Below, piece after piece: positions 1 to 33,551 of a stretch of 33,551 bases of DNA (positions are counted from its first letter, which is position 1; every line of letters starts with the position of its first letter). Below the pieces are notes generated by a model. It was not told the DNA's origin. It was given only the letters and a program-made list of their open reading frames with translations, and made no database searches. Both the position numbers and the translations under genes were made by a program. The stretch is from an uncultured SAR324 cluster bacterium (GTDB lineage Bacteria; SAR324; NAC60-12). The stretch lies in assembly GCA_902564345.1 (NCBI GenBank), contig CACFAY010000016.1:1-33551 (forward strand), in the 5' to 3' direction.

Positions 1-629
1 AACTTCTCCAATTTGGAGTCACGTAAGCCTAAAACGTGAAGACTTTTTGCAGTATTTATAACATATTCGTGACATGAACCACAGTTTCCTTCAGCTCTAA
101 CAACTCTTTCTACAATTTCTTCCAATTGCAGATTTGGAATATAATGGTCATGATCCTGGTTAATTATAAAAGTGATAGCGGAAATGGCCCCCTTTTTTGT
201 AGTCACGTTTACCCATGTAGGTATATAAGTTCCAGCAAACATCTCTCTTGCCCATATTTTCTGTAATTCAGACTGAATATTTTCCTTTGATATTCTAAAT
301 GCCATTCCCTGACAGCTTTCTCCATTATCTAGGCCAAATACCAAACCATGATAATCAGGTGATCCTCTGTATACTATTGATTTTATACATAATCGCCGAT
401 GATACCCTTTTAATGTTCCTGTTCTTTTCTCAATTAATTTAAAATCAGGGTTCCACATCAATGATCCATAACCAAATACCCAAACACCATTTTCTATATT
501 AATACCTTTCAAAGTATTCTCAACTGAATCTAAAAGTTTTTCTGAGTTCATTGTTCTTATTGAGTCTGCCTCATCTCCAGTACCCCACTTATATGAACTA
601 TTTAGTTTAAAATTAGTTTTTAAATTCAT
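1..629 (-). CDS. chaC: ChaC-type gamma-glutamylcyclotransferase (partial, C-terminus beyond window)
   Basis: I translated this directly from the minus strand. The ORF track omits it because no stop lies in the window. The 209 visible residues contain the ChaC signature VWVFGYGSLMWNP (residues 49-61; YGSL is the substrate loop of the gamma-glutamylcyclotransferase fold), then GYHRRLC and WAREMFAGTY, whose Glu129 fits the family's catalytic glutamate. ChaC enzymes cleave cytosolic glutathione to 5-oxoproline and Cys-Gly. Family members are about 180-230 residues, so only a short C-terminal tail is missing. The first ATG is at 629. A second in-frame ATG at codon 27 has a GGAG-like stretch upstream and could be the real start, since the first 26 residues are not part of the core fold. 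Family assignment is firm; exact substrate is inferred. Confidence 0.9.
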   Translation of the reverse strand, partial: MNLKTNFKLNSSYKWGTGDEADSIRTMNSEKLLDSVENTLKGINIENGVWVFGYGSLMWNPDFKLIEKRTGTLKGYHRRLCIKSIVYRGSPDYHGLVFGLDNGESCQGMAFRISKENIQSELQKIWAREMFAGTYIPTWVNVTTKKGAISAITFIINQDHDHYIPNLQLEEIVERVVRAEGNCGSCHEYVINTAKSLHVLGLRDSKLEK

Positions 630-965
630 TTTATTATCATAATTTTTGGTAATTTTTTGAACTTGATTTTGTTCATAATGTACCAATTAATTCAATTATA
701 TTGTATTTCATTCATTCAATAAAATATTTTTATATAATCATTTTGATAATGTTTATTTAATGAAAAAGTGATGAATGTTTATATTTGTTAGTATTATTCT
801 AAATATTTATTATTAGCTTAAACAGTAATTTATAAATTCTCTAGTAAGTACTAAATACAACTTTATATTTTAAGGGAAGGTTATTTAAAGTAGGAACTAA
901 ATTGCAAACATTTTACATTAAGTAACTATATTTTTCAGACTGACCAGTCTGTTTGGTTAAACTGC
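630..965. other. intergenic stretch, no gene seen
   Basis: This 336-bp, very AT-rich gap lies between the chaC start and the fmdB stop, both on the minus strand. All frames are stop-rich and I see no RNA gene. The only ordered element is a palindrome at 936-951, listed separately. The chaC promoter should lie in this gap, but no consensus pair stands out. Confidence 0.6.
936..951. promoter_or_regulatory. 16-bp palindrome CAGACTG-AC-CAGTCTG
   Basis: Perfect 7-bp inverted repeat with a 2-bp centre, 14 bp past the fmdB stop. In the fmdB transcript the hairpin is followed by A-rich rather than U-rich sequence, so it is not a canonical terminator in that direction. The GACTGACCAGTC core resembles operators of TetR-family regulators. 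No regulator gene is nearby, so the role is inferred. Confidence 0.35.
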
Positions 966-1166
966 TCATCTGAATTGACTATTCGCAGAACGTCGTTCTG
1001 ATACCTTACTAAGCCTATTTACTCCAACAGAAAAGCAACTTAATAATCGACTTGTTTCCATTTTTCCACATTCAGGACAGTTGATTGGTGAATCTATTTC
1101 CGTAGTTCTTCTAAGCTCACTGAAACTGTTATCACAATGATTGCAGATATAGTCGTATAAAGGCAT
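966..1166 (-). CDS. FmdB-family zinc ribbon protein
   Basis: A 66-residue protein that begins MPLYDY, the usual opening of FmdB/regulatory zinc-ribbon proteins. It has two CxxC knuckles, C8-x2-C11 and C30-x2-C33 (CPECG), which would bind one zinc ion, followed by a short basic/serine-rich tail. Family members are 60-110 residues, and this one has only the ribbon plus a short tail. They were named after a regulator in the formamide/amide utilisation locus of Methylophilus, but most have no proven function. Nothing next to it is an amidase, so the context does not help. The ATG start is clear because the conserved motif begins at residue 1. Both neighbours are separated by more than 300 bp, so it is probably monocistronic. 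Confidence 0.85.
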   Translation of the reverse strand: MPLYDYICNHCDNSFSELRRTTEIDSPINCPECGKMETSRLLSCFSVGVNRLSKVSERRSANSQFR

Positions 1167-1378
1167 TTAATTATTACTTTTACTATTTTTTTAACATAAA
1201 AAAAAATTTTTTTAATTTAACACACATTAGTTTTACATAAAAGGGAATTATATTTTTTATAATTAAAACTACGTCTATTGAATTTAACACATAAATAATA
1301 GACATTAATGAATATTATTTTTTTTATAAATTATTTCTTTAAGGTTAATGTTTATGATTTTATAAACCTTATATTATC

Positions 1379-1407
1379 TTGACAGATACCCTCATGGGGT
1401 ATATAAT
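1379..1407 (+). promoter_or_regulatory. consensus sigma70 promoter with CsoR/CstR-like operator in its spacer
   Basis: TTGACA (1379-1384), a 17-bp spacer and TATAAT (1402-1407) match the sigma70 consensus exactly. The spacer carries the palindrome ATACCC-TCATG-GGGTAT (1386-1402), which touches the first base of the -10 box. A-T-A-CCC/GGG-T-A-T half-sites around a short centre are typical of CsoR-family repressors (copper-sensing CsoR, persulfide-sensing CstR), which bind at or near the core promoter. The expected start site is about 115-120 nt upstream of the yceI-like ATG. The promoter is seen in the sequence; the identity of the regulator is inferred, since no csoR-like gene lies in the window. 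Confidence 0.7.
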
Positions 1408-1458
1408 AATCTTATAATTTTTCTATCATTTTAATTTTTTTTTATCTAGAAATGTCAA

Positions 1459-1517
1459 CTGTTTTTAAGGACAACTGTCAAAAACAGATATCTATCTTTA
1501 ATAAATATGTCCTTAAA
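1459..1517 (+). promoter_or_regulatory. two overlapping inverted repeats in the yceI leader
   Basis: Downstream of the promoter, CTGTTTTT (1459-1466) can pair with AAAAACAG (1480-1487). Alternatively TTTAAGGACA (1464-1473) can pair perfectly with TGTCCTTAAA (1508-1517). The arms share 1464-1466, so the two stems compete. The outer stem ends 14 nt before the ATG at 1532. In such AT-rich DNA chance pairing is possible, but the 10-bp arm contains a GGAC core. Confidence 0.4.
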
Positions 1518-1531
1518 TTAAATTGTTACTT

Positions 1532-2146
1532 ATGATTAAACTCCTCAGTAATCTAATTAAGTCCTTTATCTTCATTTATACTTTAGGGATTGGAACTCTA
1601 CAACTGAATGCTGATGAAATTTTTAAGAAAGGAGACCACTGTCTTGCATATCAAACAGAAGAGACAATTTTTCTATTTATAAATTCTGTTGTGATAGGCA
1701 AAACATGTGAAATATCTGTTCAGGTTGAACGTGATGCCAATAATACTAGGTTTGTGTTAAGCTTTCCAATAAACTCACTTGATTCAGGAGTGAACATGAG
1801 AGACGAAGATGTGGTGGAAATGCTTTCAGATGAAAAAGCTAGTGACATACGTTTTGTTAGTGATTTTATCACGCGCGGACAGGTAAACGCAGCTTTGAAA
1901 AGTGGTAAAACAAAATTAGGAGGAGTTCTTGAGGTAGCTGGAAAATCAAATAATGTTATATTTCCCTTGAATCTATCCGAAAACTCAGGGACATGGTTGG
2001 TAACTGGGAAATTGATAACTTCCCTTTCAGAATTCGGTTTAGAACTACCTTCTGTTCTTGGTGGAGTAGTTGCAGATACTCACGACTATCTTGAACTACT
2101 GGTTCACCTCAACTTTAAACTTATGAATGGACTTCCAGAGTTTTAG
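1532..2146 (+). CDS. YceI-like secreted protein
   Basis: A 204-residue protein with an N-terminal hydrophobic signal (roughly residues 1-26, MIKLL...TLQLNADE), so probably periplasmic or secreted. The mature part resembles the YceI lipocalin-like beta-barrel fold: an SLDSG-x-NMRDEDV stretch matches the family's 'S.dTgn..RDehl' region, IRFVSDFI the 'itFkS' strand, and GGVLEVAGKSNNVIFPL the 'G.LtirG.tk.v' strands. The opening strand is diverged, so this is a distant member. YceI proteins bind long-chain isoprenoid lipids in several species. The ORF track starts at TTG 1523; I prefer ATG 1532 because it directly precedes a lysine-plus-hydrophobic signal peptide. It is preceded by the consensus promoter and structured leader, and ccmF follows after 161 bp. 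Confidence 0.65.
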   Translation: MIKLLSNLIKSFIFIYTLGIGTLQLNADEIFKKGDHCLAYQTEETIFLFINSVVIGKTCEISVQVERDANNTRFVLSFPINSLDSGVNMRDEDVVEMLSDEKASDIRFVSDFITRGQVNAALKSGKTKLGGVLEVAGKSNNVIFPLNLSENSGTWLVTGKLITSLSEFGLELPSVLGGVVADTHDYLELLVHLNFKLMNGLPEF

Positions 2147-2307
2147 TCCGTGTGCATGAACCAAAAATGATCTAACACTAGTAAAATTAATATCCGTTCT
2201 TCTTATCCTCTTAATATTTGAAGTATCAAGAACTCAAAAAATACTGCATAATAATAAAGTATCTTCATATAATTTATAAAACCTATTTTGTTCTCTAGAG
2301 TAAATTT

Positions 2308-4317
2308 ATGGCCGATTTTGGTACAATTTCATTAATGGCCGCACTGGCCGTTTGTGTTTACGGATCTGTAATACCTCATTTTGGTGTAAAAACAAATAAT
2401 TGGAATCTAATCCGTTCTGCTCAAAATGCTAGCATTTTATCATTTTTCCTTATATCAGTTGCATCATATGTCTTAATTTATTCGCTTGTAACAAGCGATT
2501 TCAGTATATTTTACGTCTGGAGCCATTCAAGTACTGACATGCCCCTTATCTACAAAATAACGTCGTTTTGGGGGGGGTTAGAAGGTTCACTATTATTTTG
2601 GATACTGGTTCAGAGTTTTTTTGCAATGATCGTAGCTTTCCGCTATCAATATTCAAATAGAGAAATAATTCCATATGTAATTACTACATTAAATGCAATT
2701 TTGGCTTTTCTTCTTGTATTGCTCATTGGTTGGTCTAATCCACTTGATTTACAGGCAATAATACCAAAAGAAGGACAAGGGCTTAACCCACTTTTGCAAA
2801 ATCCAGCCATGGCAATTCATCCTCCATCATTGTACCTAGGTTTTATAGGGTTTAGTGTGCCCTTTGCCTTTGCAATGGGGGGACTGATACGTGGGAAACT
2901 TGACAACGAATGGGTTCTTACAACACGTCGATGGACATTAATGTCCTGGTATTTCCTATCCGCTGGATTGATACTAGGAGGACAGTGGGCATATGAAGAA
3001 CTTGGATGGGGTGGCTTCTGGGCATGGGATCCTGTTGAAAACGCTGCATTAATGCCATGGTTGACTGGTACTGCATTTTTACATTCTGTAATGATACAAG
3101 AAAAACGTAATATGTTAAAGATTTGGAATGTGGTACTTATCATTACTACATTTGGATTAACCATTGTTGGAACTTTTCTTACTCGTTCAGGAATAATTAA
3201 TTCAGTGCACTCTTTTACCCAGTCTGAAATTGGACCTGCATTTTTAGTTTATTTGGCACTGGTTTTAGTAGCAGGATTTGCATTTCTTTTTAAAAGGATT
3301 CAATTACTCGAGTCAGATTATAAAATTGAATCAGTATTATGTCGTGAAAATGTGTTTCTTGCTCAAAATATATTACTCGTGGGCATTGCCTTCACAGTAT
3401 TGTTGGGCACAACATTCCCTCTACTTGCCGAAGCAGTTAGGGGCACAAAACTTTCAATTCAAGCTCCATTCTTCAATACAATTACAGCACCAATGGGTTA
3501 CGCTTTATTAATTTTAATGGGTATCGGCATGCTAATTCCCTGGCGAAGATCGAGCTTGGAAAATTTTCGCAGAAACTTTCAAAATCCATCAATTTTCGCC
3601 ACCCTTGGCACGATTTTTTTAGTTTGGTTCTTCTATGGTAAAAGTTTGCAATGGGGTGTTTATATCATTTTGTGGTCAACAATTTTTGTAACCTCAACCA
3701 TATTATTAGAACTTATCTTAGCCACTCAAATGAAAGCTAAACAAACAAAAAGTAATTTCATTATTGGATTTTATTACGTAATCTTAAGAAACAGAAGACG
3801 TTATGGTGGCTTGCTAATACATTTTGGAGTTGTATTAATGTTCTTAGGATTTGCAGGTACATTTTTTGGTATAGAAAAAGATCTAACACTTGAAGTTGGG
3901 GAATCAAAAGAAATCGGTAACTATCGACTAGAGTTTAAAAATATTGGTGAGTTTATGTCAGGTAATGCTAGACACAGGGCAGCAATTATCAATGTTTATG
4001 ACTCAGATAATAATTTTCTTGAAATACTGAAACCAGCAAAAAGTTTTTATCCTACTCAGCCTCAACCTCTTACCGAAGTTGCTATTCGCAGAACATTTCT
4101 TGAAGACCTTTATCTAATCTTTTCAAGCGAAAATGCAAAAGAAGAAAATTCTATCACAATTAAAGTTTATATAAACCCTCTCGTAGGCTGGGCATGGGCT
4201 GCTTTGCCGATTTTCACAATTGGTATTGGCATTTGCTTGACTTATAGACCAAAAAGCTTGATAGCTCATGAATTAGTCCATAAAGAGCGCTATATGGCCA
4301 TTAATAAATCATTATAA
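2308..4317 (+). CDS. ccmF: cytochrome c-type biogenesis protein CcmF (haem lyase subunit)
   Basis: A 669-residue polytopic membrane protein, close in length to E. coli CcmF (about 647). The tryptophan-rich WWD domain, GQWAYEELGWGGFWAWDPVENA, starts near W227. All four conserved histidines expected from E. coli CcmF (His173, 261, 303, 491) have equivalents: H171 (AIHPPSLY), H259 (FLHSVMIQ), H301 (SVHSFTQ) and H505 (LIHFGVV). CcmF with CcmH ligates haem to apocytochrome c CXXCH motifs at the periplasmic face. A periplasmic domain (about 520-640) precedes the last membrane helix. No ccmE, ccmG, ccmH or ccmABC is adjacent, which is unusual because System I genes normally cluster. NrfE is a paralogue that cannot be fully excluded, but no nrf genes are here. 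Confidence 0.93.
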   Translation: MADFGTISLMAALAVCVYGSVIPHFGVKTNNWNLIRSAQNASILSFFLISVASYVLIYSLVTSDFSIFYVWSHSSTDMPLIYKITSFWGGLEGSLLFWILVQSFFAMIVAFRYQYSNREIIPYVITTLNAILAFLLVLLIGWSNPLDLQAIIPKEGQGLNPLLQNPAMAIHPPSLYLGFIGFSVPFAFAMGGLIRGKLDNEWVLTTRRWTLMSWYFLSAGLILGGQWAYEELGWGGFWAWDPVENAALMPWLTGTAFLHSVMIQEKRNMLKIWNVVLIITTFGLTIVGTFLTRSGIINSVHSFTQSEIGPAFLVYLALVLVAGFAFLFKRIQLLESDYKIESVLCRENVFLAQNILLVGIAFTVLLGTTFPLLAEAVRGTKLSIQAPFFNTITAPMGYALLILMGIGMLIPWRRSSLENFRRNFQNPSIFATLGTIFLVWFFYGKSLQWGVYIILWSTIFVTSTILLELILATQMKAKQTKSNFIIGFYYVILRNRRRYGGLLIHFGVVLMFLGFAGTFFGIEKDLTLEVGESKEIGNYRLEFKNIGEFMSGNARHRAAIINVYDSDNNFLEILKPAKSFYPTQPQPLTEVAIRRTFLEDLYLIFSSENAKEENSITIKVYINPLVGWAWAALPIFTIGIGICLTYRPKSLIAHELVHKERYMAINKSL

Positions 4318-4447
4318 AAATATCAAAATCTAATTTTCTTGTAAATTATGGATAATTATAAGATCAGAAATCTACCCACAGATATCTAAAAAATATTAAG
4401 ACCTATTTATTAAAAATATAATTGTAAAATTAAAACTATCATGAAAA

Positions 4448-5740
4448 TTGGATAAAAAAATAGCAGTGATTGGCAGTGGCATAGCTGGCCTAACAGCTGG
4501 ATTATTATGCCGTGATTCAGGTGCAGAAGTCACAATCTTCGAAGCAAGTTCGAAACGTGGTATGGATCTAAATAGTCTTAACTTAGATCTTGATGATCAA
4601 AATTCAGGCTATGTAGATATACCATTGAGGGTTATGAGCCCTCATGCTTGGCCGTTAACTTTGAAAATGTGTGAAATTCTTAGTGTGAAAACTTTTGAAG
4701 TCGACACACCTGTTGCATGTAGTTGGCTTGATGAAAGTACATGGTTCAGAAGCAGCAAATTTCGCCTAGGCTCTAAATTGATTCCATGGGTTCCAGTACG
4801 TTATCTTTTTCAATCTGAAACTTACCAGATTTTATTGGGATTTTTTAAGATTTTAAAATTAAATCCAGATAATTTTCCTCCAGAATTGACTGTTAAGGAC
4901 TTTATTGAACAACTAAACTTTGCACCTCTTTTCTCGAAGGGATTTTTATTTCCTCTCTTAACTACTATTTGTACCTGTGATGAAAAATCACTTGAAAAAT
5001 GGCCTGCTATTCAGATTCTTGATTTGATGAAAAAAATTGTTTTTGGTGATAGATTGCGGAGAATTGCAGGAGGAACAAAAGCCTTAGCAGAAAAACTTGG
5101 TATGGGTCTTAATTGGCAAAGTGGTGTCTATATAAAAAATTTGTCAGAGAAATCTAAAGGAATCTTTTTAAGTTCTAAAAATATGAATTATGGTCCGTTT
5201 GATAATGTGATATGCGCAGTGCAGGCAAATCAACTTAAATTTCTTCCAAATAGTTATGACCCTGAATTAAAAATTCTAAGATCATTCCCATATACCTCTG
5301 GCACTCTATGGATCCATAGAGATATGCGCTTCATGCCAAAAAATAAAAATGACTGGTCAGCACTGCACTATCAGGTAAAAAAAGATTTCAGTAGCTCAAT
5401 GTTCAGTGTTTGGGTTAATCCTATAGAACCATCTATTGCGAGACATGAGCCAATTCTTCAAACATGGAACCCAATTATTGAACCAAGGCAAGAAAAAGTT
5501 TACAAAACTTTAACTATGGAACGTGCAGTTGTCTCTGGAGAAAATCAAAAATTATTACAACAACTTAATGACGTGCATCAATTACCAAATAGAAAGGTAT
5601 TTTTCTGTGGGTCCTATGCTGCACCAGGAGTCCCTCTACTTGAATCTGCAGTGCAATCAGCAATCACAGTTATTAACCAACTAGGTCTTACTCCTCTTAA
5701 TCGAGAAATATATGAAATGTGTTCTCCCAAAATGCATTAA
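4448..5740 (+). CDS. FAD-dependent amine-oxidase-like oxidoreductase
   Basis: A 430-residue protein with an N-terminal dinucleotide-binding motif (GSGIAGLTAG, residues 9-18, followed by VTIFEA, whose Glu would bind the FAD ribose). The C-terminal GSYAAPGVPLLESAVQSA segment resembles the second FAD contact of the monoamine oxidase/phytoene desaturase superfamily, so this is a flavoprotein of the 'NAD(P)-binding Rossmann-like, amino oxidase' type. I cannot assign a substrate. Start: TTG at 4448 is forced, because the frame has a stop just upstream and the next in-frame ATG (codon 39) would delete the FAD motif. An ATG at 4441 is in another frame and stops after four codons. It lies 130 bp after ccmF on the same strand and ends just before the convergent ybbP-like gene. 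Confidence 0.75.
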   Translation: MDKKIAVIGSGIAGLTAGLLCRDSGAEVTIFEASSKRGMDLNSLNLDLDDQNSGYVDIPLRVMSPHAWPLTLKMCEILSVKTFEVDTPVACSWLDESTWFRSSKFRLGSKLIPWVPVRYLFQSETYQILLGFFKILKLNPDNFPPELTVKDFIEQLNFAPLFSKGFLFPLLTTICTCDEKSLEKWPAIQILDLMKKIVFGDRLRRIAGGTKALAEKLGMGLNWQSGVYIKNLSEKSKGIFLSSKNMNYGPFDNVICAVQANQLKFLPNSYDPELKILRSFPYTSGTLWIHRDMRFMPKNKNDWSALHYQVKKDFSSSMFSVWVNPIEPSIARHEPILQTWNPIIEPRQEKVYKTLTMERAVVSGENQKLLQQLNDVHQLPNRKVFFCGSYAAPGVPLLESAVQSAITVINQLGLTPLNREIYEMCSPKMH

Positions 5741-5762
5741 ATTCTATCTTATATCTGTAATA

Positions 5763-8354
5763 TTATGAACTTCTTAACAAATTAAGCGGGGACGATTTCA
5801 ATGTTTTGCGTGTCGCTATCCATGCTACTATAACACTTAATGTTGTAACTCCTATCACACTTGCTAAACTTGTCTGCCATGTCCATTTCCAAAGGTTTTC
5901 AAAAAACCACCAAGCTATTCCGTATGACATTATCAAACTTACACCTACTCCAAAAAGTCCTGCACAAATGCCTAATATAGCAAATTCGATCTGAATCATT
6001 TTCTGTATATCATTAAATTTAGCACCTAGTACTTTAAGCAGGTTTAGCTCCCACAACCTCCCCTGCACTTCATGTCTGGCAATGGAAAAAACAACAACAA
6101 GTCCAGCCATTATCGAAAGATACGCCATAAAACGGAGTGCCAAAACCATTTGGTCCGATATTTTTAGAATACGTTCTACAGTCCTTGTTACATCAATTAC
6201 TGAAATATTAGGGTATTCCTGTACTATCAAATTCTGATAATTCATTCTTTCCAATCTATCAAGACCTCCCATAGAAGCAAGATAAGTGGCAGGCGCATCA
6301 TCTAGAACACCAGGTTGAAATAGGATGAAAAAATTAGGCTGAAAACTATTCCATTTGACTTTTCGTAAATTTATTACTTTTGCTGAAATTGGGACTTCAT
6401 GTACATTAAATTCGAGAAAATCACCAAGCTTTAACCCCATTCTTTCAGCAAATCTTTCTTCTAGTGAAACTTCTGCCGGCATATCAGAATTCCAATCATA
6501 GTTGCCGGCAAGCTTACGTCCTTCAACAATATTTTCTGAATCTGATAACTTTGTTCTATACGAAAGGTTTAAGGTTCGCATACGGAATCCCTGTTCTCGC
6601 TGTCTTTCTCTCGTACTTAGACCCTCATTAAAATCTGATTTGTATTTCCTGCCATTAACTTTTTCCAAACGCGCCCTGACCATAGGTGAAATATAATTTA
6701 AATTCATTTTATTGTCGGCTAGTAAATTTTTAAGTGGTTCAATTTGCTCAGTTTGGATATCAAACAAAAACAAGCTTGGTATTCGGAAATCAGCAGGACG
6801 GGAAATTTCCTCTTGTAAACCCTGATATATTTGTGGAATCAAATTTATAAGTAAAGTTCCAAGAGAAAGTGCAACAAAACAAGATATTGCTCCTGCCCTA
6901 TTGCGTTGCAAATTGCGAAAAGCAAGTCTTTTTATTGTATTACCAGATGTCTGACTGAGTTTTCCTGCAAACATTAATATTATCCATGACATAGACCCCA
7001 ATAATAATACCGAACAGAACAACATTCCAACAAAAGCACTACCAACTATAAATGATTGAGACTGCCAGACTGACAATATCCATGATAAAATTATTAATGG
7101 AAAGTAACTCAGAGTTTGACGCAAAATCAAAGTTTCAGATCCATGGTTGCCGTTATTTTTGCGTAGAAGCATAAGTGGTTGTACTGAGTGAATCCGGGTA
7201 AGAACTGGAAGACAAAAAACTAGGCTTCCAATGCTTCCCAAAATAAGAGCAAATACTAAACTGCTTAAATTGACATTTGTCTCAAAACCACGGGGAAGAA
7301 AGTTTTCTAGTAACAATTCCAATAGTGGCAATATTCCAAGAGAAAAGATAATAGAAATTAATGCTGCTGCGGTACCCAAGAATACGAGTTGCCATAACAC
7401 CATGCGATAGGTTTGTTGGCGAGTTGCTCCAAGACTCATCAAAATTGACATTTCTTGAAAACGGTGCACCAGATAGTTTCTAAACAAATATGCAGCACCA
7501 ATTCCAGCTAAAAATACTGCGATTAGAGCTATAAGCCCCAAATAATCATTGAGGTAGCCCAAAACACGACCCAAGCTGTTAGCTGCTCTTTTATGAGTTC
7601 TTACTCTGATTTTTGAAAATGAATCATCAAATTTTTGTATTTTGCCCCGTAAGTTTTCAACAAGTACTTTAAGCTCTGTTCCTTTAGGGAAGCGATAAAG
7701 ATACTGATAACTGACCCTGCTTTTTTTGCTCAGCAGTCCTGTTTCCTCAATTTTATTCAAACCTAAATATATTCGCGGCGCGAAACCAAATGATGACATA
7801 GAACTGCTTGGATCATCAATAACTGAGTCTATAACACGAAAACTAGTCTCACCAATATCAATATTTTCCCCTTCATTTATATTTAGCATTAAAAGGAGTT
7901 CGGGATAAATCCATGCATCTTTCTTAAAGTCTAGATTTTGAAGTACCATTTCAGGAATTACCTTACCTGATTCTCTCAGAACCATTTTTCCATAAAATGG
8001 ATATTTTTCTCCTATACCAGTCACCTGCACCAGTACTGATCTTTTTTTGGAAGCGACCATGGTGAAAAGGCTAATTTTTTGAGTAGACATAGTGTTTTCA
8101 GGAAAAATTGATTCAAGATTTCCTAAAGTTTTATCATCAATGGGGACATAACTTGTTAGAGCTAAATCTGCTCCAAGAATTGCCTGTGAATTTTTTCCTA
8201 AATGTATATCAAGTGATTCTTTGAAAGAATCCAGAGCAATAAAACCTGCAAGCCCGAGAGCAAGGTTGAAAAGGAAAAAAATACTGAAACGTCTATTGTT
8301 CAGAAGTTCTTTTAATGCCAGTTTAGACCAGAAAAAAGAGTATGGTTTTTTCAT
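5763..8354 (-). CDS. FtsX-like ABC transporter permease (YbbP type)
   Basis: An 863-residue membrane protein. One N-terminal helix (about 24-43) is followed by a MacB-like extracytoplasmic domain, a four-helix group in the middle (about 265-390), further helices to about 510, a second large soluble domain and a C-terminal three-helix FtsX domain (about 740-855). This two-FtsX-domain layout of roughly ten helices matches E. coli YbbP (about 800 residues), not LolC/E or MacB. Such proteins are mechanotransmission-type permeases that act on envelope substrates rather than channels. YbbP works with YbbA and, in E. coli, is linked to the thioesterase TesA; no tesA is visible here. It overlaps the upstream ATPase gene by 4 bp (ATGA), indicating translational coupling. 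Confidence 0.88.
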   Translation of the reverse strand: MKKPYSFFWSKLALKELLNNRRFSIFFLFNLALGLAGFIALDSFKESLDIHLGKNSQAILGADLALTSYVPIDDKTLGNLESIFPENTMSTQKISLFTMVASKKRSVLVQVTGIGEKYPFYGKMVLRESGKVIPEMVLQNLDFKKDAWIYPELLLMLNINEGENIDIGETSFRVIDSVIDDPSSSMSSFGFAPRIYLGLNKIEETGLLSKKSRVSYQYLYRFPKGTELKVLVENLRGKIQKFDDSFSKIRVRTHKRAANSLGRVLGYLNDYLGLIALIAVFLAGIGAAYLFRNYLVHRFQEMSILMSLGATRQQTYRMVLWQLVFLGTAAALISIIFSLGILPLLELLLENFLPRGFETNVNLSSLVFALILGSIGSLVFCLPVLTRIHSVQPLMLLRKNNGNHGSETLILRQTLSYFPLIILSWILSVWQSQSFIVGSAFVGMLFCSVLLLGSMSWIILMFAGKLSQTSGNTIKRLAFRNLQRNRAGAISCFVALSLGTLLINLIPQIYQGLQEEISRPADFRIPSLFLFDIQTEQIEPLKNLLADNKMNLNYISPMVRARLEKVNGRKYKSDFNEGLSTRERQREQGFRMRTLNLSYRTKLSDSENIVEGRKLAGNYDWNSDMPAEVSLEERFAERMGLKLGDFLEFNVHEVPISAKVINLRKVKWNSFQPNFFILFQPGVLDDAPATYLASMGGLDRLERMNYQNLIVQEYPNISVIDVTRTVERILKISDQMVLALRFMAYLSIMAGLVVVFSIARHEVQGRLWELNLLKVLGAKFNDIQKMIQIEFAILGICAGLFGVGVSLIMSYGIAWWFFENLWKWTWQTSLASVIGVTTLSVIVAWIATRKTLKSSPLNLLRSS

Positions 8355-9013
8355 TGAAAAGTTCCATACTGAAGAGTCATCTGTCTAGAGCAACGACCAG
8401 CCATCTCTGTGTTATGAGTTACCAGCAACATTGTCATTCCCGTTGTTTTTACCAAGTCAAAAAGAAGATTTGCAACTTGAATACCGGTTTCATTATCAAG
8501 ATTTCCAGTAGGCTCATCTGCAAGAAGAATTGAAGGTCTTGTAACTATTGCTCTAGCGATAGCTACCCTTTGAGACTCTCCTCCACTTAGTTGATTTGGG
8601 AAATGCTTTTCACGGTCTGAAAGACTGACATGCTCAAGTGCTTCTTTCGCACGAAAAATATAATCTTCATATCCAAACATTTCCAATGGTAAGCTTACGT
8701 TTTCCAATGCTGTAAGGTGGGGCATCAAATAAAACTGTTGAAAAATAATTCCAATATTTTTTGCTCGGAATTGAGTCAGATTCGCTTCACTCATTTCACT
8801 TATTTCTTTGTCTCTTAATCGCAGCGATCCAGTTGTTTGTCGGTCTAATCCTGCCATCAAAGATAAAAGTGTCGATTTCCCACTGCCTGATTGTCCCACA
8901 ACTGCCACTGTTTCACCCTCATGTATTTCAAGATTAATATTTTTTAAAACATCAATTTTACCATGATCAGCCTGCTTAAAAGATTTATATAGTTTATTTA
9001 TTTCTAGTAACAT
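8351..9013 (-). CDS. ABC transporter ATP-binding protein (YbbA/LolD family)
   Basis: A 220-residue stand-alone ATPase with Walker A GQSGSGKST (residues 40-48), a Q-loop (FQQFYLMPHLTALENV), the LSGGESQRVAIARA signature, Walker B with ILLADEPTGNLD and a switch histidine in LLVTHN. The DEPTGNLD form with LPLE/MPHLT segments is typical of the LolD/MacB/YbbA/FtsE group that powers FtsX-like permeases. The 4-bp overlap with the FtsX-like gene pairs the two proteins, so YbbA-like is the best label. About 230 bp of AT-rich sequence lies upstream before the divergent small membrane protein gene. Confidence 0.92.
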   Translation of the reverse strand: MLLEINKLYKSFKQADHGKIDVLKNINLEIHEGETVAVVGQSGSGKSTLLSLMAGLDRQTTGSLRLRDKEISEMSEANLTQFRAKNIGIIFQQFYLMPHLTALENVSLPLEMFGYEDYIFRAKEALEHVSLSDREKHFPNQLSGGESQRVAIARAIVTRPSILLADEPTGNLDNETGIQVANLLFDLVKTTGMTMLLVTHNTEMAGRCSRQMTLQYGTFQ

Positions 9014-9247
9014 TAGATTTTTTATAACCTTATTTTAATATTTACAATTAAACTAATGCCTTCATTTTACAAAAATGAGTTGCTGAAATCAAATTTAGAA
9101 ATTTTTAATTTAGTAATTTTTTGTAACTTCAAATTTCTGGTTTAATCTAGTCAGATCTGATAGAGTAGTGATAGAAAACTAAGTCCAATTTATAATGTAA
9201 AATTGGTATTAAAATGCTAAAACTAAATATATAATATAATCAATTAA

Positions 9248-9607
9248 ATGGGAGCAATAAATATACTTCTTATAGGTGCAGGTTCTGGTGTAATATTCGC
9301 GATAATCAGCATTCTTATGATAAATACTTTCAACTCAGAAAAATACCCGATCGGAGGATTTTTGCCAGCATTATGGATGGTTACAGATTTAGGTGAATAT
9401 TCTAAGATTGAAGCTGCAGGTTTGCTTATAATGGGAGGAATTACAGGTTTTTATATCATGCTCGCATTCAGAAAAATGAAATTTGATATTTTCGGGAAAA
9501 AACTACAAAAACAAATTGAAGAAAATAAAGTATCTAAAGAAAATAATGATGGAAGTCGAAACACTATAACTGTCAAAGGAAAATCTTTGGCAGAATTTCT
9601 TAAGTGA
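9248..9607 (+). CDS. unrecognised small membrane protein
   Basis: A 119-residue ORF that I do not recognise. It has two predicted membrane helices (about residues 4-26, rich in small residues with GAGSG, and about 56-75, IEAAGLLIMGGITGFYIMLAF) joined by a loop containing GGFLPALWMVTDLG. A charged, lysine-rich cytoplasmic tail (about 76-119) follows. Codon use looks coding and no longer ORF competes on the other strand. There is no Shine-Dalgarno sequence; the ATG is the first in frame. It stands alone on the plus strand, divergent from ybbA and ending 9 bp from the convergent creatinase stop. An inverted repeat CCAATTT/AAATTGG (9185-9206) lies about 40 bp upstream. Confidence 0.6.
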   Translation: MGAINILLIGAGSGVIFAIISILMINTFNSEKYPIGGFLPALWMVTDLGEYSKIEAAGLLIMGGITGFYIMLAFRKMKFDIFGKKLQKQIEENKVSKENNDGSRNTITVKGKSLAEFLK

Positions 9608-9616
9608 TTATATTTG

Positions 9617-10816
9617 TTAACTTATTATATTATGTTCAGGACCAAAAGGGAATCCTGTCAAGTTTATCGCACCATCTTCAGTTAAAACTAAAATATCATG
9701 TTCACGGTAGCCTCCAGCCCCTGGTAAACCCTCAGGAAGCATCACCATTGGCTCCATAGATATTACCATATTTGGCTCTAGAATAGTTTCTATATCTTCA
9801 CGCAACTCCAGACCAGCTTCGCGACCATAATAATGAGATAATGTCCCGAAAGAATGACCATATCCAAAAGTTCGATATTGAAGCAAATCGTGTTTTCTAA
9901 ATATATCATTCAACTCTAAAGCAATATCACAGCAACGTACTCCGGGCTTAATAATTTCAAGACCATGCTGGTGAACTTCCACGTTAGCCTGCCATACTTC
10001 TAAATGACGCTCTGAAGCATTTTCAAAAAATAAAGTTCTTTCCAAAGCTGTATAGTATCCTTGAATCATTGGGAAGCAATTTAGACTTAATATATCACCT
10101 TTATGAATTTTTCTTGTAGTTACAGGATTATGCGCTCCATCTGTATTAATACCAGATTGAAACCATGTCCATGTGTCCATGATGTCGCTTTCAGGATACC
10201 TATGCGCAATTTCTCGAACCATAGCAGTGGTTGAATGAATCGAAATCTCGTGTTCTGGGATTCCTTCTCCAATTGCTTCCACGCATGCAGCTCCACCAAT
10301 ATCAGCCACTTGCGCTCCATTTCGAATAAGATCAATTTCTTCAACTGATTTTACCATTCTCTGACGCATAGATATTCTTGAGATATCAACAAATTCTGCA
10401 TTAGGAAGTAAATCCTTCAATTTTTTCAAATTTTCTAAATTGATATGATCATATTCAATTCCTATTCGCCCCTTGTTCTTTATTTCATTTTTTACTGCCG
10501 TGAAATAATTATCTTTTTTCCAGTCGGTATAAATAATATTATCTCCAAAACCTCTTCTCCATGGCTGACCTCCATCAATATTTGCAGATATTGATTTGAT
10601 TTTATCATGATTAACTATCAGTCCATATGGTCTTCCAAACGAACAATAAACAAAATGATTGTAATAGTTTATGTTGTGAATGGATGTGAATAAAATTGTA
10701 TCGATATTTTCTGTTTCCATATTTGAACGGAGATCTCTGAGACGATTTTGAATCTCTTCAGAAGAAAAAACTGAATTTTGTTTATTCCCATTTTTAATGG
10801 TAATAAGTTGTTCCAT
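9617..10816 (-). CDS. creatinase (creatine amidinohydrolase)
   Basis: A 399-residue protein of the creatinase/aminopeptidase P ('pita-bread') fold. It hydrolyses creatine to sarcosine and urea and needs no metal, unlike its peptidase relatives. Identity to my recollection of Pseudomonas creatinase is high over the full length, e.g. DTWTWFQSGINTDGAHNPVT, GDILSLNCFPMIQGYYTALE and QYRTFGYGHSFGTLSHYYGR. The active-site His232, Glu262 and Glu358 correspond with a constant offset to H229, E259 and E355. F60/R62 and R332, which match substrate-contacting positions, and H321 and H373 are kept. The metal-binding residues of true aminopeptidases are replaced accordingly. It starts at ATG 10816. It ends 9 bp from a convergent gene and lies 208 bp downstream of guaC on the same strand. 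No sarcosine oxidase, urease or creatininase gene is in the window. Confidence 0.95.
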   Translation of the reverse strand: MEQLITIKNGNKQNSVFSSEEIQNRLRDLRSNMETENIDTILFTSIHNINYYNHFVYCSFGRPYGLIVNHDKIKSISANIDGGQPWRRGFGDNIIYTDWKKDNYFTAVKNEIKNKGRIGIEYDHINLENLKKLKDLLPNAEFVDISRISMRQRMVKSVEEIDLIRNGAQVADIGGAACVEAIGEGIPEHEISIHSTTAMVREIAHRYPESDIMDTWTWFQSGINTDGAHNPVTTRKIHKGDILSLNCFPMIQGYYTALERTLFFENASERHLEVWQANVEVHQHGLEIIKPGVRCCDIALELNDIFRKHDLLQYRTFGYGHSFGTLSHYYGREAGLELREDIETILEPNMVISMEPMVMLPEGLPGAGGYREHDILVLTEDGAINLTGFPFGPEHNIIS

Positions 10817-11024
10817 GCTTTTAAAAATTTAATTAGCTACTCAATAAATATTTTCCCAGTTAATAAGGTAGTGAAACCTATTGAGAAGATTGAGTATATT
10901 TTTGGATTAAATAAAGCTGTTAGGGAGAAAAAAACACTCAGTTACCAATATATATTTTACAGAGTATTTTTCAAAATATTTTATATTAATACTAAAAAAC
11001 TGCTACCTCAGGATATATTTAATT

Positions 11025-12059
11025 TTAATTGAAATAATTGTTTAATTGATTATTTACACATACAAATGTAGTACATTTTGAAATATCTTTTATTTTTTTT
11101 GCTCCGATGTATGTACATGTGCTCCTTAAACCACCAAGAAGATCCAGTAATGTGTCTTCAAGCGGCCCTTTATAGGGTATATTAACCACCTTACCTTCAC
11201 TTGCTTTATAATCAATTTTTAAATTATCACTATAATACTTTTCAAGAGCGTTACTGCTGGCCATACCATAAAACTTAACAAATTTTTTCCCAGTTTCTTC
11301 GTCGACAGTTATATTTTCACTATTTTCATCATGACCTGCAAGTAAACCTCCCAACATTACAAAATCAGCATTTGCACCAAAGGCCTTACTGATATCACCA
11401 GAACATGTACATCCACCGTCGGACATAACCATTCCTCCAATACCATGTGCAGCATCTGAACAATCAATAACTGCACTCAATTGTGGTATTCCAACACCTG
11501 CAACATTTCTGGTGATACATGCGGAGCCGCCCCCAATCCCTACTTTTACTATATCGGCACCAGACAATATCAATTGTTCTGTCATTTCTGGGGTACAGAC
11601 ATTTCCTGCGATTATAATTTTTTCCTCAAATTCAGCACGTACCTTTTTTATAAACTCAGAAAATTGTTCTGTATAACCATTTGCGACATCAATACAAATG
11701 AATTTAAATTTTTTAAGATCATCACCAAGCTCATATAGAATATCAAATCCTTCAGCAATTCCGATTGTAATTGCAACATTTTTTCTAATTTCTAAAGGAA
11801 TTTTAATTAATTCGTCTACTGAATGGAATTTATGAAGACAAGTCAGCGTGTTATGTCTACTCAATACTTTCGCAGCACCAATCGTTCCAACTGTATCCAT
11901 GTTTGCTGCTGTTACAGGAATACCTTTCCAGACTTGACTGGACCACTTAAAACTAAACTCTCTTTCTAAATCCACTTCTTTTCTAGAGGTATAGTAACTG
12001 CGTTTAGGTTTAATCAGTACATCTGAAAAGTCATACTTTATTTCGTTTTCTATATGCAT
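11025..12059 (-). CDS. guaC: GMP reductase
   Basis: A 344-residue (beta/alpha)8 barrel of the IMPDH/GMPR family without CBS domains, matching E. coli GuaC (347 residues) from end to end. It converts GMP plus NADPH to IMP plus ammonia. Visible landmarks are the N-terminal FSDVLIKPKRS, AANMDTVGT, CIDVANGY, the catalytic loop GGGSACITR with Cys181 and Thr183 (E. coli SVCTTR; the residue after Cys is Ile here rather than Thr), MSDGGCT, and the C-terminal LGGLRSTCTYIGA, which is diagnostic for GMPR rather than IMPDH. The ATG start lies 3 nt after the stop of the phosphoribosyltransferase gene, so the two are co-transcribed. Together they convert guanine to GMP to IMP, balancing purine pools and releasing ammonia. 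Confidence 0.95.
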   Translation of the reverse strand: MHIENEIKYDFSDVLIKPKRSYYTSRKEVDLEREFSFKWSSQVWKGIPVTAANMDTVGTIGAAKVLSRHNTLTCLHKFHSVDELIKIPLEIRKNVAITIGIAEGFDILYELGDDLKKFKFICIDVANGYTEQFSEFIKKVRAEFEEKIIIAGNVCTPEMTEQLILSGADIVKVGIGGGSACITRNVAGVGIPQLSAVIDCSDAAHGIGGMVMSDGGCTCSGDISKAFGANADFVMLGGLLAGHDENSENITVDEETGKKFVKFYGMASSNALEKYYSDNLKIDYKASEGKVVNIPYKGPLEDTLLDLLGGLRSTCTYIGAKKIKDISKCTTFVCVNNQLNNYFN

Positions 12060-12062
12060 TTT

Positions 12063-12521
12063 TTATTCAGTGATGTATTCCTGTGTATTCTCAAATTCCC
12101 ATGGGAAATGTATCCACAAATTTTCAGTATCTTTAGCCACTTCTCTGGCAAAGAAATGGGGTGTAAAATTACATTCATTGTTCCACCAAAGGGAAGCAAA
12201 CTTAGGTTCTTCACAAAACTCATTGATTTCAAGATTAATTTTGTGAAATGTCTCTCCTTCATCACATACATCATCTACAATAAGTATATTTTTGTGCTCT
12301 TTGTCCGGTATATATTTAACCCAGTTTGGAAAGTCCCTTAGTGAAGTCTGAATTGGCACCATGGGCAATTGAAACCAGTGACTTAATCCTACTGCAGGTA
12401 CTAAACCACCTCTCGAAACGCCTACTATAACATCGGGATTAAAGTTGGACAAAGATACCTGTCTTGCTATCTTCTGAATGTCTATTAAACATTCTTTCCA
12501 TGAATAGTAGTACTTTTTCAA
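12063..12521 (-). CDS. xanthine/guanine phosphoribosyltransferase-like protein
   Basis: A 152-residue type I phosphoribosyltransferase, the same length as E. coli Gpt. It has the VGVSRGGLVPAV loop, the PRPP-binding signature ILIVDDVCDEGET and a C-terminal NLWIHFPWEFE resembling the 'WIEQPWD' end of Gpt, which contacts the purine. It would couple a purine base (guanine, xanthine or hypoxanthine) to PRPP in the cytosol. Base specificity cannot be read from sequence alone. The start is TTG at 12521: no in-frame ATG or GTG exists upstream before the stop at about 12575, and the first residues match the family. No Shine-Dalgarno sequence is visible. It is first in a pair with guaC, 3 nt downstream. 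Confidence 0.85.
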   Translation of the reverse strand: MKKYYYSWKECLIDIQKIARQVSLSNFNPDVIVGVSRGGLVPAVGLSHWFQLPMVPIQTSLRDFPNWVKYIPDKEHKNILIVDDVCDEGETFHKINLEINEFCEEPKFASLWWNNECNFTPHFFAREVAKDTENLWIHFPWEFENTQEYITE

Positions 12522-12525
12522 GATT

Positions 12526-12540
12526 ATAAAGGATATATTG
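12526..12540. repeat. direct repeat copy 1, ATAAAGGATATATTG
   Basis: Perfect 15-bp match to 12602-12616, 76 bp apart. This copy ends 5 bp upstream of the gpt-like TTG start. On the gpt-sense strand it reads CAATATATCCTTTAT. It may be a duplicated regulatory site or a slippage product. Confidence 0.6.
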
Positions 12541-12601
12541 TAATTAACTAAGAAAATCAGAAACTGATCAGCCTAAAATATTAGCTAAGTGTTCTGGTTT
12601 G

Positions 12602-12616
12602 ATAAAGGATATATTG
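12602..12616. repeat. direct repeat copy 2, ATAAAGGATATATTG
   Basis: Second copy of the 15-bp direct repeat upstream of the gpt-like gene. The 76-bp period is about seven helical turns, which would fit two sites for one DNA-binding protein; this is inference only. Confidence 0.6.
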
Positions 12617-13008
12617 CTAAGTTATAAATGTTTTTACATAAAATTGCAAAATTACATTGCAAAAGAACAGACATAAATAATAAAAGATATTTTTGTGTTT
12701 ACATTTTTAAAAAATCTAATTAACAAGTCTTTTATTCATCTATATTTATTTACAAAGTACATTCAATCTGTTTCAAACAGACCAGCTCCTGCACCTTTTT
12801 TTCGGGACTTTTCTGTTGAAGGAACAAGACACCGTTTAAAAAATGAGAAAATAACTGAACATGAATCATATACCGGAATACCAGTCTCTAGTATTTTTTT
12901 TTTGTTATTTCCTGAATAAAATGTCTTTCCTTCCCAATTTTCGTGGTAATTTTTACGATTTTCCACAAATGTAATGTTCAAATCAACAGTATTATAATTT
13001 AAATTTTA

Positions 13009-13863
13009 TCAGGAAGGTGAAACTCCCCTAAGGCGTTCAGTGCGTCTTCGCAGTAATTCAAGTGTTGTTAAAAGTGATATTGTTATTAAAATCAACAATG
13101 TTGCAGCTGCAAGGATGGTAGGACTAATTTGCTCTCTTATTCCGGAAAACATTTGCCATGGTATCGTACGTTGCTTATAAGAACCAACGAAAAGGACTAC
13201 GACAACTTCATCAAAAGACGTGACGAAAGCAAACAGAGCACCAGAAATTACACCAGGAGTTATTAATGGGACTACAACTTTAAAAAATGTTTTTGTTGGA
13301 GATGCTCCTAGACTTTGAGAAGCTCTAATTAGATTGTTATCAAATCCAGTCAAGGTTGCAGTAACTGTAATCACAACAAATGGTGTCCCAAGAACTGCAT
13401 GTGCTAAAATTACTCCTAAGTGAGTACCTTGCAAACCTATACGACTATAAAAAAAGAACATTCCTGCAGCAGAAATAATAAGGGGTACTATCATTGGCGA
13501 GATCAAAAGACTCATGATAAGTGTTCGAAAAGGCATGTGTTCTCTCGAAAGTCCCAAAGCCGCAAGCGTACCCAAAAAAGTAGAAATTATAGTTGCAAAA
13601 AATGCTATTATAATTGAATTTTTAACTGCCCCTTGCCAATTCAAACTAGTAAAAAATTCTTTATACCATACCAATGAATATCCTTCAGGTTCGAATGCGA
13701 GCATCTCTTTTGTAAATGTAAAGAAGGGCACAGCATTAAAAGAAAGAGGAGTAATAACAAGAAGTGGGAATACTAAGAAGAATAATACTAAAAAACATAT
13801 TATCCAAAACATGTAATGCCAGATTCTTTCCGGTAGAGACAAGTATGAAGGCAAACGACTCAT
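13009..13863 (-). CDS. ABC transporter permease (PotC-like)
   Basis: A 284-residue inner-membrane permease with six likely helices. The cytoplasmic EAA loop, LIRASQSLGASPTKTFFKVVVPLITPG, contacts the ATPase. The following FVTSFDEVVVVLF stretch is characteristic of PotC/YdcV permeases of polyamine-type importers. It is the last gene of the four-gene operon. Its ATG lies 2 nt after the stop of the upstream permease, and an AGGA ribosome-binding site overlaps that stop, so translation is probably coupled. No terminator with a U tract is obvious beyond its stop. Confidence 0.92.
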   Translation of the reverse strand: MSRLPSYLSLPERIWHYMFWIICFLVLFFLVFPLLVITPLSFNAVPFFTFTKEMLAFEPEGYSLVWYKEFFTSLNWQGAVKNSIIIAFFATIISTFLGTLAALGLSREHMPFRTLIMSLLISPMIVPLIISAAGMFFFYSRIGLQGTHLGVILAHAVLGTPFVVITVTATLTGFDNNLIRASQSLGASPTKTFFKVVVPLITPGVISGALFAFVTSFDEVVVVLFVGSYKQRTIPWQMFSGIREQISPTILAAATLLILITISLLTTLELLRRRTERLRGVSPS

Positions 13864-13865
13864 TG

Positions 13866-15134
13866 TTATCCTAATTTCATGTTTTTAATACCTATAATTC
13901 GGTCGTATAGAATGAAAAGGAAAAGCACAATTACTAATAAAATTACTCCGATAGAAGAACCTAAACCCCAATTTAGTGAGTTTGATATATGATACGCAAT
14001 CCTGTTGCTTATAAAAGTTCCTGAACTTCCTCCAACAAGTGCTGGAGTAATATAGTAACCAATTGCCAAAATAAAAACTAAAATTGAACCTGCCCCAATA
14101 CCTGGCCCTGTATTAGGAAAATATATCCTCCAGAATGCAACCCAAGGATGAGCTCCCAAAGAAATGGCTGCCCGCAAATATGATTTTGGAATAGTTTTCA
14201 TCACACTAAATAAAGGGAGTATCATAAATGGCAAAAGAATATGTGTCATGGCTATAACTGTACCCGTAGCATTATGAATCATTGCCAAACGGCCGTCTTC
14301 AGATATAATACCAATCAAAATCAAAAAATCATTAATAACTCCTTCCTGCTGTAATAGTGCTATCCAGGATGTAGTACGAACAAGCAAAGAGGTCCAGAAT
14401 GGTAGAAGCACAAAAATAATTAAAATATTACTGATTCGAGTAGGGACATTTGCCAGCATATAAGAGACAGGGAACCCGATAACAAATGTTAAAAAAGTAA
14501 TCAAGGTGCTCAGCAAAAGGGTTCTAAAAAATAATTTTATGTAGATGCTATCCTTCTCTGGTAATGGCTCAACTTTACCATTAGTGAATTTTCTCGTGAA
14601 ATCAAATGCTGCCAAGTAGTATCCATCTGTTAGGTCAGATGAGTTTTGTTTAATTACTTGCCAAGTATAAATATCAGCCCAGCGTTTATCTGTCTTAATT
14701 AGAGCTTCCTTATAAGGGGGCTTATCTATTTTTTGAACTTTCCTACCGGCTTTCCTGAACAAACTTGCAAAACCAGAACTTTCATAATTAAGACGCGTAC
14801 CAATTTTAGTATGCTCTCGTGCCTTTTTAGCTTTTTTTATATCATCTACCATTGAAGCATAAACAGCTTCATCAGGTAATTCATTTGCATATGGATCCCA
14901 GTTTTTTAGTGACTCTACTGTATTAGGCAAAATTCTATTAACAATAGAATTATCTATAGATAGAAAAAGCATATCTACTATTGGAACAATAAATCCAATC
15001 ATAATAAAAAACAGCAACGGGAAGACCATCATAAATGCCACAAATTTACTGCGCCGCTGGGCTCTAGCCAAGCTTGTCTTGAGAGGTATTCCGTCAGCGG
15101 TGACTAAAATGTTTTTATCAGGGGATTGTTCCAT
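13866..15134 (-). CDS. ABC transporter permease (PotB-like) with long periplasmic loop
   Basis: A 422-residue permease from ATG 15134 (the ORF track uses the TTG one codon earlier). The C-terminal part (about 205-415) is a normal BPD_transp_1 domain with the EAA loop SYLRAAISLGAHPWVAFWRIYFPNTGPGI. The first helix (about 33-58) is followed by a charged, presumably periplasmic insert of about 140 residues (60-200) before the second helix, making the protein much longer than E. coli PotB (about 275). Such inserts occur in some polyamine/opine-type permeases and may contact the binding protein. It pairs with the PotC-like protein as a heterodimer. A strong hairpin lies in the 185-bp gap upstream, after the binding-protein gene. 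Confidence 0.9.
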   Translation of the reverse strand: MEQSPDKNILVTADGIPLKTSLARAQRRSKFVAFMMVFPLLFFIMIGFIVPIVDMLFLSIDNSIVNRILPNTVESLKNWDPYANELPDEAVYASMVDDIKKAKKAREHTKIGTRLNYESSGFASLFRKAGRKVQKIDKPPYKEALIKTDKRWADIYTWQVIKQNSSDLTDGYYLAAFDFTRKFTNGKVEPLPEKDSIYIKLFFRTLLLSTLITFLTFVIGFPVSYMLANVPTRISNILIIFVLLPFWTSLLVRTTSWIALLQQEGVINDFLILIGIISEDGRLAMIHNATGTVIAMTHILLPFMILPLFSVMKTIPKSYLRAAISLGAHPWVAFWRIYFPNTGPGIGAGSILVFILAIGYYITPALVGGSSGTFISNRIAYHISNSLNWGLGSSIGVILLVIVLFLFILYDRIIGIKNMKLG

Positions 15135-15260
15135 CAATTCAGAAAGGAAACTAAATTTTGGGTATCTGTTTTACGAAATATTTGACACTGGTTCTTTCAC
15201 CATTTCTAAAGACTTTTTAAAATTTGACGTGAATTATATATACGCAAATTTCAAATGAAC

Positions 15261-15291
15261 AAGCCGGGGAAATATTGATTCCGCCCGGCTT
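15261..15291 (-). promoter_or_regulatory. GC-rich intercistronic hairpin after the binding-protein gene
   Basis: AAGCCGGG (15261-15268) pairs perfectly with CCCGGCTT (15284-15291). It starts 31 nt after the binding-protein stop and is the most GC-rich element in its surroundings. No U tract follows on the minus strand, so it more likely protects the upstream mRNA (higher binding-protein than permease levels, as between E. coli malE and malF) than terminates fully. Confidence 0.6.
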
Positions 15292-15322
15292 ACGATAAAT
15301 CGTATATGTTCAAATAAACTTT

Positions 15323-16420
15323 TTACTTTAACAACCATGCATTGAACTTGGCATCAAGATCGTCACGATTATCTGCCCAAAACTCATAGTTGAAGAGTAA
15401 AGTAGTTTTTGCATTTTCAGGATCTGTAGGCATATGCGGTGCCATTTCAATTCCCAAAGAAGCATGCTTTCCTACAAGAGGTGCAGATGAAGCACGCGTT
15501 GGACCATAGGATATGAACTTAGCCTGATCTGCCAGTCTTTGTGTATCGGTAGCAAAGCGAAGATACTTCATAACTTCAGCTTTATTCTTACCACCACTCG
15601 GTACAACCCATCCATCTAGATCAAAAACCTGCCAATCCCAAAGCATGGCTACAGGTTGTTTTTGTTCCTCAATTAGAGCAAACAATCGTCCATTGTATGT
15701 TGAACCTACTATTACCTCACCATCAGCTAATAACTGAGGAGTTTGAGCTCCTGCAGTCCACCAAACGACATTGCTTTTAATGGTGTCTAATTTAGCCAAA
15801 GCTCTAGTTACTCCAGCATCTGTTCCTAAGACATCATAAACCTTAGCTGGAGCAACACCATCACATATAAGTGCCCACTCCATATTATTTATTGGTTTTT
15901 TCTCTAAGGAACGTTTACCTGGGAAATTTACCAAGTCAAAAACATCACATACACTTGTCATTGGTCTTGAAACTTTATCCTTCCGATATCCGAAAGTAGT
16001 CGAATAAACGATCTGTGGAATAAAACATGGAGAAACAATAAAATCACCAAAATCATCTGTCGCCGAAGTTCCGTCAGGAGCAGATGCTAAAACTCTGTTA
16101 TGATCGATTTCATCTACCAAACCTTCATCACAAAGCATCATAGCATCTGAAGCAACTGCATCTACCAAATCCCATGTAGTGTTTCCAGCCTGACTCATAG
16201 CCCTCAATTTGGCTACAGCACTTCCTGCAGAATCATCATTAATTATCTTGATCCCAGAATTTCTCTTCATGTATGGGGCATGATAAGCATTTTGCTGACT
16301 CGCAGTATATGCTCCACCCCAAGAAACAACAACCAATTCAGTTGCCGCCATTACTTGGCCTACTAATCCAGCCATTGCCATCACAGCTGATGCCGTCATA
16401 ACACGCAAGAAAGTATTCAT
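15323..16420 (-). CDS. ABC transporter substrate-binding protein (PotD/polyamine type)
   Basis: A 365-residue periplasmic protein with a clear Sec signal peptide (cleavage likely after GQVMA-A, about residue 25). The mature N-terminus ELVVVSWGGAYTASQQNAY is typical of the PotD/YdcS/opine cluster of class F binding proteins (SBP_bac_8 type). WWTAGAQTPQLLADGEVIVGSTYNGR and DGWVVPSGGKNK correspond to the usual ligand-cleft segments. Ligands of this group are polyamines, putrescine-like or other cationic/zwitterionic nitrogen compounds, and the exact one cannot be read. A good ribosome-binding site (GAAGGATAAGG) precedes the ATG, unlike most genes here, consistent with high expression. It is second in the operon, 104 bp after the ATPase gene. 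Confidence 0.9.
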   Translation of the reverse strand: MNTFLRVMTASAVMAMAGLVGQVMAATELVVVSWGGAYTASQQNAYHAPYMKRNSGIKIINDDSAGSAVAKLRAMSQAGNTTWDLVDAVASDAMMLCDEGLVDEIDHNRVLASAPDGTSATDDFGDFIVSPCFIPQIVYSTTFGYRKDKVSRPMTSVCDVFDLVNFPGKRSLEKKPINNMEWALICDGVAPAKVYDVLGTDAGVTRALAKLDTIKSNVVWWTAGAQTPQLLADGEVIVGSTYNGRLFALIEEQKQPVAMLWDWQVFDLDGWVVPSGGKNKAEVMKYLRFATDTQRLADQAKFISYGPTRASSAPLVGKHASLGIEMAPHMPTDPENAKTTLLFNYEFWADNRDDLDAKFNAWLLK

Positions 16421-16497
16421 ACCTTATCCTTCAATATTAGGTTTTGCCCCGAATGACTTATCAATTGTCAGATTCTCGAGACTTTAATAATTACCCA

Positions 16498-16516
16498 TAG
16501 ACTCACTGTGAATCTA
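16498..16516 (-). repeat. imperfect 19-bp palindrome between ATPase and binding-protein genes
   Basis: TAGACTCACTGTGAATCTA pairs 8 of 9 arm positions around a single central base and starts 8 nt after the ATPase stop. It could be an intercistronic hairpin or a protein-binding site. No U tract follows in the operon direction. Confidence 0.35.
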
Positions 16517-16524
16517 TACCAGGT

Positions 16525-17628
16525 TTATGCGGGCGCATCCAACGCCCGAGCATCTTCTGCCAACCATCCAACTTTTACTGTATTACCAGGCTTCAATTGA
16601 GCATGATGAGCAGAATTTGGGATCTTGACGATAAAATCGTCATGTCCACAAACTTTCATTCGGGAACGAATATGGTCTCCCAAATAAATCAATTCAATAA
16701 CTTCTGCACTTACAATATTGGGGTAACTGCCATTTTCAGGATTGACAACCACTCTTTCAGGTCTTAATGAGATCATAGTATCTGAGCCTATACCCTCAAT
16801 ATTAACTGCAAGAGCTCTTAGTGTCTCATTTTCTCCGACCTCTACTGTGCAAATTTCTTTATTAATAGCTATTACCTTTCCAGATAATGTATTATTTTCA
16901 CCAATAAATTGGGCTACAAATGCATTCTCTGGAGATTCATATAAAACATTTGGTGGTGCCAATTGCTGAATAATTCCATCATCAAATACCGCAATACGAT
17001 TTGACATTGTCAAAGCCTCACTCTGATCATGAGTCACATAAACAACGGTCACTTCTAATTTTTCGTGTAATTCTTTAATTTCATATTGCATTTGTTCACG
17101 TAACTGCTTGTCAAGTGCCCCGAGCGGTTCATCCATCAACACAATCTTTGGTTCAAAGACCAGTGCCCTTGCTACTGCAACACGCTGTTGCTGTCCTCCA
17201 GATAATTGCATAGGCCTTCTTGATCCATACTCACCCAATTGTACCATCTCCAAGGCATTTCTGACTTTTTTTTCTATTTCGTATTTTTCAACTTTTCTAA
17301 CTTGCAGTGGGAAAGCTAGATTTTCGTTTACAGTCAGATGAGGAAACAAAGCATAGTTTTGAAATACCATACCAATGTTACGTTTGTGAGGTGGGACATT
17401 GTTGATCGAAGTGCCGTCTAGTATTATTTCTCCATAGGTAGCGGTTTCAAAACCAGCAAGCATCAAAAGGCAAGTAGTTTTACCAGATCCAGAGGGTCCA
17501 AGCATAGTGATAAATTCACCACGTTCAGCATCTAAATTCAAATTTTTTATGACAAAGCTTTCACCATCATAAGTTTTTTGAACATTCTGGAAACTAACGT
17601 AAGCTTCACTATTATTAGTGTTTCCCAA
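16525..17628 (-). CDS. ABC transporter ATP-binding protein (PotA-like)
   Basis: A 367-residue importer ATPase with Walker A GPSGSGKTT (44-52), a Q-loop (VFQNYALFPHLTV), the LSGGQQQRVAVARAL signature, Walker B VLMDEPLGALD, H-loop YVTHDQSEA and a C-terminal TOBE-type regulatory domain (SLRPERVVV, LGDHIRSR). This is the PotA/FbpC/MalK layout, and the operon partners make PotA-like the best label. The start is TTG at 17628; no ATG is available near the N-terminus. It is the first gene of the operon, about 40 nt downstream of a consensus promoter and a 23-bp imperfect palindrome. The order ATPase, binding protein, permease, permease differs from E. coli potABCD. Confidence 0.93.
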   Translation of the reverse strand: MGNTNNSEAYVSFQNVQKTYDGESFVIKNLNLDAERGEFITMLGPSGSGKTTCLLMLAGFETATYGEIILDGTSINNVPPHKRNIGMVFQNYALFPHLTVNENLAFPLQVRKVEKYEIEKKVRNALEMVQLGEYGSRRPMQLSGGQQQRVAVARALVFEPKIVLMDEPLGALDKQLREQMQYEIKELHEKLEVTVVYVTHDQSEALTMSNRIAVFDDGIIQQLAPPNVLYESPENAFVAQFIGENNTLSGKVIAINKEICTVEVGENETLRALAVNIEGIGSDTMISLRPERVVVNPENGSYPNIVSAEVIELIYLGDHIRSRMKVCGHDDFIVKIPNSAHHAQLKPGNTVKVGWLAEDARALDAPA

Positions 17629-17672
17629 AATTTTAAAATTCGTATTTGAGTTAAGTGAACAAAACCCAAATG

Positions 17673-17700
17673 ATTATAAAGATGAACACACAAATGTCAA
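17673..17700 (-). promoter_or_regulatory. consensus sigma70 promoter of the PotABCD-like operon
   Basis: On the minus strand, TTGACA (17700-17695), a 16-bp spacer and TATAAT (17678-17673). Both hexamers are perfect. The predicted start is near 17665, giving a leader of roughly 35-40 nt before the TTG start of the ATPase gene. Confidence 0.7.
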
Positions 17701-17701
17701 A

Positions 17702-17724
17702 CCCATAATACTTTGTATAATGGG
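17702..17724. promoter_or_regulatory. 23-bp imperfect palindrome next to the -35 box
   Basis: CCCATAATAC-TTT-GTATAATGGG pairs 9 of 10 arm positions. It sits 1 bp upstream of the -35 hexamer of the operon promoter, in the gap shared with the divergent hydrolase gene, a natural place for an activator or for a regulator of both sides. The regulator is unknown. Confidence 0.45.
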
Positions 17725-17904
17725 CATAATGCTGCTAATTAATAAGTAGAACTATTAAAGAAAAAGATTTAACAATTTGTAAAAATTCAATATTTAATTT
17801 AGTTTTTTAGCAGTTAATTGAAATTATTTGTCAATTGAATAGAAAACACATATTTTATATTTTAGATAAATTATTTTTTTTAAAATAATAAATATAGATA
17901 AAAA

Positions 17905-18633
17905 ATGAATATTCAAACTGAATTTATATCATACTCGGTTGATAGCATGGATTTTAAGGGATATCTTGCTTGGGACGATTCGTTAAGTCAGGAAAGGCCG
18001 GGAGTACTTATCTTTCCTGAATGGTGGGGTTTGAATTCATACATAAAAAAAAGAACAGAACAAATTGCTGAACTAGGCTATTTAGCCCTTGGAGTGGACA
18101 TGTATGGTGAAGGTAAAATAGTAGAAACACCTGAGGAAGCAGGTTCACTTATGAATGCATTATTAGAAGATAAGGAGGCCACAAAAGCACGTCTAAAAGT
18201 CTCTTTTAATGTTCTTAAGGAACATGCTTTTTCAGATTCAAACAGACTTGGAGCCATTGGATATTGTTTCGGTGGAGCATTAGTTCTTAATATGGCACGC
18301 ATGGGCATGGGAGTCAGAGCAGTTGTTAGCTTTCATGGTGCTCTGTATTCATTTTTAAATCCCTTAGATGAAGATGTAAAAGCTAAAATACTTGTCTGCC
18401 ATGGTGATGCGGACGACTTTATCTCCAAAGAAGCCATAGAACAATTTAAATCAGAGATGGATACTGCTAAAGCAGATTATGAGTTTATTTCATACAAGGC
18501 GGCATTACACGGGTTTTCAAATCCTGCTGCAGATAAACTTGGAAGCAAATATAACATTCCACTTGCTTATAATAAAAGTGCGGATATCAGTTCATGGAAT
18601 TCTATGAAAGACTTATTAGAAAAATATTTATGA
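17905..18633 (+). CDS. dienelactone hydrolase family protein
   Basis: A 242-residue alpha/beta hydrolase of the dienelactone hydrolase family. The nucleophile is Cys121 in GYCFGG (family G-x-C-x-G), the acid is probably Asp170 in HGDADDFI, and the histidine is His202 in ALHGFSNP. Glu39 in FPEWWGL matches the glutamate that orients the cysteine in DLH. It is cytosolic (no signal peptide). In chlorocatechol pathways DLH opens dienelactone to maleylacetate, but most environmental homologues act on other esters or lactones, and no aromatic-degradation gene is nearby. It stands alone, divergent from the ABC operon. There is no clear Shine-Dalgarno sequence before the ATG. Confidence 0.88.
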   Translation: MNIQTEFISYSVDSMDFKGYLAWDDSLSQERPGVLIFPEWWGLNSYIKKRTEQIAELGYLALGVDMYGEGKIVETPEEAGSLMNALLEDKEATKARLKVSFNVLKEHAFSDSNRLGAIGYCFGGALVLNMARMGMGVRAVVSFHGALYSFLNPLDEDVKAKILVCHGDADDFISKEAIEQFKSEMDTAKADYEFISYKAALHGFSNPAADKLGSKYNIPLAYNKSADISSWNSMKDLLEKYL

Positions 18634-18777
18634 GACAGGAGAAGTGGTGGGGGAATTAATTCCATTCTAATCAGATAGAAGAGCTTTGGCTAAATTCACG
18701 TTTTATAGAAATCATTCGCCCGGGGTTAAAATTGTATATGCAATAATAATATCTAAGAATTCAACTAAACTCGTGAC

Positions 18778-19650
18778 TCAACCTGCATAACGTCTGAGGA
18801 CCGAAATAACTTGACCATAATATCCTGTTCCAAACAAGTTGAGATGGTTCAACAAGTGATACAGCTGATACAAAGGTTCACGTTCGGCATATCCTGGAGA
18901 AATTGGATAAGAAGACTTATATGCTGAATAGAAAGCATTTGAAAATCCACCAAACAACGAGGTCATAGCCAAATCTGCTTCACGGTGACCATAGTAAACA
19001 GCCGGATCAATCAGCCATGGAGTACCTTTCTTATCAATTATGTAATTACCTCTCCATAAGTCTCCATGCAAAAGAGACGGTTTTTCCTCAGTTCCAGAAA
19101 TTAAATTTGGAACTTTCTTAATTAGATTTTCCATTAAATTCCTCATTTCAGAAGATGCATATCCATTTTTAACAGCCAAACTAGTTTGAAATTCAAGTCT
19201 ATTTTCTGTATAAAATTGAGCCCAATTAAAACTTCCTTCCTGGGAAGGTTTATTTATCTGCGGGGTGTAACCAAGAAAATTATTTTTAGAAAATCCATAC
19301 TTTTTTCCACGGTATCTATGCAGTTCCGCAAATTGTCTCCCCAACATTTCCATGCTGTAATTCGAACTGCTGTAATCGGCTTCAATCCATTGTAGTAGCA
19401 GAAAATCAGATCCTTTTTTTACGATCTCAGGAACATTTACAGCACCTGATTTGCGAAGCTCTTCTAGCCCAAGCTCTTCAGCATCAAACGTTCTTGAACC
19501 AATGCTACTTAAATGTTTGAGAAAATATATCTTCCCAGACTCAAGCAGTAGTTTGTATGAATCCGCGATACATCCTCCTGAAACAGAAGAAGAAGATTTA
19601 ATAGACTCAGAAATAATTTTTTCAATGTGAGACTTTAAATCAGGATTCAT
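18778..19650 (-). CDS. fructosamine/ketosamine-3-kinase family protein
   Basis: A 290-residue kinase of the aminoglycoside-phosphotransferase-like fold. The P-loop region SGGCIADSY has the cysteine (Cys27) typical of FN3K proteins, where it can act as a redox switch. The catalytic loop is LLHGDLWRGN (Asp197, Asn202) and the metal motif is LIDPAVYYGHREAD (Asp215). The ending YQLYHLLNHLNLFG is characteristic of the family. These kinases phosphorylate sugar adducts on protein amines, which destabilises the adduct and repairs glycated proteins; bacterial members often prefer ribulosamines or erythrulosamines. Its ATG overlaps the stop of the phosphatase gene by 4 bp, so the two are translationally coupled. 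Confidence 0.9.
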   Translation of the reverse strand: MNPDLKSHIEKIISESIKSSSSVSGGCIADSYKLLLESGKIYFLKHLSSIGSRTFDAEELGLEELRKSGAVNVPEIVKKGSDFLLLQWIEADYSSSNYSMEMLGRQFAELHRYRGKKYGFSKNNFLGYTPQINKPSQEGSFNWAQFYTENRLEFQTSLAVKNGYASSEMRNLMENLIKKVPNLISGTEEKPSLLHGDLWRGNYIIDKKGTPWLIDPAVYYGHREADLAMTSLFGGFSNAFYSAYKSSYPISPGYAEREPLYQLYHLLNHLNLFGTGYYGQVISVLRRYAG

Positions 19651-20120
19651 TGCTTATTAGATTTTAAATACTTCAAAAGACCTCCACATGCATCCTCTAA
19701 TATATCAATAACAGTTTCAAAACCCTGGTCACCTCCATAATAAGGGTCAGGAACTGAGGTTATTCTCGATACTTGACAAAAATCAGTTATACGCTTGATT
19801 TTATGTGTAAATTTATTATTATGGTCTCGCATGCTGACTTGACTGAAATTATTTTCATCCATAGTAATAATCCAGTCGAAATTTTGAAAATCTTCAAAAA
19901 TAAATTTACGTGAAATGCTGTTCAACTCATAACCTCGCAAACTTGCATGCTCTCGCATCCTTAGGTCAGCAGAATCACCTTGGTGATAATCAATAGTACC
20001 TGCAGAATCACATTCGATCTCATTTTCTTGTCCCTGCTCTTTTATTAAAAATTGCATTATACCTTCGGCGCATGGTGAGCGACAAATGTTTCCCATACAG
20101 ACAAATAGAACTCGTATCAT
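19647..20120 (-). CDS. low-molecular-weight protein tyrosine phosphatase family protein
   Basis: A 157-residue cytosolic phosphatase. The P-loop is VCMGNICRS with nucleophile Cys8 and Arg14 (C-x5-R-S), and the general acid is Asp125 in the DPYYGG loop near the C-terminus, so all catalytic residues are present. The family includes protein-tyrosine phosphatases, but members paired with fructosamine-kinase homologues act on protein-bound ribulosamine 5-phosphate in known cases. The 4-bp overlap with the kinase gene supports that role here over tyrosine-kinase signalling, since no tyrosine kinase or exopolysaccharide gene is nearby. ATG start; 378 bp of non-coding sequence lies upstream. Confidence 0.92.
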   Translation of the reverse strand: MIRVLFVCMGNICRSPCAEGIMQFLIKEQGQENEIECDSAGTIDYHQGDSADLRMREHASLRGYELNSISRKFIFEDFQNFDWIITMDENNFSQVSMRDHNNKFTHKIKRITDFCQVSRITSVPDPYYGGDQGFETVIDILEDACGGLLKYLKSNKQ

Positions 20121-20498
20121 AAGTATTGTGTGTGATTATTTTTTCGGATTAATTTAAATGTTCTTCTGACAGTGAAATTTAAATATTAATCTTAACATTG
20201 TTAGGCTAACCCTGAATATGTTTAAAAGCAAGAACCATAAATACGCCAGTATTTAGGACAAAAAAAAATTTTTTTATTCTACAAAAACAATGTTTAAAAA
20301 ACATTATTTTAATTTTTATTTTTGTAAAATTACTTGAAATTGCCAATAAAAATGCTATTAATGTAAATGATTGTATTGAAACAGAACTTCATAAATTTTA
20401 AGATAATTAATATTTTTGGATAATTCTGATGGTCTATCTGGAGAATGTACTCTGGCAGATTTCGATACTGAATTAGCTATTATAAACTAAGGAGAAGT
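20121..20498. other. divergent intergenic region, AT-rich, no gene seen
   Basis: This 378-bp gap lies between the phosphatase gene (minus) and the LivK-type gene (plus). It contains A and T runs and an AT-only hairpin (AATGTTT-AAA-AAACATT, 20289-20305) inside a wider ACAAAAA/TTTTTGT pair (20281-20325). No open frame of note. A strong ribosome-binding site AAGGAG (20489-20494) precedes the LivK-type ATG. I see no convincing -35/-10 pair. Confidence 0.6.
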
Positions 20499-21698
20499 AT
20501 GTATAAAAAAAGCATTTTTCATAAGATTGCTTTTGCATTTGTATGGGCCTTCATAATTCCTACATTGGCTTTTGCTCAAATAAAAATGGGAATAATTTTA
20601 GGTTTTACAGGCCCAATTGAGTCATTAACTCCTGATATGGGGAAATCAGCAGAAATGGCTTTTAAAGAGGTTTCTGATTCAGGTCAATTGTTGGGTGGAC
20701 AAAAAGTCAGTGTAGTCCGTGGTGATTCAACTTGTATTGATGCTGCAGCAGCCACTGCGACAGCAGAAAGATTGATCACTTCTGATAAAGTTACTGGAAT
20801 CATGGGAGCAGACTGCTCTGGTGTTACCACAGCGATTGCTAACAATGTTGCAGTGCCAAACGGTGTAGCTATGATTTCACCGTCTGCAACTTCGCCAGCA
20901 TTGAGTACAATTGCTGATAATGGTTATTTCTTCAGAACAGCACCTTCTGACGCAAGACAGGGACAAGTATTAGCTGAAATAACTATTGAGCGTGGCATCA
21001 ACAACGTCGCTGTCACTTTCATTAACAATGATTACGGTAAAGGCTTGTCTGACTCATTTATTAATGCATATAAGGGACTGGGAGGAAAAGTTAGCGCAGT
21101 AGTGCCTCACGAAGCTGACAAAGCTGATTTCTCAGCTGAAGTTGCTACACTAGATGCTTCAGGAGCAGATGTTCTTGCGGTATTTGGTTATGTTGATCAG
21201 GGTGGTAACCACATAATTCAGGGATCACTTGATTCAGGATCTTTCGATAAGTTTATCTTGGCAGACGGGATGTATGGGGAATCTCTTTTAAAAAATATGG
21301 AAGGAGATCTTTCTGGGACATTCGGAACAGTTCCTGGAACTGATTCAAAAGGGTCTGAAACCTTTAAGGGAATGGCGCAATCAGCAGGTATTACGGTAGG
21401 TGGACCATTTACGGGTGAGTCCTATGATGCAGCTGCTCTTCTGATGCTGGCAATGCAGTCTGCGGGTTCTACAGACCGTGCAGCTATCGCTTCTAATGTG
21501 TTTGCTGTGGCAAATGCGCCTGGTGTAAAAATTATGCCTGGTGAACTTAGAAAAGGACTTATAATTCTTGCAAAGGGTGGTGCAATAGATTATGTCGGTG
21601 CCTCCAATGTGGAACTTGTAGGAGGAGGCGAGGCCTCAGGTTCATATCAGGAATTTGAGGTTAAAGGGAAATCCTTTAGTACTGTAAGATATCGCTAA
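20499..21698 (+). CDS. LivK-type ABC substrate-binding protein (orphan)
   Basis: A 399-residue periplasmic protein with a signal peptide (cleavage likely after LAFA-QIK, about residue 26). The mature part is a class B (Peripla_BP_6, branched-chain amino acid type) binding protein: KMGIILGFTGP, the allosteric-like segment IMGADCSGVTTAIAN, SPSATSPAL and FRTAPSDARQG are standard positions. Ligands of this family include branched-chain and other amino acids, amides and aromatic acids, and I cannot choose among them. A near-perfect ribosome-binding site AAGGAG suggests strong expression. No LivHMGF permease or ATPase genes follow. The next genes are an unrelated CUT1-type sugar importer, so it must borrow a transporter from elsewhere in the genome or act as a stand-alone receptor. 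Confidence 0.9.
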   Translation: MYKKSIFHKIAFAFVWAFIIPTLAFAQIKMGIILGFTGPIESLTPDMGKSAEMAFKEVSDSGQLLGGQKVSVVRGDSTCIDAAAATATAERLITSDKVTGIMGADCSGVTTAIANNVAVPNGVAMISPSATSPALSTIADNGYFFRTAPSDARQGQVLAEITIERGINNVAVTFINNDYGKGLSDSFINAYKGLGGKVSAVVPHEADKADFSAEVATLDASGADVLAVFGYVDQGGNHIIQGSLDSGSFDKFILADGMYGESLLKNMEGDLSGTFGTVPGTDSKGSETFKGMAQSAGITVGGPFTGESYDAAALLMLAMQSAGSTDRAAIASNVFAVANAPGVKIMPGELRKGLIILAKGGAIDYVGASNVELVGGGEASGSYQEFEVKGKSFSTVRYR

Positions 21699-21723
21699 AT
21701 ATAATTTTTAAAAATATTTTTTT

Positions 21724-21736
21724 TCGTTTCAAACGA
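21724..21736. promoter_or_regulatory. 13-bp palindrome TCGTTT-C-AAACGA
   Basis: Perfect 6-bp arms around one base, 26 bp after the LivK-type stop and in the region that must contain the gts promoter. It could be an operator for the sugar importer. The regulator is not in the window. Confidence 0.3.
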
Positions 21737-21864
21737 GAGTGAGTTCCCATAGCTCAACTTTTAGTAAGCATTTAAAGATTTTTATTATTGAAATCTATAA
21801 TTGCCTGCTGCATTTAGTATTATTCAATTGCAGCATATTACAGTTTGTGCTTATATTTGTCGAT

Positions 21865-21918
21865 GGTTCAATGTTGGTAAGTAAGCACAAAAATTTTTGG
21901 ATATTTGAACCAAAAATT
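21865..21918 (+). promoter_or_regulatory. competing stems in the leader of the sugar importer
   Basis: GGTTCAA (21865-21871) pairs with TTGAACC (21905-21911). AATTTTTGG (21892-21900) pairs perfectly with CCAAAAATT (21910-21918) and is followed by ATTTTTAATT. The two share 21910-21911 and cannot form fully together, an antiterminator/terminator-like arrangement about 50 nt before gtsA. The terminator stem is weak (AT-rich), so a regulatory role is tentative. Confidence 0.35.
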
Positions 21919-21965
21919 ATTTTTAATTCAATTTAAGTAAATAAAATCAGAACATAGGAGAAAAT

Positions 21966-23231
21966 ATGTTAGTTAAATTAGAAAAGTTAATTATAGGATT
22001 CATTTTTGCCTTTAGTACAGTAAGTACTGCAATGGCAGGTGGAGAGGCTGAAGTGCTTCATTGGTGGACTTCAGGTGGTGAAGCAAAAGCATTACAGGTC
22101 CTTAAGGATGATTTTGCTAAAAAAGGAGGAACTTGGAAAGATATGCCTGTTGCAGGTGGCGGTGGAGATGCTGCAAACGTTACTCTTAAGTCCAGAATAG
22201 TCGCAGGCGATCCTCCTACAGCTTCACAAATAAAAGGTCCTACTATTCAAGAATATGATGAAGAGGGTGTAGTTGCTCCTTACCACATTCATGCGGTAGC
22301 TAAAGCTGAGAATTGGGATTCTTTATTAAGTTCTCAGGTTTCAAATCATATGAAGTGTGATGGGTTCACTAAGTACTGTGCTGCTCCTGTAAACATACAC
22401 AGAATTGACTGGTTCTGGGCGAATAAAAAGGTTCTAGATTCTCATGGACTGAAAATGCCAACTTCTTGGGATGAATTTAATGCAGCAGCAAGCAAGTTGC
22501 AATCAGCAGGAATAATTCCTTTTGCCCATGGTGGTCAGCCTTGGCAGGATGCTACGGTATTTGAGGCAGTACTTCTTGGAATTGGTGGAAATGAATTCTA
22601 CCATAAAGCAATTGTCGAATTAGATATGAATGCTTTAAGTGGCCCTACTATGGTTAAAGTCTTCGACCAAATGCGTAAACTTCAAGGATTTACAGATAAA
22701 GGAATGCCAGGGAGAGATTGGAACGTGGCTACTGCAATGGTCATGAATGGTAAAGCTGCTTTCCAAATTATGGGAGATTGGGCTAAGGGAGAATTCTCCA
22801 ATGCTGGTTTAAAACCAGGTGTTGACTATTATTGTCTTCCCACTCCATCTGACCACGGATATTTGTACAATGTTGATAGTTTCATTTTTTACGGAATGAA
22901 AGGGAAAAGCAAAATCGATGGTCAAAAAGCACTTGCTAGCTCTATAATGGGTAAGAATTTCCAGAAAATTTTTAATATTTATAAGGGCTCAATTCCTGCT
23001 CGTCTTGATGTTCCAATGGATGAATTTGATATGTGTGCCAAGGGATCTGCCTCTGATCTGAAGTATTCTGCTATGACAGGTGGACTGCTACCAAGTTTTG
23101 CGCATGGAATGGCTCTTCGTAACGCCCAAAAAGGAGCGATGCAGGACGTTATCACAGAGCATTTCAATTCCAACATGTCTTCTCATGAAGCAGCTAGGAG
23201 ATTAGCAGATGCAATTCAGGCATCATTGTAA
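21966..23231 (+). CDS. sugar ABC transporter substrate-binding protein (GtsA-like)
   Basis: A 421-residue periplasmic binding protein (CUT1, SBP_bac_1 family) with a signal peptide ending near TAMA-GG (residue 25). It matches the Pseudomonas GtsA/Thermus glucose-mannose binding protein group closely: VLHWWTSGGEAKA, VAGGGGDAA, AHGGQPWQDATVFE, GRDWNVATAMVMNG, MGDWAKGEF and GSIPARLDV. That subgroup binds glucose or mannose, and gts-type importers have also been linked to xylose uptake in Pseudomonas. An AGGAG ribosome-binding site lies 5 nt before the ATG. It is the first gene of the importer. A strong hairpin separates it from the permease genes. The downstream XylB/XylD-like enzymes suggest the ligand may be a pentose or another aldose. 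Confidence 0.92.
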   Translation: MLVKLEKLIIGFIFAFSTVSTAMAGGEAEVLHWWTSGGEAKALQVLKDDFAKKGGTWKDMPVAGGGGDAANVTLKSRIVAGDPPTASQIKGPTIQEYDEEGVVAPYHIHAVAKAENWDSLLSSQVSNHMKCDGFTKYCAAPVNIHRIDWFWANKKVLDSHGLKMPTSWDEFNAAASKLQSAGIIPFAHGGQPWQDATVFEAVLLGIGGNEFYHKAIVELDMNALSGPTMVKVFDQMRKLQGFTDKGMPGRDWNVATAMVMNGKAAFQIMGDWAKGEFSNAGLKPGVDYYCLPTPSDHGYLYNVDSFIFYGMKGKSKIDGQKALASSIMGKNFQKIFNIYKGSIPARLDVPMDEFDMCAKGSASDLKYSAMTGGLLPSFAHGMALRNAQKGAMQDVITEHFNSNMSSHEAARRLADAIQASL

Positions 23232-23274
23232 TTTCTGATTATCAATCAATATTTCAGAAGGTAATCAATGCTAT

Positions 23275-23321
23275 GCACCCTCCTTAATCTTATGATTAAA
23301 TAACACGGAGGGTGCTCTTTT
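23275..23321 (+). terminator. strong stem-loop with U tract between gtsA-like and permease genes
   Basis: GCACCCTCC (23275-23283) pairs perfectly with GGAGGGTGC (23307-23315). Inside it, TTAATC/GATTAA (23284-23289/23294-23299) extends the stem, and TCTTTTT-like sequence follows. This is the best intrinsic-terminator structure in the window. Placed 44 nt after the binding-protein stop and 35 nt before the permease start, it probably acts as a partial terminator or mRNA stabiliser so that the binding protein outnumbers the permeases. Confidence 0.75.
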
Positions 23322-23355
23322 ATAGTAAAAAAATAAATAGTCAACCAATTACCAC

Positions 23356-24234
23356 ATGCTCTACTGGCTGCAAAGGAACCTTCCAAAAATTGTCATCTCA
23401 CCATCTTTTGCTGTTATTATTTGGTTTGTTTACGGTTTTGTGCTTTGGACTTTTTATGTCTCATTCACAAAGTCAAAGATGTTGCCCAGATACGAATTCT
23501 GGGGAATTGATCAGCACTTCCGCCTTTGGTCAAATCCTCGTTGGTTCAATGCAGTTGAAAACCTGCTAATTTTTACCATACTTTTTGTTTTAGTTTGTTT
23601 ACTGATTGGGATAATACTTTCAATTTTGTTAGATCAAAAGATTAGAACTGAAGGTTTTTTAAGGACAATCTACCTTTACCCTATGGCGCTATCATTTATT
23701 GTAACAGGGACAGCATGGAAGTGGATACTTAATCCTACTATGGGTCTTGAAAAGCTCTTAAATGACTGGGGATTTACAGAATTCACTTTTGACTGGCTCG
23801 TAAACAGGGATATGTCCATATATACCATTGTGATTGCAGCTGTCTGGCAGTCCTCGGGATTTGTAATGGCACTTTTTCTGGCTGGACTGCGCTCAATTGA
23901 CGATGAAATTGTCAAGGCTGCCAAAATTGATGGAGCCAGTCTCTACAGTATTTATTTAACCATAATCCTTCCGATGATGCGTCCAGTTTTCATGAGCTCC
24001 ATTGTCATTCTGCTACATATCTCGATAAAAAGTTATGACCTAGTGGTCGCTCTTACTGCGGGAGGACCAGGAATATCTTCAGACATGCCTGCTGTATTCA
24101 TGACTCAAATGGCTTTTCATCGCAGTGAAATAGGTCTAGCTTCAGCAAGTGCTGTAATGATGTTTCTCACAGTACTGGCTATTATTGTCCCTTACCTTTA
24201 TTCAGAGCTGAGAAGGCAGGATGCAAACTCTTGA
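23356..24234 (+). CDS. sugar ABC transporter permease (GtsB/MalF-like)
   Basis: A 292-residue inner-membrane permease of the CUT1 class with six likely helices. The EAA loop EIVKAAKIDGASLYSIYLTIILP meets the ATPase, and the following SYDLVVALTAGGPG stretch is standard for MalF-type sugar permeases. It lacks the long periplasmic loop of E. coli MalF, as usual for gts-type proteins. The ATG start has no Shine-Dalgarno sequence. It follows the intercistronic stem-loop, and its end overlaps the next permease by 14 bp. Confidence 0.92.
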   Translation: MLYWLQRNLPKIVISPSFAVIIWFVYGFVLWTFYVSFTKSKMLPRYEFWGIDQHFRLWSNPRWFNAVENLLIFTILFVLVCLLIGIILSILLDQKIRTEGFLRTIYLYPMALSFIVTGTAWKWILNPTMGLEKLLNDWGFTEFTFDWLVNRDMSIYTIVIAAVWQSSGFVMALFLAGLRSIDDEIVKAAKIDGASLYSIYLTIILPMMRPVFMSSIVILLHISIKSYDLVVALTAGGPGISSDMPAVFMTQMAFHRSEIGLASASAVMMFLTVLAIIVPYLYSELRRQDANS

Positions 24235-25126
24235 TTTCCAAAAGATGGAAAACATTGAACGTTCTTCGGCCCGTAAACGTATTTTTTATCGTTGGCTACT
24301 TTTTATAATTCTTGGAATCTTCGCCCTATACTATCTTGCGCCACTTTATGTAATGATTATCACTTCTCTTAAGACCATGGAAGAAATAAGGCAGGGCAAC
24401 TTAATGACTTTACCCAGAGAAATAATTTTCGATTCATGGATTACCGCATGGAGCGGTCGTGGAGGAATTGATGCTGGTAATGTATTTCTTCGCCCTTTTT
24501 TTTGGAACTCATTAAAAATGGTAGTTCCTGCAGTGGCGATTTCAACTTTCTTTGGTGCGCTTAATGGATACGCTCTCACCAAGTGGCGATTTAAAGGAGA
24601 CAATATTATATTCCTTTTGTTCCTTTTCGGTTGTTTTATTCCATATCAAGCTATTCTGCTACCCATGTCTAGAACGCTGGGTTTTCTCGGAATATCAAAT
24701 TCGATCAGCGGATTGGTCCTTGTTCACACAGTATACGGATTAAGCTTTACAACTCTATTTTTTCGTAATTACTATATCTCTATTCCTGACGAAATGATCA
24801 AGGCTGCTAGGATTGATGGAGCAGGATTTTTCAAAATTTTCTTCAAAGTACTAATACCAATATCTGCACCTATAGCAGTAGTGACAGTTATCTGGCAGTT
24901 TACAAATATATGGAATGATTTTCTTTTCGGTTCTTCTTTCTCATTTGGAGAAGCCGCACCCATCCAAGTAGCACTCAACAATATGGTTCTTACAAGTACC
25001 AGTGTTAAAGAATATAATGTAGATATGGCCGCGGCATTCATAGCGGGAATACCAACCCTGCTAGTTTATATTCTAGCAGGGAAATACTTTATCCGGGGAC
25101 TAACAGCAGGTTCAGTAAAAGGATAA
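24221..25126 (+). CDS. sugar ABC transporter permease (GtsC/MalG-like)
   Basis: A 301-residue permease with six likely helices, EAA loop EMIKAARIDGAGFFKIFFKVLIPISAP and the MalG-type NIWNDFLFG and ending FIRGLTAGSVKG. It forms the heterodimer with the GtsB-like protein. The start at 24221 overlaps gtsB by 14 bp and has GAGAAGGCAGG just upstream. An alternative ATG at 24245 would remove the overlap and eight non-conserved residues. I keep 24221 because of the ribosome-binding site and likely coupling. Confidence 0.92.
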   Translation: MQTLDFQKMENIERSSARKRIFYRWLLFIILGIFALYYLAPLYVMIITSLKTMEEIRQGNLMTLPREIIFDSWITAWSGRGGIDAGNVFLRPFFWNSLKMVVPAVAISTFFGALNGYALTKWRFKGDNIIFLLFLFGCFIPYQAILLPMSRTLGFLGISNSISGLVLVHTVYGLSFTTLFFRNYYISIPDEMIKAARIDGAGFFKIFFKVLIPISAPIAVVTVIWQFTNIWNDFLFGSSFSFGEAAPIQVALNNMVLTSTSVKEYNVDMAAAFIAGIPTLLVYILAGKYFIRGLTAGSVKG

Positions 25127-25174
25127 GAAAGACTATATTTAGAATTGTAATGCTTACAAATATTAAATAAAAAA

Positions 25175-26275
25175 ATGGCAACATTAAAAGTTATTAACCT
25201 TACAAAAAGTTTTGGAAATACTAAGGTACTTAAGCAAATTAATCTTAAGGTAAATGATGGTGAATTTATTGTACTACTTGGACCTTCAGGATGCGGGAAA
25301 TCAACTCTTCTCAATATGATTGCTGGTCTTGAGACTGTTGACGATGGAGAAATACTAATTGATGAATACGTGGTTAATCGTGTTGAACCGAAAGATCGCA
25401 ACATAGCAATGGTCTTTCAGTCATATGCTTTATATCCAGCGATGACAGTTCGTAATAACGTCATTTTTGGCCTTAAACAACGAAAAATCTCTAAAGAGCA
25501 TATAGAAAAATCATTAAATCATTTTTCAAAAATGCTCAAAATTGACCAACTCTTAGACCGCAAACCAGCACAACTTTCTGGAGGACAGCGGCAACGTGTA
25601 GCAATGGGACGGGCATTAGTGCGTGAACCACAAATTTTTCTCTTCGATGAACCATTATCCAATCTTGATGCAAAACTTCGTGTAGAAATGAGGCACGAAA
25701 TCAACAAATTGCACGAAAGCTTGGGAACGACAATGATTTACGTGACCCATGATCAAGTAGAAGCGATGAGCCTTGCTACTCGAATAGCTGTCATGAACGA
25801 AGGCATCATCCAACAGATTGGGACTCCTCAGGAAATTTATGATAAACCTAATAGCATTTTTGTTGCTGACTTTATCGGTTCTCCTGCGATAAACCTTATT
25901 CAAGGCAAATTTTACAAAGATGGAACTATATCCTGTTTTATTCCCGAACAGCAAAAAGAAAATGTTAAAATTTCTCTTAACGACTATTCATTTATTTCTG
26001 AACCAAAAGAAGGTCAGGAAATCATTTTGGGATTTCGGCCAGAACATTTAAATCTTCCAGATACTTCTCTAAATTCTCAAATGGCAGTTTCACTCAAACC
26101 TTCACTCATTGAACTTACTGGATATGAAAAGGAAGTTAGTTTTGAATTTTATGGAAACGAAATCACCGGAAGGCTGCCACGTCATATCAATATAGAATTA
26201 GGCAAGCCCATCTCACTAAGCATAGACCTGTCAGAAATCTCGATCTTTGACAAATCAAGCACAATGCGCATTTAA
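25175..26275 (+). CDS. sugar ABC transporter ATP-binding protein (GtsD/UgpC/MalK-like)
   Basis: A 366-residue ATPase with Walker [10 protein letters not shown] (36-44), Q-loop [13 protein letters not shown], the [19 protein letters not shown] signature, Walker [17 protein letters not shown] and H-loop [15 protein letters not shown]-terminal TOBE/MalK regulatory domain follows ([18 protein letters not shown]). The [12 protein letters not shown] and GRALVRxP forms are typical of CUT1 sugar importers (MalK, UgpC, MsmK). It completes the importer, 48 bp after the second permease. An AT hairpin GAATAAAT/ATTTATTC (26293-26314) follows the stop but lacks a U tract, so transcription may continue to pyruvate kinase. 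Confidence 0.94.
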
Positions 26276-26441
26276 AACAGAACATCCTAATAGAATAAAT
26301 TGATTCATTTATTCGTAGAAAAATAAATCTAAAAACTCCAAGTTTTAAATAATTTATTAAGTGTTAACCTTTCAGAGAAATTCAGTGCATAGACTGAATA
26401 AAATTTGAATACTGTCGGATTATAATCAAAGAAAATATATT

Positions 26442-27842
26442 ATGTTAAGTACAAAAATTGTTTGCACCATTGGTCCAGCAAGTGATACCTCTGAAGTATT
26501 AGAAGACCTAGCTGAGGCAGGAATGAATGTCGCTCGATTAAATTTCTCGCATGGCACTCATACTTCGCACAAAAAAATTATTAAGCAAATTCATGAATTG
26601 AACCAAAGCAGAAAATTCCCTATTGCAATTATGCTTGATACACAGGGACCAGAAATCAGGACTGGCAATGAAAAGAGTGCTCTTAAGTCAAAAGAAATAG
26701 TTACTGTTAGCTGCCCACCATTTAAGGAGAATGAAGGAAATATTCATGTAAATTACCCTGCTTTAAAAAGTGATCTGAAACCAGGAAACTATATTTCTCT
26801 AGACAGTGGATTGGTAAAATTAAAAGTTATTGGAAAACACAAAAAAGGACTTAAGTGTGAGGTTATAGACGGTGGCATCGTAAATGGTCACAGACATGTG
26901 AATTTACCAGGTACTGTAGTTAAACTTCCTGGTATAACCAAAAATGACAAGAGAGACATACTTTTTGGTATAAAACATAAAGTTAATTTTATTGCCCTTT
27001 CTTTTGTACGTAATTCTGAAACAATTAAGGAAGTAAGAAAACTATTGGGAAAACATGCTGAGCATACAGAGATAATAGCTAAAGTTGAAAATTTGGAAGG
27101 TGTCGAAAGACTTGAAGAAATAGTTAAAGAAGCTGATGGAGTCATGGTAGCAAGAGGAGATTTAGGAATAGAAGTAGAGTTGGAAGAAGTTCCACAGATT
27201 CAAAGACGAATAGCATTTTTGTGTGCCAAATATGGAAAACGTTCAATTGTTGCGACGCATATGCTGGAATCAATGATTGAACATCCAGTACCAACGAGAG
27301 CAGAGGTTACAGATGTTGCAAATGCAATATTTGAAGAGTCAGATGCAATAATGCTTTCTGGAGAAACTTCAATTGGGAATTATCCTGTTCGTTCAGTAGA
27401 AACATTGAAACGTATAGCAAAACACACAGAAATTTTTCCAGGAGTAAATTTTTCTAAAAATTTGATTATGGAAAAAAATGGGCAACATCTTGCTGCATCT
27501 GCAATCCAAATTGCTTCAGATTTAAAAATTAGAGCAGCTGTTGTAATCACTCGCAATGGTCGTGGTGCAAGATATCTCTCAAATCTTAGACCACACGGAA
27601 TTATTATCTACTCATTTACTGAAAATGCTGATGTTCTCACTTCAAATGTATTGTACAGAGGGGTTTATCCTTTTCTTCTAAAATTAAAGAAAAACCCTGA
27701 AGATAATATACAGGACGCACTAAAGATGCTAAAAGATACCAGAAATTTTAATTCTAATGAGCAAGTAATAGTCTTAGCCAATATTCTCACGGGAGAGGGT
27801 TTTAACACTTCTCTGCAGGTACGCACTATTCCTTCTGATTGA
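26442..27842 (+). CDS. pyk: pyruvate kinase
   Basis: A 466-residue enzyme (usual bacterial length 470-480) that converts PEP plus ADP to pyruvate plus ATP. It opens with TKIVCTIGPAS and RLNFSHG, has MLDTQGPEIRTG, the catalytic-lysine/acid region IIAKVENLEGV, MVARGDLGIEVELEEVP, and the ADP/PEP segment MLESMIEHPVPTRAEVTDVANAI with DAIMLSGETSIG. The segment before MLES reads ATH rather than the common ATQ. The C-terminal allosteric domain (about 350-466) is intact. A TATAAT box at 26421-26426 lies 15 bp before the ATG without a matching -35. It sits between the sugar importer and the sugar-acid genes, fitting a role in central carbon flow from imported sugar. Confidence 0.95.
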   Translation: MLSTKIVCTIGPASDTSEVLEDLAEAGMNVARLNFSHGTHTSHKKIIKQIHELNQSRKFPIAIMLDTQGPEIRTGNEKSALKSKEIVTVSCPPFKENEGNIHVNYPALKSDLKPGNYISLDSGLVKLKVIGKHKKGLKCEVIDGGIVNGHRHVNLPGTVVKLPGITKNDKRDILFGIKHKVNFIALSFVRNSETIKEVRKLLGKHAEHTEIIAKVENLEGVERLEEIVKEADGVMVARGDLGIEVELEEVPQIQRRIAFLCAKYGKRSIVATHMLESMIEHPVPTRAEVTDVANAIFEESDAIMLSGETSIGNYPVRSVETLKRIAKHTEIFPGVNFSKNLIMEKNGQHLAASAIQIASDLKIRAAVVITRNGRGARYLSNLRPHGIIIYSFTENADVLTSNVLYRGVYPFLLKLKKNPEDNIQDALKMLKDTRNFNSNEQVIVLANILTGEGFNTSLQVRTIPSD

Positions 27843-28063
27843 ATATAGTTTAGTCGTTTTAGTATTTAATTAACTATTTAAAAGTGGTAAACAATCAATA
27901 ACTTTTTTTAAATATGTTGTGCTTATTTAATTTTAAATTGTTTTTAGTATATTTCTTAATAATTTAAAAATTTGATAATCAATAAAAAAAATAATATTAC
28001 TTCGATATTTGATGGGAGTCCATCCTATATATATTAAATAATTTAAAAAATTATTAAGAAATA

Positions 28064-29308
28064 ATGAGTATTGATACTACAAACATTCAGGATCAGATTT
28101 GCAGGTTAAAACACTCAGTAAACAAAAACTTTACAGATATCAATAAACGCTTCAGTGAGATTGAGGCCATTGTTAAAGAAGAAATAAAAATAATTGAATC
28201 TTATAAAAATAAAGGAGAATCCGTAATCCCTGAGATTATTTTTTCTGACATATTAAAAAATAAAGTTGATAACAAAACAGTTCAATTATTAAGGCGTCAT
28301 GGTGCAGTAGTGATTAGAAATGTTTTCCCAAGAAAAAAATCTGAAAAATGGTATAACCAGCTTTATAGTTATCTTGGTCAAAATGGCTATTACGAACAAA
28401 ATGATCCCGGATTAGACAATTATTTCAGTGACCTTAAATCTGACAAGCCTCAAATATGTTCTGTTTACTGGTCAAAGTCCCAAGTTCAGGCAAGACAAAG
28501 CATTGAAATGTCTAAGACTAAATCTTTCTTGAACCATATCTGGAATTACAAGAGAAAAAACACAAAATACTTTGATCCCGACAGGGAATGTACCTACGCT
28601 GACCGAGTAAGAATGAGGCAGCCAGGAGATACTTCTCTAGGACTTTCTCCTCATGTAGATGGAGGTTCAATTGAACGTTGGCTAGGTAAAAATTATCAGA
28701 ATGTATATCGACCACTGTTTCAAGGTAATTGGAAGGATTACAATCCTTTCAATGGAGAATATAGAACTGAAGTAGAGGGTATTGATTCTCCTGCCGTATG
28801 TCGTGCGTTTAGAACATGGCAGGGATGGACAGCTTTGACCCAACAAGGTCCAGAAGATGGTACATTGCAGCTTATTCCCACTGTAAATAGTATTAGCTAT
28901 GTTTTATTACGACCATTTATGAAAGATGTTCCTGAAGAAATACTTTGTGGAGCAGTTGAGGGTCGTGCTCAAGCAATCACGGAAGAATGGCATTCTTTAC
29001 TGTTGCGCGGACTAGTTTCAATTCCAAGAGTAGAGCCTGGTGACACGGTTTGGTGGCATTCTGATTTGGTACATGCAGTTGAGCATGAACACAAGGGCAA
29101 AGATGTGAGTAGCGTTATTTACATTGGATGCACTCCATTTTGTGAGCGAAACTTACAATTTTTGGAGCGTCAAAAACAAACATTTTTGGATGGGAGAAGC
29201 TCACCTGATTTTGCTCCCGAAGACTTTGAAAAAAACTATCCTGATCGATCAACCATGGAAGATTTGAATGAATTGGGTATGAAACAAATGGGTTTTTCTA
29301 ATTGGTAA
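28064..29308 (+). CDS. DUF1479/YbiU-family putative Fe(II) dioxygenase
   Basis: A 414-residue cytosolic protein of the DUF1479 family (E. coli YbiU). The fold is the double-stranded beta-helix of Fe(II)/2-oxoglutarate oxygenases. The probable metal triad is His197-x-Asp199 in SPHVDGGS and His337 in WWHSDLVHAVEHEH. Other conserved stretches are RRHGAVVIRNVFP (80-89), YADRVRMRQPGDTSLG and RTWQGWTALTQQGPEDGTLQLIP. The first 55 residues are a helical, possibly coiled-coil lead. No substrate is established for the family as far as I know. It lies 222 bp after pyk and 82 bp before the XylB-like gene, inside the sugar-catabolism block, which suggests a sugar-related or sugar-acid substrate. A GATGG/CCATC hairpin (28011-28024) precedes the start. 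Confidence 0.85.
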   Translation: MSIDTTNIQDQICRLKHSVNKNFTDINKRFSEIEAIVKEEIKIIESYKNKGESVIPEIIFSDILKNKVDNKTVQLLRRHGAVVIRNVFPRKKSEKWYNQLYSYLGQNGYYEQNDPGLDNYFSDLKSDKPQICSVYWSKSQVQARQSIEMSKTKSFLNHIWNYKRKNTKYFDPDRECTYADRVRMRQPGDTSLGLSPHVDGGSIERWLGKNYQNVYRPLFQGNWKDYNPFNGEYRTEVEGIDSPAVCRAFRTWQGWTALTQQGPEDGTLQLIPTVNSISYVLLRPFMKDVPEEILCGAVEGRAQAITEEWHSLLLRGLVSIPRVEPGDTVWWHSDLVHAVEHEHKGKDVSSVIYIGCTPFCERNLQFLERQKQTFLDGRSSPDFAPEDFEKNYPDRSTMEDLNELGMKQMGFSNW

Positions 29309-29390
29309 TGAATAAAACAAAATTTTCACATATAATTTAGACAAAATAATCTCAAAAAAAGCTTTAATCAGTTAAGCTTAAAATAATAAT

Positions 29391-30164
29391 ATGGATAAAT
29401 TTAAATTTCCAATATTTCCTGATTTAAAAGACAAAACGGTACTAATTACAGGAGGAGGCTCAGGTATTGGAGCATCTTTTGTAGAAGCGTTTGCAAATCA
29501 GGGATGCCGAGTAGCTTTTGTTGATATCCAGAAAAAATCTTCAGAAGAGCTTGTACACAGTTACGCCTCAGCAGATCATACTCCAATGTTTATGCATTGT
29601 GATCTGAGTAACATAACTGCACTCAAAAAAACTGTTAAACAAGTAGAAAAGGATCTTGGTGCTGTACGTGTTCTGATCAATAATGCAGCAAATGATCAAC
29701 GTCATGAGCCTGAGGATGTGACCCCTGAATACTGGGAGGAAAGACTAAAATTAAATCTGAATCACTATTTTTTTGCCTCACAGGCTGTTCAACCAGAAAT
29801 GGCTAAGGCCGGAGGAGGAGCAATCATAAATTTGGGGTCATGCAGTTGGCACATGGCGCTTGAATTTATGCCTGCTTATACGACTGCTAAGGCTGCAATA
29901 GAAGGACTCACCCAAAGTCTTGCAAGAGCATATGGTAAACATCAAATCAGAGTTAATTGCATTATTCCAGGTCAGATTTGGACACCCAGACAAATGAGGG
30001 ATATACTCACTCCAGAATATGAACAGTTCATGAACGAAAAACAATGCATTCCTGGCAGGATTCTGCCTGAAGACGTAGCCCAGCTAGCCCTTTTCCTTGG
30101 TTCAGATTCAGGTCGTATGTGTACCCGCAGAAATTACTATATAGATGCAGGAATAGGAGCATAG
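29391..30164 (+). CDS. SDR sugar dehydrogenase, XylB (D-xylose 1-dehydrogenase)-like
   Basis: A 257-residue short-chain dehydrogenase. Cofactor motif ITGGGSGIG (19-27), with Asp45 at the end of beta-2 favouring NAD; NNAAND (97-102); catalytic Ser150, Tyr163 and Lys167. Beyond generic SDR motifs it shares distinctive stretches with Caulobacter XylB as I recall it: FPDLKDKTVLITGGG, NDQRHEPEDVTPEYWEERL.LNL, GSCSWHMALE.MPAY and the ending YYIDAGIG. XylB oxidises D-xylose to xylonolactone with NAD. Related enzymes accept other aldoses, so the sugar is not certain. The first half of a Weimberg/Dahms pathway is completed by the XylD-like gene two genes on. The next SDR gene starts 2 nt after its stop. 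Confidence 0.85.
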   Translation: MDKFKFPIFPDLKDKTVLITGGGSGIGASFVEAFANQGCRVAFVDIQKKSSEELVHSYASADHTPMFMHCDLSNITALKKTVKQVEKDLGAVRVLINNAANDQRHEPEDVTPEYWEERLKLNLNHYFFASQAVQPEMAKAGGGAIINLGSCSWHMALEFMPAYTTAKAAIEGLTQSLARAYGKHQIRVNCIIPGQIWTPRQMRDILTPEYEQFMNEKQCIPGRILPEDVAQLALFLGSDSGRMCTRRNYYIDAGIGA

Positions 30165-30166
30165 AG

Positions 30167-30919
30167 ATGAATCAAATTGATTTGAAAAACCGCAAAGCAG
30201 TAGTAACAGGAAGTGCACAGGGTATAGGTATGGCAATTGCTGAGAGATTGCTTGATTCAGGTGCCTCTGTATCTCTTTGGGACCGAGACAAATACTTACT
30301 CAAAAAAACATCAGACTCACTTTCCTCCAAAGGAAATGTAGAGACTCTTGAAATGGATGTTTCTGACTTAAATTCGGTCAGAATTGCTGCGAAAAAAACA
30401 AAAGAAATGCTTGGAAAAATTGAGATTCTGGTTTGCAATGCAGGAATAGCAGGGCCCACTGCAAAAATTTGGGAATATCCTGCAGAGGAATGGCAACAGG
30501 TGATAGATATTGACTTAACCGGAGTATTCAACTGCCTTCATATAGTTTCACCAATGATGATTGAACAGAATTATGGCAGAATTCTAAATGTTTCTTCCAT
30601 AGCAGGAAAAGAAGGTAACCCTAATGCTGCAGCATACAGCGCCGCAAAAGCAGGAGTCATTGCACTTACAAAATCACTAGGAAAAGAACTCTCTGGATAT
30701 AATATTGCTGTGAACTGCATTACACCAGCTGCTGCAAAAACAAGAATCTTCGATCAGATAAGTGAAGAACATATTAATTACATGTTAAGCAAAATTCCAC
30801 GAAATAGATTCTTGAAGGTTGAAGAAGTTGCTTCAATGGTAGCATGGCTTTGTTCCGAAGAAAATTCTTTTACCACGGGAGGAGTATTCGATCTTAGCGG
30901 TGGACGTGCAACATACTAA
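30167..30919 (+). CDS. SDR oxidoreductase, possible 2-keto-3-deoxy-sugar-acid dehydrogenase
   Basis: A 250-residue SDR. TGSAQGIG cofactor motif (14-21), Asp39 favouring NAD, NAG at 91-93, catalytic Ser144, Tyr157 and Lys161. I moved the start from the track's 30119 to ATG 30167, because AGGAG (30155-30159) lies 7 nt upstream and the SDR fold begins there; the longer form would overlap xylB by 46 bp. IAGKEGNPNAAAYSAAKAGVI, NCITPAAAKTRIF and the ending FDLSGGRATY resemble 2-keto-3-deoxy-fuconate/pentonate 4-dehydrogenases from memory. That would oxidise the product of the downstream dehydratase. A generic FabG-like or gluconate 5-dehydrogenase activity remains possible. Confidence 0.75.
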   Translation: MNQIDLKNRKAVVTGSAQGIGMAIAERLLDSGASVSLWDRDKYLLKKTSDSLSSKGNVETLEMDVSDLNSVRIAAKKTKEMLGKIEILVCNAGIAGPTAKIWEYPAEEWQQVIDIDLTGVFNCLHIVSPMMIEQNYGRILNVSSIAGKEGNPNAAAYSAAKAGVIALTKSLGKELSGYNIAVNCITPAAAKTRIFDQISEEHINYMLSKIPRNRFLKVEEVASMVAWLCSEENSFTTGGVFDLSGGRATY

Positions 30920-30997
30920 TAATAATAATTATATATTTAACATTCCCCTTAACATAAAAAATTTTTTCCAGTCACATTTAAAATTATTTTTAATTTT

Positions 30998-32785
30998 ATG
31001 GTCTCAATGAAAAACAAACAAACATCAAGATTGAGAAGCCGTGAATGGTTTGACATTCCTGGAGATCCAAGTTCAACAGCTCTTCACATTGAGCGTTACA
31101 CAAATTTTGGTATTAAGGCTTCTGAACTGCGCTCAGGAAAACCAATCATAGGTATTGTCCAGACTGGCAGCGACCTCGTCCCATGCAACAGAGTTCATGT
31201 TAACCTTGCACAGCGCGTTCGGGAAGGGATCTGTGAAGCAGGAGGAATAGCAATCGAATTCCCTGTCCATCCTATACAGGAAAGCGGTAAACGTCCAACA
31301 GCTGCACTCGACAGGAATCTTCAGTACTTAAGCCTAGTTGAGGTACTCTTTGGCTATCCTTTAGATGGTGTTGTACTTACCATAGGCTGTGACAAGACAA
31401 CTCCTGCCCTTTTGATGGGGGCAGCAACCGTAGACATACCATCAATCTGTCTTTCTTCAGGTCCAATGATGAACGGATACTGGAAAGGGGAACGATGGGG
31501 TTCTGGTACTATAGTTTGGAAAGCAAGGCAATTACTGGCTGCAGGAAAAATAAATGAAGATGAGTTTATCAATTTGGTCGTTGATACTACAACTTCACCT
31601 GGCTACTGTAACACTATGGGTACAGCCACAACCATGAATTCTCTTACTGAAGGTCTTGGAATGTCACTTCCTGGATGTGCTTCCATTCCAGCAACACTTA
31701 GTAAAAGGGCAGAAATAGCTTACATGTCAGGTCTCCGAATAGTAGAGATGGTTGAGGAAGATTTGACTCCGACCAAAATAATGACCCTAGAATCATTTGA
31801 AAATGCAATAGTTCTTAATTCAGCACTTGGAGGTTCAACAAATGCACCCATTCATATCAATGCTATTGCTAGGCATGTCGGAGTGAAGCTCAAGATTGAG
31901 GATTGGCAAAAAATAGGTTTTGAAATACCTCTTCTAGTGAATATGCAGCCTAGTGGCAAATATCTTGGTGAAGATTTTTATCGTGCTGGAGGTGTACCGG
32001 CAGTAATGAATACTTTGCTTGCCGCAGGAAAGCTAAATGATAAGGCAATTACTGCTAATGGGAAAACAATAGCTACAAATTATGCAAAATCATCAATTTT
32101 GAATAAAGATGTAATTCGTGACTTTAATAACCCTATTCTCGAAAATGCCGGTTTCATAATACTTAAAGGAAATATCTGTGAGGCTGCGGTAATGAAAACA
32201 TCAGCAATTAGCGAAAACTTCCATAGGAATTATCTTTCTAAGCCAGGAAGCAAAAATGTTTTTGAAGTCCGAGCTATAGTATTTGAAGGTCCAGAAGACT
32301 ATCACCAACGTATTAATGACCATGAGTTGAACATTGATTTAAACTGTATGCTTGTTATTCGCGGATGTGGACCTGTAGGCTATCCTGGCTCCGCAGAGGT
32401 AGTTAACATGCAACCACCTGATCGTTTAATTCGCAAAGGTATTACTGAATTGCCAACTCTTGGTGACGGACGCCAAAGTGGAACCTCAGGGAGTCCGTCT
32501 ATACTTAATGTTTCTCCGGAATCATCGATAGGTGGTGGATTGTCTTTGCTAAAAACAGGAGACAAGTTGAAAATTGACTTAAATAAATACACTATTAATG
32601 TTCTACTTAATGAAACAGAATTACAGAAACGCCGTGACTTTTTACAATTGAATCTGACTGAAAATCAGACTCCCTGGCAAGAAATATATAGAAACACAGT
32701 TGGGCAGTTATCAGGAGGAGGTATAATTGAACTTGCAGAAAAATACAAAAAAATTCGGCATACAATTCCACGAAATTCGCACTAA
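30998..32785 (+). CDS. sugar-acid dehydratase of IlvD/Edd family, XylD (xylonate dehydratase)-like
   Basis: A 595-residue iron-sulfur dehydratase that would convert an aldonate to its 2-keto-3-deoxy form. The three cysteines expected to hold the [2Fe-2S] cluster are Cys63 (VPCNR), Cys131 (GCDKTTPA) and Cys204 (GYCNTMGTA), with Lys133 as the carbamylated Mg-binding lysine. The whole length resembles Caulobacter XylD: SREWFD.P, YTNFGI..ELRSGKPIIGI.QTGSD, EFPVHPI, NMQPSGKYLGEDF, PTLGDGRQSGT and the ending TPWQEIYR. That places it in the pentonate/hexonate subgroup rather than IlvD (branched-chain amino acids) or Edd (6-phosphogluconate). D-xylonate is most likely; L-arabinonate or another aldonate is possible. 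ATG 30998, with an alternative ATG three codons on. Last plus-strand gene of the block. Confidence 0.88.
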   Translation: MVSMKNKQTSRLRSREWFDIPGDPSSTALHIERYTNFGIKASELRSGKPIIGIVQTGSDLVPCNRVHVNLAQRVREGICEAGGIAIEFPVHPIQESGKRPTAALDRNLQYLSLVEVLFGYPLDGVVLTIGCDKTTPALLMGAATVDIPSICLSSGPMMNGYWKGERWGSGTIVWKARQLLAAGKINEDEFINLVVDTTTSPGYCNTMGTATTMNSLTEGLGMSLPGCASIPATLSKRAEIAYMSGLRIVEMVEEDLTPTKIMTLESFENAIVLNSALGGSTNAPIHINAIARHVGVKLKIEDWQKIGFEIPLLVNMQPSGKYLGEDFYRAGGVPAVMNTLLAAGKLNDKAITANGKTIATNYAKSSILNKDVIRDFNNPILENAGFIILKGNICEAAVMKTSAISENFHRNYLSKPGSKNVFEVRAIVFEGPEDYHQRINDHELNIDLNCMLVIRGCGPVGYPGSAEVVNMQPPDRLIRKGITELPTLGDGRQSGTSGSPSILNVSPESSIGGGLSLLKTGDKLKIDLNKYTINVLLNETELQKRRDFLQLNLTENQTPWQEIYRNTVGQLSGGGIIELAEKYKKIRHTIPRNSH

Positions 32786-32927
32786 AAATGTTGAAACTTC
32801 TAAATTCTTATTGAAATTTTATCGATTAAGAGAGAAGTACGTTGAGTAGTTGGTGCTGTAATTCAAAGTAGAAAAAGTTATCTTTTTTTATATGTAGAAT
32901 CCCTAGCTTTAACCTGACTTAGTTATT

Positions 32928-33551
32928 TTATAAACAGGTTCCCAAAACCTCTAGTGTGCGATCAATTTCTTTGGTTGTATTATAATGAACAGGACCAATC
33001 CTCACAACACCTCCCAAATCTTCTAAACCCATCTGGCGAACCGCTTCTAGTGCGTAATTATGACCGTGCCAAACAAAAATATTTTCATCCGCAAGGTTTT
33101 GAGCAATTTTTTGAGGAATTTTATTTTTTACAGTAAATGAAACAGTAGGAACACGACGAGAAAAATACTTTTTATTACTAATACCTGCTATTTTTAAATC
33201 ATTAAACATCTTTAAACCACTAATCAGTCTTTCACTTAGAATCTGTTCATATTCCTGAATGGCGTGCATTGCTGCATGCAGATTTTTTCTTGATCCACTG
33301 AATTCATTAAATTTATCCTGATGTTCTATGCCCATTGATTCGCCAATCCACTCCAAGTATTCAATTACGCCCAATGTACCAGCTTGTGCTTCATGTGACT
33401 GCGTTCCAGTTTCATATTTTCCTGGAGGCTCTTTATCTGCTGGTCGTACCTTATATGACTCAAGTTTTTGTAATAATTCATATTTACCCCATAATACCCC
33501 CTGATGAGGCCCAAAAAATTTATATGGTGAGCAAACAAGAAAATCACATCC
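32928..33551 (-). CDS. cysteine desulfurase-like class V aminotransferase (partial, N-terminus beyond window)
   Basis: The ORF track splits this into short pieces, but one frame is open from the window edge to the stop at 32928. The visible 207 residues are the C-terminal part of a PLP enzyme. CSPYKFFGPHQGVLWG carries the Schiff-base lysine, and PPGKYETGTQSHEAQAGTLG follows, as in the VC1184-type cysteine-desulfurase-like subfamily, not classical IscS/SufS, which have a different lysine context. The C-terminal domain shows RRVPTVSFTV, FVWHGHNYAL and VRIGPVHYNTTKEIDR. The natural role of this subfamily is not settled; some relatives act on cysteine-like or isopenicillin-type substrates. Convergent with the XylD-like gene across a 142-bp gap without a clear terminator. 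Confidence 0.85.
   Translation of the reverse strand, partial: GCDFLVCSPYKFFGPHQGVLWGKYELLQKLESYKVRPADKEPPGKYETGTQSHEAQAGTLGVIEYLEWIGESMGIEHQDKFNEFSGSRKNLHAAMHAIQEYEQILSERLISGLKMFNDLKIAGISNKKYFSRRVPTVSFTVKNKIPQKIAQNLADENIFVWHGHNYALEAVRQMGLEDLGGVVRIGPVHYNTTKEIDRTLEVLGTCL

Follow-up and report, generated by a model that had tools for sequence, protein, structure and literature searches.

Introduction

Ribose 5-phosphate is a strong intracellular glycating sugar, and the adduct it forms is 5-phosphorylated. Ketoamine 3-kinases require a free sugar hydroxyl, and the 3-phosphate they produce is unstable, as worked out in the chemistry of the Van Schaftingen group. Since the adduct of ribose 5-phosphate carries a 5-phosphate, a phosphatase must act before the kinase. 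The same two-step logic, dephosphorylation followed by 3-phosphorylation, applies to human MDP-1 and FN3K (fructosamine-6-phosphatase and fructosamine 3-kinase); MDP-1 is a HAD-type phosphatase for hexose adducts and is unrelated to the low molecular weight (LMW) phosphatase family. Phosphatase genes adjoining bacterial 3-kinase genes were reportedly also noted in the work that described those kinases.

Bacterial ribulosamine/erythrulosamine 3-kinases were described by Gemayel et al. (2007, FEBS J, PMID 17681011), and protein-ribulosamine-5-phosphatase was equated with human LMW-PTP-A by Fortpied et al. (2007, PMID 17472574). The same two activities have been proposed for ribose 5-phosphate adducts in a putative deglycation system of S. 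aureus, ptpA/SACOL2605 (PMC5617981, citing Gemayel 2007). To judge from the separate locus numbers given in that source, SACOL1939 and SACOL2605, the S. aureus genes are not an overlapping pair. The gene pair described here is a clean further example of a repair function that is already published, and not a discovery, because ribulosamine phosphatases and 3-kinases have both been described (Gemayel 2007; Fortpied 2007).

Results

The window analysed is a 33,551 nt stretch of contig CACFAY010000016.1, from an uncultured SAR324 cluster bacterium. Two genes on its reverse strand form the pair: the first encodes an LMW protein-tyrosine-phosphatase-family protein of 157 aa (19647..20120), and the second a fructosamine-3-kinase-family protein of 290 aa (18778..19650). 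They share a 4 bp ATGA stop/start overlap (19647..19650), which suggests that translation of the phosphatase and the kinase may be coupled. The coordinates, the overlap and both family assignments agree with the first-pass annotation. The genome carrying the window (1.86 Mb, about 51% complete) has one PF01451-type and one PF03881-type gene, and these are each other's neighbours. Promoter-like sites at the locus were no commoner than expected by chance, and every terminator-like site fell within the kinase gene. A phosphatase-kinase gene fusion was looked for among relatives and none was seen; a 410 aa phosphatase ORF (G057, L102:82-1312, reverse strand) appears instead, by eye, to join a Sua5/YrdC-like domain to the LMW phosphatase.

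In a Pfam search, the kinase matched PF03881 (Fructosamin_kin) with 280 bits against a cut-off of 22.4, covering profile positions 8–284 of 288. Its best solved relative by sequence comparison is the Arabidopsis protein-ribulosamine 3-kinase (PDB 6oid, 180 bits). The catalytic Asp, substrate Trp, P-loop Ile, Lys/Glu pair and metal-binding Asp/Asn are all kept (aligned residues I28, K45, E58, D197, W199, N202 and D215), as are F236, N268, H269 and F273 when compared with human FN3K. Among the residues tested in human FN3K, only I25, D217 and W219 were essential (PMC13223202); these correspond to I28, D197 and W199. Human H291 is replaced by Leu, as it is in the Arabidopsis enzyme. Compared with the bacterial ribulosamine/erythrulosamine 3-kinases and 6oid, the protein shares the Pfam family, the catalytic and substrate residues and the P-loop Cys, and differs in sequence divergence alone.

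Specificity for fructosamine or ribulosamine is not predictable from the FN3K active site (PMC13223202). Published work on homologues in bacteria and plants points to ribulosamine or erythrulosamine instead of fructosamine, so by analogy the former are the more likely substrates of this kinase.

Cys27 of the kinase, within the motif GGCIADS, occupies the position of Cys24 in human FN3K, a redox-active residue of the P-loop (PMC11148063), and of the corresponding cysteine in the Arabidopsis P-loop. This Cys is retained across nearly all of the taxonomic family and much of a second phylum, while 13 of 60 relatives have Ser at the position and 5 have Met. Most of these 18 relatives are still paired with a phosphatase, and redox control is therefore optional at best. 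The cysteine reported in the first-pass annotation is thus present, whereas the redox control attached to it does not hold as a general property of the pair. A redox switch in the kinase is conceivable here, but it is not what holds the two genes together.

The phosphatase matched PF01451 (LMWPc) with 123 bits, far above the cut-off. Ranked first among its PDB relatives were the Entamoeba-type protein tyrosine phosphatase (3jvi/3ido) and cyanobacterial slr0328 (5o7b, 158 bits), with human LMW-PTP lower (88 bits). Wzb-like NCBIfam models gave merely 42–50 bits, against cut-offs of 243–247. The CX5R-S P-loop (C8-M-G-N-I-C13-R14-S15) and the DPY general-acid loop (D125-P126-Y127, within DPYYG) are both present. 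Residues C12, C17, R18, S19, D129, Y131 and Y132 of human LMW-PTP correspond to C8, C13, R14, S15, D125, Y127 and Y128, and the Tyr at human position 49 is kept as Y45. C13 is the second P-loop Cys that is usual in LMW-PTPs. The match to human LMW-PTP-A thus extends over family, C12, C17, R18, D129, Y131/Y132 and Y49, but residue 50 is His here and Glu in the human enzyme.

The W-loop Tyr/Trp-His (human positions 49/50) was considered as a signature specific to pairing and was rejected. The His is invariant across the 53 paired phosphatase sequences that cover the position, but it is also found in the unlinked L090, the kinase-less L099 and slr0328. As unpaired members of the wider bacterial subfamily carry it too, it marks the subfamily and not a function.

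If the two genes act together, their association should be conserved in relatives, and a count over three groups found it at 54 of 58 kinase loci. Within the taxonomic family, the phosphatase lies directly upstream in 19 of the 20 genomes with a clear kinase; a phosphatase of the same subfamily accompanies each of the 30 kinase loci examined in the second phylum; and in a third, all five strong kinases (above 220 Pfam bits) have this partner, with the three weaker kinases examined being unpaired. Loci from metagenome-assembled genomes labelled Marinilabilia and Chlorobiota are also paired. Adjacency by chance would be expected at about 0.1% (a rough estimate, from 1–3 phosphatase genes among a few thousand), so pairing at this frequency is not accidental. 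At the genus level, none of the 17 genomes has one gene without the other, some of the absences perhaps reflecting incomplete assemblies. Kinases were also sought in three further phyla (17, 4 and 1 genomes) and none were found.

Spacing within the pairs is tight. Of the 54, 32 overlap by exactly 4 bp (10/19 in the family, 18/30 in the second phylum and 4/5 in the third), and in 53 the nearest kinase start codon is between −29 and +8 bp of the phosphatase stop. Pairwise identities of the phosphatases and kinases are strongly correlated (r = 0.95, a value to which shared ancestry contributes), and the two trees are broadly congruent. This fits joint inheritance without proving interaction, given the contribution of shared ancestry.

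The exception in the family is G022, where kinase and phosphatase are on different contigs. At this kinase locus (L107:9831-12178, C34) the kinase is followed by a gene for a hydroxyacylglutathione hydrolase (glyoxalase II-like), another anti-glycation function.

Members of each family also occur alone. Phosphatases of the subfamily are found without a kinase in G055 and G045, showing that the subfamily is not specific to deglycation, and kinases without a phosphatase are present on plasmids of Azoarcus, Lactobacillus and Sphingobium and at L073–L075. Neither family is, therefore, obligately tied to the other.

Gene order around the pair is largely kept in the genus: a polyamine-type ABC operon, often a dienelactone hydrolase-like gene, the kinase and phosphatase, a Liv-type binding protein, a sugar ABC transporter, SDRs and an EDD dehydratase. 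In the window, a dienelactone hydrolase-family gene (17905-18633) faces the kinase, and is at the same place in several, not all, members of the genus. The region 21966-32785 encodes the sugar ABC transporter, pyruvate kinase, a Gig2-like oxygenase-fold protein, two SDRs and an IlvD/EDD dehydratase, and looks like a non-phosphorylative aldose-oxidation block that is syntenic within the genus. Nothing else of the locus is conserved with the kinase and phosphatase in other genera or phyla, and the pair is therefore the conserved unit. An earlier suggestion, that uptake of aldoses by this block creates the need for repair, is not borne out, as the linkage is confined to the genus and elsewhere the pair stands without the block.

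Discussion

The two genes probably encode a ribulosamine 5-phosphatase and a ribulosamine 3-kinase, a translationally coupled operon that would repair protein damage caused by glycation with ribose 5-phosphate or erythrose 4-phosphate. Lysines reacting with ribose 5-phosphate (or erythrose 4-phosphate) would give protein-bound ribulosamine 5-phosphate (or erythrulosamine 4-phosphate). The LMW phosphatase would take off the terminal phosphate via a cysteinyl-phosphate intermediate, using Cys8, Arg14 and Asp125, and the freed ketoamine would then be phosphorylated at O3 by the kinase with ATP, with Asp197 as the base. The unstable 3-phosphate would decay, and the adduct would be lost from the lysine. 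We infer this substrate, order of action and repair role from the family assignments and the conserved pairing; phosphatase followed by kinase is also the order favoured in the first-pass annotation.

The phosphatase might instead be a conventional enzyme for phosphotyrosine (or phosphoarginine) in proteins, with a kinase that is merely co-operonic. It belongs to the family of proven tyrosine phosphatases and has their active site, and phosphatases of about 50% identity on Bacteroides plasmids are annotated only as LMW-PTP. We nevertheless consider this unlikely, since the pairing is kept across several phyla with minimal spacing, and other LMWPc-family paralogues in these genomes sit away from the kinase. 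With a phosphotyrosine role, a tyrosine autokinase would be expected. The superfamily is shared with Wzb/Wzc-type systems, in which an LMW-PTP accompanies a BY-kinase, but a BY-kinase was not found in the 31 family genomes: none had a match above cut-off to the tyrosine autokinase model TIGR01007, including the 19 with a linked phosphatase and the window genome, itself about 51% complete. The model did match above cut-off in three more distant genomes. The result for the family disfavours a phosphotyrosine role, although other tyrosine or arginine kinases may be present.

The overlap and strict pairing also suggest coupled synthesis and possible contact between the proteins, as would suit a regulatory pair instead of two successive repair steps, the target of the phosphatase being the kinase or its phosphoproduct. 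From FN3K chemistry, the kinase product decays by itself and would need no downstream phosphatase, making such regulation very improbable. A bifunctional complex seems quite improbable too; in it, the enzymes would touch and channel the dephosphorylated adduct, and the C8/C13 and C27 loops would be jointly inactivated by oxidation in the lineages that keep the Cys. A role in degrading glycated amino acids or free sugars after their import, via the neighbouring transporter and dehydratase genes, draws on the position of the pair in the genus, next to the sugar ABC transporter, the two SDRs and the IlvD/EDD dehydratase. The pair is, however, divergent from the sugar block, and the block is absent near it in other genera and phyla, so that catabolism is hardly to be expected.

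Sequential repair by the phosphatase and then the kinase is a pathway known mainly from enzymology in a few species, and the conservation seen here gives it strong comparative support. Over several phyla, the two genes behave as a single inherited unit. Together with the lack of an evident tyrosine-kinase partner in the family, this makes sugar-adduct phosphatase a good candidate annotation for the LMW 'tyrosine phosphatases' of such pairs.
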